Below are positions 1 to 64,000 of a stretch of 64,000 nucleotides of DNA, in pieces. Origin of the DNA: Phycisphaerales bacterium (GTDB taxonomy: Bacteria > Planctomycetota > Phycisphaerae > Phycisphaerales > SM1A02); NCBI GenBank assembly GCA_022446795.1, contig JAKVBX010000001.1, forward strand, positions 374,245 to 438,244, written 5' to 3'. The position numbers were made by a program, and so were the translations under genes. The notes under the pieces were generated by a model that worked only from the letters and a program-made list of their open reading frames with translations, had not been told where the DNA came from and did no database searches. Each line of letters starts with the position of its first letter. Positions within the stretch are counted from its first letter, which is position 1.

Positions 1-576
1 AGCGGGCAGGACCTGGTCCAACCCGGCGATCACCTGGTCGAGCAATCGCCCCTCCTCCCCCTGGAGATGGCCGGCCTCCCTGGCCCACTGCACCTGTGGC
101 GCCAATCGACAGTTCCTGTTGAAATCAACCCAGTCCTCGGACCATGTATTGACCTGCGGTGTGGCACCGATGAAATTGTCGATCTCGAAGCCATACTGGT
201 GGCCCATGTCAATCTCATGCATGCGTGCCAGGGCCTGCCCCATCACCTCCCACGAACCAGGCGCCGGCGACCCCGGCTCGATCCACTCCATCACGAGAAC
301 CGCCCCCGAGGCCTGATCGCCGAGCCCCAGGACAGATGGGATCACGAGCGGTTGCCCGGGGAGTTCACAGAGGGAACGCAGCCCGTGGCACTCCGCCTTG
401 AGTTGGGCCACGCCATCACCACCCAGGGCACGCTTGCAGACGACCGGCGCACGGCCATCAAATTCAATTCGCATCACCTCGTGAATACACCCGCCGGAAA
501 GCGAACGGCAACTCGTGGGGGTATCCGGAATGCCAACGGCTGCGAGGGCGTCCCGGAGGGCCGCCGGAGTCGTCAT
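1..576 (-). CDS. Fructosamine kinase family protein, 3' end cut by window edge
   Basis: I translated the reverse strand from the ATG at 576, and the frame stays open to base 1. The first 190 or so residues match the fructosamine-3-kinase/YniA fold: a G-G-C-I-H-E-V loop near residue 32, a lysine in V-V-C-K-R, an E-x-x-G-L segment, L-V-M-E-W-I at the hinge, then M-H-x-x-D-x-x-x-x-Y-G-F and D-N-F-I-G-x-T-P-Q-x-N. Family members phosphorylate sugars attached to amines (fructosamines; in many bacteria ribulosamines and erythrulosamines), which lets the adduct fall off the protein. The ATG overlaps the stop of the upstream phosphatase gene as ATGA, so the two are probably translated together. It is the last gene seen of the polysaccharide operon. 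Only the catalytic C-terminal part is missing from view. Confidence 0.85.
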   Translation of the reverse strand, partial: MTTPAALRDALAAVGIPDTPTSCRSLSGGCIHEVMRIEFDGRAPVVCKRALGGDGVAQLKAECHGLRSLCELPGQPLVIPSVLGLGDQASGAVLVMEWIEPGSPAPGSWEVMGQALARMHEIDMGHQYGFEIDNFIGATPQVNTWSEDWVDFNRNCRLAPQVQWAREAGHLQGEEGRLLDQVIAGLDQVLPA

Positions 577-1043
577 GACGGACGCTTCCCAAGCCGATCG
601 ATGATCGCCAGGCAGGTCTCATCGAGCATGTCGAAGACCTCGTTGAAGCCTTCCTTGCCACCGTAGTACGGATCCGGCACATCCTGGCCACCACGCTCGG
701 GGTGGTAGTCCAGCATCAGCTTCGTCCGGTCGGGGTCTCCACCCTGGCCGAGGACCCGCTTCAGGATGTCACCATCAGAACACAGGATGAGATCGAAGTC
801 CTCGAAGTCCGTCTCGCGGATCTGGCGAGCCTGCCCCTTGAGCACGATGCCCTTGCGCTTGGCGGCCTTGCACATGCGTTCATCGGGCGGCTCGCCGGCA
901 TGCCAGGCGCCGATGCCCGCCGAGTCGATTCTCAGTTCACCGATGCCTGCTTCCTTCGCGTGGTGACGGAGCAGTGCCTCACCCATGGGGCTCCGGCAGA
1001 TGTTCCCCATGCAGACGAACAGGATCCGTTTCGGAAATGACAT
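573..1043 (-). CDS. Low-molecular-weight protein-tyrosine phosphatase family
   Basis: This 156-residue protein has the usual length of the family. It shows the P-loop C-x5-R (Cys11 to Arg17, in CMGNICRSP) and the general-acid loop D-P-Y-Y-G with Asp124. In capsule loci such enzymes (Wzb) dephosphorylate the tyrosine kinase Wzc, and a Wzc-like kinase is encoded three genes upstream. The tighter link is to the next gene, a fructosamine-kinase homologue overlapping by 4 bp: some bacterial LMW-PTPs encoded beside such kinases act on protein-bound ribulosamine 5-phosphate. Both roles are possible and the sequence does not decide between them. Its start overlaps the stop of the glycosyltransferase gene by one base (TGATG). 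Confidence 0.9.
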   Translation of the reverse strand: MSFPKRILFVCMGNICRSPMGEALLRHHAKEAGIGELRIDSAGIGAWHAGEPPDERMCKAAKRKGIVLKGQARQIRETDFEDFDLILCSDGDILKRVLGQGGDPDRTKLMLDYHPERGGQDVPDPYYGGKEGFNEVFDMLDETCLAIIDRLGKRPS

Positions 1044-2308
1044 CAGGAGGCCCCCTTCAGCGACTGCCGCTTCTGCACCAAACCCATGCGAATACCGATC
1101 ACCACGACACTTCCATAGACCCCGATGAACACGAGATAGACCACCAGGACCCGCAAGTCACCCAGCAGGACCATCGCCGCAACAGCGACACCCAGCGACG
1201 CCAGCACCAGTTCCAGCCCATACACGGCCAGCACAGCACGCTTGACGCCGCCAAGCCAGGCTTTCAACACATGATGCAGATGCTTGGCGTCCGGATCCGA
1301 CATGCGGAGGCCCTGGACCTTCCGCCGAAAGATCGCGAGGATCGTGTCCACGATGGGGACGCCGAATATCAACAGTCCGGCCAGGACCAGGTGGGTTTCC
1401 CCTTGTTCACCCAGCATGAGAATGACCACGACACAGCAGTAACCCAACAACAGGGACCCACAGTCACCCAGGAAGATTGTCGCTGGATTGAAATTGTGCG
1501 GCAGGAAACCGAGGACCGCACCCAACAGGGCCAGGCTGAGAACGATCCTGGCACCAGACAGGGTCACCCCCTCGTTGCCGGAAACGCCATCAGGCAGCAA
1601 CGTGGTCAAGTGCGCCACGTCCCCCTCGGTCAGGTGCGAGGCCATCAGCAGTGACAAGGCCAGGAGGCCAACCGCGATGATGGCGACGGTTCCGCTGAGC
1701 AGGCCATCGAGCCCGTCCACCAGGTTGGCCGCATTACAGCCACCCAGTACGAAGATGGCGATGATCGCCGTTCCAATCCACTCGGTCACATTGACCGGAA
1801 TGTCGACGACCGGCGTGGGGACCGTGAACTCAAGCACCGAGAGACCGAAGAGATAGTCCAGCAGACCGGCGGCAACCCGGGTTCCGATGTCATTGAGCGC
1901 CAGGAGTGCCGCCGCAACGAGTTGCCCCGCGATCTTGAGCCGTGGATCCCACCCCCAGACGTCATCGGCCAGCCCCGTGAACGCAATCGCGATCATGCCT
2001 CCGACGATCGAGACTGGCAAAGGACGGTACGCGGCCGGCTCGCCCGCCACCAGGACATAGCTGATGGCGATCCCGACCAGCAGGCCCATGAAGACCGCCA
2101 TGCCACCCAGGTAGGGAATCGCGCGATGATGAACCTTCCGGGCGTCATCTGGAAGATCGATGACTTTCGACGCCAACGCCAGTTGGCGGAACAGGGGCGT
2201 GATGAACAGGACCACGAGGAAGGACAACACGAATACCGGCAGGTAGTCCACCAGCAGTGTCCACACCGTCGCATTCCCCACGATGGCCTCGGCTGCTGGA
2301 GTGTTCAT
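1043..2308 (-). CDS. Polyprenyl-phosphate sugar-1-phosphate transferase (WecA/MraY family, GT4)
   Basis: This 421-residue polytopic membrane protein of the WecA/MraY/TagO family moves a sugar-1-phosphate from a UDP-sugar onto undecaprenyl phosphate, the first membrane step of envelope polysaccharide synthesis. Recognisable family motifs run in order: K-V-H-H near residue 58 before P-Y-L-G-G, the L-A-D-D-x-x-G motif near 114-118, N-L-V-D-G-L-D-G, a cytoplasmic F-L-G-D-C-G-S, and a late D-x-x-H-L-H-H histidine motif. About ten hydrophobic segments are visible. It is the only recognisable glycosyltransferase of the locus in this window, so other sugars must be added by enzymes encoded elsewhere. 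The ATG overlaps the stop of the epimerase gene (ATGA). Confidence 0.9.
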   Translation of the reverse strand: MNTPAAEAIVGNATVWTLLVDYLPVFVLSFLVVLFITPLFRQLALASKVIDLPDDARKVHHRAIPYLGGMAVFMGLLVGIAISYVLVAGEPAAYRPLPVSIVGGMIAIAFTGLADDVWGWDPRLKIAGQLVAAALLALNDIGTRVAAGLLDYLFGLSVLEFTVPTPVVDIPVNVTEWIGTAIIAIFVLGGCNAANLVDGLDGLLSGTVAIIAVGLLALSLLMASHLTEGDVAHLTTLLPDGVSGNEGVTLSGARIVLSLALLGAVLGFLPHNFNPATIFLGDCGSLLLGYCCVVVILMLGEQGETHLVLAGLLIFGVPIVDTILAIFRRKVQGLRMSDPDAKHLHHVLKAWLGGVKRAVLAVYGLELVLASLGVAVAAMVLLGDLRVLVVYLVFIGVYGSVVVIGIRMGLVQKRQSLKGAS

Positions 2309-3303
2309 TCGGCAGTCGACCTCGGTGCGTCCTGCCCGATCACGGCGGCCAGATCGATAATCGTCTGCTCCAGGGAGAAGCGTGGCTGGAAGTCAAAGAG
2401 ACCTCGCAACCGCGTGATGTCCGGCCGGCGATGGACCATGTCCTCGATTGGCCGACCGTAGGCTTCCTCATGGGTAATGAACTCGATCGATGACGAACTC
2501 TCAAGGGTCGCGACAACCAGGTGAGCCAGGTCCGCAATCGAAATGGACTCGTCGCGACCGACATTGAGAACCGTGCCGACGGCCCGTGGCTCCGACAGCA
2601 GCCTTGGAAGCACCTCGACCACATCACGAACATCGCAGAAGCACCGGGTCTGTTCCCCGGTTCCGTAGACCAGCAGGGGCTCACCGGCGACCGCTGCCGC
2701 CACGAATCGTGGCAGCACCATGCCCCAGGTACCGACCTGTCGTGGCCCTACCGTGTTGAAGAAGCGGACGACCACGACCGGTAGATCCTGGTCACGATGC
2801 CAGGCCAGGCCGAGAAACTCGTCGATCGCCTTCGAGCAGGCATAGGCCCATCGGGGTTCCGTCGTCGGACCGAGCACGAGATCATCCGTTTCCGCAAAGG
2901 GAATCCGCTCGGACTTGCCGTAGACCTCCGAGGTCGACGCGAGGACCGTGGGAACACGGGCCCCGGAGGCGAAACGGAGCACCGCGAGCGTCTCCTGGAC
3001 ATTGGTCTCGATGGTCCGCACCGGTTGATCCACGACCAGCCGTACCCCGACGGCAGCCGCCAAGTGGTGGATCTCATCGAATCCACTGGCATCCAGTTGT
3101 GGCAGAACGGCTGACACATCGCCTTCGATGAAGGTCAGGTCATCAGCACCCACGCCGGAGAGGTTCGCACGTCGTCCCGTCGACAGGTCATCCACAACAG
3201 TGACGTGATCGCCACCGGAAACAAGCTGCTCCACGAGGTGAGATCCGATGAATCCCGCCCCACCAGTCACCAGGATGCTGCGGGAACCGTCCGATCTGGG
3301 CAT
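2305..3303 (-). CDS. NAD-dependent nucleotide-sugar epimerase/dehydratase
   Basis: An extended short-chain dehydrogenase of about 332 residues. It has a Rossmann motif T-G-G-A-G-F-I-G at residues 13-20, an acidic residue after the second strand (V-V-D-D-L-S-T-G), and the catalytic Y-x3-K pair in YACSK. The family interconverts nucleotide sugars; closest in pattern are UDP-glucuronate decarboxylase and UDP-glucose 4-epimerase types, and the exact reaction cannot be read from sequence. I prefer the ATG at 3303, which has CCAGGA nine bases upstream; a GTG at 3339 would add 12 residues without a clear binding site. It presumably supplies an activated sugar to the exopolysaccharide pathway encoded around it. 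Confidence 0.88.
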   Translation of the reverse strand: MPRSDGSRSILVTGGAGFIGSHLVEQLVSGGDHVTVVDDLSTGRRANLSGVGADDLTFIEGDVSAVLPQLDASGFDEIHHLAAAVGVRLVVDQPVRTIETNVQETLAVLRFASGARVPTVLASTSEVYGKSERIPFAETDDLVLGPTTEPRWAYACSKAIDEFLGLAWHRDQDLPVVVVRFFNTVGPRQVGTWGMVLPRFVAAAVAGEPLLVYGTGEQTRCFCDVRDVVEVLPRLLSEPRAVGTVLNVGRDESISIADLAHLVVATLESSSSIEFITHEEAYGRPIEDMVHRRPDITRLRGLFDFQPRFSLEQTIIDLAAVIGQDAPRSTAE

Positions 3304-3345
3304 GAATCGTGTCCTGGCCAGGTGGGTCCCACCCGCCACATCGGG

Positions 3346-5571
3346 CTAGTCCTCGATAGCGGTGTACTTGGCCATCAAGCGGTAGTTCTTCTTGAAGTAG
3401 CCGCCAGCGGTCTGCCGCGGGCGATTCAGGATGACACCAAGCATCTCGGCTCGCGTATCGCCGAACTGCCCGATGAGCCGGGAAATCAGACCCCGCTCTT
3501 CCTGGCCAGCACGAACGACCAACGCCAGGGCTTCCACGCGATTCGCGAGGACCAGTGCATCACCAGCCGCCACCGCAGGCGCCGTATCCAGGAGAACGCA
3601 GTCGTATCGACTACGAAGTTCCGCGAGCAGGGACGAAATCGACTGGCTGTTGAAGCTTTCGTACACGCGATTGGCCGGTGTTCCAGCAGACATCACGTCG
3701 ACGCCATCGCAGGACGTGACCGCCTCGTCGATGGAATTCGATCCTGTCAACACATCACCCAGCCCGATCGCCGAATCGTCCTCGATGCCAAAGACCGAAG
3801 CGAGACGGGGCTTGCGGAAGTTCGCGTCAACGACAACGACCCGAAGCCCACCGGCAGCCGCCGACAACGCGAGATTCGAAAGAACCGTCGTCGAGCCACT
3901 CCCGGGCATGCCACTGAAGAACATCAGGCTGCTGTGGCCCTGCCGCGACATGGTCCGCCAGATGGCGTTCCAGGCCTGGCGGGAACTCTCGGCCAGGACA
4001 CTGTCCGGATGCTCCTTGTGGATCAGCTCCGCGGAGTCCGGCATGGTCGGATCTTCTTCCGTGTCCGGAATCACACCCAGCAAGCGAGTCCCGGGAATGA
4101 CCAGCAGATCACTCGGCGTATGGACTCGATGATCCGTCAGGGCCCGCAGGAAGATGTACATCACGTACAGACCCATGCACAGCACGACGCCGGCCGGGAT
4201 GACGGCTTCCGGTTGCGGGAAGGACACGATCCGCGGCAGGTCGGCCGGCGCGATCTGTCGAACGCGGCCGGCATCTGCACGCAACTTCATCAGGTTGACA
4301 CTGTTCATCAACTGCAGATGTTCGTCACGTTGCCGCTCCAGGAGCTCCCGCTGCGAAACATAGGACTCGAAGAGTGACGCATCGGAGGCGAGGGCACGCA
4401 GCCGCTCGTCCTTCTCTTCCAGGTCGGTTTCAATACGTTCGATCAAGCTCTTGAGACGCGTGGTTTCCGTCGACCAGGTGCGGAGTCGCGCATTGAGATT
4501 CCGCTTGAGCAGTTCCTTTGTCTTCGCTTCGATCTGCTGCTCCGTACCACGGATGCTCGCCTCGATCTGCATGATGGGCGTGGCGGTCGCGTGGTATCGC
4601 TCACGCAGTGCCCGTTCCTCGGCGCGCAGCGTCTCCAGCAACTGGATCTGGCCATGGATCGACAGGTCCATCTCCGCCTCGAGAACATCTTCTGATGTCG
4701 GCTCGATGGTGCCCTCCAGCTTGGCCGCCGTCTGCAGGTACTGGGACTCGGCGCTGGTCAGATCATTCATCGCCTCGGTCAGCGCATAGGTCAACTGGTC
4801 GACCTCGGTCGCCGTCTGGGAGAACCGTGGATCATCCAGCGTCGTGATGCCCTTGGCCACGATGAAGCCCTGGATCTCGTCCCGGAGATCCTGGAGCGCG
4901 TGCCGGGTCCGACGCAACTGGTCCTCGAAGAGCGACTCGTTGTCGCCGAACTGCTGATCGTCAAGCTGCTTGATCTTGCGGTTGTAGGACCTCGCAATGG
5001 CGTCCAGGACCTTGGGAACATCCGATGGCACCGGCGCTGACCAGGACAGGCTGAAGAGATTGGTATCTCGGTAGACCGGCGTCCACAACGTTTCTTCCAG
5101 GTCATCCGCGGCCAGCTTCGCCATCGGCTGGCTCGACTGGGGGTCGATGAACTCGGCCTGCAGCCAATTGGTACTTCGAACCGAGGGATCCAGGACCGCT
5201 TCTTCCAGGACGTCACGCTGTGTGATCAGCTTGGTCTGCGTCTTGGCGATTCGCTCGATATCGTCGCCCTTCAAGGCGGCGCTGGTTCCGATCTCCGTGG
5301 CCTCCTTGAGGCCGGGACGGACCTCGAAGAGGATCTCCGAACGGTACATCGGGAAGAAGTACAGGAGAAAGAAGTACGCACCGGTGCCCAGGCCGCCACC
5401 GATGACGATCGAGACGAGTATGCCCAGGACGTGCTGGCGAAGCACCCTGATGGGATCAATGGAAACCCTGGCGGCCGCGGCCGCAGGGCCTCGGGGTCGG
5501 CTGCCGGACTGACCAGTGGAGCCTGGTCGGCCCCCGGATGTGCTCGAAGCCGTACTCATCTTCTCAACCAT
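3346..5571 (-). CDS. Wzc-like polysaccharide co-polymerase and bacterial tyrosine kinase
   Basis: The 741-residue inner-membrane protein has a Wzz-type N-terminus with a transmembrane helix near residues 47-73, a long coiled-coil-rich periplasmic part, a second helix near 470, and a cytoplasmic BY-kinase domain. Walker A is GMPGSGSTT (554-562), the second phosphate-binding motif is VVDAN (580-584), and Walker B is LLDTA (660-664). Three tyrosines near the C-terminus (725, 730, 736) are the likely autophosphorylation cluster, shorter than in E. coli Wzc. It should couple chain-length control to export through the Wza-like lipoprotein of the same operon. The start is uncertain: the ATG at 5571 sits very close to its GAGG, and the ATG at 5559 is the alternative. 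Confidence 0.88.
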   Translation of the reverse strand: MVEKMSTASSTSGGRPGSTGQSGSRPRGPAAAAARVSIDPIRVLRQHVLGILVSIVIGGGLGTGAYFFLLYFFPMYRSEILFEVRPGLKEATEIGTSAALKGDDIERIAKTQTKLITQRDVLEEAVLDPSVRSTNWLQAEFIDPQSSQPMAKLAADDLEETLWTPVYRDTNLFSLSWSAPVPSDVPKVLDAIARSYNRKIKQLDDQQFGDNESLFEDQLRRTRHALQDLRDEIQGFIVAKGITTLDDPRFSQTATEVDQLTYALTEAMNDLTSAESQYLQTAAKLEGTIEPTSEDVLEAEMDLSIHGQIQLLETLRAEERALRERYHATATPIMQIEASIRGTEQQIEAKTKELLKRNLNARLRTWSTETTRLKSLIERIETDLEEKDERLRALASDASLFESYVSQRELLERQRDEHLQLMNSVNLMKLRADAGRVRQIAPADLPRIVSFPQPEAVIPAGVVLCMGLYVMYIFLRALTDHRVHTPSDLLVIPGTRLLGVIPDTEEDPTMPDSAELIHKEHPDSVLAESSRQAWNAIWRTMSRQGHSSLMFFSGMPGSGSTTVLSNLALSAAAGGLRVVVVDANFRKPRLASVFGIEDDSAIGLGDVLTGSNSIDEAVTSCDGVDVMSAGTPANRVYESFNSQSISSLLAELRSRYDCVLLDTAPAVAAGDALVLANRVEALALVVRAGQEERGLISRLIGQFGDTRAEMLGVILNRPRQTAGGYFKKNYRLMAKYTAIED

Positions 5572-5617
5572 GCCTCCTCAGGAAGAACCAATAACACCTG
5601 CCGAAACGGCCTCATCC

Positions 5618-8600
5618 TCAGCCTCCGCTGCTGAGGCGGCCCTGGAGTTCCTCCGCCTTGGCCTTGGTGGTCTCATCATCGGCAATTTCGACCGCCAGAC
5701 GCAGTTGCTCCCTGGCCTTTTGTACGCGGTCCTGGGCCATGTAGATCTCCGCAAGGTGCAAATGGGCCCTGGCGCTAGGCTGACGGCGGATTGACTGCAG
5801 GATCAGGTCCTCTCCCTTGGCCGTTCGGCCGGCCCGGAAAGCGGCCCAGCCGGCCACGTCCATGAGGGCTGCGTCCCGGGGCTGCAGGCCGGTGGCCCGC
5901 TCCGCGAAGTTGACCGCCTTGTCTGGGGTGTCGGTATGGTCGGCATAGAGCATGGCGATGGCCGCCAGGAGTTCGGCATCCTGCGGGCGGTACTCCAACT
6001 GGTTCAGTCGGCCGACCAGGGCCGCCTCGTAATTGCCCAAGCCCTCCTGAACCGTCGCCATCGTGTCGATGATCGCCGGATTTTCCGGCTCCATCCTGAT
6101 GGCCTTCTCCGCAAATGGAAGTGCTTCCTCCGCCTTGCCCTGCAGAGAAACAAGCAGGTAGGCGTAGTTGTTCAGGGACATCGTATTGTCCGGCGTCAAC
6201 TCGACGATGCGATAGAAGGACGCCATCGCATCTTCTTCACGATCAGCCGCGAGTTGTATGTTCCCCAGTGTCCCCAGTATCTCGACGACCCGATCAGGCG
6301 ACTGGGCCTCAGCCATCTTCACGGCCTGCTGCTGGTATCCAATTGCCTTGTCCCAGGCATCATCAGATCGCCACCGGGACCAGTAGGACGCGAGACCAGC
6401 CTGGTCATCGATCGTGGGCTCACCCTCGATCAAACCCAGGGTGAATGACTCGCCGGCCACCGGGTCGTCTTCTGCGAAGACCACCTGGACATCCTCGTAC
6501 CACTCCTGGAGGACCTGCTGGGGAAGAAGATCCTGTTGAATGGACGCGAGATAGGAATCACGGGCCTGGCGAAGCCGGGCCTTGGCCTGGGCGTCAGCAC
6601 CGACGCGTGCGAGCGCCTTGGCATGAATCGTCTGCAGGATGGGGTCACGATCCAGCAGCCGCTGGTTGCGTTGCGCCATGCTCAGGGCGCCCTCGTGGTC
6701 CCACTTCTCGGGTGTCCGAGTGGCATCATTAAGCCTCGCCAGCAGCCGACGGGAGGGCTCCAGGTCAAACGCCTTGATGTATGACTCGGTCGCCCCTTCC
6801 ATGTCGCCTTCATTCGCCAGGAAGGTACCAAGGGTCTCATGCCAGGAGGCGGACGTGGGATCGACCACGATGGCGGCCTCGATGGTGTCCTTGGCTCGAT
6901 CCGGGCTTCCCGCTGACAGGTGTGCATCGACCAGCCGCTGGCGGACGGCCGCGGCTTCCGGATTCGCTCGAAGGAAAGATTCCATGTCGAGGATCGCCCG
7001 ACGAGGATTCCCCCTCGCTTCCTGGACATCGGCCTGCAGCAAGATCACGGACTGGCTCTGGCGGGCGGCGGGACTAGCCGTATCGATGACCCGAACGGCC
7101 TCATCCAGGATCATCTTGTCCTGGGATCGCGTGTACTCGTCCAGCAGATCACTGACCAGCAACTCATACGGTCGGACCTGGTCCGGATTCACGGCCAGCG
7201 CTTCCTTGAGCTTGACTCGATACCGACCCATGGCTTCCGATTCGGTTGTCGCGTCGCCGGTCGCACCGGCCAGGACAGCCTCCCGGTTGGCCAGGAAGGC
7301 CTCAAGCATCGCCAGTTCGTAGGGGCTGCCCCCCATCGAACGGAGCTTCTCGAGTTCCTGCCGACCGTCCTCGAACTGCTGGGTTCGCAGCAGCGACTCG
7401 ATCAACCGATGGCGAAGTGCCACCTCGGTTGACGCAGCGACTGCTACTCGAAGATGAGGCACGGCATCGGTGTACAGACCACGCGAGTACAGGACCGAGC
7501 CCAGGGCGGCGTCGATCTCACGATCAGCGGACTGCGTGGCCAGCGCGTCCTCGAGCATCTTCACGGCTTCGTCGATCCGGTTCGCCTCGATCAGGAACTG
7601 GGCTGCGGACCGGGTGTGGTCGGAACGGAATTGATCTTCTGACTGTTCATCGATGTAGAGACGCAAGACCCTGACCGCCTCGTCAACCTGCTGGCGATCA
7701 ACATGCACCGACGCATGCAGGACCGACTCGGCAAAGGTCTCGTCCGGATTCTTCTCGATTTCCTCGAGAATCGAGTCCATGAGGACATCCCACTGGGACT
7801 GCAGCGCACCCAGCAGCTCTGCTTGCCGCGCACTGGAGAGCCCAAGCCACTGGCGAGCATTCACCAGCCGCTGGCCGCTTTCGTCCAACATCAGGCTGGG
7901 ACCGGGATCGCTCCTGGCCAGCATGGCCGCCAGGCGAAGGGCATTGCTCCGGTTGGACGGATTCTCATCCCACTCCTTCTTGCGAATGGAATAGGCGATG
8001 CCCGGATCGCCATATTTCACCTCGGTCTCCAACCAGAGATCCCGAATCATTTCGTCGTTCTCGAAAGCCGTCGAAGCATCGCGAAGGATCGTCACCGCGC
8101 GACTGGGCTCACCACCTGGTCGCAGGAGAAGGACGACATACTTCTGGAGAGTCGGACCACTGGCGGGATTTCGGCGGTAGGACTCGCCATACGCCCGCTC
8201 GGCATTGACCAAGTCACCGGCCTGCTCGTGCCCCCAGGCCAGCGTTCGCCACGCCAGGTCGGACCAGGGTGCGATCTCCGTCGCTCGCTGCGCGGCCGCG
8301 ATACCCCGGATCAGCATCTGGGAATTGTCGCTCCCGTCGATAGTGGCCTGGTTCGCCATGGTCAATTCGAGGCGAGCCTCGGCAAGGTTACCCTGTGTCT
8401 GGTCGAAGTCCTTTTCTCTCGCCACGGCCAACAGGCCGCGGGCTTCGTCAAACTTCCCGTCACTGAGCAGTTCCTCGTAGCGTCCGATGAAGGCCGCTGA
8501 AAGCGTGCCAACGGCTTGCTCAGCCGTTACGCGATAAGGCTCCATGGCGGCGCGAGCATCCGCCGCGATCTGCCGCTGGACCGCTGCACCCTCGAGATCT

Positions 8601-10696
8601 TCCTCGGCCTCCAGGGAGGCGGCCTGGCGATCACGCAGCTGTGCCAGCGACCGGAGGTTCTCGTAGATCATGGCATCCCGTTCCACCGGATCGCTGTAGC
8701 GATCGATGCAATACTGCTTGACCCCTTCGACCGGATCGCCATAGCGGATCTTCAAGAGCCTGAGCCGCTCGTTCTCCGGCTGCGCTTCGATGGCAATGTC
8801 CATGTACTCCAAGGCCTGGTCAGTCTGCCCGGCGAGCGAAGAAACATGCGCCAGGGCAACGAGGAGCCGAGGATCTTCTGACTCGGCCGCCGTCCGCGCC
8901 GCCTGAAGCACTGCTTCTGCACCAACTGGATCATCTTCCTGCAGCACCTGGTCTGCCCTGGCCAGGGCAACCAGAACCGGATCCGAGATGTTTTCCGGGA
9001 CGTTATCGACACCGCCCGCGAGGATCTGGAGAGACTGGTACACGCGGCTCGCGGCCTCGTTCTCCTCAATGATCCGGCGTGGCAGCCGTTCCAGGATCGC
9101 GATGCCCTTCTCGGGCGTACGCATTCGTCCATTGAGCTCAGCCAAGCCGATGTAGTTGCGAAGGTCATTGGGCTCCGCCCGGATCGCTTGTTCATAGCGT
9201 TCCACGGCAAGACCGATCTGGCCATTGCGTTCCAGGCAAAGTGCCGTCAGCCGCAGCAGATCCGAATCCGGCGTCTGCATCGTTATGACTCGCTCCAACA
9301 GCCGCGACGCCTGCGACCAGTCCTGGTCAGCCACCGCAACCTTTGCTTCCACTTCCATCAGGAGTGGGTTCTCGTCATCCCCGCCGACAAGCGACCGAAG
9401 CTTGGCCTCGGCGTCCCGCATGGCCTTTACCGAGGCCTCTCGTTCAAGACCTTCCTTGGTAAACCAGACTTCGAACTCGATATCGAATGCCAGCTTGGCC
9501 GCCAGGATGCGATATCCCCATTGGGTACGAGCTCTCAAGGAAACGGACTTGGATTCCGAGTCCGCCAGGGACTCTGCCACGGCCAACGCCTCATCGAATT
9601 CCTGCTGGGCAAACTGGCTCCGGGCCAGTTCGAACAGGTACCGATCGTTCGCCGGATCCTCCTCCAATGCCGCCTGAAGAATGACTGCGGAACGGGCTTC
9701 ACCATCGAAGGGATCGGCCAGCCGCATGTAGCGAATCATGTCCAACACGGCTACTTCGTTGTCAATGGCATTGGCCATGACCACGGTTTCCGCCATGGCC
9801 GCCGCCTCTGCTACCTCGGCCCGGATCTCATCGATCTGTTCCTGCGACACGGAACCCGGATCGCGGAGGTTCTTTCCGATGTACCACAGCTGTTCGACGT
9901 AGGCGTCGCGAAGGACCTCGAGAACGGTCCAGACGCCCTGCGGATTCAGTTCGATGGCCTTGGCAAAGGTCTCACGCGCCAGCTTGAGGTTGCGTTCCTC
10001 CTGGGCGAACCGGCTTTCCAGCCCGAGTCGACGCGCCACGGCCATCCGCGCAAAGGCCAGCTTGGCCCAGCCGATGTCGCTATCCGGGACAAGCTCGATG
10101 TGCTTCTCGAAATCGTCTTCGCCCGGGAAGCGGATGTTGCCGAGCCCATCGATATCCGACGTGAGACTCTCGTCATTCAGTCGGAGTTGAGCCATTCCCC
10201 GCAGGAAGTACGCGCGGGCCACCAGGTCATTTTCCTCCATGGGATTGGCGAGGATCTCGTCAGTTATCGCCTGGAGACCGCGCCAGAATCCCGCCTCACC
10301 GGTGACCGATGCCGCAAGGTAGTACTCCTCAAGCAGCGCTCGCATCTTCGCCTCGGCCTGGTCCGGCAGCGAATGCCGGGCACCCTGGTGCATGATCTGC
10401 AGGTGCCGGGTGTACATCTTGACCGCCTGTTCCGTCGTCTCCGGCTTGAGCTTGGAATGCACTTCCTGGAGCTTGCCCAGTGCTTCCACATGCCCTGGCT
10501 GCTTGTTGACGACCCGGCCGTAGTATCCGACGGCCTTCTTGTAGTCACCCGCCTCCTGGTACTCGACAGCCCGACGGAAATTGCGTTCCACGTTGCTTCG
10601 AAGCTGAAGGAACAACAGCCCCCCGACGATGACCAGTGCAATGAACACCAGGAGACCGACGATGGATAGAAGGCGATAATTGACTCGTGCCGGCAT
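5618..10696 (-). CDS. Giant TPR-repeat envelope protein (PrsT-like)
   Basis: This 1692-residue protein has one N-terminal membrane anchor (about residues 9-30, hydrophobic LLSIVGLLVFIALVIV) and is otherwise built of TPR-like helical pairs. Examples are a first repeat A-V-E-Y-Q-E-A-G-D-Y-K-K-A around 43-55 and a well-conserved C-terminal group from roughly residue 1440 to 1650. TPR proteins of the PrsT type accompany exosortase/polysaccharide loci, but they are normally about half this size. It probably lies outside the inner membrane, anchored by the N-terminus, as a scaffold for export or protein sorting. It sits directly between the exosortase and kinase genes, with 19 bp to the former and 46 bp to the latter. 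No catalytic motif was seen. Confidence 0.82.
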   Translation of the reverse strand: MPARVNYRLLSIVGLLVFIALVIVGGLLFLQLRSNVERNFRRAVEYQEAGDYKKAVGYYGRVVNKQPGHVEALGKLQEVHSKLKPETTEQAVKMYTRHLQIMHQGARHSLPDQAEAKMRALLEEYYLAASVTGEAGFWRGLQAITDEILANPMEENDLVARAYFLRGMAQLRLNDESLTSDIDGLGNIRFPGEDDFEKHIELVPDSDIGWAKLAFARMAVARRLGLESRFAQEERNLKLARETFAKAIELNPQGVWTVLEVLRDAYVEQLWYIGKNLRDPGSVSQEQIDEIRAEVAEAAAMAETVVMANAIDNEVAVLDMIRYMRLADPFDGEARSAVILQAALEEDPANDRYLFELARSQFAQQEFDEALAVAESLADSESKSVSLRARTQWGYRILAAKLAFDIEFEVWFTKEGLEREASVKAMRDAEAKLRSLVGGDDENPLLMEVEAKVAVADQDWSQASRLLERVITMQTPDSDLLRLTALCLERNGQIGLAVERYEQAIRAEPNDLRNYIGLAELNGRMRTPEKGIAILERLPRRIIEENEAASRVYQSLQILAGGVDNVPENISDPVLVALARADQVLQEDDPVGAEAVLQAARTAAESEDPRLLVALAHVSSLAGQTDQALEYMDIAIEAQPENERLRLLKIRYGDPVEGVKQYCIDRYSDPVERDAMIYENLRSLAQLRDRQAASLEAEEDLEGAAVQRQIAADARAAMEPYRVTAEQAVGTLSAAFIGRYEELLSDGKFDEARGLLAVAREKDFDQTQGNLAEARLELTMANQATIDGSDNSQMLIRGIAAAQRATEIAPWSDLAWRTLAWGHEQAGDLVNAERAYGESYRRNPASGPTLQKYVVLLLRPGGEPSRAVTILRDASTAFENDEMIRDLWLETEVKYGDPGIAYSIRKKEWDENPSNRSNALRLAAMLARSDPGPSLMLDESGQRLVNARQWLGLSSARQAELLGALQSQWDVLMDSILEEIEKNPDETFAESVLHASVHVDRQQVDEAVRVLRLYIDEQSEDQFRSDHTRSAAQFLIEANRIDEAVKMLEDALATQSADREIDAALGSVLYSRGLYTDAVPHLRVAVAASTEVALRHRLIESLLRTQQFEDGRQELEKLRSMGGSPYELAMLEAFLANREAVLAGATGDATTESEAMGRYRVKLKEALAVNPDQVRPYELLVSDLLDEYTRSQDKMILDEAVRVIDTASPAARQSQSVILLQADVQEARGNPRRAILDMESFLRANPEAAAVRQRLVDAHLSAGSPDRAKDTIEAAIVVDPTSASWHETLGTFLANEGDMEGATESYIKAFDLEPSRRLLARLNDATRTPEKWDHEGALSMAQRNQRLLDRDPILQTIHAKALARVGADAQAKARLRQARDSYLASIQQDLLPQQVLQEWYEDVQVVFAEDDPVAGESFTLGLIEGEPTIDDQAGLASYWSRWRSDDAWDKAIGYQQQAVKMAEAQSPDRVVEILGTLGNIQLAADREEDAMASFYRIVELTPDNTMSLNNYAYLLVSLQGKAEEALPFAEKAIRMEPENPAIIDTMATVQEGLGNYEAALVGRLNQLEYRPQDAELLAAIAMLYADHTDTPDKAVNFAERATGLQPRDAALMDVAGWAAFRAGRTAKGEDLILQSIRRQPSARAHLHLAEIYMAQDRVQKAREQLRLAVEIADDETTKAKAEELQGRLSSGG

Positions 10697-10715
10697 GGCT
10701 TTCTCGCTTGCCTGT

Positions 10716-12509
10716 CTAGGCTGATTCAGGCTCCTCGGGAGCCGATTCCTCGACCCAATCCGGGAGCACCCGCATGATTTCAGGGATCATAGGTTCCAGG
10801 AAGGACGACGCCAGTTCCAGGAACTCCTGGGCCGTCATCGGCGACGTCGTAACGGTCGTCAACTGGACTTTGCAGTAATAGGCCTTCTTGTCCTGGGCCC
10901 CGAATGCCAGGGACTTGACGCCCCACGGGGTCGGGGTCTGTCGACCATTCGTAATGAAGAAATAGCCCGCGAAAATCGTGAGATCCGGCTGGTCCGGGTC
11001 ACCGAACTCGGTTGTCCGAATCTGGTACTCCCCGATGGGTAGCCGGACGACACGTCCAGCCGCCGTCCCCCGTTCGATCGTCGCCAAGCGGTAGGGCTCG
11101 CCATCCAGCGTGTGCTGCGGATCGAGGGCCCATTGGGACACGTCAATAGCCAGTTCCAGGTTCTCCGGCTGTGGCTGCTCCTGGGTCAGTCCGCCAGCCA
11201 CCATGCAGCGGTCCGGAACATGGGGGACGGTATCGACGCCACCCGTGTAGTACGCCAGGTGCAACTGGACGGCCGGCATCGACGCATCTTCGCCATTGAC
11301 ATATCGACGGGTCAGGTAGAGGCTCGTACCGAGTTGCTCCTCACCCGCTGCGTCCATCCGTGCCTCTTCCTGCCGGGATGAAGTCCACGATCCAATCGTG
11401 TAGGGAATGGAGTCCAGGGCATGACGCGGTGGAACGGCTTCCTTCGTCAGGTGGATGTTCCAGGCTCGCACGCCTCCCTCGAAGGCCAGGCCACCGGCCA
11501 CGAGAATGACGACGGACGTGACGAAGGCGGTACGTATCCCCGGGCTGAATCGAACGTCGACCGCGGGAGGCTGGCCCGACAACTTTGGCTTGACCACACC
11601 CACGACGAGGTGACGGAGAACCCACATGATCCCCAGGTAGATGAAGAAGGCCGGAACCAGCCAGAGCAGGCCAACCATGGAGTGGAAGTCACCGGCCGCG
11701 AAGCCGGAGTCCTGCGTGGCCAGGATCCCGAGTGTCATCACCCTCAGGACATTCACGAAGACTGCCGTGGGAATCGCCATGAGCACCAGGACGACCCGCT
11801 GCCAGGTGTAATCCAATCCGCGATACGCCATGGCCACGCCCAACGCGAGGAAGGCCACCAGCATCCGCATGCCCGAGCAGGCCTCCGCGATGTTCACGGG
11901 GACCAGTTCACCTTCGTAGAAGATCTGGAGCGTGTTCCCTGCTCGATCCACCTCGAAGCCGATCAACGACAGTCCGTAGAACGACCCCACTGCAGCGATG
12001 TCCTGCAACTTGTAGGTCGCCATCTCCAGGTAACTGTCGGATACCGTCTGCCCGAACACGATGACGTACAGCGTCGGGAACCACAGCCATCGCATGGCCC
12101 GCCAGCCACAGAAGAACAGGACGAGTCCGAAGAGCGTCGCCCCCACGCCGAATCCCATGATGTTGTGGTGATAGAACCGGGTGTCCAGCCCGATCGCGCT
12201 CATCGTGTAGATCCCCATTCCCAGGAACACCAGCACCAGCCCGGTCCAGGCAATCTGGAAGGGCTCGGCAAAGATCTTCTGTCGGTTCAGGTACACGAAC
12301 CAACACGAGATGAATGGGATGACGAGCGTATGCCCCCAGTCGGCCTGCTGCTGGATGGCGTACTGGAACTGGCGGTAGAGAAAGGGCCAGAACAGCCACG
12401 TGAAGATTGCCACGATGGCGATCACGCATCCGACCAGCAGGGGATCCACCCGGTCCCCGCCAGGGGGCGTATGAGTTCGGACTGGAGATGACGGTGTCGT
12501 CGTGCTCAT
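10716..12509 (-). CDS. Exosortase fused to EpsI domain
   Basis: A 597-residue two-part protein. The first 300 residues form a multi-spanning exosortase with the three expected catalytic residues: Cys211 in E-A-C-S-G, Arg256 in N-V-L-R, and His276 in F-H-S-M. The last 260 residues form an EpsI domain with W-T-S-S-R near the middle and the H-x-P-x-x-C-M-V-A-G-G motif. Exosortases cleave and re-anchor secreted proteins bearing a C-terminal PEP-CTERM-type signal and are encoded beside polysaccharide export genes, as here. No protein in the window was seen to carry such a signal, so the substrates are elsewhere. The fused architecture is known for some exosortase classes; I do not assign a class. 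Confidence 0.9.
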   Translation of the reverse strand: MSTTTPSSPVRTHTPPGGDRVDPLLVGCVIAIVAIFTWLFWPFLYRQFQYAIQQQADWGHTLVIPFISCWFVYLNRQKIFAEPFQIAWTGLVLVFLGMGIYTMSAIGLDTRFYHHNIMGFGVGATLFGLVLFFCGWRAMRWLWFPTLYVIVFGQTVSDSYLEMATYKLQDIAAVGSFYGLSLIGFEVDRAGNTLQIFYEGELVPVNIAEACSGMRMLVAFLALGVAMAYRGLDYTWQRVVLVLMAIPTAVFVNVLRVMTLGILATQDSGFAAGDFHSMVGLLWLVPAFFIYLGIMWVLRHLVVGVVKPKLSGQPPAVDVRFSPGIRTAFVTSVVILVAGGLAFEGGVRAWNIHLTKEAVPPRHALDSIPYTIGSWTSSRQEEARMDAAGEEQLGTSLYLTRRYVNGEDASMPAVQLHLAYYTGGVDTVPHVPDRCMVAGGLTQEQPQPENLELAIDVSQWALDPQHTLDGEPYRLATIERGTAAGRVVRLPIGEYQIRTTEFGDPDQPDLTIFAGYFFITNGRQTPTPWGVKSLAFGAQDKKAYYCKVQLTTVTTSPMTAQEFLELASSFLEPMIPEIMRVLPDWVEESAPEEPESA

Positions 12510-12592
12510 GTCAGGAACCCAGTTCGAGGTCCGGACGATTCACCGGGCAACCCCGGAGGCATGACCTGGACCCGGTAGCACCCCGCCACGAC

Positions 12593-14113
12593 TCACGGGT
12601 TGCCGATGTTCGTCGGCGGCGGACCGAAGACGTCGTTGCCGAAGTTTCGGTCAAGCAGGAATGCGAATCCATAGTTCGCCCGCAGCCCGTTCCGGACGAT
12701 GGCCAGTGGATAGGCCAGGAAGTTGGTACCGATGATGATGTGGTCATTGGGCTTCAGGTAGATATCCGGTTCCGTCCGACGTCGAATGGCGGCGAGGTTG
12801 AGCCGGATCGTGGCCTCACGGTGCTCGCCAACCTCCCGTACGAGATCAACCCGCTCCGGGATCGCCAGGGTGCTCAAACCACCGGCCGCGGCAATCAACC
12901 GGCTCAAGGTCAGCTCATCAGTTGAAGGAAGGTTGTAGACACCGGGGCGAAGGATCTCGCCGTCGATGTACACGATGCCGACCGGTGGGCCGTCGACATA
13001 GATCTGGTCGCCCGGGCGAACCACGACGTTGAAGCTGTTATCGCCGTGACTCAACCGCCTGTACGGAATCTCGATGACGCGTTCCAATACGAGGTCGGGT
13101 GCAATCGACTCGCCTTCCGCAGCGGCCGCCTTGGCTACTGCCGGATCAGCGCTCTTGACCCGCACCCACTCCTGCCGTTCCGGAACGTAGATGAACGCGT
13201 TGTCCGACGTGGGCATGTCCGACTGATCGGAACCCAGGTCGTCCACGTCGACGGCCTGCGGCTGACGAACCGTGGGAGCCAGTACGTCGTCGATATCGAC
13301 GATGGGCTCGTCCTGGGGCATCCACGCCGCTGGGCTGGGAGTCGAACGGTTGTTGTTCAACTGGTTGATCAGCGTCTCGATGTCCACCGCCGGCTCCGCC
13401 TCGCTGGCATTCCTGCTCGACGATGGCGTATCACCCGAACGCTCGTAATGCGGCCGGAACTCGTCCGCGAGGTGCACCTGGCGGACGATGTAGATCTTCT
13501 CGGTACTCAGCGGCGGACCACCGGCCATGGCCAGTGCATCGAGCAGTCGCAGGTTGGGGTCCTGGAGGGTAAAGCGTCCCGGCGTCGAGATGTACCCATA
13601 GATGGTGTACGTGAAGGCACCGCCCTCGGACACATCAACCGACACGGTCGGATTGGGCATGACACGCTCGGACAGTTCGTTCCGGAGCGAATCCCGGAAG
13701 GCCTGGGCCGTCATGCCAGCGGCACGAAGTGGCCCGAGTTCCGGAATCTGGACATTGCCCGACTGGTCCACCCGGCGGATGAACGGAAAGAACTCGCCTC
13801 GGTTGTACAGCTCGTAGATCTCGATCTGCAGCGTGTCTCCGGGAATGATTCGGTAGGCGAGGTCACTGGGAACCAGATCCTCGGGCGCCACGCTGGTGGT
13901 CTGGCCCCACAGGTCGGTACCAGGCTCGATGGCATCGATCCGTGTCAGGATCGGCATCGTGGTCGGGGCGGTCGTGAAGCGGCCCGTGCGAGACGGGTCG
14001 AAGAACGAGTTGACCTCGCACCCCGCTGAAACGGTCAATGCAGTAGCGACCGCCACGACCGAAAGGGCCGCGGCGATACGTTGTGTTGACCTGGCGTCCT
14101 GGCGACGCGGCAC
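12593..14113 (-). CDS. Wza-like polysaccharide export lipoprotein
   Basis: I place the start at the GTG at 14113, because GGAGAGGAG lies seven bases upstream and the next residues form a lipoprotein signal ending in T-V-S-A-G-C. The mature protein (506 residues with signal) has the poly_export domain (P-G-D-T-L-Q-I-E-I-Y, then R-R-V-D-Q-S-G-N-V-Q-I-P-E-L-G) followed by SLBB-type segments such as G-V-Y-N-L-P and D-G-E-I-L-R-P-G-V-Y-N. Such proteins form the outer-membrane export pore and pair with Wzc-like kinases. An acidic, low-complexity linker between about residues 220 and 330 is unusual for the family. It is the first gene of the minus-strand operon; longer starts upstream are possible but would place the signal peptide internally. 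Confidence 0.88.
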   Translation of the reverse strand: MPRRQDARSTQRIAAALSVVAVATALTVSAGCEVNSFFDPSRTGRFTTAPTTMPILTRIDAIEPGTDLWGQTTSVAPEDLVPSDLAYRIIPGDTLQIEIYELYNRGEFFPFIRRVDQSGNVQIPELGPLRAAGMTAQAFRDSLRNELSERVMPNPTVSVDVSEGGAFTYTIYGYISTPGRFTLQDPNLRLLDALAMAGGPPLSTEKIYIVRQVHLADEFRPHYERSGDTPSSSRNASEAEPAVDIETLINQLNNNRSTPSPAAWMPQDEPIVDIDDVLAPTVRQPQAVDVDDLGSDQSDMPTSDNAFIYVPERQEWVRVKSADPAVAKAAAAEGESIAPDLVLERVIEIPYRRLSHGDNSFNVVVRPGDQIYVDGPPVGIVYIDGEILRPGVYNLPSTDELTLSRLIAAAGGLSTLAIPERVDLVREVGEHREATIRLNLAAIRRRTEPDIYLKPNDHIIIGTNFLAYPLAIVRNGLRANYGFAFLLDRNFGNDVFGPPPTNIGNP

Positions 14114-14160
14114 TCGGGAACTCCTCTCCTCGGGGGGGCAGATATCGCCTTTCACACCCC

Positions 14161-14241
14161 TTTGGCGGGGGTTTGATCCCGGGTCTCCGGCCGGGCCGCC
14201 AAACTGTACTCTACGCAGCCCCCTGAGGCCCGGTTCAGGGG
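14161..14241 (-). promoter_or_regulatory. Structured leader of the exopolysaccharide operon
   Basis: Two inverted repeats lie between lipA and the Wza-like gene. TTTGGCGG (14161-14168) pairs with CCGCCAAA (14196-14203), with CCCGG/CCGGG nested inside. CCCCTGA (14220-14226) pairs with TCAGGGG (14235-14241). In the minus-strand transcript they would precede the GTG start by 48 to 128 bases. No T-rich run follows either one, so they are not ordinary terminators. I could not match a known riboswitch. Confidence 0.4.
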
Positions 14242-14343
14242 TATCCATCATCGACTTGATCCTCTGACGAAGTTGATAATCAAGCCCCTCCAGACCGTCA
14301 CAAGGCGGTTTCTTGCGACCCGGCAACCGCGTAGAATTGAGCG

Positions 14344-15429
14344 ATGGCCATGTCCCCCGACACTGCCTCCAGCCCCGCCCGACGCCCTCGGCATCCCCGA
14401 CCACTTGGCGGTGACACGATGCGGCAGCACGTGGGGGATCAGCGCGTCAGCCTCAGCGGGATGGTGCTCAACAACGGTACCCAGGGGGCCCAGCAACTGG
14501 CCATCGGCCGAAAGCCTGACTGGATCCGGGCCAAGGCCCCCGGTGGCGAGGGCTTTCGCAAGACCAAGGCCCTGATCGATGCCCATGGCCTCCACACCGT
14601 CTGCCAGGAGGCCTCGTGCCCCAATATCGGCGAGTGCTGGAGCCGTGGAACGGCCACGATCATGATCCTGGGCGATACCTGCACCCGGTCCTGTGGGTTC
14701 TGCAACGTCAAGACGGGCCGCCCCGCGACCACGGATCTCGATGAGCCACGACGGGTCGCCGACCTGCTGGCCAAGGTCCCCCTGAAGCACGTGGTCATCA
14801 CCTCGGTCGACCGCGATGACCTGCCTGACGGCGGAGCCGCCATCTGGGCAGAGACCATCCGCCGAGTGCATGACGCCTGCCCCGAGACCTCCGTCGAAGC
14901 CCTCGTGGGCGACTTCAAGGGTTGCCGGGAAGACCTGGAAGTCGTGATCGATGCCAAGCCCGAGATCCTCGCCCACAACATGGAGACCGTTCGCCGGATG
15001 CACTCCGCGGTTCGCCCCCAGGCCCAGTACGAGCGATCGCTGCAGGTCCTGGCCTGGATCCGCGAGGGCGGCCTGGTCTCCAAGACCAGCATCATGGTTG
15101 GAATCGGGGAAACGGACGAGGAGGTCGAGACGGTCATGGCCGACATCCGCTCGATCGCTGATACCGACATCCTGACCATCGGCCAGTATCTCCAGCCCAC
15201 GCGGAACCACCTCCCCATCGACCGATGGGTGACGCCTGCCCAATTCGACGGCTATCGAGTCCACGGTCTCGAGTTGGGCTTCCAGGTCGTCGAATCCGGG
15301 CCATTGGTCCGGAGCTCCTACCACGCCGAAGAACAAGCCGAACGGCTGTCTCCTGCCGGCCGTCAAACGGCCACGGCCATGGAAGCAATCCTCTCGCACG
15401 CTCAATCGCGACGAGCGGATCCCGCCTGA
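14344..15429 (+). CDS. lipA: Lipoyl synthase
   Basis: A radical-SAM enzyme that inserts two sulfurs into octanoyl chains on lipoyl domains of 2-oxoacid dehydrogenases and the glycine cleavage H protein. Both iron-sulfur clusters are visible: the auxiliary C-x4-C-x5-C (CQEASCPNIGEC) and the radical-SAM C-x3-C-x2-C (CTRSCGFC). V-V-I-T-S-V-D-R-D-D-L and the late G-P-L-V-R-S-S-Y-H motif are typical of LipA. At 361 residues from 14344 it is longer than most homologues. ATGs at 14419 and 14461 would give the more usual length, and none of the three has a convincing ribosome-binding site. It is divergent from the polysaccharide operon and appears monocistronic. Confidence 0.95.
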   Translation: MAMSPDTASSPARRPRHPRPLGGDTMRQHVGDQRVSLSGMVLNNGTQGAQQLAIGRKPDWIRAKAPGGEGFRKTKALIDAHGLHTVCQEASCPNIGECWSRGTATIMILGDTCTRSCGFCNVKTGRPATTDLDEPRRVADLLAKVPLKHVVITSVDRDDLPDGGAAIWAETIRRVHDACPETSVEALVGDFKGCREDLEVVIDAKPEILAHNMETVRRMHSAVRPQAQYERSLQVLAWIREGGLVSKTSIMVGIGETDEEVETVMADIRSIADTDILTIGQYLQPTRNHLPIDRWVTPAQFDGYRVHGLELGFQVVESGPLVRSSYHAEEQAERLSPAGRQTATAMEAILSHAQSRRADPA

Positions 15430-15538
15430 GCACGACGCACAGACCACATGATCGAACCCCCGGGATGTGAATGGTGCATCAACCGTTTGCCTCGCCGCTG
15501 ATCCAATTCGACGCTGCGGCATGCTCCATGATGAATCG

Positions 15539-15844
15539 ATGGCCAAGAAGCCACGACCAACCGGCTTGGATGACCGGCGAGCGAACGAGCGACGCCCCGG
15601 TCAATCTGAAGTACTGATTTCCTGGCACCATGACCCCGGCCAGGGCGTTCGCTACGCCCTGGTGAACGAAGGGCCCAGCGGCTGCCTGATCACCAGCAGT
15701 GTCCCGCTGGTAGACGGCATGACGGGCACCGTACTCGGCACCATTCCAGAGACCGGGTGCCACAGCGCCTCGGTGCTGGTCGCGTGGTGCCGACACGTCG
15801 GTGGCCGATGGCACGTGGGCCTGCGTTACTTCGGCGTGGTCTAG
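15539..15844 (+). CDS. Small PilZ-like domain protein
   Basis: About 101 residues from the ATG at 15539 (MAKKPRPTGLDDRRANERR). It has the features of a single PilZ domain, the common receptor for cyclic di-GMP: an arginine motif R-R-x-x-E-R-R near the start, then N-E-x-x-S-G-C-L-I in place of the usual D/N-x-S-x-x-G, and an ending W-H-V-G-L-R-Y-F typical of the last strand. The match is moderate because the second motif has an extra residue (N-E-G-P-S-G), so ligand binding is uncertain. It lies 109 bp after lipA and converges with the sigma-factor gene. A link to the neighbouring polysaccharide operon through cyclic di-GMP is possible but is inference. Confidence 0.6.
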   Translation: MAKKPRPTGLDDRRANERRPGQSEVLISWHHDPGQGVRYALVNEGPSGCLITSSVPLVDGMTGTVLGTIPETGCHSASVLVAWCRHVGGRWHVGLRYFGVV

Positions 15845-15864
15845 AGGCCGGCCCGAGGTCCGAC

Positions 15865-16740
15865 TCAGCCCGCCCGCTTGTGATCCGCTTGCCGACCGGC
15901 GGCCCCGAACACGGGTCGATCGCGGAACGCCTCGCGCAGCCGCTCCAGGGCCGCCTGCTCGATCTGCCTCACCCGTTCCCGGGTCAGGCCGACTTCTCGT
16001 CCGGCTTCCTTCAGCGTTCGTGGCGACCGGCCATCCAGGCCGAATCGCATGCGAAGGACGCAGGCCGCCAGGGGCTCGAAGTCCTGCAGGAGTTCACGCA
16101 TCTTCTCCACGTCCTCGCGTCGCTCCAGGATGATCGTGGCTGGTTCGAAGAGATCATCCGGCTGCATGTCGACATCCATACCGGTGGACTCATCATCTCG
16201 CGCCGTTCCGGTTGAGGCCCCCTGCGTAGCCGCCATCGTCCGCTGGATGACCCGCAGCTTGCTGCGGGGGACGTTCATGGCATCAGCCAGTTCTTCCGCC
16301 GTGGGCGCCCGATCCAGCTTGGCCTCCAGTTCCTTGACCGTCCGGTCCCAGGCAGCCATGCGCTGACGCATGTAGGTCGGCACATGCAGGTGCTGACCGA
16401 ACTCCATCACGGCCTGCTTGATCGTCTTGCGGATCCACCACGTGGCATAGGTCGAGAATCGATGGCCCAGGGCCGGATCGAATCGCTCGACCGCCCGGAT
16501 CAACCCGATGTTGCCTTCATTGATGAGGTCCTGCAGCGCCATCCCCTTGCGGAGGTACTGCTTTGAGATACTCACGACCAGGCGCAGATTGGCCTGGATC
16601 ATCTTCCGCTTGCAGTCCACGCAGCTGTCGTTGATTACACCCCAGGCAAGGGTCTTCTCTTCTTCAGCGGAGAGCAGTGCAATGCGGCTGATATCGTCGA
16701 GATACAGTTCGAGATCGTTGCGAACGTCAGATCGGCCCAT
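15865..16740 (-). CDS. Group 2 sigma-70 family RNA polymerase sigma factor
   Basis: About 291 residues from the ATG at 16740. The regions run in order: region 1.2 (D-L-E-L-Y-L-D-D-I-S-R), region 2 (A-N-L-R-L-V-V-S-I-S-K-x-Y, L-x-D-L-I-N-E-G-N-I-G-L-I-R-A, R-F-S-T-Y-A-T-W-W-I-R), region 3 (a short P-T-A-E-E-L-A segment) and region 4 (R-F-G-L-D-G, then T-R-E-R-V-R-Q-I-E). It lacks the acidic region 1.1 of the housekeeping factor, so it is a group 2, RpoS/SigB-class alternative factor. A longer frame reaches 16830. The ATG chosen has no clear ribosome-binding site, but an inverted repeat CGCAC/GTGCG (16753-16767) lies just upstream and could shape the leader. Confidence 0.92.
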   Translation of the reverse strand: MGRSDVRNDLELYLDDISRIALLSAEEEKTLAWGVINDSCVDCKRKMIQANLRLVVSISKQYLRKGMALQDLINEGNIGLIRAVERFDPALGHRFSTYATWWIRKTIKQAVMEFGQHLHVPTYMRQRMAAWDRTVKELEAKLDRAPTAEELADAMNVPRSKLRVIQRTMAATQGASTGTARDDESTGMDVDMQPDDLFEPATIILERREDVEKMRELLQDFEPLAACVLRMRFGLDGRSPRTLKEAGREVGLTRERVRQIEQAALERLREAFRDRPVFGAAGRQADHKRAG

Positions 16741-16940
16741 ATGGCAAGCCCGCGCACGGTACGTGCGAGATGCGGTGGTGTTGGTTGTCGAGGATCGGAG
16801 AGAGTGGAGGCGGAGAGGTCGTTCCGCCACTGTCCGTACGGGTTTCCGGCGACAAGGTTCGGTGCAGGCTCGAATTCAGCCCGTCCGACTGGCCCCCTTT
16901 AAAAGGTGCCTAAACGGACCTGGCCGTGGCACAGGTGGCC

Positions 16941-18557
16941 TCAGGCCGGTTCCGCCTTGATGCCCTGGGACTCGGCCCTCTTCTCAATGCCCCCCAGGAA
17001 GATCTCGGCGAGAGCCTCGTAGATCGCCTTGCGGCAGACCAGTCGGGAGCACTCGTAGGCCAGGATCGACGAGGCAATCAGTGGCAGGGTCACGAATCTC
17101 GCATCGGTCATCTCGATCATGATCACGAAGACGGTAATGGGGCTCTGCACCACGCCCGCGAAGTAGGCCACCATGAACAGCATGATCACGAACTGGGGAT
17201 CGATCCCCCCGAACACATCGTGGAACAAGTCAGCGCAGAGATTCCCCAGCCCGGCACCGACCGACAGGCTGGGATCAAAGAGCCCCCCGGGGATCCCACT
17301 GATCAGGCTGAAGTAACTGCCCCCGGCCTTCATGAACGGATACCACCAGGGATAGCCCTCGGGACGGTGCCATTCGTCATAGAACGCCCGTTCCTCCGGA
17401 TCACCGAGCACGTGATAGGCCGTTTCCACGGCATAGGCTTCCGGATCCAGTTCGTCGGCACCCGTGAGAAGCGGCTGCCTGTTCTGCCGGGTGTCGTAGG
17501 CCGCGTGGATCTCCTCGTGCGTGGCATCCTTCGTCACCCCAAGCGTGCCGTAGAAGTCCGTCCCGCGATACATCAGGATTGCCTTGGCCTGCGGATAGCC
17601 GCTGCCGTAGGACTGTCCTCCACTGGCCAGCCCGATGCCGGCGAGGCACAGGCCAAGGACGCCGGCGGTCAGGTAGGGATGCTTCCGGACATTTCGCGTC
17701 ACCACGGGCGTTCCCAGGACCACCCCACGGGCGAACAGGCCTCCGAGGAATCCGCCGATGCAGGCGATGACCGGCACGGCCAGCCAGTGGATGATGTCGA
17801 ATCCGAAGTGTCGGTTGATGCTGCCATAGAACAGGTAGTCCCATCCCAGCATGGCGATGACCACGAGTGACGCCAGCAGGACCACGCGAACGATGGTGCT
17901 GGCGTTGTTCTTGTCGAATGACCGACCGATCTCCTCGAAGGCGAAGATCATCCCGGCAATGGGCGCGTTGAAGGCAGCGGCGATACCCGCCCCGCCACCA
18001 CCGAGGATCAGGCCACGCTGCACCAGGTGCTTCGGGAACTTGGTGATCTTCGTGATGCCGTACATGAAGCAGGCACCCACGTGCACCGATGGCCCCTCGC
18101 GTCCGATCGTCATGCCCGAGAACAGGCCCAGGCACAACAGGATCGTCTTCCCGATCAGGATCCGCCACGAGAGCATGAACTTCCGGATGGGTCCGTCCTT
18201 GACGTGGAGGGACGCAATCGCCTGCGGAATACCGGTGCCCTCGGTTCCTGGGAAGAACCGGTCACGAACCCGCATGATCACGATCATCGACACGGTGATC
18301 AGCACCATGCCCAGCACGACGCCGAGCGTGCCATCCACCTTCCAGCCCATCCACTCGTGCTGGCCGGTCAGGGCCCGGAAGAACTGGAACCCCCAGATGT
18401 CGACCTCTCGGAAGAACAGGGCAAACAGCCCGGTGAGGCACGCCGCCACGATGACGAGCCCATGACGCCACCAGGCCATCCAGGAGAACACCGTGGTTCG
18501 CCAGAGGTGTGCGTCCTCCAGTTCAGGTGGTGACTGGTTCTCGTGCGGTGTGCTCAT
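16941..18557 (-). CDS. ClC-family chloride channel/antiporter with inserted J-domain-like segment
   Basis: A 538-residue ClC protein. The gating-glutamate motif GREGP is at 152-156, the second selectivity motif is G-I-P-G-G at 421-425, and the first is GTGIP at 107-111, with Thr where most chloride-type ClCs have Ser. Between G-S-G-Y (318-321) and the helix before G-I-P-G-G there are about 75 extra residues. Residues 333-397 of these read like a DnaJ domain: D-F-Y-G-T-L-G-V, E-E-I-H-A-A-Y, then A-Y-H-V-L-G-D-P-E-E-R-A-F-Y-D. The His-Pro-Asp triplet needed to stimulate Hsp70 is absent. By position this matches the extracytoplasmic K-M loop of animal ClCs. GAGAGGA precedes the ATG. Confidence 0.9.
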   Translation of the reverse strand: MSTPHENQSPPELEDAHLWRTTVFSWMAWWRHGLVIVAACLTGLFALFFREVDIWGFQFFRALTGQHEWMGWKVDGTLGVVLGMVLITVSMIVIMRVRDRFFPGTEGTGIPQAIASLHVKDGPIRKFMLSWRILIGKTILLCLGLFSGMTIGREGPSVHVGACFMYGITKITKFPKHLVQRGLILGGGGAGIAAAFNAPIAGMIFAFEEIGRSFDKNNASTIVRVVLLASLVVIAMLGWDYLFYGSINRHFGFDIIHWLAVPVIACIGGFLGGLFARGVVLGTPVVTRNVRKHPYLTAGVLGLCLAGIGLASGGQSYGSGYPQAKAILMYRGTDFYGTLGVTKDATHEEIHAAYDTRQNRQPLLTGADELDPEAYAVETAYHVLGDPEERAFYDEWHRPEGYPWWYPFMKAGGSYFSLISGIPGGLFDPSLSVGAGLGNLCADLFHDVFGGIDPQFVIMLFMVAYFAGVVQSPITVFVIMIEMTDARFVTLPLIASSILAYECSRLVCRKAIYEALAEIFLGGIEKRAESQGIKAEPA

Positions 18558-18649
18558 GCGTCCTCTCGTGCCACGGCAGCAGCCATCGAGGGGCGTTTAT
18601 ACCGCGCCCCCGGCTGCCAGGGGCCACCAGGGCCATCTGCACACCATTT

Positions 18650-18797
18650 TGCCGGGTCGGTGAAAGAACCCCCGGGGTGGTGCGTTATCCCTTTGGAACA
18701 CAAGCATCCCGCCGATGGGTGAAGCCGGCGGATCATGAAACTCTCTCCTCTCTCCTCCTGGAGTTCCGCGTGTCGTTACGCGGCACTCCTTTTTTTT
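18650..18797 (+). ncRNA. Candidate small RNA ending in a strong intrinsic terminator
   Basis: The 265 bp between the ClC and HdeD genes, both on minus, contains a plus-strand structure with no plus-strand gene to serve. Upstream of the terminator at 18760-18797 a second hairpin can form (CCGCC near 18709, GGCGG near 18726). The pyrimidine run at 18741-18757 can pair with the purine run just after the T tract. This layout resembles an intergenic sRNA. The 5' end is a guess and no promoter was recognised, so only the 3' end is well supported. Confidence 0.35.
18760..18797 (+). terminator. Intrinsic terminator, plus strand
   Basis: GGAGTTCCGCGT (18760-18771) pairs with ACGCGGCACTCC (18778-18789), leaving one internal mismatch and a six-base loop, and eight T residues follow (18790-18797). 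Orientation is plus; read on minus the A run comes first, so it does not terminate the HdeD transcript. Confidence 0.8.
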
Positions 18798-18822
18798 ATG
18801 GAGACGAGAGAGGACCGCGTGT

Positions 18823-19431
18823 TCAGCTGGCCGTGGCCATCGCCGGAGGATCTGCTTCGATGCCGCCGTTGCGCAGGGCATTCCAGGTGGCCACCAGGAT
18901 CAACCCGAGGAAGAACAACTGGATACCGAAGAGCAGGCCGGGCGCCCAGAGCGCATCGCGAGGCCACCAGATCACCAGGAGAACGGCCAGCACGATGCTG
19001 CCGATGCCGCCGATGAACTGGAGCCCGGGCGCCACGTGTGACCGCGTGGGCATGCCGAAGACATCCATGAGTCCCCGCAGGAAGCACCAGCCCGCGAGAA
19101 CCAGCGTCACGATCTCCAGGCTCTCGAATGGCCACACGAGGAAAAGTACGCCAAGCCCCCCGATGAGCAGCGCATTGACGAGGTTCAGGAGCACCGACTC
19201 CGAACCACCCATGAAGGTGCGGGCCAGGAGGACCACGCCGGACAGGATGGACATCCACCCCAGGATGAGGATCAGGATGGTGGAGGCGATGAAGGGCGAG
19301 ATGACCATCGCGAAGAGCCCGCACAGCAGGAGCAGGATGCCCTCCACCAGGACGACGCCCCGGGCTTGCCGCAGGCGTTCACGGATCTCCCAGGGATTGA
19401 CGCTTCCAACCGACGCGTGAGGTGTTTCCAT
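18823..19431 (-). CDS. HdeD/DUF308 family membrane protein
   Basis: A 202-residue integral membrane protein with six hydrophobic helices in three similar pairs, including G-I-L-L-L-L-C-G-L-F-A and L-G-W-M-S-I-L-S-G. This is the pattern of the HdeD acid-resistance family. The biochemical role of the family is not settled; HdeD is linked to acid tolerance in enterobacteria. AAGGAAGG lies seven bases before the ATG at 19431. The gene sits downstream of four small heat-shock genes but is separated from them by a clear terminator (19595-19635), so it has its own promoter. A stress-response role fits the neighbourhood but is inference. Confidence 0.8.
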   Translation of the reverse strand: METPHASVGSVNPWEIRERLRQARGVVLVEGILLLLCGLFAMVISPFIASTILILILGWMSILSGVVLLARTFMGGSESVLLNLVNALLIGGLGVLFLVWPFESLEIVTLVLAGWCFLRGLMDVFGMPTRSHVAPGLQFIGGIGSIVLAVLLVIWWPRDALWAPGLLFGIQLFFLGLILVATWNALRNGGIEADPPAMATAS

Positions 19432-19546
19432 CGACAGGCCTTCCTTGGTTCCAGGGGCACCGGCTTCGGTGCCGGGCGAAGCCTACTCGTTCGGCATCGG
19501 CTTGTCACCGCCGAGAACATGGGAAAGGGCCTGAACGATCAGGCGA

Positions 19547-19576
19547 CACGGTGTCCAGCCGAAACCGGACACCGTG
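19547..19576. repeat. Perfect 10-bp inverted repeat upstream of the HdeD gene
   Basis: CACGGTGTCC (19547-19556) and GGACACCGTG (19567-19576) are perfectly complementary around a 10-base spacer. It lies between the hsp20 terminator and the HdeD start, where a promoter or operator would be expected. It has no T tract. It could be an operator or a leader hairpin. Confidence 0.5.
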
Positions 19577-19594
19577 CCGCCCATTCAGGAGAGA

Positions 19595-19635
19595 GTAAAG
19601 AAAAAGCCGGGGCCGCCCCACCGCGGCGACCCCGG
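19595..19635 (-). terminator. Intrinsic terminator after the small heat-shock cluster
   Basis: On the minus strand CCGGGG-T-CGCC pairs with GGCG-G-CCCCGG around a short loop, followed by CTTTTTCTTT. It lies 20 bases beyond the stop codon of the last hsp20 gene and closes the four-gene cluster. Confidence 0.8.
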
Positions 19636-19654
19636 TGAGCCGAGGGCTACGCGC

Positions 19655-20068
19655 TCACTCGGCCCTGACCTCGATAGTTCGTGTTCCCGTCGGCGCCAGC
19701 TTCGGCAGCCGAACGGTCAGGATTCCGTCCTTGCAGGTGGCACTGATCTGGCTGACATCAATGCCGTCTCCGATTCGGAAGCGGCGATGGAAGTCGCCGA
19801 TCCCGTACTCTCGATGCAGAACGCGTCCCAGGTTCTCGTACCGGTTGGACACCGTGCTGGTCACCTCGAGGGTGTTGTCCTCGACGGAGAGGTCGATGCC
19901 GTCCGCCGTGGCCCCGGGCATGTCCGCGACGATGGTGAACTCACCGTCCGCCTCGTAGACGTCAATCGGTGCCCGGTAGTACTGCGGCCGCTTGGTGACG
20001 TTGTCATGGCGAGGGGCCAGGGCGTCGGTGCCGCAACAGGTGTTGTAGTTGGTCATGCTTGTGTTCAT
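19655..20068 (-). CDS. Hsp20/alpha-crystallin family small heat-shock protein (1)
   Basis: 137 residues from the ATG at 20068, with AGGAG seven bases upstream. The alpha-crystallin domain spans about 30-128: R-A-P-I-D-V-Y-E at its start, V-A-D-M-P-G in the middle, and the signature A-x-x-K-D-G-I-L-T-V-x-L-P-K near the end. The C-terminal extension ends in an I-E-V motif that would dock into a neighbouring subunit, so oligomers are likely. As an ATP-independent holdase it should bind unfolding proteins under stress. It follows hsp20 gene 2 by 55 bp and probably shares its transcript. The cysteine pair in N-T-C-C-G near residue 11 is unusual. Confidence 0.93.
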   Translation of the reverse strand: MNTSMTNYNTCCGTDALAPRHDNVTKRPQYYRAPIDVYEADGEFTIVADMPGATADGIDLSVEDNTLEVTSTVSNRYENLGRVLHREYGIGDFHRRFRIGDGIDVSQISATCKDGILTVRLPKLAPTGTRTIEVRAE

Positions 20069-20123
20069 GGAAGTGCTCCTACGATCTGCAGGTGTACGTG
20101 TTCGTGGTGTTCTCGATTCGGTA

Positions 20124-20555
20124 TCAGCCCTCGGTGACCTGGACTCGACGTGCCTTGGCGTTTTCGCTCTTGGGCATCGTGAGCAGGAGGACACCTTCAC
20201 GAAGCACGGCCTCGGTGCCGTTGGCCTCGACGTTGGCCGGAAGCGAGATGGAACGCTCGAACTCCAGGTCGCCTCGCTCGCGACGGATCGCATTGGTATC
20301 GACCGGAGTCGTCACGGTGCGTCGGCCGCTGATCGTCAGCACGCCGTCGGCCACGGTGACATCCACGTCTTCCATCCGGACGCCGGGCAGCTCGGCCTCG
20401 ACGTACACGTTGTTGTCGTCGTCGATCATGTTGAGCGACGGGTAGGCTCGCGTGCCGGAGTGGGAGGCAAGGACGTTGTCAAACATGCGTTCCACTTCAT
20501 TTCGTACGAGCGTCATGGCGTTGCCTGCGGGAGTAAAGAGTGCGCGTGTGTTCAT
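20124..20555 (-). CDS. Hsp20/alpha-crystallin family small heat-shock protein (2)
   Basis: 143 residues from the ATG at 20555, preceded by GGAGGTG. The short N-terminal arm (N-E-V-E-R-M-F-D-N-V) is the classical Hsp20 form, followed by an alpha-crystallin domain with V-E-A-E-L-P-G-V, V-L-T-I-S-G-R-R and the signature E-G-V-L-L-L-T-M-P-K. The tail has a V-Q-V docking motif. It looks like the most canonical chaperone of the four. A consensus sigma-54 promoter lies 103 to 118 bases upstream of its ATG, so expression probably depends on an enhancer-binding activator; none is encoded in the window. Confidence 0.95.
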   Translation of the reverse strand: MNTRALFTPAGNAMTLVRNEVERMFDNVLASHSGTRAYPSLNMIDDDNNVYVEAELPGVRMEDVDVTVADGVLTISGRRTVTTPVDTNAIRRERGDLEFERSISLPANVEANGTEAVLREGVLLLTMPKSENAKARRVQVTEG

Positions 20556-20657
20556 GGCACACCTCCGTTTGGTTGTCCGGAAGACCAGTAGGCTTCCGGG
20601 TTGAATCTTGTTCGGACACTTTGAAAAACGTTTTCTTCGTGTGTCCATTCCAGGGAA

Positions 20658-20673
20658 TGCAAGGGCCGTGCCA
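20658..20673 (-). promoter_or_regulatory. Sigma-54 (RpoN) -24/-12 promoter for hsp20 gene 2
   Basis: Read on the minus strand the site is TGGCACGGCCCTTGCA, a full match to TGGCAC-N5-TTGCA, with a pyrimidine before it and GG and GC at the invariant positions. The expected transcript start is near 20647, giving a leader of about 90 bases before the ATG at 20555. It is intergenic and correctly oriented. Confidence 0.75.
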
Positions 20674-20715
20674 GTTGTGTTCCGGCGTTTAAGCGGCCCT
20701 AAACCGGATGCCAGG

Positions 20716-20801
20716 TGCCGCTTCGGCAGGCGTGCTGCCGCTTCGGCATGCCCCTTCCAGGGGCCTTCAAGTCGTCCCCCGGGAGCGGACTCCCGGGGGA
20801 C
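20716..20801. repeat. Cluster of stable hairpins between hsp20 genes 2 and 3
   Basis: TGCCGCTTCGGCA occurs twice (20716-20728 and 20736-20748), each a tight hairpin. A perfect 12-bp stem then follows: GTCCCCCGGGAG (20774-20785) with CTCCCGGGGGAC (20790-20801) around a four-base loop. None is followed by a T run. They may protect the 3' end of the hsp20 gene 3 transcript or stop transcription with a factor's help, insulating the sigma-54 promoter downstream. Confidence 0.6.
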
Positions 20802-20849
20802 GAGATCAAGTGCCATTCGACAGGTGGGCGTGTGCCCATTCCGTCACGG

Positions 20850-21803
20850 TCAGGCCACTGCGGCCACCGTGTTGCGGATTCGGGAAGGGGTTCCCGTGAT
20901 CGCATTGACCTTGGGCAGGCTGATGGTCAGCACGCCGTTGGTGATGCTCGCCGTGATGTCCTCGACAGTGATGTCGCGGCCGATGGCGAAGGCACGCTGG
21001 TAGATCTTGACCGCGGCCTTTTCCCGGGAAATCGTGGCCACCGGGGTGGTAACGCTGAGGCCGGGGACGAAGGTCGTGGACTGGGCCACGCCCTTGATCA
21101 CCAGGATGCCGTTCTCGACGGTCAGTTCGAGATCGTCGATCTTCACGCCGGGGAGGTCGGCGACCAGCAGGTACTGGGAGCCGTCATCCAGGACGTCGAT
21201 CGGCAGATGAGCGATGACCGGCTGGCCGGTGATCGCAGCCTGCTGCGACAGGGCGACGTTGCCAGGCGTGTTGTAGCCCATCGCATTCATGCCGAGGGTG
21301 TTGGCGCCCATGGCATTCATGCCGAGGGTGTTGATCATCGGGCTCACTGACTGGGCGGCGACGGCAGGCGTGTTGAGGCCGGAAAGGCCGTTGAAGCTCG
21401 AGGCCTGGCCGTTGAAGCCGGTCATCCAGGGGCTGAAGCCCATGGCGGGAGCGGCGTAGGCAGCCGTGGTCGTGAAGGGATTCACGAAGGACTCGGACTG
21501 CCACATGCCCGGGAGCTGGCCCATGAAGGCGTTCTGCCGGGCGTACGGCAGCGTGCTGGCAGCGAACGTGGCCGGGGTGTTCCAGGCCGAAGCGGCGGAC
21601 AGATCGGTCATCGCATTCATGCCGGCGAAAGGCATGTTCCAGCTCATGGATGCCGGGGTGTTCCAGGCGCCGAAGGAGGCATTCATCGTGGGCTGAACGC
21701 CGACGAAGTCATAGCCACCCATTCCCAGTGTTGCACCGTTGTTGAAGAGATTCGACTGAACCTTGTTGGTGCCCGTTTCCTTGACTTGAACTTTGATAGC
21801 CAT
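20850..21803 (-). CDS. Small heat-shock protein with long Met/Asn-rich repetitive N-terminus (3)
   Basis: 317 residues, roughly twice the usual Hsp20 length; AAGGAG precedes the ATG at 21803. Residues 198-298 form the alpha-crystallin domain (P-I-D-V-L-D-D-G at its start, V-A-D-L-P-G-V, L-V-I-K-G, and T-N-G-V-L-T-I-S-L-P-K at its end). The first 195 residues are low complexity, rich in Met, Asn, Ala, Gly and Thr, with recurring W/L-N-T-P-A and T-L-G-M-N-A-M-G units. The latter is an exact 10-residue tandem repeat. The composition resembles prion-like or phase-separating segments, so the arm may drive assembly or bind exposed methionine-rich surfaces. That is inference. It lies upstream of the sigma-54-controlled hsp20 gene and just downstream of the zinc-finger Hsp20. 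Confidence 0.9.
   Translation of the reverse strand: MAIKVQVKETGTNKVQSNLFNNGATLGMGGYDFVGVQPTMNASFGAWNTPASMSWNMPFAGMNAMTDLSAASAWNTPATFAASTLPYARQNAFMGQLPGMWQSESFVNPFTTTAAYAAPAMGFSPWMTGFNGQASSFNGLSGLNTPAVAAQSVSPMINTLGMNAMGANTLGMNAMGYNTPGNVALSQQAAITGQPVIAHLPIDVLDDGSQYLLVADLPGVKIDDLELTVENGILVIKGVAQSTTFVPGLSVTTPVATISREKAAVKIYQRAFAIGRDITVEDITASITNGVLTISLPKVNAITGTPSRIRNTVAAVA
21276..21333. repeat. Tandem 30-bp direct repeat inside hsp20 gene 3
   Basis: Two 28-base copies (21276-21303 and 21306-21333) differ at one position and are spaced with a period of 30 bases. They encode the protein repeat N-T-L-G-M-N-A-M-G-x. The near-identity suggests recent duplication or slippage. Confidence 0.8.
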
Positions 21804-21853
21804 CTCGAAACTCCTTATGAAGAGATGCTTTTCAAACGCGGTCCGAGGGGTCC

Positions 21854-21872
21854 CCCGCGTGACGTACGCGGG
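21854..21872. repeat. Hairpin between hsp20 genes 4 and 3
   Basis: CCCGCGT (21854-21860) pairs with ACGCGGG (21866-21872) around a five-base loop in the 92-bp gap. No T run follows on either strand, so it is more likely a leader or processing structure than a terminator. Confidence 0.5.
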
Positions 21873-21895
21873 TTCCAGATCGCCTCGGTTTGAAA

Positions 21896-22423
21896 TCAGT
21901 TGGCGTTCATTCCCAATACCGCTGCGGCCTCGGGACGCTCGATGGGAAGGACCAGCCGCAGTACACCGTCAAGCAGGTTGGCTCGAATGGCACTGATGCG
22001 GGTCACATCAACCGCCTCGGGCAACTCGATGATCCGTTCCGTGGCGGGCTGCATCCGCTCGCGAGCGATCTGCACCGGTGATTCGGGTGCATCCACTCGT
22101 GGGAGCGTCCGGATCGTGACGGTTCGTTCCTGGACGGCGACGTCCAGGTCCCGGGCCACGACGCCAGGCACTTCCATATCGATGATCAGCCAGCCAGCGG
22201 CTTCCACCACCGAGGTGTTGGGGACGACGGTGGGGCGGACCACACCGGTGCCATTGCAGTCCTGGCACATCAAGGACCCTGTAATGTCCAGGCCCAACAG
22301 GCCCGTCGACACCTCGCCCGTGCCCTGGCACGCCCGGCAGGTTGTCGCCTCGGCGTTGGCAATAGCGGAGTAGGTCCGTGAATTCGTGGACGTGTTGGTC
22401 GGAGCAGTCATCAACGTAGTCAT
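21896..22423 (-). CDS. DnaJ-type zinc finger fused to Hsp20 domain (4)
   Basis: 175 residues from the ATG at 22423, preceded by GGGAG. The N-terminal part holds two C-x-x-C-x-G-x-G motifs (CRACQGTG at 29-36, CQDCNGTG at 53-60). This is half of the four-motif DnaJ cysteine-rich region and enough to bind one zinc ion. An alpha-crystallin-like domain follows (about 68-165) with W-L-I-I-D-M-E-V-P-G and the ending L-L-D-G-V-L-R-L-V-L-P. No J-domain is present. The zinc finger of DnaJ binds unfolded polypeptide, so the fusion would combine two client-binding modules in an ATP-independent chaperone. It is the first gene of the four-gene cluster. Confidence 0.88.
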   Translation of the reverse strand: MTTLMTAPTNTSTNSRTYSAIANAEATTCRACQGTGEVSTGLLGLDITGSLMCQDCNGTGVVRPTVVPNTSVVEAAGWLIIDMEVPGVVARDLDVAVQERTVTIRTLPRVDAPESPVQIARERMQPATERIIELPEAVDVTRISAIRANLLDGVLRLVLPIERPEAAAVLGMNAN

Positions 22424-22522
22424 GGTTGTTCTCCCTTGACTGTCTTGGTGGGAGCGGATCCGATCCACTCCCGTACTGAAGGCTCGCCGTTCGATCCAGT
22501 GGCGAGACGAAACACCACGACA

Positions 22523-22536
22523 CAACCGGCGTGCCG
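22523..22536 (-). promoter_or_regulatory. Weak sigma-54-like site upstream of hsp20 gene 4
   Basis: On minus the site reads CGGCACGCCGGTTG. The GGCAC element and N5 spacing are right, but the -12 element is TTGTG, with T in place of the C of the near-invariant GC pair. It is 100 bp before the ATG, a position like that of the strong site of gene 2. Treat as a possible, not a likely, promoter. The rest of the gap 22424-22698 shows nothing clear. Confidence 0.25.
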
Positions 22537-22698
22537 ATTCGCCACGAATCCGAGCGGGAATGTCACGAATACCCGTTGGCGCTACTGCAAAGCCGGGTCC
22601 TGGTAGATGAAAGTCGCCGGCCACGAGAATCGCGGCGGCCCGGGTTCGTGCGTTGGTTCACGAACCCCCCTCCAGCGATGCCACCGGGGCAGCCGAAT

Positions 22699-23676
22699 TC
22701 ACGGTTTGGCAGTCGGCTCCACGGCAGGTGGCAGGAACCGCACTCCGCTGCCAGCTGGCAGCAGTGATTCGGCCCTTTCGACCCCGACAACCGCTGCCAC
22801 CGACGCCCAGGCATCCGCCCGGGCTGCGGTCGGGGCGATCACCGTGAACTGGCCGTGGTCAACCACGGCCTCGCCCGTACGAGGATCCAGCAAGTGGGAC
22901 AGTCGCCGGTCGCCGACCTGTATGAACTGCTCCGTGGCCCCCGAGGTGGCCACGCCGTGGTTCGCCAGCACCAGCGGCGACTCACGGCCCGGCGCAGAGA
23001 TCCGCCAGCCACGTGTCCCGGGTGGAGCATCCCCCACCGCGATGTCACCACCAAAGTCGACCAGGGCTTGGTGAATGCCTCGCGCGTCGAGGACCTCCAA
23101 CGCGGCATCGGCCGCATAGCCCTTGCCGATCCCGCCGAAATCCAGTTCAACGCCCGCGTGTTCTATTAATAGAACTGGGCCGTGTTCATCATGGCCCCGC
23201 TGCAGCCCCTCCCAGCCACATGACCGCCTGGCCTCCTCAATGGCCGCCGCCGCCGGCACTCGACCCTGGTCACGGGCCTCCCGCCACAATCTCGTCAAGG
23301 CGCCGCAGGACACGTCGAAGACCCCCTGGCTTGCCCGCGAGACCTCCAGGGCTTGTGCCAGGGTGGCATCGAGATCCGGGCTGATGGGCACTGCTTCCCC
23401 AGCTGGCTGCTCCCGAAGGCGAGCGACTTCCGAGTCAACCTGCCAGTCGCTCAGGGCGGCCTCGATGTCAGCCATTCGGCCAAAGGCCGCTTCAGCAGCC
23501 TGGGTCGCGGTGGCCTCGTCCCGGCAATAGAAGGTCAGATCTACCCGGGCCCCCATTCGTAATCGGGAGAATTCATATCGCTGGGCCGCGGGCTGGCCTG
23601 AACTGCACCCCCAGGGCCCGATTGGGGACAGGACCAGCAGTATGATGACTGGGATGAGGATCTTGACGTCGTTCAT
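22699..23676 (-). CDS. apbE: FAD:protein FMN transferase, ApbE family
   Basis: About 325 residues from the ATG at 23676. ApbE attaches FMN covalently to threonines of exported flavoproteins such as Rnf or Nqr subunits, outside the cytoplasmic membrane. Motifs: L-D-F-G-G-I-G-K-G-Y-A-A-D, then V-D-F-G-G-D-I, S-H-L-L-D-P-R-T-G, and the magnesium-binding end with A-R-A-D-A-W-A-S. The N-terminus is a signal segment ending in P-W-G-C-S-S, a poor lipobox, so it may be a lipoprotein. The start lies 34 bases inside the coding region proposed for the divergent gene, so one of the two starts may be wrong. No flavinylation target was recognised nearby. Confidence 0.9.
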   Translation of the reverse strand: MNDVKILIPVIILLVLSPIGPWGCSSGQPAAQRYEFSRLRMGARVDLTFYCRDEATATQAAEAAFGRMADIEAALSDWQVDSEVARLREQPAGEAVPISPDLDATLAQALEVSRASQGVFDVSCGALTRLWREARDQGRVPAAAAIEEARRSCGWEGLQRGHDEHGPVLLIEHAGVELDFGGIGKGYAADAALEVLDARGIHQALVDFGGDIAVGDAPPGTRGWRISAPGRESPLVLANHGVATSGATEQFIQVGDRRLSHLLDPRTGEAVVDHGQFTVIAPTAARADAWASVAAVVGVERAESLLPAGSGVRFLPPAVEPTAKP

Positions 23677-24529
23677 GCGTATGGCCAGGCCGACAGCATA
23701 TGTCGCCACTGGCCTGTTGCTGGCCCAGGCGGCTGGAACCGCCACCCTGGCCGAACCTCCCGCGGACCAAGCAGCCCCCAAGGCCGACACCCCCAAGCCG
23801 GTGACCTGTGAGATCCCGGGCACGGCCCTGGAACTTCGAATGGTGCCGGTCCCCGGGCCGGACGGCAAGACCGCCTTCTGGATCTCGGACGCGGAAATCA
23901 GTTGGGACCATTACGACGTCTTCGTCTACGAACTGGATGAACCCGCCAATGAAGACGTGGACGCCGTCACTCGACCGACTCGACCGTACATTTCCGCCGA
24001 CCGCGGATGGGGCCACGCCGGGTACCCGGCGCTGAGCATCTCTCACCGCGGCGCGAACGCCTTCTGCAAGTGGGTCGCCGCCAGTACCGGACGTCCCTAT
24101 CGCCTCCCCACCGTCGAGGAATGGAAGCAGATCTGCAAGGCGGCAGGTGTCTCCGCGGAAAACAGCGAAGAACACGGCTGGCTCGCGGGCAATGCCAAGC
24201 GGCGGACCCACAAGCTCCGATCCAGGAAACCCGATGCCCTCGGCCTGCACGACCTGCACGGCAACGTCTCGGAATGGTGCCGAAGCGGCGAGGGCGAGGA
24301 CGACTTCGTGCTCGTCGGAGCCTGCTACAGCGACGACACGGTCGAATGCGATCTCATCAAGACCCCGATTCCAGACTGGAATGACACTGATCCCCAGATT
24401 CCCAAGAGTATCTGGTGGCTTTCCGATGCCCCCTTCGCGGGGTTCCGGGTAGTGTGTGAATCACCCCTGCCCTCGGCGAAATCGCCCACGGTGCAGGAAG
24501 ATCAACGCCCTCGAGGAGGTACCCCATGA
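23642..24529 (+). CDS. Exported formylglycine-generating-enzyme/SUMF1-domain protein
   Basis: 295 residues with a signal peptide (about 1-37, ending in T-A-T-L-A) and a SUMF1-like domain: I-S-H-R-G-A-N-A-F-C-K-W, then R-L-P-T-V-E-E-W-K, G-L-H-D-L-H-G-N-V-S-E-W-C, and a late F-A-G-F-R-V-V. True formylglycine-generating enzymes activate sulfatases, but many SUMF1-domain proteins have other roles, and no sulfatase gene is present here. AGGA eight bases before the ATG at 23642 supports that start; ATGs at 23654 and 23681 are alternatives. Its stop overlaps the next gene by ATGA, so it heads the operon of exported dehydrogenases and isomerases that follows. Confidence 0.82.
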   Translation: MMTGMRILTSFMRMARPTAYVATGLLLAQAAGTATLAEPPADQAAPKADTPKPVTCEIPGTALELRMVPVPGPDGKTAFWISDAEISWDHYDVFVYELDEPANEDVDAVTRPTRPYISADRGWGHAGYPALSISHRGANAFCKWVAASTGRPYRLPTVEEWKQICKAAGVSAENSEEHGWLAGNAKRRTHKLRSRKPDALGLHDLHGNVSEWCRSGEGEDDFVLVGACYSDDTVECDLIKTPIPDWNDTDPQIPKSIWWLSDAPFAGFRVVCESPLPSAKSPTVQEDQRPRGGTP

Positions 24530-25851
24530 CCACGCCAAGGAACAACGAACCGACTCGTACCGACGTCTCTCGACGGCGATTCGTCAAGGCCTCGACCGCC
24601 ACGGTGGGCGTTGCCGCACTGACCTCTCCAGCCGTGGGCTGGATCCAGGGTTCCGACACCATCAAGGTCGGACTCATCGGCTGCGGCGGCCGCGGAACCG
24701 GTGCCGCCGGCCAGGCCATGCGGGCCGACAAGGGCGTCCAGCTCTGGGCCATGGGTGATGCGTTCGACGATCGGCTCACCAGCAGCCATGGACACCTGGT
24801 CAACGGCCATGGCGACCAGGTGCAGGTTGACTCCGAACGCCAGTTCGTCGGATTCGATGCGTACCAGAAGGTCATTGACTCCGGGGTGGACGTGGTCATC
24901 CTGACAACCCCGCCCCACTTCCGCCCCGAGCACTTCAAGTACGCCGTCGACAAGAAGAAGCACGTGTTCATGGAGAAGCCCATGGCCGTGGACGGTCCGG
25001 GCGTGCGATCCGTGATCGCCGACGCCCAACGGGCCAAAGAACAGGGCACCAACGTGATGGGCGGCTTCTGCTGGCGATACAACCATCCCAACCGCGAGTG
25101 CTATGCCCGCATCCACGATGGCGCCATCGGCGACGTCAAGTGCGTGCATTCCACCTACCTCACCGGACCGCTGGGCAAGAAGGAGCGGCAGCCCGAGTGG
25201 AGCGACATGGAATGGCAGATGCGGAACTGGTGGCACTTCAACTGGCTCTCGGGCGACCACATCGCCGAGCAGGCCTGCCATGCCATCGACAAGATCAACT
25301 GGGCCAAGAACAACATGCAGCCGGACCGCTGCATCACGGTCGGTGGCCGACAGATGAGAAGCGGCCCTGAGTCGGGCAACGTCTACGATCACTTCTCCGT
25401 GGTCTACGAGTATCCCGATGGCACCCGGTCCTTCCATGACTGCCGCCAGATGCCCAACTGCTGGAGCGACAACACCGAGAAGATCTTCGGCACCAAGGGT
25501 GACTGCTATGTCAACTCGTGGGGTCCGACCCAGATCATCACCGGCGAGAATCCCTGGGAATATGAAGGGCCCAATCCCAACATGTACCAGGTCGAGCACA
25601 ATGAGCTCTTCAAGGCGATCCGTGACGGCAACCTGATCAATGACGGCCCCGAGATGACCCGAAGCACGTTGATGTCCATCATGGGACGGATGTCGGCCTA
25701 CAACGGCCAGCCCGTGACCTACGAAGAGGCGCTCAACAGTGACGATCGCCTCGGTCCCACCGTGTACGAGTGGGGTAACGTTCCCGTGCTGGACGTGTCC
25801 GTGCCGGGCTCACCCGCCCGTTGGGCCGACGTCCAGGTCGCATCGAAGTGA
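24526..25851 (+). CDS. Tat-exported Gfo/Idh/MocA family oxidoreductase (1)
   Basis: 441 residues. A twin-arginine signal (S-R-R-R-F-V-K-A-S, then a hydrophobic A-V-G-stretch) shows folded export to the periplasm, as in glucose-fructose oxidoreductase with bound NADP. The Rossmann motif is V-G-L-I-G-C-G-G-R-G (about residues 48-57). The E-K-P-M-A-V motif contains the conserved EKP lysine, and H-A/C-x-x-x-I-D features follow in E-Q-A-C-H-A-I-D. The family oxidises sugars and related cyclitols, and the substrate cannot be named. It overlaps both neighbours and alternates with TIM-barrel isomerase genes, suggesting successive steps on one carbohydrate. Confidence 0.9.
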   Translation: MTTPRNNEPTRTDVSRRRFVKASTATVGVAALTSPAVGWIQGSDTIKVGLIGCGGRGTGAAGQAMRADKGVQLWAMGDAFDDRLTSSHGHLVNGHGDQVQVDSERQFVGFDAYQKVIDSGVDVVILTTPPHFRPEHFKYAVDKKKHVFMEKPMAVDGPGVRSVIADAQRAKEQGTNVMGGFCWRYNHPNRECYARIHDGAIGDVKCVHSTYLTGPLGKKERQPEWSDMEWQMRNWWHFNWLSGDHIAEQACHAIDKINWAKNNMQPDRCITVGGRQMRSGPESGNVYDHFSVVYEYPDGTRSFHDCRQMPNCWSDNTEKIFGTKGDCYVNSWGPTQIITGENPWEYEGPNPNMYQVEHNELFKAIRDGNLINDGPEMTRSTLMSIMGRMSAYNGQPVTYEEALNSDDRLGPTVYEWGNVPVLDVSVPGSPARWADVQVASK

Positions 25852-26762
25852 GCGGCTTCTCCCGCCGGGACTTCATTCGATCCACTGCCGCAACCGCGGC
25901 CGCCAGTTCCCTGGCGCAGGCTGCGCAGGAACAACCCGCCGGTACGCCAGCGGCGAAGCAGCGTGACATCAAGATGTCGCTCAAGATCGGCATGATCCAG
26001 GAGGGCGACACCCTCCTGGAGAAGTTCCGTATCGCCAAGGCCGCCGGCTTCGACGGCGTGGAACTGGACAGCCCCGGCATCCCGCCGGTGCAGGATGTCC
26101 GGGATGCCTGCTCCGATACGGGACTGATCGTTCCCGGTGTGGTCGGCAGTTTCCACTGGCACGACCAACTGGCTCATCCCGATGCCGCTGCCCGTGAACG
26201 CGGAGAAGCGGCGCTGGCCACGGCGATCCGGGATTGTCGCGCCGTGGGTGGCTCCACCGTGCTGCTGGTTCCAGCGGTCGTGGGTCCCACGGTGGACTAC
26301 GACGATGCCTGGACACGATCGACCGCCGCCATCGAGCGGGCGCTGCCGCTGGCCCAGGAACTGGGCGTGGCCATCGCGCTGGAGAACGTCTGGAACAACT
26401 TCCTGCTGAGCCCGATGGAAGCAAGCCGGTACGTCGATCAGTTCAAGAGTCCACACGTGGGCTGGTACTTCGACGTCGGCAATATCGTGGCCTATGGCTG
26501 GCCACCGCAGTGGGTGAAGATCCTCGGACCGAGGATCCTCAAGTTGGATGTCAAGGAATACAGTCGCGCGAAGCTCGACCAGGAGGGACGATGGGCTGGT
26601 TTCAGTGTTCCCATCGGCGAAGGCGACTGCCAGTGGACGGAAACAATGGCAGCCCTGGACGACGTCGGGTATGCCGGCTGGGCCAGTGCTGAAGTTGGTG
26701 GAGGCGACTCAACTCGCCTCGCCGAGATCGCCCGACGAATGAAGACGGTGCTGAACGCCTGA
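25848..26762 (+). CDS. Tat-exported sugar isomerase/epimerase-like TIM-barrel protein (1)
   Basis: About 304 residues from a GTG at 25848, which forms GTGA with the previous stop; the ATG at 25821 would give nine more residues but a 31-bp overlap. A Tat-like signal (F-S-R-R-D-F-I-R-S-T-A) comes first. The rest is an AP-endonuclease-2/xylose-isomerase type barrel: A-A-G-F-D-G-V-E-L at strand 1, A-L-E-N-V-W-N-N near the middle with a metal-binding Glu, G-W-Y-F-D-V-G-N, and K-L-D-V-K-E near the end. Such proteins isomerise or epimerise sugars or keto-sugars. With the dehydrogenase in front it forms an exported pair, so the chemistry probably happens in the periplasm. Confidence 0.85.
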   Translation: MSGFSRRDFIRSTAATAAASSLAQAAQEQPAGTPAAKQRDIKMSLKIGMIQEGDTLLEKFRIAKAAGFDGVELDSPGIPPVQDVRDACSDTGLIVPGVVGSFHWHDQLAHPDAAARERGEAALATAIRDCRAVGGSTVLLVPAVVGPTVDYDDAWTRSTAAIERALPLAQELGVAIALENVWNNFLLSPMEASRYVDQFKSPHVGWYFDVGNIVAYGWPPQWVKILGPRILKLDVKEYSRAKLDQEGRWAGFSVPIGEGDCQWTETMAALDDVGYAGWASAEVGGGDSTRLAEIARRMKTVLNA

Positions 26763-26806
26763 GCAGGCATGCCCGGCAGAACGACCGACAGCGGAAGGAC
26801 ACTCCC

Positions 26807-28120
26807 ATGAGCGAACAGAACGGACAACCAGATCGACGAACCATGGTCAAGGCCACCGCTGCCGCTGCCGGCCTCGCCGTCGTGCCATCACTCCTCGGCC
26901 GAACCGCGCATGCCGCTGGCCAGGAGACGATCACGGTCGGCCTCGTGGGCTGTGGCGGCCGAGGAACCGGGGCCGCCTTCAATGCGATGGAGGCCTCGCC
27001 CGAGGCCCGCATCGTCGCACTGGCCGACGTATTCCCCGATCGGCTGCAGGGCGCTCGCAACAATCTTCAGAAGCGCGAGCAGTGCACCGTCACGAATGAC
27101 GACTGCTACGTGGGTTTCGACGCCTACCAGAAGCTCATGGCGCGTGACGATGTCGATGTCGTGATCCTGGCCACCCCGCCACACTTCCGACCCATGCACT
27201 TCGCTCACGCCATCGGCCAGGGCAAGCATGTGTTCATGGAGAAGCCCGTGGCCGTCGATCCCGCCGGTGTCCGCATCGTAATGGCCGCCTCCGACGAGGC
27301 GGACAGCAAGAACCTCTCGGTCGCTGCCGGGACGCAGCGACGACATGAGAAGTGCTACCTCGATGTCATGGAGCGCATTCGCAACGGCGAGATCGGTGAA
27401 CCCGTCGCCGCCCGGTGCTACTGGAACATGGGTGGACTCTGGAACCGTGGACGCCAGGACAACTGGTCCGACATGGAATGGCAGATGCGCAACTGGCTGT
27501 ACTTCACCTGGCTCAGCGGCGATCACATCGTCGAGCAGCATGTCCACAACCTGGACGCCACCAACTGGGCCCTGGGGGCGCATCCCATCCGGTGCACCGG
27601 CATGGGTGGTCGCCAGGCTCGAATCGATCCGTCCTATGGTCACATCTATGACCACTTCGCGATCGACTACGAATATCCCAACGGGGTGCATGCCTTGAGC
27701 ATGTGCCGCCAGGGTGACGGTTGTTCCAGCCGCGTGGAAGAGGCCATCCAGGGCACGAAGGGTCGCGCGGTCACCAGTTCCGGTCGCGCTCGACTCGAGG
27801 GTGGCCCCAGCTGGACCTTCGAGGGCAAGAACCCCAACCCCTACGTGGTCGAGCACCAGGATCTGCACAACAGCCTGCGCGGCCAGGGCAATCGACTGAA
27901 CGAAGGTCACCAGATCGCCGAATCCACCCTGACCGCGATCATGGGTCGAATGGCCGCCTACTCCGGCAAGGACATCACCTGGGAAGACGCGCTCAACGCG
28001 GACCTGGACATGACACCGCCGCAGTATGCCTTCGTGGAAATCGACATTCCCGAGATCCCGCGACCGGGCCGCACCGCCCATGACGCGGAACTCTGGGTCA
28101 GCGACACACCGGGAGCATGA
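26807..28120 (+). CDS. Tat-exported Gfo/Idh/MocA family oxidoreductase (2)
   Basis: 437 residues, about as long as and clearly related to the first dehydrogenase (shared G-L-V-G-C-G-G-R-G-T-G-A-A, V-D-V-V-I-L-A-T-P-P-H-F-R-P, H-V-F-M-E-K-P, W-S-D-M-E-W-Q-M-R-N-W). They are likely paralogues from an old duplication. The signal D-R-R-T-M-V-K-A-T with A-H-A cleavage region points to Tat export. The EKP lysine and E-Q-H-V-H-N-L-D motif are present. AGGA lies upstream of the ATG, 44 bp after the previous gene. The substrate is unknown; the paired arrangement suggests it acts on a related sugar or the reverse reaction. Confidence 0.9.
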   Translation: MSEQNGQPDRRTMVKATAAAAGLAVVPSLLGRTAHAAGQETITVGLVGCGGRGTGAAFNAMEASPEARIVALADVFPDRLQGARNNLQKREQCTVTNDDCYVGFDAYQKLMARDDVDVVILATPPHFRPMHFAHAIGQGKHVFMEKPVAVDPAGVRIVMAASDEADSKNLSVAAGTQRRHEKCYLDVMERIRNGEIGEPVAARCYWNMGGLWNRGRQDNWSDMEWQMRNWLYFTWLSGDHIVEQHVHNLDATNWALGAHPIRCTGMGGRQARIDPSYGHIYDHFAIDYEYPNGVHALSMCRQGDGCSSRVEEAIQGTKGRAVTSSGRARLEGGPSWTFEGKNPNPYVVEHQDLHNSLRGQGNRLNEGHQIAESTLTAIMGRMAAYSGKDITWEDALNADLDMTPPQYAFVEIDIPEIPRPGRTAHDAELWVSDTPGA

Positions 28121-29067
28121 GCATGAACCGACGGAACTTCCTGCAGGCGACGACCGCTGGCACCGCGGCCGCCGCGTTGACACCAATGGCCCTCGGCACG
28201 CCGCGGCGAACGGCGGGAGCGGCCTTGTCCGCGGATACCCCCACCGGGTCGAACGCCTTCACGCTCGACTACGCTCCCCACTTCGGGATGTTCAAGCACC
28301 ACGCCGGTGATGACATGGTCGCTCAACTCGACTTCATGTCCGACGCGGGCTTCCGATCACTGGAAGACAATGGCATGCGGAGCCGATCCCCCGAGGATCA
28401 GAAGCGCATTGCCGATGCCCTGGAACGCCACGACATGCGGATGGGCGTCTTCGTGATGAACATGGACTGCGCCTGGTATCCCAGCATCACGACCGGGAAG
28501 CCCGAGGAGATCGCCAAGTTCGTCCAGAACGCGAAGGACTCCGTCGAGGTCGCCAAGCGAACCAATGCCAAGTGGATGACGGTCGTCCCGGGTGAAGTCG
28601 CCGAAGGTGTTCCGATGGAAACGCAGACGGCTCACGTGGTCGAAGCCCTCAAGCAGGCTTCGGCGGTGCTCGAACCCCATGGTCTCGTCATGGTCTGCGA
28701 ACCACTGAACTGGCGAGACCACCGCGGGCAGTTCCTGCAGTACACGCCACAGTCGATCGAGATCATGAAGGCGGTGGACAGCCCGTCATGTCTCATCCTC
28801 CAGGACCTGTACCACCAGCAGGCGACCGAGGGGAACCTGATCGATCACATGAACGCCGCCTGGGACTACATCCCGTACTTCCAGGTCGGGGACAACCCCG
28901 GTCGACGGGAACCCGGGACCGGCGAGATCAACTACGCCAACGTCTTCAAGCACATGCATGAGCGCGGCTATACCGGCATCGTCGGCATGGAGCACGGCAA
29001 GAGCATGGGCGGCAAGGAAGGCGAGATCAAGTTGATCGAAGCCTATCGCACCGTTGATCCCGCTTGA
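28117..29067 (+). CDS. Tat-exported hydroxypyruvate-isomerase-like TIM-barrel protein (2)
   Basis: 316 residues with a Tat signal (M-N-R-R-N-F-L-Q-A-T, then an alanine-rich stretch). The barrel resembles the hydroxypyruvate isomerase/IolI group: F-M-S-D-A-G-F-R-S-L-E at strand 1, V-M-V-C-E-P-L-N-W, L-I-L-Q-D-L-Y-H-Q-Q, and Q-V-G-D-N-P-G-R-R-E-P-G-T-G-E-I-N-Y, typical of that group. The late G-I-V-G-M-E-H-G supplies another metal ligand. ATG at 28117 overlaps the previous stop; the ATG six bases later is equally likely. It closes the five-gene operon and ends six bases from the convergent MFS gene. Confidence 0.87.
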   Translation: MSMNRRNFLQATTAGTAAAALTPMALGTPRRTAGAALSADTPTGSNAFTLDYAPHFGMFKHHAGDDMVAQLDFMSDAGFRSLEDNGMRSRSPEDQKRIADALERHDMRMGVFVMNMDCAWYPSITTGKPEEIAKFVQNAKDSVEVAKRTNAKWMTVVPGEVAEGVPMETQTAHVVEALKQASAVLEPHGLVMVCEPLNWRDHRGQFLQYTPQSIEIMKAVDSPSCLILQDLYHQQATEGNLIDHMNAAWDYIPYFQVGDNPGRREPGTGEINYANVFKHMHERGYTGIVGMEHGKSMGGKEGEIKLIEAYRTVDPA

Positions 29068-29073
29068 CCGTGA

Positions 29074-30438
29074 TCATCTGATGGCCTTCTTGCCACCCGG
29101 ATAGAAGGCCAGCAGCAGCAGCAGGCTTCCGATCGCCATGAACATCGGAACCGAGAACAGCCTGGTGTAATCCATGTTGCCATCCACGGTCGCCCATTCA
29201 CCGACGAGCATCGTCGAGAACAGGCTGCCCACGACCACGCCGACGCCCACGATGACCAGGTTGAAGAGATTCTGGGCCGTGGCTTTCACGTCACCCGAGC
29301 ACTCCTCGTCCACGATCATGAAGGCCACGAAGATGAAGCAGCCGAAACAGAGGCCATGCAGGCTGATGCCGGTAATGAGGGTCACCATGTCGGGAATACC
29401 GATCGCGGCGTTCAACCACCCCACCTGGGAGAAGAGCAACATCCTCGCCGCGTAGGCAGACAAACCGATGATCAAGAGGGTCTTCCGCGACCACTTCGCG
29501 GCGATGAAGGGAATCAGGAACAGGACGATGATCTCCATCCCCTGGCCGATCGTCATGAGTCCACCACCACCGACACCGAAGACGCTGTTGATGGCCTCCG
29601 TCCAGCCACCATCCTGGTTCTGGTAGCCCCGGAGGAAGGACGCCGTATAGATGAAGTAGAACTGGTGGATCATGCTGATTGGCACCGCGATGAGAAACAG
29701 CGTGACCAGCGGCGCCGACCGTACCTCTTTCAGCGTCTCGGAGAAGGCGAACTTCTGCTTACCGGCCTGTGGCGGTGTCCTGGGCAGCGTGAAGCAATAG
29801 AGCCCCATCAAGAGCCCCAGTCCAGCACTGATCCGGAAGGCGTTGACCATGCCGGCCGCTTGCGCCGTGGTGCGTTCCGTCTCCGTCGCATCGCCTCCCG
29901 GCGTGAAGTAGTGGTACAGCAGTTGCCCAACCCCGATGCCCACGGCAATCCAACCCAGTGTCCCCCAGAGTCGCACGCGACCAAAGTCACGATCACGATC
30001 CGGCATGTGGTGGAACGCCAGGGAGTTGGTCAATGCCAGGGTCGGCGAGTAGATCAACGAGTACAGGATGGACAGCGAGAGGAACAACCAGAACCCCGTT
30101 CCTACTTCGCCGGCCACCTCCGAAGGCGTGTTCTGCACGGTCGACATGATCCAGACGACCACGGCGCCCGCGATATGGCTCAGCCCGAGGTATCGCTCGG
30201 TATTGAACCACCGGTCAGCGATCTGACCCGCCAGGAACGGACCGAAGATCGCGCCAACACCACCAGCGGTGAACATCCAGCCGATCTCGAACTCCTGGAA
30301 CTGGCGGTCGACCTTGAGGTAGTCGTACAGGAAGGGCAACCAGGCGCCCCAGATCGCGAACTGCAGGAACATCATGAACGACAGGCGACTGCCCAGGCCA
30401 AAGCCCATTCGAGGTGTGGGAGCGGCAATGGTGGTCAT
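29074..30438 (-). CDS. MFS transporter of the nucleoside:H+ symporter type
   Basis: 454 residues from the ATG at 30438, which has AGGAGAA upstream. Twelve hydrophobic segments fit the major facilitator fold. R-L-S-F-M-M-F-L-Q-F-A-I-W-G-A-W in helix 1 and F-G-R-V-R-L-W-G-T-L-G-W-I in the middle are typical of the NupG/XapB nucleoside symporter family, although many planctomycete members are only annotated as sugar MFS proteins. It is encoded tail to tail with the dehydrogenase/isomerase operon, with only six bases between stops, so the transcripts probably overlap. It could import a product made by those enzymes. The direction and substrate are inference. Confidence 0.85.
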   Translation of the reverse strand: MTTIAAPTPRMGFGLGSRLSFMMFLQFAIWGAWLPFLYDYLKVDRQFQEFEIGWMFTAGGVGAIFGPFLAGQIADRWFNTERYLGLSHIAGAVVVWIMSTVQNTPSEVAGEVGTGFWLFLSLSILYSLIYSPTLALTNSLAFHHMPDRDRDFGRVRLWGTLGWIAVGIGVGQLLYHYFTPGGDATETERTTAQAAGMVNAFRISAGLGLLMGLYCFTLPRTPPQAGKQKFAFSETLKEVRSAPLVTLFLIAVPISMIHQFYFIYTASFLRGYQNQDGGWTEAINSVFGVGGGGLMTIGQGMEIIVLFLIPFIAAKWSRKTLLIIGLSAYAARMLLFSQVGWLNAAIGIPDMVTLITGISLHGLCFGCFIFVAFMIVDEECSGDVKATAQNLFNLVIVGVGVVVGSLFSTMLVGEWATVDGNMDYTRLFSVPMFMAIGSLLLLLAFYPGGKKAIR

Positions 30439-30522
30439 GTCTGGTTCTCCTGCAGGGGACTGGTATGGCCATGACTGTAGCAGGCGATTCCCCGCAAGGT
30501 CCGCTGCTACACTTCGATCCCT

Positions 30523-32133
30523 ATGGCTGACCACCGTCGCCACCTCGGGCTCATCGGGATGCTTTTCGCCTCCATCGGCGGCATCCTCGGTTCCGGTTGG
30601 CTGTTCGGGCCACTCTACGCCGTCCAACTCGCCGGTCCCGCGGCCCTGGTTGCCTGGCTCATCGGTGGCGCTGCCGTACTGGTGGTGGCCCTGACCTACG
30701 CTGAACTGGCCGCCTCGCTTCCCGTCAACGGCGGCATCACCCGGCACGCACTGATTGCCTACGGCCGAACGACCGGCTTCCTGGCCTCGCTGACCTCGTG
30801 GCTGACCTTCACCGTCATCGTGGCCGCCGAGGTCCAGGCGGTCATGCAGTACGCCACGATCTACTGGCCATCATTGACGGACCAGGCCTCGGATGGAACG
30901 CACCCGTTGACCCTGCTGGGGTTCGGCGTGGCGGCAGGACTCTGGGTGATCTTCAGCATCATCACGTGGGTCGGTATCCGGCTCTTTGCGCATGTCAACG
31001 GCATCCTGACCTGGATCAAGGTGGGACTGATCCTCGTCGTCACGATCGCCCTGTACGTTCTCGCCTTCGAGTGGACGCTGTTCGATGACGTGAAGGAAGG
31101 CGGCTTTGCGCCCGATGGCTGGAACGGCATCTTCCGTGCCCTGGCCTACGGGGGCGTGATCTACGCGTTCACCGGCTTCCAGCATGCGGCCGTGGCCGCC
31201 GGCGAGTCCCGCAACCCCAAGCGTGACATTCCCATCGCCGTGATCGGATCCATCGTGATCTGCACCGTGCTGTACCTGGCGATCCAGGTGGCCTTCATCG
31301 GCGCCATGCGTGAACAGGAGATGCCCCACGGCTGGGCTCACCTGCAGTTCAAGGGACAGGTCGGCCCCATCGCCGGACTGGCCATGACACTCGGCGTCAC
31401 CTGGCTGTTCATCGTGGTCTTCGCCGGTGCGATTGCCTCTCCACTGGGCGCCGGACTGATCAACCTCGGGTCCAGCATGCGCATCGTCCATGGCATGAGC
31501 CACGACCGGTACCTGCCGCGGCGACTCGGTCGGGTCGGCCGCTTCCACACCCCCGGGCTCGTGCTGATCCTGTCCTTCCCCATCGGCCTGTTCCTGTTCC
31601 TTCCATTCCCGGGCTGGCAGGATCTCGTCGCCTTCCTGGCCTCGGTCGTGGTGGTCGGCTATGCCCTGGGCCCCCTGTGTGTCCTGGCCCTTCGTCGCCA
31701 GATGCCGGACCTGGAACGACCGTTCCGCCTGCCCATCGCCCACCTGGTCTGTCCGCTGGCCTTCATCATCTGCGGACTGCTGATCTACTGGTCCGGCTGG
31801 ACCATCGTCTGGAAACTCGGCGTCGTGCTGGGTGGCTGCACCCTGCTGTTCACCGCGGCGAAGATCCCGCAGAAGCAGGGCATCGACATCGTGGCATCGC
31901 TGTGGATCTGGCCATTCCTCGGGGGGTTGGTCATGCTGACCTGGCTGGGCGGCCATGGTGGAGCCGAGGTGATCCCCTTCGGTTGGGACATCCTCTGCGT
32001 GGCCGGATGGTCGCTGGTCAGTTACGCCATGGCCCGTCCTCTGGCAATCTCGCCGGAGAAGGCCCGTGGCTACCTGGAGGACATCCACGCCGCCAAGGTA
32101 GAGGATGCGGAAATCGCCGATTTCGGCGGCTAG
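30523..32133 (+). CDS. APC-family amino acid permease
   Basis: 536 residues with about 12 to 14 transmembrane helices. Helix 1 has G-M-L-F-A-S-I-G-G-I-L-G-S-G-W, the broken-helix substrate site of the amino acid-polyamine-organocation superfamily, and F-T-G-F-Q-H-A-A-V-A-A-G-E-S-R-N-P-K-R-D-I-P is the equally typical helix 6 to 7 region. The substrate is presumably an amino acid; specificity cannot be read. It is divergent from the MFS gene across 84 bp and ends before a strong terminator (32276-32317). It stands alone as a transcription unit. Confidence 0.9.
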   Translation: MADHRRHLGLIGMLFASIGGILGSGWLFGPLYAVQLAGPAALVAWLIGGAAVLVVALTYAELAASLPVNGGITRHALIAYGRTTGFLASLTSWLTFTVIVAAEVQAVMQYATIYWPSLTDQASDGTHPLTLLGFGVAAGLWVIFSIITWVGIRLFAHVNGILTWIKVGLILVVTIALYVLAFEWTLFDDVKEGGFAPDGWNGIFRALAYGGVIYAFTGFQHAAVAAGESRNPKRDIPIAVIGSIVICTVLYLAIQVAFIGAMREQEMPHGWAHLQFKGQVGPIAGLAMTLGVTWLFIVVFAGAIASPLGAGLINLGSSMRIVHGMSHDRYLPRRLGRVGRFHTPGLVLILSFPIGLFLFLPFPGWQDLVAFLASVVVVGYALGPLCVLALRRQMPDLERPFRLPIAHLVCPLAFIICGLLIYWSGWTIVWKLGVVLGGCTLLFTAAKIPQKQGIDIVASLWIWPFLGGLVMLTWLGGHGGAEVIPFGWDILCVAGWSLVSYAMARPLAISPEKARGYLEDIHAAKVEDAEIADFGG

Positions 32134-32204
32134 AACGCTGGTCCGAATCAAAAAACCACATTCTCCGCTCCACCTGTGAGATCCCGGCCCGGCCAACGCA
32201 GTTC

Positions 32205-32236
32205 AGGGTGAAGGCGGTTCATTTCACCTTCACCCT
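32205..32236 (+). repeat. Perfect 10-bp hairpin after the permease gene
   Basis: AGGGTGAAGG (32205-32214) pairs with CCTTCACCCT (32227-32236) around a 12-base loop. Only a pyrimidine stretch follows, so it is probably an auxiliary 3' structure ahead of the true terminator. Confidence 0.5.
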
Positions 32237-32275
32237 CCTCTTCTCACGCACACACGACTCATCCCCCTTGCGCGA

Positions 32276-32317
32276 GGTTGGCCCCCCGGGACGTTCCCGA
32301 GGGGTCAACCTTTTTTT
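32276..32317 (+). terminator. Intrinsic terminator of the APC permease gene
   Basis: The stem begins GGTTGGCCCC (32276-32285) and ends GGGGTCAACC (32301-32310), with CGGGA/TCCCG inside and one mismatch, followed by seven T residues (32311-32317). It separates the permease from the threonine aldolase unit. Confidence 0.85.
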
Positions 32318-32381
32318 GGCCCCCTCGCGGTTCCCGACCGTGTGGCCCAGTTCGACACAGGCGGGCACTTATCATGGGGCG

Positions 32382-33428
32382 ATGGCTGACACCACCGTTG
32401 ATCTCCGGAGCGATACCGTCACGCAGCCGACTCCCGCGATGCGAGAGGCCATGATGGCTGCGCCGCTGGGTGATGATGTTCTCGGTGATGACCCCACGGT
32501 GATCGAACTGCAGAACGCCTGTGCGGACCTGTTCGGCAAGGACGCCGCCTGCTTCGTGCCCTCCGGTTCCATGGCCAACCAGGCCGCGATCCGGGTCCAG
32601 ACCGTCCCGGGCGACGAGATCCTCGCTCACGAGTACAGCCACATCTACCAGTACGAGTCGGGCGGGCCAGCAGCCATTTCCGGCTGCACGTTTGCCTTCT
32701 TCCGCGGGGACCGCGGCATGTTCACCGCCGAAGAGGTCGATGCGGCCATTCGGCCTGATGATCATCACTTCCCGCGATCGCGGTTGTTGGTCGTCGAGAA
32801 CACCCACAACAAGGGCGGCGGCGCCGTCTGGCCCATCGAGCAACTCGAAGCCGTGACCACGGCCGCTCGAGGACATGGCCTGAAATGTCATCTTGACGGG
32901 GCCCGGCTGTGGAATGCCTGTGCCGCCAGCGGTATCGAGCCGGCCCAGTGGGCCAGTCACTTCGACACCGTGTCCGCCTGCTTCTCCAAGGGACTGGGCG
33001 CCCCGGCCGGATCCATCGTCGTTGGCGATCACGAGACCATCCGGCACGTCCACCGAATCCGGAAGATGCTCGGCGGTGCCATGCGACAGTCAGGCTTCCT
33101 GGCTGCGGCGGCGCTGCATGGCATCAACCACCACCGCGATCGACTGACCGAAGACCACGAGCGAGCCCGGCGGCTGGCCGAGGGCATCGCCGAGTGCCCG
33201 GGCGCCTCGCTGGATGTCTCCAGCGTCGAGACCAACATCGTCTACTTCGATGTCCCAGGGCGAGTAGCCGCAGACGTCCAATCCGAGTTGGACGCCATGG
33301 GTGTTCGAATGCTCTGGACGGGTCCCTCACGCATGCGAGCAGTCGTAAGCCTGGCCGTGGATGACGCGGGAATCGATCAGGCCATCGAGGCCCTGCACGC
33401 TTGCCTCGGTGCCGCGGCCCCGGCCTGA
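32382..33428 (+). CDS. ltaE: Low-specificity L-threonine aldolase
   Basis: 348 residues from the ATG at 32382 (MADTTVDLRSDTVTQPT), a start that matches the family closely. A PLP enzyme of fold type I that splits L-threonine or allo-threonine into glycine and acetaldehyde. Motifs: D-L-R-S-D-T-V-T-Q-P-T-x-A-M, D-D-V-L-G-D-D-P-T, V-P-S-G-S-M-A-N-Q, the Asp of H-L-D-G-A-R-L-W-N-A, and the PLP lysine in C-F-S-K-G-L-G-A-P. It is a complete copy. Thirteen bases after its stop the pyrophosphatase gene begins, so they probably share a transcript. Confidence 0.93.
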   Translation: MADTTVDLRSDTVTQPTPAMREAMMAAPLGDDVLGDDPTVIELQNACADLFGKDAACFVPSGSMANQAAIRVQTVPGDEILAHEYSHIYQYESGGPAAISGCTFAFFRGDRGMFTAEEVDAAIRPDDHHFPRSRLLVVENTHNKGGGAVWPIEQLEAVTTAARGHGLKCHLDGARLWNACAASGIEPAQWASHFDTVSACFSKGLGAPAGSIVVGDHETIRHVHRIRKMLGGAMRQSGFLAAAALHGINHHRDRLTEDHERARRLAEGIAECPGASLDVSSVETNIVYFDVPGRVAADVQSELDAMGVRMLWTGPSRMRAVVSLAVDDAGIDQAIEALHACLGAAAPA

Positions 33429-33441
33429 TAGGATCCCACCC

Positions 33442-33972
33442 ATGACCGTGAACTACCTGGAACTGCCTGTCGGTCCCGAACCACCCACCGTGGTCAATGC
33501 CGTCATCGAGATCGCGGCTGGCAGCTCGAACAAGTACGAATACGACAAGACGCTGAACGTCTTCAAGCTCGATCGCACGCTCTACAGCCCGGTGCACTAT
33601 CCCGGGGCCTACGGGTTCATTCCCCAGACCCATGCCGAGGATGATGACCCCCTCGACATCCTGGTCCTGCTGGAAGGCCCCACCTATCCCGGGACGCTGG
33701 TCGAAGTCCGACCCGTCGGGGTCCTGGAAATGCGGGATGAAAAGGGACTGGATCACAAGGTGCTGGGCGTCCCAGTGACCGATCCACGCAAGGCGGAGAT
33801 CATGGGACTCCAGGATGTCCCCCGCCATGTCCTGAAGGAAGTCGATTACTTCTTCCACATCTACAAGGACCTGGAAGGCAAGTTCGCCGACACCTATGGC
33901 TGGCTGGACCGCATGGAGGCGTACCGGATCATCGAGGACTGCGTCTCGCGCTACCACGAACGCCAGGCCTGA
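33442..33972 (+). CDS. ppa: Inorganic pyrophosphatase, family I
   Basis: 176 residues, the normal bacterial length. It hydrolyses pyrophosphate in the cytoplasm, pulling biosynthetic reactions forward. The active-site signature D-D-D-P-L-D-I is present, with N-K-Y-E-Y-D-K, Y-P-G-A-Y-G-F-I-P and D-E-K-G-L-D-H-K-V supplying the other metal and phosphate ligands. The ATG at 33442 fits homologues. Its stop codon directly abuts the stop of the convergent ArfB gene, so there is no room for a terminator between them. Confidence 0.95.
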   Translation: MTVNYLELPVGPEPPTVVNAVIEIAAGSSNKYEYDKTLNVFKLDRTLYSPVHYPGAYGFIPQTHAEDDDPLDILVLLEGPTYPGTLVEVRPVGVLEMRDEKGLDHKVLGVPVTDPRKAEIMGLQDVPRHVLKEVDYFFHIYKDLEGKFADTYGWLDRMEAYRIIEDCVSRYHERQA

Positions 33973-34410
33973 TCAGCCGTCCTTCCAGTCGCCCCCACGA
34001 CCCTTCTTCAGATCACCACGTCGACGCTTGCCATCCAGTCGCCGGCGCTTGCTGGCCCGCGTCGCCTTGGTCGGCACTCGCTTGCGCTGCGTGGCCAGGG
34101 CGTCACGCAGCAACTGCGAGAATCGATCGCGAACCAGCTCTCGATTGCTCGCCTGGGAGCGGGCTTCCTCGCAGGACACCCGGAGCACGCCCTCCTTGTT
34201 GATGCGAGAGGCCAACCGCTCACGAATCCGATCACGCTGCTCGGGAGACAGCACGCTGGACGACTCGATGTCGAAACAGAGCGTCACCCGGGTTTCGACC
34301 TTGTTGACGTGCTGACCACCTGGACCCGACGCCCGGGAGAACTCCACCTGCACCTCCTCGGCCGGAATGCACAGGCTCGGCGTGACTTCGATATCTGCTG
34401 AACTGGACAC
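33973..34410 (-). CDS. arfB: Alternative ribosome-rescue peptidyl-tRNA hydrolase
   Basis: About 145 residues from a GTG at 34410. The protein has the release-factor GGQ motif in F-S-R-A-S-G-P-G-G-Q-H-V-N-K-V-E-T-R-V and no stop-codon recognition domain. Its tail is very basic (R-A-S-K-R-R-R-L-D-G-K-R-R-R, then more Lys and Arg), the part that enters the empty mRNA channel of stalled ribosomes. It therefore hydrolyses peptidyl-tRNA on stalled ribosomes. The GTG has no clear ribosome-binding site, so the start could lie elsewhere within a few codons. It is divergent from the sigma-like gene. Confidence 0.88.
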   Translation of the reverse strand: MSSSADIEVTPSLCIPAEEVQVEFSRASGPGGQHVNKVETRVTLCFDIESSSVLSPEQRDRIRERLASRINKEGVLRVSCEEARSQASNRELVRDRFSQLLRDALATQRKRVPTKATRASKRRRLDGKRRRGDLKKGRGGDWKDG

Positions 34411-34522
34411 GATGAAGAGGAGAAAAACCGATTGGAGAGGGGTACGGACAGGCTTGAAACGCCGCCCCGACGGACACTGCTTGTTCCCGGGGCAATCAGA
34501 GCCTACCGTGGACCAACGGAGC

Positions 34523-35218
34523 ATGGCCATGGCCAAGACCGGACATCGAAAAGAAGCCTTTCCCGCCACCCAGATGACCTGGATCAACGAGCGTCTCGAC
34601 GCCGGCGACCAGGGCCGTCGCGAGGTGGCCACCCACCTCATGGATGTGTATGCCGAGCCGCTCCGGATCTACCTGCTGGGCTCCAGTTTCCGCAATGCCG
34701 GGGAACCGGAGGAGCTCATCAACGGCTTCTTCGCCAACCGGCTGTCCCGCGATGACTACCTGGAGGGCTGGCGAGCGAGCGACAAGCGGCTCCGACGCTG
34801 GCTGATCAACGGCCTGATTTTCTACATCAAGGAGGAATTCAGGCGCCGGAAGAAGACCGGTACCGCTATTTCCGACGAGATGGAGGCGGATCTGCAGGAT
34901 CCAGCCGACCAGTATCGGGCCTTTGACCAGGCCTGGGCCGCGTCCATCGTCCGCCGCGCGATGTCAGAGGCTGCTGAGGTTTGCAAGAAGGAGGGCCTGG
35001 AGGCTCATTGGGACATCTTCGTCCGGCATCACGTCCAGCAGCAGGCCTATGCGATCTGCTGCAAGGAACATGGTGTCGATGCTGCCCGGGCTGCGGTCAT
35101 GGCCAGGACCGCCTCCTCGCGATTTCGCGAGGCGGTTCGCAGCCAGGTCGCCCTTGATGGCGCTGACGAGACCACGATCGATGAGGAACTCGCGGGGCTG
35201 AGGAGCTTGTTGCAATGA
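34523..35218 (+). CDS. Divergent sigma-70-like (ECF-type) protein
   Basis: 231 residues from the ATG at 34523 (ATG 34529 is better spaced from GGAG). It resembles the atypical ECF-like proteins of planctomycetes: region 2 in Y-A-E-P-L-R-I-Y-L then E-P-E-E-L-I-N-G-F-F-A-N-R-L, R-W-L-I-N-G-L-I-F-Y-I-K-E-E-F-R-R in place of the usual promoter-melting helix, F-D-Q-A-W-A-A-S-I-V-R-R-A-M at the linker, and a C-terminal helix-turn-helix-like stretch ending I-D-E-E-L-A-G-L-R-S-L-L. Region 4 is weak, so DNA binding is not assured. It overlaps the following unknown gene by ATGA, and that product could be its regulator. Confidence 0.65.
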   Translation: MAMAKTGHRKEAFPATQMTWINERLDAGDQGRREVATHLMDVYAEPLRIYLLGSSFRNAGEPEELINGFFANRLSRDDYLEGWRASDKRLRRWLINGLIFYIKEEFRRRKKTGTAISDEMEADLQDPADQYRAFDQAWAASIVRRAMSEAAEVCKKEGLEAHWDIFVRHHVQQQAYAICCKEHGVDAARAAVMARTASSRFREAVRSQVALDGADETTIDEELAGLRSLLQ

Positions 35219-35688
35219 TGACGACACAACCCCCACGACCCAAGCATGACACGCCAGAGCCGGGCGGGAACATGGACCACTCCACTGTTTCCCACCTGCT
35301 GGGTGTCGCCACCGGGCCCCCGGTTCGACCTGCCGATGCACTGGCCATGCGGATCGAAGGCGAGGATGGCCAGGCCTGGGCCATTCGAGCGCTGGCCAAC
35401 CCACCGATCGAGGGCTTCGACAACAAGGATCTCCTGAAGCCCCCGGTCAATCTCGACATCCTGCGACAGTTGCACCGGCAGGGCAAGCGAATGTTCCATG
35501 ATGCGAATGCCAATGACGATCAGCATGCGGGACTGCTGTGGTACCTGACGGCGATCGCCATCGCGATGGCGGATCATGATGAGGAACTCTCCAGCCAGCC
35601 TCGCCAGGAGGTCATCAACGCCGTCCTGGTGTTCGCCGACGCCATGCCCAACCCGTGGCGAGCCCGTCTTGAGCAGATCGACGGATGA
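35215..35688 (+). CDS. Unknown protein encoded with a sigma-like factor
   Basis: 157 residues, starting at ATG 35215 inside the previous stop (ATGA) or at ATG 35218. I do not recognise a family. The sequence is soluble and acidic-neutral, has no signal or membrane segment, and is helical in the second half (D-I-L-R-Q-L-H-R-Q-G-K-R-M, then W-Y-L-T-A-I-A-I-A-M-A-D-H-D-E-E-L). The tight coupling to the sigma-like gene on one side and to the exported hydrolase on the other suggests a shared operon and perhaps a cytoplasmic regulator. That is inference from position only. Confidence 0.6.
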   Translation: MMTTQPPRPKHDTPEPGGNMDHSTVSHLLGVATGPPVRPADALAMRIEGEDGQAWAIRALANPPIEGFDNKDLLKPPVNLDILRQLHRQGKRMFHDANANDDQHAGLLWYLTAIAIAMADHDEELSSQPRQEVINAVLVFADAMPNPWRARLEQIDG

Positions 35689-36602
35689 ATAGACGCCGCG
35701 GCCTCTCCATCGTCGCCATCGCCATCCTGCTCGGCGTCCTGGCTCCTGTCCTTCGCGGCGAAGACGCCGAGGCCGTACCACGTCCACTTGACCGGATCGC
35801 GGTCATCGGCGCCAGTGCCACGGCTGGATTCGGAGTCGTTCTTCGCTACAAGGGTGAGGAGTTCGACCGGATGATCCCAGTGGGCGCACCGGAAGTGCTG
35901 GCTGCAGTCATCACGGAACCGGAAGTCACGATGACGGGCGAAGGCAGCGGCCTGTTCTTCATGTCGCCTTCCAGAAGAGGACATCACCAGGCAACGACGG
36001 CCGCGGCCACGGATCCCACGCTGGTGATGGGCCTGGACTTCCTGTTCTGGTACGGCTACGGCAATCGTGACGAGAAGGGCCAGGCGATTCCACCGGGACC
36101 ACTTGGACACGACACAAGGCTGGCCCTGCTGGAAAAGGGACTCCAGGAACTGGACCGATTCAACTGCCCGGTCGTGGTGGGCGACTACCCGGATGTCTCC
36201 AACGCCGTGGGCTACATGCTCTCCAGCGACCAGGTGCCGGCACCCGCCACCCTGGCGGCGCTCAATACTCGACTGAAGGAATGGGCCGCGTCACGGCCCA
36301 ACGTCATCCTGGTCCCGATGTCCAGGCTGATTGCCAGCATGCGATCCGATGAAGCGTTCACCGCCGGTCGACAGCAGTGGCCCCAGGGTGTCAAGGCACA
36401 GTTCATGCAGATGGACAACCTGCACCCGACGCTGGACGGGCTGATCATCCTCATCCAGGAAGCGGCTGACCACGTGGCCCGACACGCCAGCGAGGTCAAC
36501 GACACCTCGTTCGACTTCAGCCTCGAGTCGGTCCGAAAGCGGCTCTACGAAACGCATCGGCCGGCCGGGACCACGGCACGACCTCACGTCGAGCAGCCGT
36601 GA
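35685..36602 (+). CDS. Exported SGNH/GDSL-hydrolase-like protein
   Basis: 305 residues, with a signal peptide (about 1-25, basic N-R-R-R then hydrophobic I-V-A-I-A-I-L-L-G-V-L-A). The mature part starts R-I-A-V-I-G-A-S-A-T-A-G-F-G, a variant of the G-D-S block with Ser as likely nucleophile, and ends with D-N-L-H-P-T-L-D-G, the block V Asp-x-x-His pair. Esterases and acyl hydrolases of this fold act on polysaccharides or lipids, often as sugar deacetylases. The middle blocks are hard to see, so activity is probable rather than certain. The start overlaps the previous stop by ATGA. Confidence 0.68.
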   Translation: MNRRRGLSIVAIAILLGVLAPVLRGEDAEAVPRPLDRIAVIGASATAGFGVVLRYKGEEFDRMIPVGAPEVLAAVITEPEVTMTGEGSGLFFMSPSRRGHHQATTAAATDPTLVMGLDFLFWYGYGNRDEKGQAIPPGPLGHDTRLALLEKGLQELDRFNCPVVVGDYPDVSNAVGYMLSSDQVPAPATLAALNTRLKEWAASRPNVILVPMSRLIASMRSDEAFTAGRQQWPQGVKAQFMQMDNLHPTLDGLIILIQEAADHVARHASEVNDTSFDFSLESVRKRLYETHRPAGTTARPHVEQP

Positions 36603-36633
36603 CGGCACCGGCCCACTCACCTATCATCCGGTG

Positions 36634-37425
36634 ATGAACGAGGCGCCTCCGCCACCCGAATCCACGGCTCACGATGATCCGGCAGTGGGTCCATCACGTG
36701 CTGAAATCGTCCGGGAAGCAAGTCCCGCGGGACTGTTGGCCATCGCCTGGATGGTGGTGCCGGCGATCCTCGGCTTCATGTTGCTGGTGAAACTCGGCCC
36801 CATCTCGGAGTGGTTCGCTGCGCAGGGTGATCTCGGCGTACTGATCTACATCGGCGTGTTCGCGGTCTCCGCCGGGTTCGGCATCCTCCCCACGTATGCC
36901 CAGGCGATTCTCGGGGGTTGGGTGTTCGGCATCGCCATCGGCATCCCGGCTGCGCTGGTCGGGTTCACCGGGGCCGCCGCCATCGGCTACATCGTCGCTC
37001 GTGTTGTCTCCGGCAACCGCGTGGAGAAACTGCTCAGCAAGCACCGCAAGGCCGAAGCCATTCGGCAGGCCTTGATCGGCGACAACCCGATGCGAACCTT
37101 CGGCATCGTCACGCTGATCCGCATACCACCGAATTCGCCGTTTGCCCTGACCAACCTGCTCATCGCCGCCTGTGGCGTCAGGCTCAGCCTGTGCCTCATC
37201 GCAACGGCGGTCGGCATGCTTCCTCGGACCGCGGTCGCGGTGATCTTCGCGGCCATGGCCCGATCAACCGGCGCCGATGACATCCAGGCCTTCATCAAGG
37301 AAGGCTTGGGGCCGTGGATGTTCATCGGAGGCGTTGCGGTCATGCTCGTCGTTCTGATGATCATCGGATCGATCGGCAAGCGGGCCCTGGAACGACTGAC
37401 AAACGACGGGGATTCCGCTGTTTGA
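36634..37425 (+). CDS. TVP38/TMEM64 (VTT domain) family membrane protein
   Basis: 263 residues from the ATG at 36634. The N-terminal 40 residues are polar; five or six hydrophobic helices follow. The VTT-domain core is visible: I-L-P-T-Y-A-Q-A-I-L-G-G-W-V-F-G, G-F-T-G-A-A-A-I-G-Y-I-V-A-R, then I-V-T-L-I-R-I-P-P-N-S-P-F-A-L-T-N-L in place of the common R-L-x-P-x-x-P-F-x-x-x-N. Members of the DedA-related superfamily move lipids across membranes or support envelope integrity. It lies 31 bp after the SGNH-like gene and may belong to the same unit. Confidence 0.82.
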   Translation: MNEAPPPPESTAHDDPAVGPSRAEIVREASPAGLLAIAWMVVPAILGFMLLVKLGPISEWFAAQGDLGVLIYIGVFAVSAGFGILPTYAQAILGGWVFGIAIGIPAALVGFTGAAAIGYIVARVVSGNRVEKLLSKHRKAEAIRQALIGDNPMRTFGIVTLIRIPPNSPFALTNLLIAACGVRLSLCLIATAVGMLPRTAVAVIFAAMARSTGADDIQAFIKEGLGPWMFIGGVAVMLVVLMIIGSIGKRALERLTNDGDSAV

Positions 37426-37487
37426 TCCGGGGATCCGGTGCGCAACGCCTATAGTCGGCGTACCCGACCGACCCGGGAGGTAGCGCC

Positions 37488-38492
37488 ATGGCCAGCCGTC
37501 TTTGCTTGTCATTTCAGTTCACCTGTGCGGCCATCGCCATGTTTGCCGTGACCGGGTGCGCGCCGAAGTCCCCCGCCTGGAACTACTCGCAGTCCGCTCA
37601 CATCGGCCACACCGTGTACCGCATCAGCATCGACGATGGCCATGAGGTGGATACGTACGAACTGCTGGTTTCTTCCTCGGCCGAGGCCGATCGCAACCGG
37701 ACCTACCCCGCCGTGACGCTGCGGCCACCGTCTGCACTGAAGAATGCCCAGGGCGAGGTGATCTGTACCAGCGAATCCATGCCTCATCGCACCCAACCGC
37801 ACTGGCTGGATATCACGCTCAGGAAGCCCGGCACCACGATCACGTCCTCCGGAAACGGTGCCTTGTCGATCAATGCCACCAAGTACACCTTCGTCCCGAC
37901 CACCGAGATGATTGATCGCGTGAACCCGGAGTCACCTGATTTCGATTGCGACCAATGGAGGCCATGGGCGGGCGACCATTACGACAACCTCGTCCAGTTC
38001 GTGGAACTGATCCGTTTCTTCTACACCACGGAACCGCTGGCTTCACTGGAGCCGGGACTCAAGAAAGGGACGGGCTGGACTCCGGAACAACTGGGATTCG
38101 CCGCCATGAGTGGTGAACTGGAGATCCCCGTGATCGACCGGCCCATGACGGCGGAAGAAGAAACGCTCATTCAACAGTTCGGCCCCGGCCCCTTCCGAGC
38201 CATCCGCCTCACGGTTCGCGTCAACTCGACACCATTGATGGAGTTCGACCTCCTGTTGGGACCTGACATCTGGGAGTTGCAGAGCCTCGCGGGCATCCTG
38301 CGGGCGTCGATCCACCCCGTGGGTGATCTCTCCAGGCAGATCGTCTTCGAACTGATGGAATCCGAAGCCGTGCCCGGCTACATGAGCCGTGACGGAGAAC
38401 TCTACTGGGGAACACCCGGCGACTTCACCAGGATCGAGGTGACTCCAGCGGACCAGGTCACCGGTGTGATGGTGCCGCCTGGTTCCGAGTAG
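37488..38492 (+). CDS. Lipoprotein of unknown function
   Basis: 334 residues. The N-terminus is a lipoprotein signal ending in F-A-V-T-G-C (Cys near residue 24), and GGGAGG precedes the ATG. The rest is a soluble periplasmic domain with no family I can name. It looks beta-rich in the first half (H-T-V-Y-R-I-S-I-D-D-G, V-D-T-Y-E-L-L-V-S-S-S) and helical near residue 215 (A-E-E-E-T-L-I-Q-Q-F). No catalytic motif is obvious. It stands 62 bp after the TVP38-family gene and converges with the DoxX gene. Confidence 0.75.
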   Translation: MASRLCLSFQFTCAAIAMFAVTGCAPKSPAWNYSQSAHIGHTVYRISIDDGHEVDTYELLVSSSAEADRNRTYPAVTLRPPSALKNAQGEVICTSESMPHRTQPHWLDITLRKPGTTITSSGNGALSINATKYTFVPTTEMIDRVNPESPDFDCDQWRPWAGDHYDNLVQFVELIRFFYTTEPLASLEPGLKKGTGWTPEQLGFAAMSGELEIPVIDRPMTAEEETLIQQFGPGPFRAIRLTVRVNSTPLMEFDLLLGPDIWELQSLAGILRASIHPVGDLSRQIVFELMESEAVPGYMSRDGELYWGTPGDFTRIEVTPADQVTGVMVPPGSE

Positions 38493-38519
38493 CGTGTGGT
38501 GATCGAGGGCGCCGGAGTG

Positions 38520-38897
38520 CTATTTCTTCATGGATGGCGCGGGGCCGTCGAAACTGATCGGCCCGGCACCATTGGCGATCACGATGCAGAGGCTTCCGAT
38601 GAGCGCCAGGCACACCAGGAACTCGTGACCGGGTGGCCGGTGGTAGATCGCGGTGTAGGGAATCAGGAACAGGATCAGGAGCAATGCGCCCAATCGCGTC
38701 TTGATCCCCAGGATCAGCGCGATACTGCCCAGCAGCAGGAACACGATGGAGCCGACGAGGAACAGGCTGGGGATCGGGATGTTCTTCCCGCCCATGCTCT
38801 TGGCCACGCTGCCGAACTGCTGGATGTTCTGAATGGCCGACCAGAGAAAGATGGCAGCCAGGAGGATTCGACCGAGAAGGGGTAACAGGGCCTGCAT
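38520..38897 (-). CDS. DoxX family membrane protein
   Basis: 125 residues with four hydrophobic helices, the DoxX/DoxD layout. Helix 1 reads L-G-R-I-L-L-A-A-I-F-L-W-S-A, and the loops carry N-I-P-I-P and I-K-T-R-L-G-A-L-L-L. The family includes small quinone-linked and redox-stress membrane proteins, but most members are of unknown function. It converges with the preceding lipoprotein gene with 27 bp between stops, and lies downstream of the cellulase gene on the same strand. Confidence 0.82.
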   Translation of the reverse strand: MQALLPLLGRILLAAIFLWSAIQNIQQFGSVAKSMGGKNIPIPSLFLVGSIVFLLLGSIALILGIKTRLGALLLILFLIPYTAIYHRPPGHEFLVCLALIGSLCIVIANGAGPISFDGPAPSMKK

Positions 38898-39017
38898 GGG
38901 GATCGGCTCCGAGGGACACGAGCGTGCTACCGCCTGCTATCGGCACAACCGGCACCGCTGCTCAAGCGCTCGGCCCCAAGACCAGCCGTCACTCCACCCC
39001 GCCACACGGACCAGAGC

Positions 39018-41816
39018 CTAGGGCGCCGGATCGACCACGCTGCCGTTCAAGAGGACGCCCATGGGTGGTGCCGGTGCCGCAGAGGCCTGGAAGCCGATCT
39101 CCAGCGTCCCCCCATCGGGGACCACGCCGTTCCATGCCTCCGACTGCACCGTCACATGTCCGTTGGCATCCTGCGACCACAGGGCTTCGCCAACGGGCCA
39201 GAGCCCGGTCAGGGCGTAGGGCACATCGAACTCCAGGGTCCAACCACTGATGGTCTCGCCCGTGTTGTTGTCGACCGCCAGGCTGGCTGTGAAACCGCCC
39301 TCCCACTGGTCCTCGACCTGGAAGTGATAGACGAGACCCTGGACCTGGCATTCGTCCGGAATGCCATCACCTTCCTGGTCCTCGGAACCACCTCCCTGGA
39401 TGTCACAACTGTCCGGGATCCCATTGTTGTTGCAGTCAACCGCCGACCCATCGGCAAGGTCACAGGGATCACCCGTGCCATTGCCATTGCAGTCGGCAAA
39501 TCCCTGGCAACCATCGGGAATACCGTCGAGATTGCAGTCCTCCGCGGTGCCTTGCTGCAGTTCGTACGCGTCGGGCTCGCCATCCTCGTCGCAATCCGGA
39601 TCGCATTCATCCGGCACGCCGTTTCCATCGAGATCCAAGGCAGAACCGTCCGCGACTTCATCGCCGTCGGCGATCCCGTTGTCGTTGCAGTCCAGCGTGC
39701 CTTCCTCGCCATAGATCCACTCGCCAGCGTCATAGACCGGAATCATCTCGGTCTTGACGATCGCCGACAGGCCGAAGGGCAATCCGGCGATCGATGGGTC
39801 GTTGGACGAATCCCAGGCCGACGCCGGCGCCGAGCCCGGCAGCCCGAGGCTGATCTGGCACTCCCGCCGATGAAGCGTCCCGGGGCCCGGACCGATCAAC
39901 TCACCGGGATACGCGATCTCGACGTAGTAGAGGTTGCTCGAGGGATTGGCCACCTGGAGGGGGCCGACCACGCCACCATCAACGAAGCCGCTGTCGATGA
40001 TCACGTCCCCAGGACCATATCCAGCCTCCAGGACCTCCGTGAGATCAAGGTAGATCCGGTACGAGAGCGCTTCGCTCATGCGGGCCGGCCATGCGCTGCG
40101 ATTGTTCAGCATGCAGCGAAGACGGGTAGACGTGTCACCGTCCTCGATGACCGAGGCCTCAACGAACATTTCCTGGCCGTACGAATCCTCCGCCGGCGGG
40201 AAAACCGCGTCCGGCAGGGCATCGCCGCCATACATCATCGACATCCGTCCCAACGCGGCCGTGAAACCGGCGTTGTAGTCACACGCCACCTCGTTGGCGA
40301 TGTAGTCGCTGCGGACATCGACATAATCGAAGTCATCTGCCGAAGCAGGCCCACCGACCAGCGCGCCCCAGAGCACGTGTCGATTGGGGCCGGGATCATT
40401 GATCTGGTTGTCCCACGATCCATGGGCACCGCGATGGTGCGGGCGGGTCGGGGGATTCTGTCCGAAGCCGCAGACATAACTTGAATTCCGCGGGTTGCTC
40501 CCGAGGATGTAGTTGATCTGCTGTTCACCGAAGGTGGCATAGCGACCGTCCGGGTGATCCCCGACCAGTTGGACATACGCGAAGGCGATGAACGCCGTGT
40601 TCGCCGCGTATCGCAGTGATCCCCACTGGTCCAGCCAGGCCAGTCCGCCAGGCGTGTAGGCAATCCCGCCACCAGGAAGGAAATACCCGAGGTGCTGCTC
40701 CACGTAGTCGCGGTAGACCTGCTTGCCCGTCAGGGCGGCCAGCAGAACGGAGGCGCCATTGACCTTGCCATCCCAGGACTGGGACCAGTTCGGGTCCGGT
40801 GACACCTGGGCATAGTGCGCCTCGGCGCGATCCAGGTAGTCCTGCTCGCCAGTGGCCCGGTACAGCCAGGCCGCCGCCCAGCACAGTTCATCGTGGTACC
40901 CGGACCAGGAGTTGTAGAACGACACCACCTCGGGAATCGAACTCGTATAGGTCCCCCGATGGGTGTCGGCAAAGGCATACAGTTCGCGGGCATGCTGCAA
41001 CAGGACGCTGGCGTAACCCGGCTCCGTATCACTGAACAGCATGGAACTGGCCGCCAGGAATGCGGCGGACTCGGCCGCCGGTTCCGAACCGGGATAGTCC
41101 GGACTCAGCCACCAGATCCTCGGGCGATAGCCATCGGCCTGCGTATGCACTTCCGGTGGCCCCCAGAACGCATGAGAAGCATCGCCCTGGCCGATCTGGC
41201 CACAGAACACGTTTGGTTGTGGGTGCGCCGCCACACACCAGTCCGCATGCCACCGGAGCACTCGTTCCAGGTCATCCTTCAATCCCGCGTTTTCGTAGCC
41301 GCCCGGGAAGTCCAACGCGCTCCAGGCCATGGTCGTCATGGCGGAACTGATGGGCAGGACGAACGTGGGGGTGTCGCCGGCATCCATGTAGCGATTGATG
41401 ATGGCCGGATCATGCGGATACTCGCCGTTGATCTGTTCGAACTCGTAGTCGAAGCAGTCACCACGCCAGTCAAGGACATAGTCGTCGGGAAGGTCACCGG
41501 ATCGCTGGGCCGCGTAGAACGTCAGGGCCTTCTGCAGGGCCTCACCGTAGTTGTGTGGACCGTCTCCCTGGTCGGGTTCGTCATCGCAGGCCCCCCACGC
41601 ATCCAGCACCAGGAGCATGTCCATGACATCCACCGCGCCCGAGTCATTGACATCAGCGCCACACCCGGAGCAGGGCCCCCACTCATCCACGACGGCCAGG
41701 AGATCCGTAACGTCAACCTGGCCGTTGCCATCGGTATCCGGGCAGGTCGCCCAGGCACCGCTCGTGAAGATCGCCAGGGCGGCCAGGCCGCTCATCTGCA
41801 TCCAGTGGATCGGCAT
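39018..41816 (-). CDS. Secreted GH9 endoglucanase with dockerin-like, CBM3c and CBM2 modules
   Basis: 932 residues from the ATG at 41816, preceded by AAGGAGGA. Modules in order are: signal peptide (1-24); two dockerin-like EF-hand repeats (about 25-77: D-T-D-G-N-G-Q-V-D and A-D-V-N-D-S-G-A-V-D); a GH9 domain starting N-Y-G-E-A-L-Q-K-A with catalytic D-A-G-D (145-148), the G-F-G-Q-N-P-P-T-R-P-H-H-R histidine motif and the proton-donor Glu in I-A-N-E-V-A-C-D-Y-N-A-G-F; a CBM3c-like module (L-N-N-R-S-A-W-P-A-R, Y-Y-V-E-I-A-Y-P-G); six or so thrombospondin-3-like calcium repeats (D-C-N-x-N-G-I-P-D); and a C-terminal CBM2. GH9 plus CBM3c usually means processive endoglucanase on crystalline cellulose. 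An N-terminal dockerin is unusual, and no cohesin gene is in the window. Confidence 0.93.
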   Translation of the reverse strand: MPIHWMQMSGLAALAIFTSGAWATCPDTDGNGQVDVTDLLAVVDEWGPCSGCGADVNDSGAVDVMDMLLVLDAWGACDDEPDQGDGPHNYGEALQKALTFYAAQRSGDLPDDYVLDWRGDCFDYEFEQINGEYPHDPAIINRYMDAGDTPTFVLPISSAMTTMAWSALDFPGGYENAGLKDDLERVLRWHADWCVAAHPQPNVFCGQIGQGDASHAFWGPPEVHTQADGYRPRIWWLSPDYPGSEPAAESAAFLAASSMLFSDTEPGYASVLLQHARELYAFADTHRGTYTSSIPEVVSFYNSWSGYHDELCWAAAWLYRATGEQDYLDRAEAHYAQVSPDPNWSQSWDGKVNGASVLLAALTGKQVYRDYVEQHLGYFLPGGGIAYTPGGLAWLDQWGSLRYAANTAFIAFAYVQLVGDHPDGRYATFGEQQINYILGSNPRNSSYVCGFGQNPPTRPHHRGAHGSWDNQINDPGPNRHVLWGALVGGPASADDFDYVDVRSDYIANEVACDYNAGFTAALGRMSMMYGGDALPDAVFPPAEDSYGQEMFVEASVIEDGDTSTRLRCMLNNRSAWPARMSEALSYRIYLDLTEVLEAGYGPGDVIIDSGFVDGGVVGPLQVANPSSNLYYVEIAYPGELIGPGPGTLHRRECQISLGLPGSAPASAWDSSNDPSIAGLPFGLSAIVKTEMIPVYDAGEWIYGEEGTLDCNDNGIADGDEVADGSALDLDGNGVPDECDPDCDEDGEPDAYELQQGTAEDCNLDGIPDGCQGFADCNGNGTGDPCDLADGSAVDCNNNGIPDSCDIQGGGSEDQEGDGIPDECQVQGLVYHFQVEDQWEGGFTASLAVDNNTGETISGWTLEFDVPYALTGLWPVGEALWSQDANGHVTVQSEAWNGVVPDGGTLEIGFQASAAPAPPMGVLLNGSVVDPAP

Positions 41817-41989
41817 CGTCCATCCTCCTTGGTCCAGTGATACCCGCTCCGGGCGAGAGAGGTTCCCATATCCGAGGTTACCAGGCCGAAAATCGAGGCC
41901 AAATCGGCCCGGAACACCCGTAATCATCTAAGAAACATGGGCTTGCAGGATCCAATGAGAATTGAACTGCTTTCCCGCCGGACGGTCAT

Positions 41990-44524
41990 TCAGGCCCTGG
42001 TCAGTTTCTCCCTCAGGGCCAGCAGGGACGGCAGGACCACCACGACCGCGATCATGCAGGCCGCCGAGCCGAGGGCCATCACGATGCCAAGGCTGCGGAG
42101 GCCGCGATGTTCCGCGATCACCAGGCAACCGAAGCCAATCATGGTGGTCATGGACGTCAGCACGACCGCTCGTCGAGTACCGCCGAAGCACAGGCGATTC
42201 GGTCCACCTTCCCGCCAGCGGTGCACCATGTGAATACTGCCGTCAATGCCCAGGCCAACGAGAATCGGCGCCGCAAAGAAATTCGCCAGGTTGAATGACA
42301 CGCCCAGGATGGCCATGGCCCCGACTGTCCACCACAGGCCGATGCCCAGCGTCAGCAGGCAGACCGTGACATCCATGACATTCCTGAAGGTCAGCGCCGT
42401 AATGACACCGATCAGCACGACCGCCAGGATCATCATGGTCACGAAGGCCTCACGCATCGAATCCAATGCCTCGTAGTGCGTCACGGGAACACCGGTCGCA
42501 TCGGGGGCTACGGCCCGGACATCCGAGATGAACCGACCCATGGCCTCGTAATCCCAGACATCCTCGCGAGGATGCATCTTCACCAGGTACCGCCCCGAGG
42601 GTGCCATGAACTCGTCACGCATCGCCGTCGGCAGGATGTCTCGTGCAGGCCGGCGATCACCTTCCCGCAACTGCTCGAGAAAGGTACGAGTCTGCGCCAC
42701 GTTCACCTGGATGGACGTCGACTCCTCCCGTGACTCCAGGGTGTGCAACTGATCAACGAGACCCAGCAGCACGGCCTGCTCCTGCCCCGTGGCGAGGCTC
42801 GCCATCGACTCCAATGAAGCCGAGATGGCCGCGAGATCGGACTGCACAGTGGCCTCGTCGAACTCGACGGACTCCACCTCGCAGTCCTGCAGGCGTTGCC
42901 GAAGCCGATCACGCTGTGGGTCGGGAAGGCCCAGCACGCTGTTCACGCTCTGGATTCGACCGATATGAGGACGCTCCGCCGCCCGGGCGGCCAGGTCAGC
43001 AACCTCTTCTCGTGTGTCGACCACGGCTGCAGCGAACCAACTGGCGGAATCGGAGTCGGCGGCGATACGCCGCTCCCACTGCGCCGAGTCGATGTTCGTG
43101 GCCTGCAACTCCAGCAGGTTTCGCTCGAAGTGCATCATCGTGGAGAAGGGAATCAGCAGGAGCGAGAAGAGGGTGGCCAGGGCCACTACCAGTACCGGTC
43201 GATGCCCCAGTCGGTCCGCCCAGCCCACGTCGGTGCCCGCCAGTCGCTCAAGACGTGGCCGAGGCGCCCGGTCGGAAACGATCAGCAAGGCGGGCAGGAC
43301 CAGGGCCATGGAGACATAACACAACAGCAGACCAAGTCCAGCGATCACGCCGAGTTCACGCAGGCCCTGGAACTCGGTGAACCAGGCCACGAAGAAGGTC
43401 GCACTGGATGTCAGGACGGCAGCCGCATTCCCGCGAAGCACCGTGGCATACAAGCCGCGGATCGAACCGGCCGGTCCCCGCTGACGACGGAACTCCGCAT
43501 AGCGGCTGATGACGTGAACCCCGAAGTCCAAGCCGACACCGATCAGCACCAGCATGAACACGATGCTCAACAGGTTCAGTCGTCCGACCAGGAGTCCGAC
43601 CAGGCCGTAGGTCCATCCCGCGGCAATGGCGAAGGCCAGCATCGTCAAGATGGGCCGACGGGCCGTGCGAAGGACGAGCATGATGACGATCCCCACGAGC
43701 ACAACCGCCAATGATGCTGCGCGGAGCATGTCCCGATCGGACGTGGCCATCTCGTCAGCCTGCAGAACGGGCTTCCCCGTCATGCCAATCTCGATTCCCG
43801 GGAACCGTTGCCTGGCGGCATCCAGCACCGCGCGAATACGACGCAGTGGCGCATCGATGACGCCCAGCGTGCCATAGTCCTTCGGAGGCATCACACCGAT
43901 GAACACGTACCGCCCACTGTCAGAGACCAATGGCTGGCGGGTCAACTCGGGCAGGCCGTCAACCAGCCAGGCCAGGACCGCCACCACGCCCTCCACCCGC
44001 TGCTGCCGATCCTCCATCGAGAGCGATGGGTCAGCCAACACGGCCCGCAAGTCCGACGACAGACCACCCAGGACATTCGACGTGGCGGCTACCCTTGCCA
44101 ACGCCTCGCATCCCCGCAGCAGTTGCTCCAGTTCCTCTGCCGCCATGGTTCGGGAGGCCATGGCCAGTTGTGATTCGACGGGAATCCCACCGTACACATC
44201 ACCCAGCGTTTCATCACGAGAGAGCTGAAGTTCGACCCACTCTGCACACGCGTTGACCTGCTCGGGCTGCGAGGACGCGTCGATGGCGATCCACAATCGC
44301 TCAAGATCACCGAATTCCTCGACGAAGTCGATGTAGTCGCGCATGTAGTCGACGTCGGGCGCGATCAGGTCATCAGTGTCTGCATTCAGGGAGATCGTGA
44401 GCGACCCCACCACGAATCCCGCGATCGCAAGGATCACACCACACAGGATGATGAACCACGGCCGAGCGAGCACCAGTGTGGCGGCCGATCCAAAGACACG
44501 ATCTTCGACTGCTCGGAAGTTCAT
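41990..44524 (-). CDS. RND-superfamily exporter, MMPL/HpnN-like
   Basis: 844 residues with two similar halves, each with one helix, a large extracytoplasmic loop and five more helices. The first helix comes after R-P-W-F-I-I-L-C, the first loop holds D-T-D-D-L-I, and the sterol-sensing-like core has L-I-G-V-G-L-D-F-G-V-H in half one and L-V-G-L-G-I-D-G-S-I-H-M-V-H-R in half two, with the Asp relay. This type includes the hopanoid exporter HpnN and mycobacterial MmpL lipid exporters, so a lipid substrate is likely. Gene content for hopanoid synthesis is not seen in the window. The ATG at 44524 lies 13 bp after the stop of the short aminotransferase-like fragment. Confidence 0.85.
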   Translation of the reverse strand: MNFRAVEDRVFGSAATLVLARPWFIILCGVILAIAGFVVGSLTISLNADTDDLIAPDVDYMRDYIDFVEEFGDLERLWIAIDASSQPEQVNACAEWVELQLSRDETLGDVYGGIPVESQLAMASRTMAAEELEQLLRGCEALARVAATSNVLGGLSSDLRAVLADPSLSMEDRQQRVEGVVAVLAWLVDGLPELTRQPLVSDSGRYVFIGVMPPKDYGTLGVIDAPLRRIRAVLDAARQRFPGIEIGMTGKPVLQADEMATSDRDMLRAASLAVVLVGIVIMLVLRTARRPILTMLAFAIAAGWTYGLVGLLVGRLNLLSIVFMLVLIGVGLDFGVHVISRYAEFRRQRGPAGSIRGLYATVLRGNAAAVLTSSATFFVAWFTEFQGLRELGVIAGLGLLLCYVSMALVLPALLIVSDRAPRPRLERLAGTDVGWADRLGHRPVLVVALATLFSLLLIPFSTMMHFERNLLELQATNIDSAQWERRIAADSDSASWFAAAVVDTREEVADLAARAAERPHIGRIQSVNSVLGLPDPQRDRLRQRLQDCEVESVEFDEATVQSDLAAISASLESMASLATGQEQAVLLGLVDQLHTLESREESTSIQVNVAQTRTFLEQLREGDRRPARDILPTAMRDEFMAPSGRYLVKMHPREDVWDYEAMGRFISDVRAVAPDATGVPVTHYEALDSMREAFVTMMILAVVLIGVITALTFRNVMDVTVCLLTLGIGLWWTVGAMAILGVSFNLANFFAAPILVGLGIDGSIHMVHRWREGGPNRLCFGGTRRAVVLTSMTTMIGFGCLVIAEHRGLRSLGIVMALGSAACMIAVVVVLPSLLALREKLTRA

Positions 44525-44537
44525 CGATCCGTCTTGT

Positions 44538-44690
44538 TCACAATGCCGCAGCCGTTCGAGGACGCTTGGTGACGGCGTTCTTGCTGAGCTTCCGCAGAAC
44601 CTTTGCGAACTGGGGATTCACGTGATCGGCATGGAGGTCGTAACTCCGACCTCGGTGCTCATCCAGGACACGTTGAAGATCGAAGCTCAT
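44538..44690 (-). pseudogene. Possible N-terminal remnant of a class III aminotransferase
   Basis: A 50-codon frame (ATG 44690) reads M-S-F-D-L-Q-R-V-L-D-E-H-R-G, then Y-D-L-H-A-D-H-V-N-P-Q-F-A-K-V-L-R. I recall this as the opening of class III aminotransferases annotated in planctomycetes, where it continues into the T-I-G-F-D segment. Here the likeness stops after V-L-R and 17 unrelated codons follow to the stop, 13 bp before the RND exporter. There is no room for the rest of the enzyme. It may be a deletion scar or a small leader peptide. Aminotransferase HpnO and exporter HpnN are neighbours in some hopanoid loci, which makes the pairing suggestive. Confidence is limited by reliance on pattern memory. 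Confidence 0.4.
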
Positions 44691-44777
44691 CTCACGCTCG
44701 CATCGGGAGTACACCACTCCTGGGAAAACCGGATTGTAGCGCAAGCCTCGCGAAGCCGCCCCGGGCCAATCCGATCG

Positions 44778-45317
44778 TCAAGCTGATTCCAACGTGGTCG
44801 CCTCGAACGCTCGCTTGGCCCGTTCATACGCTGCCACATCACCGGGCTCCCCGGCAATCACGTCCTGCCGGATGCGGTCGTACTCGGCCGCGAGGGCCGC
44901 ATCCGCACGCAATCGGTCACGGAATCCAATGGCCGCCTCCCAGAGTGGCGAGCCCACCCGGTAGAGGTGCACATGAACGAGATGGCGACCGTCCCGCGTC
45001 AGCGTGAAGAACCGACGACCCGGAACACCCTGCTCACCATGGCACCGGTACCCGATCCCCTTGAGTGGCTGGATCGTGTCACCGGAGTGCATCATTTCAT
45101 CGACCCCGATCAGGAGGTCAAGCACGGGACGAGCCATCAGGCCGTCCACCGCGGTGGCGCCGATATGCGCCCGCTCGGTGATCCGTTCCGGACACTCGGC
45201 ACAGATACGTTCCAGTTCCACCTCGGCCAAGGCGGCCCATGAGGCGTCATGTGGCACGAGTTCGAGCTGCCCGGGCTCGATTCCATTCATGGCCATGACT
45301 TGCAGTGCATCGCTCAA
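44778..45317 (-). CDS. GrpB/UPF0157 family nucleotidyltransferase-fold protein
   Basis: 179 residues. The GrpB pattern is clear: L-V-P-H-D-A-S-W near the start, A-H-I-G-A-T-A-V-D-G-L near 50 (usually H-I-G-S-T-A-V-P-G-L), P-V-L-D-L-L-I-G-V, and F-R-D-R-L-R-A-D-A-A-L-A-A-E-Y-D near the end. The fold is that of minimal nucleotidyltransferases, and the function of the family is not established. An ATG at 45293 would drop eight residues. It stands alone downstream of the first subtilase gene, whose terminator separates them. Confidence 0.85.
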   Translation of the reverse strand: MSDALQVMAMNGIEPGQLELVPHDASWAALAEVELERICAECPERITERAHIGATAVDGLMARPVLDLLIGVDEMMHSGDTIQPLKGIGYRCHGEQGVPGRRFFTLTRDGRHLVHVHLYRVGSPLWEAAIGFRDRLRADAALAAEYDRIRQDVIAGEPGDVAAYERAKRAFEATTLESA

Positions 45318-45466
45318 GTGAGGTGCTCCAGAGTCGGGCCCCGGGTTTCACGGGGCAGTTGGTGTCGCGGGCAGTTTCGCACAATTCCGGCCGGATGGGT
45401 ACTCCACACGACTCGCGACTCCCGCGGTGCCGTTCCAGTCCAAGGTCCTCAACCGGGACACGGCCC

Positions 45467-45510
45467 AAAAAAAGGCCAGGGCGGAGGAGCCCTAGAGCAA
45501 CCTCCGCCCC
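45467..45510 (-). terminator. Intrinsic terminator of the first subtilase gene
   Basis: On minus, GGGCGGAGG pairs perfectly with CCTCCGCCC (45501-45509 and 45479-45487 on plus) around a 13-base loop, and TGGCC then TTTTTTT follow (45467-45473). It lies about 30 bases past the stop codon at 45540. The rest of the gap 45318-45466 shows nothing clear. Confidence 0.8.
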
Positions 45511-45539
45511 GTGCCAATCGGGGTCAATTTAAGGCGAAA

Positions 45540-47894
45540 TCACTCGTCACAGTCGCCCCACTCCGAGATGGCGAACAGGAGATCGTCGGTATCGACGAGT
45601 CCGTCACCATCAATGTCGCCAGAACCAGGCTGGCCGAACTGGGCAATGATCTCAAGGAGATCATTGACATCAACCGTGCCATTGCCGTCCAGGTCCGCCA
45701 GGCACGGCGTACCCGGATCACACTCGATGTACTCGACCGTGAAGGCATCAACACCGGATTCCACGACCGACTGGGTGCTGCCAAGATCGGAGACCGTGAA
45801 TCGGATCCGCATCTGGCTGGAGGGCGTGATCACGTCGGCGACCGTGGTCGAGACGTAGACCCAACCACCCGTGGTTCCCTCGCCGGTCGGGCCGACCGTC
45901 TCCAGGTTGGTCCAGGAGGACCCGCCATCATTGGAGATGTCGACGACCATGGGGTCGGTACCCGGGTTGTCACCGTAGTTGTTGCTGTGCCAGCGGGCGT
46001 ACGACACGATCGTGTCGTTGGAACCGGAAGCATCGAAGACCGGGGACAGCAGGATGGTCGTACCGTCGTCGACGTCACTGTTGCAACCGTTGGCCGAGGA
46101 ATTGTCGGTCAGGAAGCAGTATGCGGAACCGTCATAGTCGGAGACCGGATTTCCTCGATCACAGTTGGTCACGGGAATACCCCGGCCCCAGCCGCCATCA
46201 AGCGCATCGCCGCTGACGCTCCAACCCGTATCCGAGCTGAAGTCATCCTCGAAACTGATGACCTTGTCACCGATGAACAGGCCAAGCGGATTGCCGGAAC
46301 CGGAACTTGGGAAGTTCACGGCACCAGCGGTCTGGCCCTGCGCCTGGAAGTAGAACTCGGGGCTCTCATCGCACGCGGCACCGGGCAGTTCTGCATTCCA
46401 CGTCTGGACACCATCGCTCGTCATCGCCATCGATGAGAATGAGCCGCCGTTCATGCGGTAGTACATCACTACCGAACCGGGGACAAGCGTGTCCTCCCGG
46501 GGATCCACACGGATCCGCCAGGTCGTGGCGACGTTCGGGTCCAGCGACTCGGGAACCGACGTCAGCAGTTCCACCTGGGGACCGAGGAACGTATTCGCCA
46601 GTGCCGCCTCGAGATCGACGATGCCACCGCTCACGCAGGCGCCATTCAGCGCGGAAACCGGGCGGACATTGTCCATGAGGAGGGCCTTGACCTCCGCAGC
46701 GCTGGCGCTTTCGCCCATCACGGCGTACACCATGCCGACGCATCCCGCCACGTGCGGCGTGGCCATGGAAGTGCCGCTGTAGTAGTCATACCCATTGCCC
46801 GGCGTGCAACTGAGGACATCTACGCCGGGAGCGCCCATGTCCACCTCCGACGGGTGATACTGGCTGAAGCTGGCGAGATTGTCATTGGAGTCAGTCGCGG
46901 CAACCGCGATGATGTTGGGAAGGTCGTAGGCGGCCGGGTAGGACGCGCCCGAGTATCCACCGTTCCCCGCTGCTGCGCAGAAGATGTGACCATCCTGGAT
47001 ACCGGCATTGTTGATGGCGTCGTAGAGCGCAGCCGTAAAGCCGCCGCCACCCCAGGAGTTGTTGGAAACCGGGAAGTCCATTACGGCGCAGTACTGAACC
47101 GCCGACACCGCGTCCGCGGTCGAACCGCTGCCGCCCGAGCTCAGGAACTGAACGCCAGCAAGCTGGCATTGCCAGTTGACGCCGGCCACGCCAACGCCGT
47201 TGTTGCCGACACCGCCGACGGTACCACCGCAGTGGGTTCCGTGGCTGTTGCTGTCCATTGGATCGCCTTCGTTGTTGGCGAAGTCGTAGCCATAGACGTC
47301 ATCGACATAACCGTTGCCGTCATCATCCTGACCGTTGCCCGCGATCTCCGCGGTGTTGCGCCAGGCGTTGGCGGCGATGTCCTGGTGGTTGTAGTCCAGG
47401 CCGGTATCGATGATCGCGATGACGAAGTCCGGATCGCCCGTGAAGTCGTCCCAGGCCTCCGGAGCGTTGATCGCTTCCATGCCATACAGGTTCGAGTACA
47501 GGGGATCATTCGGCGTCGCAAAGGCTCGGAAAATGAAGTTCGGCTCGACGTACTGCAGCACGTCGCCGCGATTGCCGACCCGGGACAGGGCCTCGGGGAC
47601 GGTCAACTCGATGTCGACTTCCACCAGGTCAGGGACCAGGTGGTAGCTCGTGACAATCGTGCCTCCGACCGATGCCAGGAGTTCCGCTCGAGCCTCGGGG
47701 CTGGCGGACTCGCGGAATCGCATCATCAGCGAATGGGGCTGGTACTCATGCTCCAGGAAGTTCTTCTCTGGAACGATGGAGTACAGGTCTGGGTCAACAG
47801 GGGGCTGGCTCTGGACGACGTCGGAACAGACAGTCGCCGTCAGGGTGCTGACAGCCAACACGCCAAACAGGCTTGGCAGGGTCGTAATGGACAT
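45540..47894 (-). CDS. Secreted S8 subtilisin-like protease with C-terminal dockerin-like pair
   Basis: 784 residues from the ATG at 47894 (AGGAGAG upstream). After a signal peptide (about 1-24) an inhibitor-like propeptide (50-120) precedes the catalytic domain: Asp163 in I-I-D-T-G-L-D, His218 in S-H-G-T-H, Asn311 in A-A-G-N-G for the oxyanion hole, and Ser376 in G-T-S-M-A-T-P. A beta-sandwich region follows, with F-E-D-D-F-S-S-D-T-G-W typical of proprotein-convertase-like or carbohydrate-binding jelly rolls. The last 60 residues form two dockerin-like EF-hands (D-L-D-G-N-G-T-V-D and D-I-D-G-D-G-L-V-D). It is probably secreted or held at the surface. Complete by motif. Confidence 0.93.
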   Translation of the reverse strand: MSITTLPSLFGVLAVSTLTATVCSDVVQSQPPVDPDLYSIVPEKNFLEHEYQPHSLMMRFRESASPEARAELLASVGGTIVTSYHLVPDLVEVDIELTVPEALSRVGNRGDVLQYVEPNFIFRAFATPNDPLYSNLYGMEAINAPEAWDDFTGDPDFVIAIIDTGLDYNHQDIAANAWRNTAEIAGNGQDDDGNGYVDDVYGYDFANNEGDPMDSNSHGTHCGGTVGGVGNNGVGVAGVNWQCQLAGVQFLSSGGSGSTADAVSAVQYCAVMDFPVSNNSWGGGGFTAALYDAINNAGIQDGHIFCAAAGNGGYSGASYPAAYDLPNIIAVAATDSNDNLASFSQYHPSEVDMGAPGVDVLSCTPGNGYDYYSGTSMATPHVAGCVGMVYAVMGESASAAEVKALLMDNVRPVSALNGACVSGGIVDLEAALANTFLGPQVELLTSVPESLDPNVATTWRIRVDPREDTLVPGSVVMYYRMNGGSFSSMAMTSDGVQTWNAELPGAACDESPEFYFQAQGQTAGAVNFPSSGSGNPLGLFIGDKVISFEDDFSSDTGWSVSGDALDGGWGRGIPVTNCDRGNPVSDYDGSAYCFLTDNSSANGCNSDVDDGTTILLSPVFDASGSNDTIVSYARWHSNNYGDNPGTDPMVVDISNDGGSSWTNLETVGPTGEGTTGGWVYVSTTVADVITPSSQMRIRFTVSDLGSTQSVVESGVDAFTVEYIECDPGTPCLADLDGNGTVDVNDLLEIIAQFGQPGSGDIDGDGLVDTDDLLFAISEWGDCDE

Positions 47895-48058
47895 AAAGCT
47901 CTCTCCTCGAACGGGATGTCCCAGTAATGATAGTGCACAGCGAGATGTTCGCAAAAAGCTTCCTAGGAGTTCAAGGGAAGGGGCAAGTATTGGGAACTTC
48001 TCGATGATAGGGATCGCCCGCCGGCGAGTGGCCACTATCTGGTCTCACGAGTCGGGAT

Positions 48059-50086
48059 TCAGAGTTCCTGGGGCCGTGGGCCGCCTCGGCCACGCTGGCC
48101 GCCGCCGCCATTGCCTCCACGGCCGCCGCCGAATCGCTCCCTCATGGACTCTCGGACAGCCTCCCGCTCCTCGTCGTTGAGCTCACCGTCGCCGTCCTTG
48201 TCGAACTGGCTGATGAAGTTCTCACGGCTGAATCCACCCTCGCCCCACTGGCCTCCCTGGCCACGACCGCGACGGCCTGCGACGGACTCGTACTGGTCCG
48301 GCGACAGCATCCCCTTCAGCGTCAGGAGGTAACGTTCGTCGATCTCGTTTCGATTCTCGAATGACTTGCGGACCGGATCGAACTCGTCACGATCACGATC
48401 ACGGCCCCAGCCGGATCGGCCCTCGCGGAACCGTTCCATCCGCTCCTCGGACTGCCGCAGTTCCTGGGCCATCTCTTCGCTTCGAAGCACGATCAGGATG
48501 TCCTCATTGGCATTGGCAATCTCGTCGCCATGACTCTGCATCAGTTCGGCGATCGCACCCAGCAGTTCCGGGTCCAGGTCCTCGATCTCCATGGCCGCCA
48601 GGATGGCTCGCTCGCCACGGGTGGGCCGGAAGATCCGCGAGTAGCCCTGGCGGAGTGCCGCGATCCGGAAGGGGGAACCGGTGCCATTGGGGAGCACCAC
48701 GCTGATGGCATCGATGTACTGATCATTGACGCCCCGGGTGGTCTCCTGGATCGCCAGGCGTGCCCGAAGTGATGACAGGGCCTGGTCGTAGTCCTGGTTG
48801 CGAAGATGCTCCATCAGGTCGAGGCCCGTACCGTAGTCGTATGCCTCTCGCTGGCGGAGGGCCTCATCGAGATCCAGTTCGTAGTTCTGAAGCAGCATCG
48901 CGAGTTCCTCGGAGTAGGGTCCTTCGGAAAGGCCTTCCTGCTCGAGCACATTCAGCACGTCGGTCGACTCGCCAGACAGGCGGCCGCGTGGCAGCATGCG
49001 ATCACGCCGGAGCGATCGCTCCAAGGCATCCCATCGCGGGGCCTGCTCCTCGAGCAAAAGCGCTTGTACCCCACTGGCCGTGGAGATTCGCAGTTGCCTC
49101 TTTCCGTCGGCAAATTCGCGGATAAGCGCGACCCGAGCGTCGAGTAGTTCCTGCATCTGTACGCTGGCCGTCCGCCGACGACGGATGTCCGTCATCTGCT
49201 CACCCATTTCGGTGAACCGCATCCGGTACTCTTCGCGCATGGCCTCCGCCTGGGCGCGACGTTCTTCCTCTGTCATCGTTGGTGGAGGCGGCACCTGGCC
49301 ATCCTCCATGGGCTGGTCTGCACCCTGGTCACGACCGCCCTGCTGGGCCTGGTCGTCGCCACGGCCTTCCCGACCACGATTCCGCCGGCCGCGATCTTCG
49401 CCGCCGGACATCTGCTCGCGTGCCTCCCGCATCTCGTCACGCATCTCGCGCATCGAATCGCGGACCGCATCCATGCTGGCCTGGATATCCGGATCCGGCT
49501 CGTAGTTCTCGTTGAGTTCCTCGGTGCCCGCCTGGATCGTCTCCAGCAGTTCACGGAAGTTGGAGTCGTAGTCCTGGAACAACTGGGCAACGATTATCCG
49601 CTGCGTGTCATCCAACTGGAGTTCCTCGACAACCATCGGGACATCCCGAGTCAGGAAGTCCGGTGAGAAGAGGCCATCAGGCGTACCCATGAGACCCAGC
49701 CCACGAGTTCCACCGCCACGGCCTTCGCCACCACGGCCTTCGCCGTCACGGCCGCGGTTCCGATCACCACGGTCACGCCCCCAGTCACCCCAGCCGCCCC
49801 AGCCGCCACGGCCGCCACGGCCACGTTCACCGCGTTCGCCGCGTTCGCCGCGTTCGCCACGTGCGCCGCGTTCGCCGCGTTCGCCGCGTTCGCCACGTTC
49901 GCCACGGGCATCCTGCCCCCGCTGATCCTGCTGGGGCTGAGCCTGGCCGCGATCTCCGGAGGGTCGATCCTGGGCCACTGCCACGGAACTGGCCAGTCCC
50001 ACGACCGCGGCTGCCGCCGCCGTCACGAGCGACAATCGCCCGATGGAAGTCCAGGTCCCACAACGCCTGCACGCGGTCCGCTTCAT
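48059..50086 (-). CDS. Large exported EF-hand protein with RGE-repeat tract
   Basis: 675 residues from the ATG at 50086 (the GTG just before it is the alternative; GGAGGAG upstream). A signal peptide (about 1-38) is followed by an Arg-Gly-Glu tract of nine triplets and a Gly/Arg/Trp/Asp-rich stretch to about 130. The long helical body then has segments like R-D-S-M-R-E-M-R-D-E-M-R-E-A-R, with similarity in style to Spy/CpxP-type periplasmic proteins (L-Q-L-D-D-T-Q-R). One EF-hand, F-D-K-D-G-D-G-E-L-N-D-E-E-R, sits near residue 630 before a Gly/Arg tail. No enzyme motif was seen. It is divergent from the ECF sigma operon whose last gene also encodes EF-hands, so it is a candidate target of that regulator. 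Confidence 0.82.
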   Translation of the reverse strand: MKRTACRRCGTWTSIGRLSLVTAAAAAVVGLASSVAVAQDRPSGDRGQAQPQQDQRGQDARGERGERGERGERGARGERGERGERGERGRGGRGGWGGWGDWGRDRGDRNRGRDGEGRGGEGRGGGTRGLGLMGTPDGLFSPDFLTRDVPMVVEELQLDDTQRIIVAQLFQDYDSNFRELLETIQAGTEELNENYEPDPDIQASMDAVRDSMREMRDEMREAREQMSGGEDRGRRNRGREGRGDDQAQQGGRDQGADQPMEDGQVPPPPTMTEEERRAQAEAMREEYRMRFTEMGEQMTDIRRRRTASVQMQELLDARVALIREFADGKRQLRISTASGVQALLLEEQAPRWDALERSLRRDRMLPRGRLSGESTDVLNVLEQEGLSEGPYSEELAMLLQNYELDLDEALRQREAYDYGTGLDLMEHLRNQDYDQALSSLRARLAIQETTRGVNDQYIDAISVVLPNGTGSPFRIAALRQGYSRIFRPTRGERAILAAMEIEDLDPELLGAIAELMQSHGDEIANANEDILIVLRSEEMAQELRQSEERMERFREGRSGWGRDRDRDEFDPVRKSFENRNEIDERYLLTLKGMLSPDQYESVAGRRGRGQGGQWGEGGFSRENFISQFDKDGDGELNDEEREAVRESMRERFGGGRGGNGGGGQRGRGGPRPQEL
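49823..49906. repeat. 9-bp coding repeat array (RGE tract)
   Basis: About nine near-identical 9-base units (CGCGTTCGC with single changes) encode consecutive Arg-Gly-Glu triplets, one of them Arg-Gly-Ala. Such an array can change copy number by slippage in steps of three residues without shifting the frame. Confidence 0.9.
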
Positions 50087-50215
50087 CACAACAGTCTCCT
50101 CCGGTCCAAATCTAGGCTTCGGTAACCCATGCCTACAACGGCACCTTGGGCACCCTCGATACTGTACGGCATCGATTAGCCGCCCATCCCCTACGATGGG
50201 GCGAACGCGACCAAT

Positions 50216-50232
50216 AAGGGGCCTGACCGCTG
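50216..50232 (+). promoter_or_regulatory. Ribosome-binding site pointing to a CTG start
   Basis: TAAGGGG ends at 50221, and eight bases later comes CTG (50230-50232). No ATG, GTG or TTG lies in frame between the in-frame TGA at 50224 and the ATG at 50287, yet the intervening 19 codons encode sigma region 2.1. The spacing is ideal for initiation at the CTG. Confidence 0.55.
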
Positions 50233-50811
50233 GATATCGACCTGGAAGCCTGTTTTTGCGGTGATGAAGGGGCCTGGGAGGCCTTCATGGCCAATACGAC
50301 CGGGCTGGTCGTAGCCGCTGTCCGCCGGACGATAGGTGGCGGGCACCGCCCCGCTGACCTGGAACTGGAGGACATCGTCCAGGCGGTCTATCTCAAGCTC
50401 CTTCGGAATGACTTCCGGCTCCTGAGGTCGTTCAACCCGGATCGAGCCTCGATGTCGACCTGGCTGACGCTGGTGTCCCGCAGTACGGCCATCGATGCCC
50501 TGCGTCGCCAGCGACCGCTCCATGCCCAGGTCGATGAGGCGACCCCTGACAAGCCCCCCGCCGAGAGCCCCGCGGAGGCAGTCAGCCTCCCGCTCCACAT
50601 CCTCACGGCCCGGCAGCGGCTGGTCCTGACCCTGCTCTTCGATGACGACCGCTCGGTCCCGGATGCCGCAAAAATCCTGGGGGTCAATGAGCAGACGGTC
50701 CGCAGCACCAAGCACAAGGCCCTGGACCGCCTGAGATCGTATTTTCGGACCCTGGAAGAGGGTGGTGAAGCTCATGGGGATGATCCCGAGCCCGCGACCG
50801 TAGAGACCTGA
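50230..50811 (+). CDS. ECF sigma factor, apparent CTG start
   Basis: 193 residues if translation begins at CTG 50230, 174 if at ATG 50287. The extra residues D-L-E-A-C-F-C-G-D-E-G-A-W-E-A-F are exactly the first helix of sigma region 2, so the shorter form would lack it. Region 2 continues E-D-I-V-Q-A-V-Y-L-K-L-L, then W-L-T-L-V-S-R-S-T-A-I-D-A-L-R-R. Region 4 is L-T-A-R-Q-R-L-V-L-T-L-L-F-D-D with the helix-turn-helix V-P-D-A-A-K-I-L-G-V-N-E-Q-T-V-R-S-T-K. An anti-sigma gene follows after 14 bp. Upstream, a short hairpin CCCATC/GATGGG at about 50184-50200 may affect initiation. It probably controls its own operon and the divergent EF-hand gene. Confidence 0.85.
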   Translation: MDIDLEACFCGDEGAWEAFMANTTGLVVAAVRRTIGGGHRPADLELEDIVQAVYLKLLRNDFRLLRSFNPDRASMSTWLTLVSRSTAIDALRRQRPLHAQVDEATPDKPPAESPAEAVSLPLHILTARQRLVLTLLFDDDRSVPDAAKILGVNEQTVRSTKHKALDRLRSYFRTLEEGGEAHGDDPEPATVET

Positions 50812-50825
50812 GTGGGAGTGAATGG

Positions 50826-51350
50826 ATGGCTACGAACGATGACACCCTGAAAGCCCTCTGGCTGGCTCGAAACCGAGATGCCTCGTCCCCGGTTCTGGAC
50901 GAGCAGGCGGTGGCCGCCTGGCTGGATGGCACCCTGCCCGAGGCGGAAGCCGAGCGGGTCGAAGCGGCCCTTGCAGACTCACGCTCGGCCCGTGAACTCA
51001 TCGCCGACCTGCGACTCCGTGGTCTGCCATCGGCCGAAACCGTCCCGGCGGATCTCCACGATCGACTCGTAGCCACCGTGCTGGATCGGGTCCGCACCCG
51101 ACCGGCTCGCCCGAGTGTCCTGGCCCGTATCGGGATGCAGACGGCCGCCGCCGCGGCCGCCATCGCCATCGCCGCGCTCGGCTTCATCTTTGGACGCGTG
51201 GCTGCACCGGCCACGAATGAGGCGGCCACCGACTTCGTTGCGGTCGTCACGTTCGATGTCCTGGCTGATGACGACAACATGGAGTCGGTCCTCCTGTCGA
51301 CCGGCCTGGTCACGCCGTCCGATCTGGCGGCGGAAGGAGATCAACCATGA
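50826..51350 (+). CDS. Membrane anti-sigma factor
   Basis: 174 residues. The cytoplasmic N-terminal half has the zinc-less anti-sigma layout: A-A-W-L-D-G-T-L-P-E-A-E-A-E-R-V-E-A-A-L-A-D. One transmembrane helix lies near residues 102-122 (A-A-A-A-A-A-I-A-I-A-A-L-G-F-I-F-G), and about 50 residues follow outside. No H-x3-C-x2-C motif was found, so it is not a ZAS-type protein. The position right after the sigma gene and the overlap (ATGA) with the sensor-like gene support a role in holding the sigma factor at the membrane. How the signal reaches it is unknown. Confidence 0.78.
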   Translation: MATNDDTLKALWLARNRDASSPVLDEQAVAAWLDGTLPEAEAERVEAALADSRSARELIADLRLRGLPSAETVPADLHDRLVATVLDRVRTRPARPSVLARIGMQTAAAAAAIAIAALGFIFGRVAAPATNEAATDFVAVVTFDVLADDDNMESVLLSTGLVTPSDLAAEGDQP

Positions 51351-52123
51351 ATCGATCACTCCTCGTGTTCCTGCTGGGACTCTCCGTCCTCTTCAACGTG
51401 TTCTTCATCGTGGGCGCCATGACGTGGCGGGTCAGCGAGGAAGACAACAACTCCCAGGAGATCGCCACCGTCGTCGATGTCCTGGGCCTGGATGCCCGCC
51501 AGGCGGATGCCTTCCGTGCCATGCGGGCGCAGTACCAGACCGAGGCCATGGTGATCGGTGAACAACTCCGCCGAGTGCGAACCATGCTCGCGGAAGAACT
51601 GGCCAGTGAAAGTCCTGACATCTACGAACTGCGACGGCTGACGGAACTGGAGACCGGACTGCAGTCCGAACGCCGCGAGATCGGCACGGATCAGTTCGCC
51701 CACCTGATCGACCTGCTGAGCCCGGAACAACGACGAACGCTGGGACATCGCATGATGGGTCCCCATGGCCGACGTGGCCGTCACGTCCCGCCACACGAAA
51801 TGGAACGGCGTGCACTGGAGAAGTTCGACGTCAATGGCGACGGACTGCTGGATGAGCAGGAACGGGCGGCCGCACGGGAGTTCGCCCGCGATCAACACGA
51901 GCAGCGACGACAGCGGCGCCGGGAAGCGGAGCGACAATTCGACGCTGACGGTGACGGCAAGCTGTCACCAGAGGAGCAGGAGGCCTTTCGCCAGCACCTG
52001 CTGGAGCAGCGTGAGGATCGTGACGGGCCCGGCCGACGCCGACCCGGGGACCGACCGCCCCCGGACCATCGACACCGTGATGGACGGCCCCATGGCGATC
52101 ATCATCCACCCGGATCTCCCTGA
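51347..52123 (+). CDS. Membrane-anchored EF-hand sensor-like protein with His-rich tail
   Basis: 258 residues. An N-terminal anchor (5-25) is followed by a helical Spy/CnrX-like domain (about 40-130: L-G-L-D-A-R-Q-A-D-A-F-R-A-M-R, then L-S-P-E-Q-R-R-T-L-G-H-R-M-M). Two canonical EF-hand loops come next (161-172 D-V-N-G-D-G-L-L-D-E-Q-E; 199-210 D-A-D-G-D-G-K-L-S-P-E-E). The tail is rich in His, Asp, Arg and Pro (D-H-R-H-R-D-G-R-P-H-G-D-H-H). The order sigma, anti-sigma, periplasmic metal-binding protein matches cnrYXH-type metal systems, but here with EF-hands, so calcium or another divalent metal may be the signal. That is inference. Start overlaps the anti-sigma stop (ATGA). Confidence 0.82.
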   Translation: MNRSLLVFLLGLSVLFNVFFIVGAMTWRVSEEDNNSQEIATVVDVLGLDARQADAFRAMRAQYQTEAMVIGEQLRRVRTMLAEELASESPDIYELRRLTELETGLQSERREIGTDQFAHLIDLLSPEQRRTLGHRMMGPHGRRGRHVPPHEMERRALEKFDVNGDGLLDEQERAAAREFARDQHEQRRQRRREAERQFDADGDGKLSPEEQEAFRQHLLEQREDRDGPGRRRPGDRPPPDHRHRDGRPHGDHHPPGSP

Positions 52124-52219
52124 CGGCGCTTGAACGCCATGCCGCCTCGGGCGACGGGGTTGGCCGCGGTCGAATAGACTCCTTCCTCGGCGGGCAGAAT
52201 TCGCCAGAAGGAAGTCTCC

Positions 52220-52603
52220 ATGGGCTGGGTTTACCTGGGCATCGCAATCATCTTTGAAGTCGCAGCGGCACTCAGCCTGAAGTACTCAGAGAGCCTGACC
52301 AAGCTGACGCCCACCATCCTGATGTTCATCCTGTACCCGTTGTGCTTTCTGGCCATGATCAAGGCACTCCAGTACCTGCCACTTGGACTGATGTACGCCG
52401 TCTGGGGCGGCCTGGGCACGGCCCTGATCGCCCTGCTCAGCTGGTACCTGTTCAAGGAGCCGATGCAGGGCATCAAGGTCGCGGGTATTGCCCTGATCGT
52501 CGTAGGCGTCGTCCTGGCCAACCTCGCCAAGATCGACCCCAGCGCCACGTCCACGGACACCCAGGACGAGGCCACCCTCCAGCCTGAACCCAGCCAGGGC
52601 TGA
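52220..52603 (+). CDS. Small multidrug resistance (SMR/EmrE) family transporter
   Basis: 127 residues, with AAGGAAG before the ATG. Four transmembrane helices, of which the first carries the essential membrane glutamate (I-I-F-E-V-A-A-A, Glu13). L-G-L-M-Y-A-V-W-G-G-L-G-T-A and L-F-K-E-P-M-Q-G-I-K are the family's signature loops. Members are dual-topology dimers that export cationic drugs or guanidinium in exchange for protons. The 22-residue acidic tail is extra. It is 96 bp after the EF-hand sensor gene and probably a separate unit. Confidence 0.9.
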   Translation: MGWVYLGIAIIFEVAAALSLKYSESLTKLTPTILMFILYPLCFLAMIKALQYLPLGLMYAVWGGLGTALIALLSWYLFKEPMQGIKVAGIALIVVGVVLANLAKIDPSATSTDTQDEATLQPEPSQG

Positions 52604-52610
52604 GCCCGAT

Positions 52611-52656
52611 CCGGGCCCGAGAGGCCCGGGAAGGCCCCCCAGGGGCCTTCTGTCCT
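52611..52656 (+). terminator. Tandem GC-rich hairpins after the SMR gene
   Basis: CCGGGCC (52611-52617) pairs with GGCCCGG (52623-52629), and GAAGGCCCC (52630-52638) pairs perfectly with GGGGCCTTC (52642-52650). The tail TGTCCT is only weakly T-rich. Probably the end of the SMR transcript. The remainder up to 52883 holds a GGAGG before the next gene and nothing else I can identify. Confidence 0.5.
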
Positions 52657-52883
52657 GCCCGTGCTGATCATTCGCCCTCGGGTCCGGAAGTCTGGCGGCA
52701 TTGAGCGAACCCGACTCCGGGGATCGTGCGTATTCTTCGATAGAGGTCCTAGAACACGCTGCTGCAGAACGGCTTGCACCAGCACAACCATCGTGCCCCG
52801 GAGAAGATCGGTCCCGGCGTTACCAGTGTCGGTACGCCCTGGCGGCCCCGCTTCCCCGGGTCATGATCCCACGGAGGTTCACC

Positions 52884-53276
52884 ATGCCCGAGCCCAAGCG
52901 TTCCACAAGCGAGGTCCGGGGACGAGAGCAGCGAGAAGCCTTTCAACTGGATGGCTTCACGGATGCCCAGTGGGAAATGGTGTCGGTGTTCTGGATTGAT
53001 GCCGAGTCCGACGGCGGGTCGGGCTGGCAGGATCCAGAGGACATGATGGAGTATGCCCGGCGACCCTTGCCGGTCATGCATACCGTCGGCCTGCTCGTCT
53101 ACGAGGATGCCGAACAGATTGCCATCACCGACACCAAGGGACCCGAGGAAATGGGATCGATCACGAAGATCCCCCGAATCTGGTTGAAGAAGTTCGACCG
53201 GCTCGGACCAATCGCCTCCAAGTTGGAGGAATCTCTCGGGGTCTCACCACCGCTTCCCGACATGCTGGCCGGTTGA
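52884..53276 (+). CDS. Small protein of unknown function
   Basis: 130 residues from ATG 52884, with GGAGG six bases upstream. No signal or membrane segment. The middle reads V-F-W-I-D-A-E-S-D-G-G-S-G-W-Q-D-P-E-D, then V-G-L-L-V-Y-E-D-A-E-Q-I-A-I-T-D-T, and the end has W-L-K-K-F-D-R-L. It resembles a group of small cytoplasmic proteins of the W-x-D-A-x-S-x-x-G-W style found in phage and bacterial accessory regions, but I cannot assign a function. It converges with the oxidase gene with four bases between stops. Confidence 0.72.
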   Translation: MPEPKRSTSEVRGREQREAFQLDGFTDAQWEMVSVFWIDAESDGGSGWQDPEDMMEYARRPLPVMHTVGLLVYEDAEQIAITDTKGPEEMGSITKIPRIWLKKFDRLGPIASKLEESLGVSPPLPDMLAG

Positions 53277-53280
53277 CCGG

Positions 53281-56208
53281 TCAACAGATGTCCTTCAGCG
53301 CCCCGTGTGCCCAGGCCACGGGGTGCGTGGCATCGCGCGCAAAGACATCATGGACCTGGTGACGACAACTCGTCCCAGGAGCGACCAGGATGTGATCGCC
53401 CGCCTGCTCCAGCGCCGACCCCAGTGACTGCCGGGCGATCCGAACGGACAGGTCGTGGTGATCACGCTTGTATCCGAAGGACCCGGCCATGCCGCAGCAG
53501 CCGCTGTCCAGCACCTGGCAGTTGATGGCACCACACCGCTCCAGGAACTCACCGAGTGCCTGGGTCTCGTGCTTCTGGTGACAATGCTGATGCGCCAAGA
53601 CGACGCGGGATTCCGGTTCGAATTCCGGCCGGCGTGGGTGCTGATCCCACCGGGTCACGATGAACCGCTCAAGCGTATCGGTCCGGGCCGCCACCATCTG
53701 GATGCGATCCGGGTCGCCGACGTTTCGCAGTTCGGTCCATTCCTGCTGCACCGCCGTCACGCAACTGGGCTCGATCCCGACGACGGCAACAGCACTGGTC
53801 TGCTCCACCAGGTCGGCCAAGGCCGCCGCCGAGGACTGGATCGTGACCCGGGCCTCTTCCAGCATGCCCATGCTGATCAGCGTCCGGCCGCAGCACCCCG
53901 TATCAGCCAGGGCGACGCGGTACCCGAAGGCCTCCAGTAATTCGACCGCCGAACGTCCGATTCCGGTTTCGCCATAGGCCGTGAAGCAGTCGCCCAGCAG
54001 GACCACGGTCGGCGCCGCGGGCGGCAGATCCCTGGACGGCCGACGACGGAACCAGTTGAACAACGACCGTTCGAAACGGGGCAGTCGCCTTTGTGACGAC
54101 AACCCGAGCGCCCGCTGGGCCAGCCAGCGAACCGGTGGAATCGAGAAGAGCCAGTTGGACACGGGGGCCAACCGGGAACCCAGCACCTGCAGTCGACGAG
54201 CGTGACCGAGTTGCCGTACCCGCCACGGGACACGACCCCGGGCTCGGAAGCGTTGCGCCTCGTACTCCGCCTTGAGCTTCGCCATGTCGACACTGCTCGG
54301 ACACTCGTAGCGACAGGCCTTGCAGCCCAGGCACAGGTCCAGGGTCTCCATCGTGTCCGGGTCATCCCACGCGGGACCGTCCCCACCGAACTGGCCCGTG
54401 ATGGCCAGCCGCAGCGCATTGCCACGACCTCGCGTCGCGTGTCGCTCATCCATGGTGGCGCGGTAGGACGGGCACATGGCGCCGCCCTGCATTCGTCGAC
54501 ACAGTCCATTTCCATTGCACTGTTCGACGGCCCCGGGAAAGTCACCATCCCACGAGAACCAGGTGTCGACATCAGGCACCGAAAGTGGTTCCCCACCGGG
54601 GGCCAGTCGAAGATCCTCCAGCATGCCGGGCTGTGCCGTCACCAGCCCCGGATTGAATCGGTCCGTGGGATCGAAGATCGCCTTGATCCGGCGGAAGGCC
54701 TCGACCAGTTGCGGACCGTAGAAGTCATGAACCATCTCCGCCCGGAGCCGTCCATCACCATGTTCACCGCTGACGGTGCCGCCATAGGACCGCACCAGGG
54801 TCGTCGCCTCAATCGCAATCTCGCGCATGGTGTCCTGGTCGGCCGGGGACCGCAGGTCCAGCCGCGGTCGCATGTGCAGCAGTCCGACACTGGCGTGGGC
54901 GTAATACGTCACATCCAGCCCATGCCCGGCCAGCAAGTCGGAGAACGCCGCCTGGAACTCACAGAGTCGATCCGCGGGCACCGCCAGGTCCTCGATGAAG
55001 GCCGTCGGCTGACGACCCGCGACAGACCCGGTGATCAGGCCGAGTCCGACCTTTCGCAGCGCCCACAGGGCGGATTGGTCCGACTCGGATGCAAAGGTGT
55101 TCAGCGACGCCGCCGGCACCGCCTGTCGCAGTTGACCGAACGCCCGTTCAATCGACGGCGGGTCCGCACCGAAGTAATCCACGTAGAGCACGGCACCGGG
55201 TCGATCGCCATCGACGGTCGGCAGTTTGTCGATGAACCGTCGGTAGTGGACGTGCTGCGCAGCGGCGCCAATGACGGTGTGATCAAGCAACTCGACCGCG
55301 GACGGCGAGGTCCCGAGGATGTCAACCAGCGAGGCCAGGGCCGAGTGCACATCAGGAAATCCAAGCACGGCCAGACCGGTACAGGGCGGGGCCTCGACCA
55401 GGCTGACGGTGGCTTCCGTGACGAACGCCAGGCTGCCCTCGGAACCACAGATCAAGCGAGCCAGGTTGACCGCGTCGAGCGTTCCGGGTGTGGAGGCTCG
55501 AACCTGGGCCAACAGGTCATCCAACTTGTAGCCACCGACGTTGCGACCGACACGCGGGAAGCCCGAGTCGATCTGATCCTCGTAGTCCCGCAGGACGCTG
55601 ACGACGTCCTCCACGAGGGCTGCGACAGCCGGATCCACGGACCCGGGTCCCAGTTGCAGGGCGCGACCGTCAGGCAGGACGACGTCGACCGACCGCACGT
55701 GCTCGTCCGTCATGCCGTAGACCAGTGAGTGCAGTCCGGCGGAGCAGTTGGCAATCATGCCGCCCAGCGTCGCATGGGTCGACGTCGAGACCTCCGGACC
55801 AAACGCGAGTCCATGAACCGCCACCTGTCGACGCAGGTCATCCAGCACCAGGCCCGGCTGAACGCGAGCCGTTCGACCAGCCACGTCCACGTCGATCAAC
55901 CGATTCATCATCGGCGAGCAGTCGATCACGAGCGCCCGGTTGACGGTCTGCCCGGACAACGAGGTGCCGCCGCCCCGGGGGAGCACCGGGATCCCGTGAT
56001 CGCGGCAGATCTCGATCGTCGCCTGGACGTCTTCCCGGTGGGCCGGGATGACGACCCCGAGGGGTTCGACCTGGTACACGCTGGCATCCGTGGCATACAG
56101 CAGGCGATCGTGCTGCCCACAACGGACCTCACCCTCGAGGCTCGCGCGCAGTTGCGTATGAACCGTCGAAGGAATGCCATCGTGACCGTCGATCACCGGC
56201 AGGTGCAT
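53281..56208 (-). CDS. FAD-linked oxidase/Fe-S fusion (YdiJ/D-2-hydroxyacid dehydrogenase type)
   Basis: 975 residues, near the length of YdiJ. The N-terminal half is a vanillyl-alcohol-oxidase-type FAD domain: V-L-P-R-G-G-G-T-S-L-S-G-Q-T-V for the FAD-binding loop, V-G-R-N-V-G-G-Y-K-L-D, and the G-E-H-G-D-G-R motif. The C-terminal half holds an iron-sulfur segment (C-L-G-C-K-A-C-R-Y-E-C-P and C-N-G-N-G-L-C) and two CCG domains (D-T-G-C-C-G, D-S-G-C-C-G) as in GlpC and GlcF. The likely reaction is oxidation of a D-2-hydroxyacid such as D-2-hydroxyglutarate or D-lactate, passing electrons on through the clusters. The substrate is not decided by sequence. Intact. Confidence 0.9.
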   Translation of the reverse strand: MHLPVIDGHDGIPSTVHTQLRASLEGEVRCGQHDRLLYATDASVYQVEPLGVVIPAHREDVQATIEICRDHGIPVLPRGGGTSLSGQTVNRALVIDCSPMMNRLIDVDVAGRTARVQPGLVLDDLRRQVAVHGLAFGPEVSTSTHATLGGMIANCSAGLHSLVYGMTDEHVRSVDVVLPDGRALQLGPGSVDPAVAALVEDVVSVLRDYEDQIDSGFPRVGRNVGGYKLDDLLAQVRASTPGTLDAVNLARLICGSEGSLAFVTEATVSLVEAPPCTGLAVLGFPDVHSALASLVDILGTSPSAVELLDHTVIGAAAQHVHYRRFIDKLPTVDGDRPGAVLYVDYFGADPPSIERAFGQLRQAVPAASLNTFASESDQSALWALRKVGLGLITGSVAGRQPTAFIEDLAVPADRLCEFQAAFSDLLAGHGLDVTYYAHASVGLLHMRPRLDLRSPADQDTMREIAIEATTLVRSYGGTVSGEHGDGRLRAEMVHDFYGPQLVEAFRRIKAIFDPTDRFNPGLVTAQPGMLEDLRLAPGGEPLSVPDVDTWFSWDGDFPGAVEQCNGNGLCRRMQGGAMCPSYRATMDERHATRGRGNALRLAITGQFGGDGPAWDDPDTMETLDLCLGCKACRYECPSSVDMAKLKAEYEAQRFRARGRVPWRVRQLGHARRLQVLGSRLAPVSNWLFSIPPVRWLAQRALGLSSQRRLPRFERSLFNWFRRRPSRDLPPAAPTVVLLGDCFTAYGETGIGRSAVELLEAFGYRVALADTGCCGRTLISMGMLEEARVTIQSSAAALADLVEQTSAVAVVGIEPSCVTAVQQEWTELRNVGDPDRIQMVAARTDTLERFIVTRWDQHPRRPEFEPESRVVLAHQHCHQKHETQALGEFLERCGAINCQVLDSGCCGMAGSFGYKRDHHDLSVRIARQSLGSALEQAGDHILVAPGTSCRHQVHDVFARDATHPVAWAHGALKDIC

Positions 56209-56264
56209 GTCATCACTGTATCAACGCTGGTGCCTGCCGGGCGATGATCCGAGCCCGCCCGCGC

Positions 56265-57521
56265 TCACGTCCGGGCCTCGTGTCGCCGCATCTGCCGCTT
56301 GTCATGATCCACCATCGATGGCAACGTAAAGCCCTGCACGAACAGCGAGAAGATCACCACGACGAAGGTCATGACGATGAACCCCTCGCGGAAGTCCGCC
56401 TTGGGTGAAATGGTCAGGGCCAAGGCGATCGAGACACCACCACGGAGTCCGATCCATGTCATGAGCAGCAGGGTGGAATGCGGCAGCCCTGTCTGTCGCT
56501 TCAGGGAGAGCCAGGGCAGGAAGAGGCTCAGGTATCTCGCCAGGACGACAACCGGGATCATGATCAGACCGCCGAAGAAGTAGGGCCACTTGAAGACCAC
56601 GAGGAGCAGTTCCAGCCCGATCAAGACGAACAGAACGGCGTTCAGGGCCACGTCGATGACGCTCCAGAAGTTGACGACCGGGTGTGATCGATCGGCCGAA
56701 TCCAGACCACGTCGCGCCGCCACGATCAGGCCGCCCACGACCATGGCCGTGGGACCCGAGACGTGAATCGTGTCGGCGATCGCGGAGCCACCGAAGACCA
56801 GGCCGATCGTGATCAGCACGCTGACGCTGCTATCCGCCGTGGTGGACAGCACGTATTGCCCCAACCATCCGAGCATGGCCCCCAGGGCGACGCCCCCGAC
56901 GAGCTGCCAGAGGAACATCAGGGCCACGTTCGTGGCCGAGAATGATGCATCCGTCACCGACAGGTTGGCCACCAGGTAGAACAGCACGATCGCGGCGGCG
57001 TCGTTGAACATCGACTCGCCGATGATGGGCGACTTCACCTCTGGTCGAACAGATGACCGTCTCATGATGCTTGTGATGGCCACAGGATCCGTCGGGGCGA
57101 TCAGGGCACCGAAGACCATGGCCGCGATCCACGGCAGTGGCACACCAAGGGCATTGATGATCCACCACATCAAGGTGCCGCAGATCAGGGCGGACAGCGC
57201 AACGCCAACGGTCGAGAGGTACAGGATCGGCCACCGGGCCCGCGTCAGCAGGTCGGAGTCCGTCTGCATGGTTGCCGCGAACAGCAGGAAACAGAGCAGG
57301 CCCTTGAAGACGACTTCCTTGAAGTCGATTCCACGGATCATCTCCACGGCCCAGGTATCGTCCAGGGCCCCCATCGCATCAAGCAGCAATAGCACCAGCG
57401 AGAAGCCCGCTGCGGCGAGCATCACCCCGATGGCGCTGGGCAGTTTCAGGAACCGGTCATTGGCGTAGGCCGCTGCCGCGGCCAGGACGAGCACGATCGC
57501 CATGACCGCAAAGAGATCCAT
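56265..57521 (-). CDS. CPA1-type Na+(K+)/H+ antiporter, NhaP-like
   Basis: 418 residues with about 12 transmembrane helices. A-P-T-D-P-V-A near 142-148 gives the unwound ion-binding helix with Asp145, and G-E-S-M-F-N-D-A-A-A near 168-177 gives the N-D pair (Asn173-Asp174) typical of electroneutral CPA1 exchangers. G-L-R-G-G-V-S-I-A-L-A-L-T late in the chain supplies the charged helix residue. No C-terminal regulatory domain follows. It probably keeps cytoplasmic pH and sodium in order in a marine or saline setting. It lies 56 bp after the large oxidase gene's start and downstream of the second subtilase, with a hairpin between. Confidence 0.9.
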   Translation of the reverse strand: MDLFAVMAIVLVLAAAAAYANDRFLKLPSAIGVMLAAAGFSLVLLLLDAMGALDDTWAVEMIRGIDFKEVVFKGLLCFLLFAATMQTDSDLLTRARWPILYLSTVGVALSALICGTLMWWIINALGVPLPWIAAMVFGALIAPTDPVAITSIMRRSSVRPEVKSPIIGESMFNDAAAIVLFYLVANLSVTDASFSATNVALMFLWQLVGGVALGAMLGWLGQYVLSTTADSSVSVLITIGLVFGGSAIADTIHVSGPTAMVVGGLIVAARRGLDSADRSHPVVNFWSVIDVALNAVLFVLIGLELLLVVFKWPYFFGGLIMIPVVVLARYLSLFLPWLSLKRQTGLPHSTLLLMTWIGLRGGVSIALALTISPKADFREGFIVMTFVVVIFSLFVQGFTLPSMVDHDKRQMRRHEART

Positions 57522-57530
57522 GGCGCGAGT

Positions 57531-57568
57531 CTAACAAGCTTCCCGGGCCGTCGGACGACCCGGGAAGC
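57531..57568 (-). terminator. Hairpin between the second subtilase and the antiporter gene
   Basis: GCTTCCCGGG (57538-57547) and CCCGGGAAGC (57559-57568) pair perfectly around 11 bases, followed on minus by TTGTTAG. The T run is short, so termination may be partial, but the place, 27 bases after the subtilase stop, fits. Confidence 0.6.
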
Positions 57569-57594
57569 AGATGATCAGGTATTGGCAGGCCTGC

Positions 57595-59331
57595 TCAGGG
57601 GCAGGGGCCGTAGCCTTCCAGCAGGATCAGGATGTCGTTGACTCCCACGACGTTGTCATCGTCGAAGTCCTCGTCACAATCGGTGCATGGACCGTAGGCG
57701 GAAATGACCGCGAGGACATCATTGACATCCACGACACCGTCGCTGTTGGCGTCACCGGCGCAGGGTGTCTCACCCTCCACGGCATCGACCGCGTTCTTGG
57801 CGTTGACGAATCCCCAGCCGTACGTCGTGTCGTATCCGCTGGCGCCCTTGTCAACGGACGTCTCGGCCAGGATGTCCGTCACCTCGGCAGGGGTCAGCGA
57901 GGGATCCTGCGAGAAGACCAGGGCCGCGACACCCGCGAGATATGGGGCCGCGAAAGACGTCCCATCTACGGAGATCGTGTCGCCCGCACCGAAGCCTTCT
58001 CCACCCATCGCATCCAGGCAGAGGATGCCCGCGCCCGGAGCGCTGCCGAAGAGGCCGGAGCCGGACGTACTGAATGAAGCCAGCGTGCCGTTGGACGCCA
58101 GGGCGGCGACCGCCAGGACGTTGTTCAGGCTGGCGGGCCAACCAATGGTCGTCGAGCCGTCGTTGCCCGCGGCCGCGATGTGCAGAACGCCCTGGGCATA
58201 CGAGGACGTGAACGCCGCATTCACGCCGGACGACGAAGCGCCACCGCCCCAGCTGGAGTTCGTCACGCGAGCACCACTGGTCACGGACTGGTTCAGGCCG
58301 GCGATGATCCAGGAGTCCTGTGACTCCAGGAAGCCGAAGCAGAATCCGAAGAACTCGATGGCATTGAAGATCTTCATGCCGATCGTCGGACATGAAGGCG
58401 CCACGCCGACCGTATAGAGGTTGTTGTTGATGATGGCCGATACGCAACTGGCCACGCACGTGCCATGCCCATCACAGGCCGTCTCGTGATCACCGCTTGA
58501 GCCACTTCCCGTGAAGTTGAAGCCCGGCACCTGGTTCATGTCCGGGTGGTCCTGGTCCAGGCCGTCATCAAGCACCGCCACCATGATGGAACTGTCACCG
58601 GTGGTGACATCCCAGGCCTCGGGCGCGTCCATGTCCTCATCGTTGGCCTGGTTGAGGCCCCAGAGGCTGCCGTACTGCGGGTCATTTGGCGTGAAGGCCG
58701 GCATCGTCCACCAGATGGCATCCGTCTGCGCGAACCGCACGGTTGGATCCGACTCCAGTACCGCGACCAGGTCGAGAACCTCGAAGGCCTGCGACAGGTC
58801 CGTCTCCAGCAGGTAGACACCGGACATACCGCCCAGGTCCTGCTCGATGATCCCACCGGGGACACGCGTCGCCAGGAAGGCCTCGGCGGTCTCCTGGCTG
58901 GTGCCCGGCTCGAAGCCGACGATGATGTCACGGGTCACGATCCACGGCAGGCTTCGAGTGCCCGCGAGGAAGACCGGCGATACGAAGTCAATCGCCGGGT
59001 CAGCAGCCATTGATCGCGTCAGGGCCGCAACATCCCGGACGGTCGCCGCAGGCTGAACCATCTCGGCGTACATCCAGCCGGCGGAGCCACTGGGCACGAG
59101 CGTGTCCGCGTCGAGACCGTGGGCCGCCAGGGCAGGGCCGGCAACAGTAGCGTCGACAACTCCAGCCTGGAAGCAGGCCATGCGAGTGGTATCGACTTCC
59201 AGTGAGATGGCCTCTCCGTCGACCATGTATGACCACGGGGACGGCGTCCCGTTGAAGGACTGTGCCATGGCTGTCCCAGCCAGGCCGGTCGCCAGGGCCA
59301 AGACGCTCACCACTCGACGCTTCGAATTCAT
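57595..59331 (-). CDS. Secreted S8 subtilisin-like protease with C-terminal dockerin-like pair (2)
   Basis: 578 residues, ATG 59331, signal peptide ending in A-M-A-Q (about 1-24). A propeptide-like region of some 190 residues comes next. The catalytic domain has Asp255 in A-V-L-D-D-G-L-D, His289 in D-G-H-G-T-C-V-A, Asn390 in A-A-G-N-D-G and Ser459 in D-G-T-S-F-A-A-P. Several cysteines (286, 292, 296, 314, 331) suggest disulfide bonds and secretion. The last 50 residues form two dockerin-like EF-hands (D-A-N-S-D-G-V-V-D, then D-F-D-D-D-N-V-V-G), the second with a changed loop. The Cys after H-G-T, where His is common, also occurs in other subtilases. It is only distantly similar to the first subtilase. 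Confidence 0.92.
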   Translation of the reverse strand: MNSKRRVVSVLALATGLAGTAMAQSFNGTPSPWSYMVDGEAISLEVDTTRMACFQAGVVDATVAGPALAAHGLDADTLVPSGSAGWMYAEMVQPAATVRDVAALTRSMAADPAIDFVSPVFLAGTRSLPWIVTRDIIVGFEPGTSQETAEAFLATRVPGGIIEQDLGGMSGVYLLETDLSQAFEVLDLVAVLESDPTVRFAQTDAIWWTMPAFTPNDPQYGSLWGLNQANDEDMDAPEAWDVTTGDSSIMVAVLDDGLDQDHPDMNQVPGFNFTGSGSSGDHETACDGHGTCVASCVSAIINNNLYTVGVAPSCPTIGMKIFNAIEFFGFCFGFLESQDSWIIAGLNQSVTSGARVTNSSWGGGASSSGVNAAFTSSYAQGVLHIAAAGNDGSTTIGWPASLNNVLAVAALASNGTLASFSTSGSGLFGSAPGAGILCLDAMGGEGFGAGDTISVDGTSFAAPYLAGVAALVFSQDPSLTPAEVTDILAETSVDKGASGYDTTYGWGFVNAKNAVDAVEGETPCAGDANSDGVVDVNDVLAVISAYGPCTDCDEDFDDDNVVGVNDILILLEGYGPCP

Positions 59332-59465
59332 CGCTTGCTCCTCATCTGTTCAGTTTCAGAATGGCCCCCACGGACCGTCCGAATCGCGGCTTTCAGTATA
59401 GGACTCAACGGCCGGGGCTCGACGTGAATACGGATTCAACCGCAGAATTCCACCCCCGAAGCCGA

Positions 59466-60404
59466 TCACCAGCCCCATGACGCCGGATCCAGTGGCGGCG
59501 CCTCCTGCACGAGCGGCTGAAGCGAGGCCTGGTTGTGCGTCTGCCAGTACAGGTCCGTCATCTCACCGGCCGCCAGGGCCGCGGCCAGGGCCTTCCCGGT
59601 GTAGCAGGTCTCGAGGTTCAGGCCGATACCTGCGGCCGCCGTCACCGCTGCTTCCGCGGCAGCCGTGGTCTCGCCATACCCATCGCCCAACCAGCCGTCG
59701 TCGAGTACCCAGTTTCCGATGTCCGCATCAACCAGTTGCGCCGTCTTACGGCACAGGTCGGTGACATCGTCCGGGGGCAACCACTCGTGCGGCACCACGC
59801 GAATGCCGACGATGGTGGTCTCCAACCCGGCCAGCGCCACGCCGACCGCCAGGCCCGCGAGCGTTCCAGCGGTCCCCACCGGCACGAACAGGCGACGTGG
59901 CGATGGCAACAGCCCCGCCTCGACCTGCGCAGCCAGTTCGATGGCCGCTCGAACGTAACCCAGGGTTCCGGTTGCGGTGGAACCACCGGCGGGAATCGAC
60001 GTGCGATCATGACCCAGTCGCTCGAATTCCCGCTCCGCTTCGGCGCGGTCATTGAAGAACCGAAGGTCGGCACACCCCGTCGCCGCCTGCAGAACCTCCT
60101 GGGCATGGGGCGACCACGGTCGAGCAAACAGGACCGCCGTGACCTCGTGACCATGCGCCTGGCCATGGACCGCCGTCGCCAGGACATGATGGGAGCCCGC
60201 GGCACCGAAGGTCACGATGCGGGGACCCGATTCAGCCAGCAGGTACTCCAACTTGCGAACCTTGTTCCCGCTGTACACCGGGTGGCACTGACCGTCATTC
60301 TTGATGAACAAGCCATCACGCAGGGCACCGGCATCGATCACCGGCGACGGCCAGGTGCCCAGCTCGATACGCCTGTCCAGTCGTTCTTGGGCGGAGGGCG
60401 TCAT
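59466..60404 (-). CDS. PLP-dependent deaminase/desulfhydrase (ACC deaminase/D-cysteine desulfhydrase family)
   Basis: 312 residues from ATG 60404, which overlaps the xylose isomerase stop by ATGA. A fold type II PLP enzyme: the PLP lysine lies in [10 protein letters not shown], then [13 protein letters not shown] binds PLP phosphate or substrate, and [10 protein letters not shown] is the glycine-rich phosphate loop. Family members split D-cysteine, 1-aminocyclopropane-1-carboxylate or related amino acids to a 2-oxoacid and ammonia. The F-G-A-A-G-S-H-H motif differs from the usual G-x-x-Q-S-N-H, so specificity is unclear. Coupling to xylA is unexpected functionally. Confidence 0.85.
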
Positions 60405-61714
60405 CGGATGTGATCGTTGAAGATCGACTCCAGCATCTCCTCGCGTCCCGAGGCGAGCGTTGGTTCGCCGATCGAGCCGGCATGGGCTTCCAGGTCCTCC
60501 AACGTGCAGTCTCCCGCCTCGACCCGCTGCCCCAGTTCCGTATCCCACTGGGCGTAGCGTGCCTGGATGGCATCATCGAGACGTCGATCCACCCGGATCG
60601 CAGCGGCGATGCGCAGCCCGCGAGCGAAAGCATCCATCCCGGCGATGTGAGCATGGAACAGATCGACCGGCTCGAAGGACCCACGCCGCCGCTTGGCGTC
60701 GAAGTTCAGTCCACCCGAGTCGAGTCCACCCATCTCCAGCACGATCCTCATGATCCGGGTCGTGAGATAGATGTCCGTGGGGAAGTGGTCCGTGTCCCAA
60801 CCCAGGTGCTCGTGCCCCATGTTGGCATCGATCGAGCCGAGCATCCCGGCCGCGGCCGCGACCTGGAGTTCGTGTTCCATGGAATGCGAGGCCAGGGTGG
60901 CGTGATTCGTCTCGATGTTCAACATGAATTCATCGAGCAGATCATGCTCACGCAGGAAGTTCAGGCAGGCCGCCGCATCGAAGTCGTACTGGTGCGATGT
61001 CGGCTCATGCGGCTTGGGCTCGATGAAGAACTGGCCCGTGAACCCGGAACGACTCCGGTAGTCGACCGCCATCTCCAGGAACCGCGCCAGGTGAGACAGC
61101 TCCCGTGGCATGTCCGTATTGAGCAGCGTGCTGTAGCCTTCCCGGCCGCCCCAGAACACGTACCCGGACCCGCCGAGGCGATGCGTGGCATCGATCGCCC
61201 GCCTCACCTGGGAGGCGGCATGAGCAAAGACATCAACCGAGCACGAGGTGGCCGCGCCATGCACGTACCGCGGGTGCGCGAAGAGGCACGCCGTACCCCA
61301 AAGAAGTTTCTTTCCCGTCGCCTGCTGGTGTCGCTCCAGGACTCCCGTGAGGTGATCGAGGTTGCGATTCGTCTCCTCCAGGGTCGTGCCTTCCGGCGCC
61401 ACATCACGATCATGGAAGCAGTAATAGTCAATTCCGATCTTCGAGAGGAACTCGAAGAAGGCCTCGATGCGTCGTTCCGCGTTCTCGAGTGACTCGCTCC
61501 CGTCGTCCCAGGGCATGATCGCCGTGGCCTCGCCAAACGGATCATTCAACCCGTTGCGCATCGTGTGCCAGTAGGCCGAGGCGAACCGAAGATGGTCCCG
61601 CATCGTTCGCCCCTCGACCTCGGCATCCGCGTCGTAGTATCGAAACGACAGTGGATCCCGGGAATCGGGCCCGGCGTACGGAATCACGGGAATGTCGGGA
61701 AAGTACTCGCTCAC
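60401..61714 (-). CDS. xylA: Xylose isomerase
   Basis: 437 residues from a GTG at 61714 that has GGGAGGAG seven bases upstream, matching the family length. It interconverts D-xylose and D-xylulose using two divalent metals. The catalytic His101 and Asp104 lie in [11 protein letters not shown], at the same positions as in the E. coli enzyme. E-P-K-P-H-E-P-T (metal Glu), [17 protein letters not shown] and [14 protein letters not shown] complete the site. No xylulokinase or xylose transporter is next to it in the window. It is a complete gene. Confidence 0.97.
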
Positions 61715-61742
61715 ACCGGTTCTCCTCCCAGCTGGTGCCGGC

Positions 61743-62483
61743 TCACGGCAGACGTCCACCGAAGGCCAGGCCGTCAACCGGCTGCAGCATCCGGGGCAGG
61801 CGACCGCTTGATGGCGGGGTATCGCCATCTTCACCCATGAACTGCACCACGTAGACGCCCCGCTCCCAGGCCACGCGTTGACGGGTTCCATCCGACCAGG
61901 ACAGCACGGCGGTATCACCGGAGACCGTCCAGGTCCCCACTTCCGTCGACACTGATGTGTTCATTCCAGACGTCGGCGTCGGTGATCGATAGGCCAGGCC
62001 GCTGGACAGCAGCGAGACGTATGTCACGTCGTCCTCTTCTCCAAACTGGAACACGCCGCAGTAACGGGACATCCCGCCGTCAACGGCAACCGCGGAACCA
62101 ACGCTCGTGGGCGTATCCGTTGTGGTCACCCCGGGGCGATAGGACTGACGGGAGACGCCATAGCGAGACGGGAACAGGACATCGGTCCAGCCATCCCCGT
62201 ACTCGATGATCATCCGGGCCCCACTTCGCTTCCAGGTGCCCCGCTCACCCCAGGCGCCTCTCGTTCCCTTCGACCAGTTACTCACCACGGATCGATCCGG
62301 CCGAACGACGATATTGAAGAGCTGATTCTCGGTATCGTTGATCGCCCAGGTGCCCATGTAATCGACACCGTCGGACACGGGTGACAGGGGCCCGGGCGCC
62401 TCGGTCGCCTGTCGTGATCGACAGGAGGTCGAAGCAGCCAGTACCACGGTCGCGAGAGCCAGGAAAAGCGTACGAACCGGCAT
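61743..62483 (-). CDS. Lipoprotein of unknown function
   Basis: 246 residues from ATG 62483 (GGAGGA eight bases before it). Lipoprotein signal ending in A-S-T-S-C with Cys near residue 21. The mature part looks like one or two lipocalin-like beta units: Y-M-G-T-W-A-I-N-D, then [16 protein letters not shown], repeated loosely as [18 protein letters not shown] near 200. The two T-W-x-x-S/N units suggest internal duplication. Function unknown. It lies 28 bp before xylA on the same strand, so it may head that operon. Confidence 0.75.
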
Positions 62484-62564
62484 GATCAAGTCCTCCGTAA
62501 AAGGGGGTCGGCGAGTGTAGCGGATCAGGAAGGCCCGGGATCAGCGCCGATATACTCACCGAAC

Positions 62565-63014
62565 ATGAACACGCCACCTCGTCTCCTCGTCGCACTGCTC
62601 CTGGCCACACTGGCGGTCATGACTGGTTGCCGCCATTCCTCGGAGATCGCTCGGGGCAAGCAGATTACGCCCCTGGCCGGCTCTACATCAGTCGACATTC
62701 CCGGCCCCAGCACGATCCGCCCGGACGGTTCCGTCCGGAACCGCCACATGGACCGCCCCGACGGTCACCTGCTCCGGACGTCTTCCACCCAGGCGCTTCG
62801 CGCTCACCAGGTCGATCCGTGGGCCCGCAATGAAACGCTTGTCGTGGCCGCTGATTCCGGCTTGACTGCCGATGACGTCACGGGCTGGCTTCAGATCACC
62901 GGGCCCCGGATGCTGGTCATCGATGACACCACGACGGCAGAGGTCTACGATGTCACGCTCGAGGTCTGGAAGATCGCCGCCACACCGCCTCAACGGGAAC
63001 GGCAAGTCGACTGA
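62565..63014 (+). CDS. Small lipoprotein of unknown function
   Basis: 149 residues with a lipoprotein signal ending in A-V-M-T-G-C (Cys22). The rest is short and polar, with no recognised domain; the last 60 residues (L-V-V-A-A-D-S-G-L-T-A-D-D-V, then M-L-V-I-D-D-T-T-T-A-E-V-Y-D-V-T-L) could be a small beta domain. It is divergent from the other lipoprotein gene over 81 bp and is followed after 24 bp by the exported nuclease/phosphatase-fold gene, probably in one transcript. Confidence 0.7.
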   Translation: MNTPPRLLVALLLATLAVMTGCRHSSEIARGKQITPLAGSTSVDIPGPSTIRPDGSVRNRHMDRPDGHLLRTSSTQALRAHQVDPWARNETLVVAADSGLTADDVTGWLQITGPRMLVIDDTTTAEVYDVTLEVWKIAATPPQRERQVD

Positions 63015-63038
63015 CACGCGTATCGAGGAGTGGAACAC

Positions 63039-64000
63039 ATGGGCATCACCACCGCACTGGGGATCGTCGGCCTGGCGTTGTCGAACCCGGTCATCATCGA
63101 CGGCCGATTCGAAGATTGGACACAGGCCATGGAGCCCGATGGCTGGTCGATTCGCGGCAGTTGCGATGACGATGCGGTCTACCTGATGGTGCACCACCCC
63201 GGACCACCGCGGGTGGCTCAGCAACTGGATCAGCCTCTGCAACTGGGACTGAATCTCGATGCGCGTGAGCACACGGGTTGTCGGGATGGCCGCCTGCGTG
63301 GATGCGAACTGGCGTTTACGCTCAGCCCGCAATCCGGATCAAAGAAGCTCGGCGGCGTCGCCGCCAGGTCCTGGGCAGCCGATGGCACGCTGCAGAAACG
63401 ATCGCCCTACGAGTTCGGCTTCATGATGGCTCCATCGACCGCCTCCAGACGGCACGAGTTCCGTATCAGCCGAGACCCCGGCCTCCCACGCGAGATCGTG
63501 GCGGTTCTCGTGGCCGCAGATGGCACGACCATCACCCGGGACATCGTGATCCCCGCCCCACGCACCACGGATCCCGCTGAATCCGACGCGATGATGCCCG
63601 CGGTTCCGGAGGATGGACTGCGTATCGTCTCCTGGAATATCGAACGCGGCGGCATGCTCAAGCGAGCCGGCATCGTCGGCAACATCCTGGAACACCTCGA
63701 TCCCGATGTCCTGCTGATCCAGGAACTGGAGGACAACCAGACGGAAGCGGACATCCGGAACGTCCTGAACAGCGCCGGTGAAACGGACCAGTGGACCATC
63801 GCCCTGAGTCCGCACGGCAGTGGTCTCCGCAGCGGTGTGGCCTCCCGCCGTCCGGCACAGGTACCACCGTCGCTTCAGCAGATCACTCGATCCGATCGTC
63901 CCGAGCGCACGATCCGGGCCGCGGGCCTGCTCGTTGATGACGGCCAGGGTCGTTCAACCCTCGTACTCTCTCTGCACCTGAAATGCTGCGGCGGGCTCAA
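63039..64000 (+). CDS. Endonuclease/exonuclease/phosphatase-fold protein with N-terminal CBM9-like domain, 3' end cut by window edge
   Basis: Open from ATG 63039 (GAGGAG eight bases before it) to the last base, 320 codons so far. Residues 18-180 start V-I-I-D-G-R-F-E-D-W, the opening of a CBM9/DOMON-like sugar- or lipid-surface domain. From about 190 the EEP fold begins: L-R-I-V-S-W-N-I-E-R-G-G, then L-D-P-D-V-L-L-I-Q-E-L-E with the metal-binding Glu, and later S-L-H-L-K-C-C-G. The remaining catalytic Asp and His lie outside the window. It is possibly exported (hydrophobic start G-I-V-G-L-A-L) and could act on nucleic acid or phosphoesters; the substrate is unknown. Confidence 0.8.
   Translation, partial: MGITTALGIVGLALSNPVIIDGRFEDWTQAMEPDGWSIRGSCDDDAVYLMVHHPGPPRVAQQLDQPLQLGLNLDAREHTGCRDGRLRGCELAFTLSPQSGSKKLGGVAARSWAADGTLQKRSPYEFGFMMAPSTASRRHEFRISRDPGLPREIVAVLVAADGTTITRDIVIPAPRTTDPAESDAMMPAVPEDGLRIVSWNIERGGMLKRAGIVGNILEHLDPDVLLIQELEDNQTEADIRNVLNSAGETDQWTIALSPHGSGLRSGVASRRPAQVPPSLQQITRSDRPERTIRAAGLLVDDGQGRSTLVLSLHLKCCGGL

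Follow-up and report, generated by a model that had tools for sequence, protein, structure and literature searches.

The window analysed here is a stretch of 64,000 nucleotides from a Phycisphaerales bacterium, and its minus strand encodes a ClC-family chloride transporter with an internal J-like domain (16941..18557; 538 aa). The product matches the Pfam Voltage_CLC domain over residues 97–504 (E 4.2e-73) and its model has the ClC fold, which places it in the ClC transporter family. The external gating glutamate E154 lies in GREGP (residues 152–156; 18090..18104, minus strand), a motif that is invariant in 51 aligned proteins and that aligned with GREGP of the E. coli and Salmonella ClCs in a PDB search. 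GGLFDP (residues 424–429; 17271..17288, minus strand) represents the GxFxP motif, which marks the anion site in helix N, with F427 and P429 invariant in the same set, and the antiporter residues E154, E209 (the internal glutamate), F427, P429 and Y513 (the pore tyrosine) are identical in 51/51 proteins. The roles of E148, E203 and Y445 in ClC antiport have been described in an earlier report (PMC10394335). Because E154, E209, GGLFDP and Y513 are kept, the protein is likely to perform Cl-/H+ exchange. Around the gene, on the same strand, are found an adjoining sigma-70 family factor (15865..16830), recognized by Pfam and with RpoS-type models as the best NCBIfam matches, below their cut-offs; a DUF308 / HdeD-like membrane protein (18823..19431; Pfam DUF308, with NCBIfam HdeD at E 6.6e-8, below cut-off); and a cluster of four Hsp20-family small heat-shock genes (19655..22624; Pfam HSP20 in four open reading frames). 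A second ClC gene is present in the same genome (L001, G000:C11), where the match to Voltage_CLC, a model of 346 positions, covers only 1113 bases and therefore leaves no room for a J insert.

The J-like domain occupies residues 333–397 of the transporter (17367..17561, minus strand), exactly the segment that a sequence-only reading of this DNA had singled out as resembling DnaJ. Pfam DnaJ (PF00226) matches residues 334–394 over its entire profile (positions 1–63 of 63) at 29.8 bits, with a cut-off of 27.8 bits (E 6.6e-7), and the two best NCBIfam DnaJ models match the insert at E 1e-7 and 2.8e-7, under their whole-protein cut-offs. In a single-sequence search of the PDB, the J-domain of Thermus DnaJ2 matches the insert at E 3.9e-7. 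A family profile built from the insert alone (A4; 16 sequences, from the window and loci L003–L017, in 74 columns) found 63 distinct PDB sequences at E <= 0.001, the best being T. thermophilus DnaJ2 at E 3.2e-15. Most of these (best 60 of 63) are named DnaJ or Hsp40, and the others include Sis1, CbpA, Sec63 (a weak match, E 5e-4), radial spoke protein 16 and NDH subunit U, which are J proteins. Compared with the J-domains of the two DnaJ-type proteins of the same genome, the window insert (331–398) scored 29.4 bits, with a maximum of 5.7 among 200 shuffled sequences. In a protein search, 5191 proteins at E <= 0.001 were found among 7998 scored, and the best 120 were listed; alignment identifies 38 of these as insert carriers (P0001–P0036, P0046 and P0053), all of which match DnaJ at E <= 0.01. 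On these sequence comparisons, the insert is homologous to the DnaJ J-domain. In mean identity the 38 inserts stand as close to the DnaJ as to the CbpA-like J-domain of the genome (0.301 vs 0.303; 0.288 and 0.333 for the window insert itself), which singles out neither as the donor of the domain.

AlphaFold2 predicts the four J-domain helices in the insert (residues 335–339, 347–358, 372–385 and 387–396, minus strand), both within the ClC and when the insert is folded alone. Fold searches with the whole ClC model returned ClCs throughout among the matches listed (best 50 each), and for this reason the insert was folded and searched separately. Foldseek then matched it to five chains of 4j7z with a probability of 1.00 and TM scores of 0.72–0.76 by query length, and VIA-align also matched the model to J-domains. 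Structure prediction and superposition thus agree with the J-domain layout read from the letters, and the insert is predicted to form the four-helix J fold. It is internal to the transporter rather than fused to one end, as had been proposed, since it lies between two predicted ClC helices: the short helix L directly before it (residues 321–330; 17568..17597, minus strand) and helix M directly after it (residues 406–419; 17301..17342, minus strand), the letters being assigned by comparison with ClC-ec1. The remaining 82 of the best 120 proteins have a short linker of at most about 15 residues at this position, and the segment is without counterpart in these insert-less ClCs rather than a piece of ordinary ClC loop.

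The sequence-only reading had placed the insert in the K–M loop, outside the cytoplasmic membrane. It does lie downstream of a predicted helix at residues 294–311 and hence within the K–M region, and its position can be narrowed to the loop between helices L and M. Helix L is, in the inverted repeat of ClC proteins, the counterpart of the inner helix D, in agreement with an exoplasmic L–M loop. The segment 112–135, at the D–E loop, has 4 K/R vs 1 D/E, whereas the insert is acidic, with 15 D/E vs 4 K/R in the window and an excess of D/E over K/R in 38/38 carriers. A study of human ClC-6 describes the K–M region as N-glycosylated and hence exoplasmic, proposes it as a site of isoform-specific contacts, and notes that the loop is highly variable among mammalian ClCs (PMC1868598). 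From homology to ClC-6, supplemented by charge, we infer that the L–M insert is exoplasmic.

The HPD triplet was reported missing from the window protein, and alignment column counts extend this to the family: no carrier (0/38) has the triplet, and of the 38 proteins two have H and 13 have P at the respective column, while none has D. Aligned with the canonical J-domains of the genome, every carrier is in addition one residue short just before the HPD position. In the window the HPD-aligned triplet is Q361-P362-L363 and the loop of the lost motif, residues 362–364 (17466..17474, minus strand), reads PLL. Column counts over the 38 carriers give T or P at residue 362 in 37, L at 363 in 32, and L or I at 364 in 38; this recurrent pattern means that the former HPD loop has its own conserved form. 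The domain was called degenerate, a term that holds for the loss of HPD and fails in the sense of decay: the length is fixed at 65 residues in 38/38 carriers and the core of the fold is invariant, with Y336, A345, A353, Y354, A380, L384, R390, Y393 and W396 among the invariant positions. There is no cysteine in residues 333–397 of the window protein, and histidines number 1 to 5 per insert, none of them invariant.

Conservation is lower in the insert than in the transporter core. The mean frequency of the majority residue is 0.59 vs 0.80, the median pN/pS for 16 carrier genes, compared in 120 pairs, is 0.54 vs 0.31, and mean pN is about twofold higher (0.385 vs 0.196). The three closest pairs have insert dN/dS of 0.168, 0.074 and 0.107 and core dN/dS of 0.029, 0.038 and 0.050, and in the 11 of the 15 closest pairs where it is defined, insert dN/dS ranges from 0.07 to 0.58 (highest in the pair of the window and L007; the other 4 pairs are saturated), values that are rough because synonymous sites are near saturation. 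The insert is under constraint, though less than the core. Its lower conservation speaks partly against a tight functional role and, together with the higher pN/pS, also fits a weakly constrained passenger.

Carriers are rare and confined to few genera among the genomes searched. At family level, 17/181 genomes and 3/45 genera carry the insert (all candidates scored in the 37 rows listed), including 6/6 genomes of the window's genus, and homologues with and without it were also compared across Planctomycetota, with 2/392 carrier genomes in the phylum sample and 2/397 in the class sample; both of these were samples in which at most 12 candidates were scored per genome, such that carriers could be missed. 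The window's own genome is counted in the family, genus, class and phylum searches. Some match at E <= 0.001 was found in 378/392 genomes of the phylum sample; the scores were 170.9 and 164.5 bits for the two carriers and 55.8 bits for the match ranked next, in a 400-aa frame that is likely an ordinary DnaJ. The genus g5 is mixed, with the insert in G806 and G807 and not in G348, where the best match had E 2.1e-10 in the phylum sample and no match was found at 1e-25 in the class sample. Nineteen loci came out of a scan of named genomes. The insert is present in 15 of them (L003–L017, all labelled as Phycisphaerales, Phycisphaerae or Planctomycetota MAGs and taken from many separate contig records) and absent from 4 (L018–L021); the scan loci overlap with those from the genome searches (e.g., L009 with L024), and the counts are not additive. 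A search for plasmids gave 134 records, all below 60% identity.

In a tree of 89 rows, made by a quick method with midpoint rooting and with the insert columns left out, one branch (SH-aLRT 98) separates all 40 rows that bear the insert from the rest, in a single change, and no insert-less row of this tree lies within the carrier clade. The 40 rows are those of loci L009 and L013 and of the 38 carrier proteins, among them the window's. A single gain of the insert is the simplest reading of such a tree. L009, from genome G085, encodes a complete ClC with the J-like insert in a host related at phylum level only; it is nested among the carriers, lacks the usual gene neighbours, and is the sole case in its order (1/14 genomes, the window's genome not being part of this search). 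The gene was likely acquired by lateral transfer, the alternative being a wrongly binned contig.

The gene neighbourhood is largely shared among carriers. The sigma factor gene adjoins the ClC gene in 14/15 carrier loci and in 2/4 insert-less loci, and within the fetched stretches of the 15 carrier loci Hsp20 matches were found in 14, DUF308 in 12 and LipA in 13. L009 is without all of the neighbours, L003 and L004 are without a DUF308 match, and the L012 stretch ends at the contig end before LipA. Two gene orders occur: the Hsp20 genes are upstream of the ClC gene in the window and in L003–L007, and downstream of the sigma factor on the opposite strand in the other carrier loci. Among the insert-less loci, L018 and L020 show this same set, arranged as in the second order, and L019 and L021 have none of these neighbours. 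The neighbourhood therefore does not explain the insert, and acid resistance as the reason for it is not supported; L018 and L020 offer instead a natural comparison for the effect of the insert on the ClC. It is possible that the sigma-70 factor beside the ClC gene is a dedicated stress regulator. One of the Hsp20-family proteins (21896–22624, minus strand) has, ahead of its alpha-crystallin domain, two CxxCxGxG motifs of the kind found in the DnaJ zinc finger, which the model DnaJ_CXXCXGXG matches at E 5.3e-4, below its cut-off. A shared origin of this motif with the J-like insert was considered and dropped, as the pair is present in just 3/16 carrier stretches, those of the window, L003 and L004, and in neither of the insert-less loci with a like neighbourhood (L018 and L020); the stretches of L006, L011 and L012 end early and could have a copy beyond their ends.

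By textbook account, J-domains activate Hsp70 in those compartments where an Hsp70 is present. A J-domain without HPD, fused inside a ClC and predicted to lie on a side of the bacterial membrane where we know of no Hsp70, departs from that role. Sec63 and the J-domains of the ER lumen likewise lie on the far side of a membrane, but they keep HPD and have a luminal Hsp70 as partner. Compared with DnaJ, to which it is linked by sequence homology above the Pfam cut-off and by the predicted four-helix fold, the insert lacks HPD, has one residue fewer before that position, is acidic and internal to a transporter, and is predicted to be exoplasmic. J-like proteins have been defined by a J domain-like structure lacking HPD (PMC3720927), and the insert, with its predicted fold and absent triplet, answers to this description. 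NdhU is such a J-like subunit of the NDH complex (PMC9407819), and an NDH subunit U (9grx_U) matches the insert both in sequence, with the A4 profile, and in fold. NdhU/CRRL of the chloroplast NDH complex is likewise HPD-less, but it is a separate plastid protein, whereas here the domain is within the transporter chain; the insert would extend the known structural uses of the J fold to a domain lodged inside another protein. A second likeness is to OSTM1 and TMEM9, whose extracytoplasmic domains cover or touch the luminal face of animal ClCs. The K–L linker of CLC-7 and the helix-B insertion of ClC-3 are named there as contact points for such beta-subunits (PMC7440919; PMC12403049), and the luminal domains of OSTM1 are said to contact ClC-7 little (PMC12403049). 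OSTM1 and TMEM9 are separate transmembrane subunits with a disulfide-stabilised luminal domain, whereas the present domain is internal to a single ClC chain, cysteine-free and of the J fold. How a ClC is affected by an extra exoplasmic domain, a question raised in animals by OSTM1 and TMEM9, is thus open to direct comparison with the insert-less relatives of like neighbourhood.

With the structural precedent of NdhU, the loss of HPD and the likely position outside, we hold the insert to be a fused accessory domain, a cap or a dock, and not an Hsp70 co-chaperone, a reading to which we give an even chance. An ancestral J-domain would have entered the exoplasmic L–M loop of a ClC, and the resulting domain may cap the transporter or dock a partner, acting through protein contact by which the outer surface is stabilised or the partner held. 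The contact role is proposed by analogy, because HPD-less J-like subunits occur in membrane complexes and luminal beta-subunits in animal ClCs. A more specific and more tentative version, in which we have somewhat less trust, is that the HPD loop was rebuilt to a hydrophobic [TP]-L-[LI] that now engages either the ClC itself or a new extracytoplasmic partner, making the insert a fused regulatory subunit. If this version is true, a J-domain has left the chaperone world for the outer surface of an ion transporter, and a single chain carries out what in animal ClCs falls to OSTM1 and TMEM9. Counting against an accessory role, the insert-less relatives in a like neighbourhood evidently manage without the domain. 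The same two relatives would suit a domain that entered a permissive exoplasmic loop once and was kept because it folds well, without a function of its own, as would the mixed genus g5 (two species with the insert, one, G348, without), the twofold faster non-synonymous change relative to the core, and the strong variation of this loop among mammalian ClCs in the ClC-6 study (PMC1868598). We consider such a functionless guest rather unlikely, given the exact length in every carrier, the invariant J core with its recurrent [TP]-L-[LI], dN/dS below 1 in all 11 defined pairs of the 15 closest, a carrier clade that is free of insert-less rows in the 89-row tree, and retention in all six genomes of the window's genus.

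The acidity of the insert in all carriers could instead point to a sensor or gate, in which protonation or ion binding shifts the domain across the outer entrance for anions and adjusts exchange under stress, and the neighbouring sigma factor, HdeD-like DUF308 protein and small heat-shock genes would be in keeping with this. However, the histidine counts vary with no invariant residue, the neighbourhood is common to two insert-less relatives and so does not account for the insert, and several source titles, taken as titles only, point to the open sea and not to acid habitats; a sensor or gate is therefore an unlikely reading in our view. Recruitment of the cytoplasmic Hsp70, DnaK, to the transporter by a working J-domain would make sense of the clear DnaJ homology and the chaperone-rich neighbourhood. 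Such a tether is rejected as very improbable, since HPD is missing from 38/38 carriers, which also lack one residue ahead of its position, and since the loop is exoplasmic by homology, while DnaK is cytoplasmic; moreover, two ordinary HPD-bearing J-proteins are retained in the genome and cover the need for Hsp70 work. The Hsp70 co-chaperone function is in this way made unlikely by the loss of HPD and by the probable membrane side together. Finally, an assembly error, or a helical segment inserted by chance that merely looks like a J-domain, is barely conceivable and was rejected on profile, shuffle and multi-contig evidence: the single-sequence Pfam E-value is by itself moderate, but the family profile reaches E 3e-15, shuffled sequences stay far below the real score, the 15 named loci come from many separate contig records, and the carrier frames are without internal stops.

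The combination of ClC and DnaJ is already present in databases, with both Pfam domains recorded in a precomputed column for 35 of the best 120 proteins (the DnaJ mark is absent there for the carriers P0005, P0006 and P0020), and a printed description of a ClC with a J-domain was not found in the literature among the matches listed. From other prokaryotic ClC antiporters, such as ClC-ec1 and Synechocystis Sll0855, the present protein differs by the extra 65-residue J-like domain between L and M. A further difference from ClC-ec1 is seen in GTGIP (residues 107–111; 18225–18239, minus strand), where threonine takes the central serine position of GSGIP in ClC-ec1. This threonine, T108, is invariant in 51/51 aligned relatives, 15 insert-less ones included.
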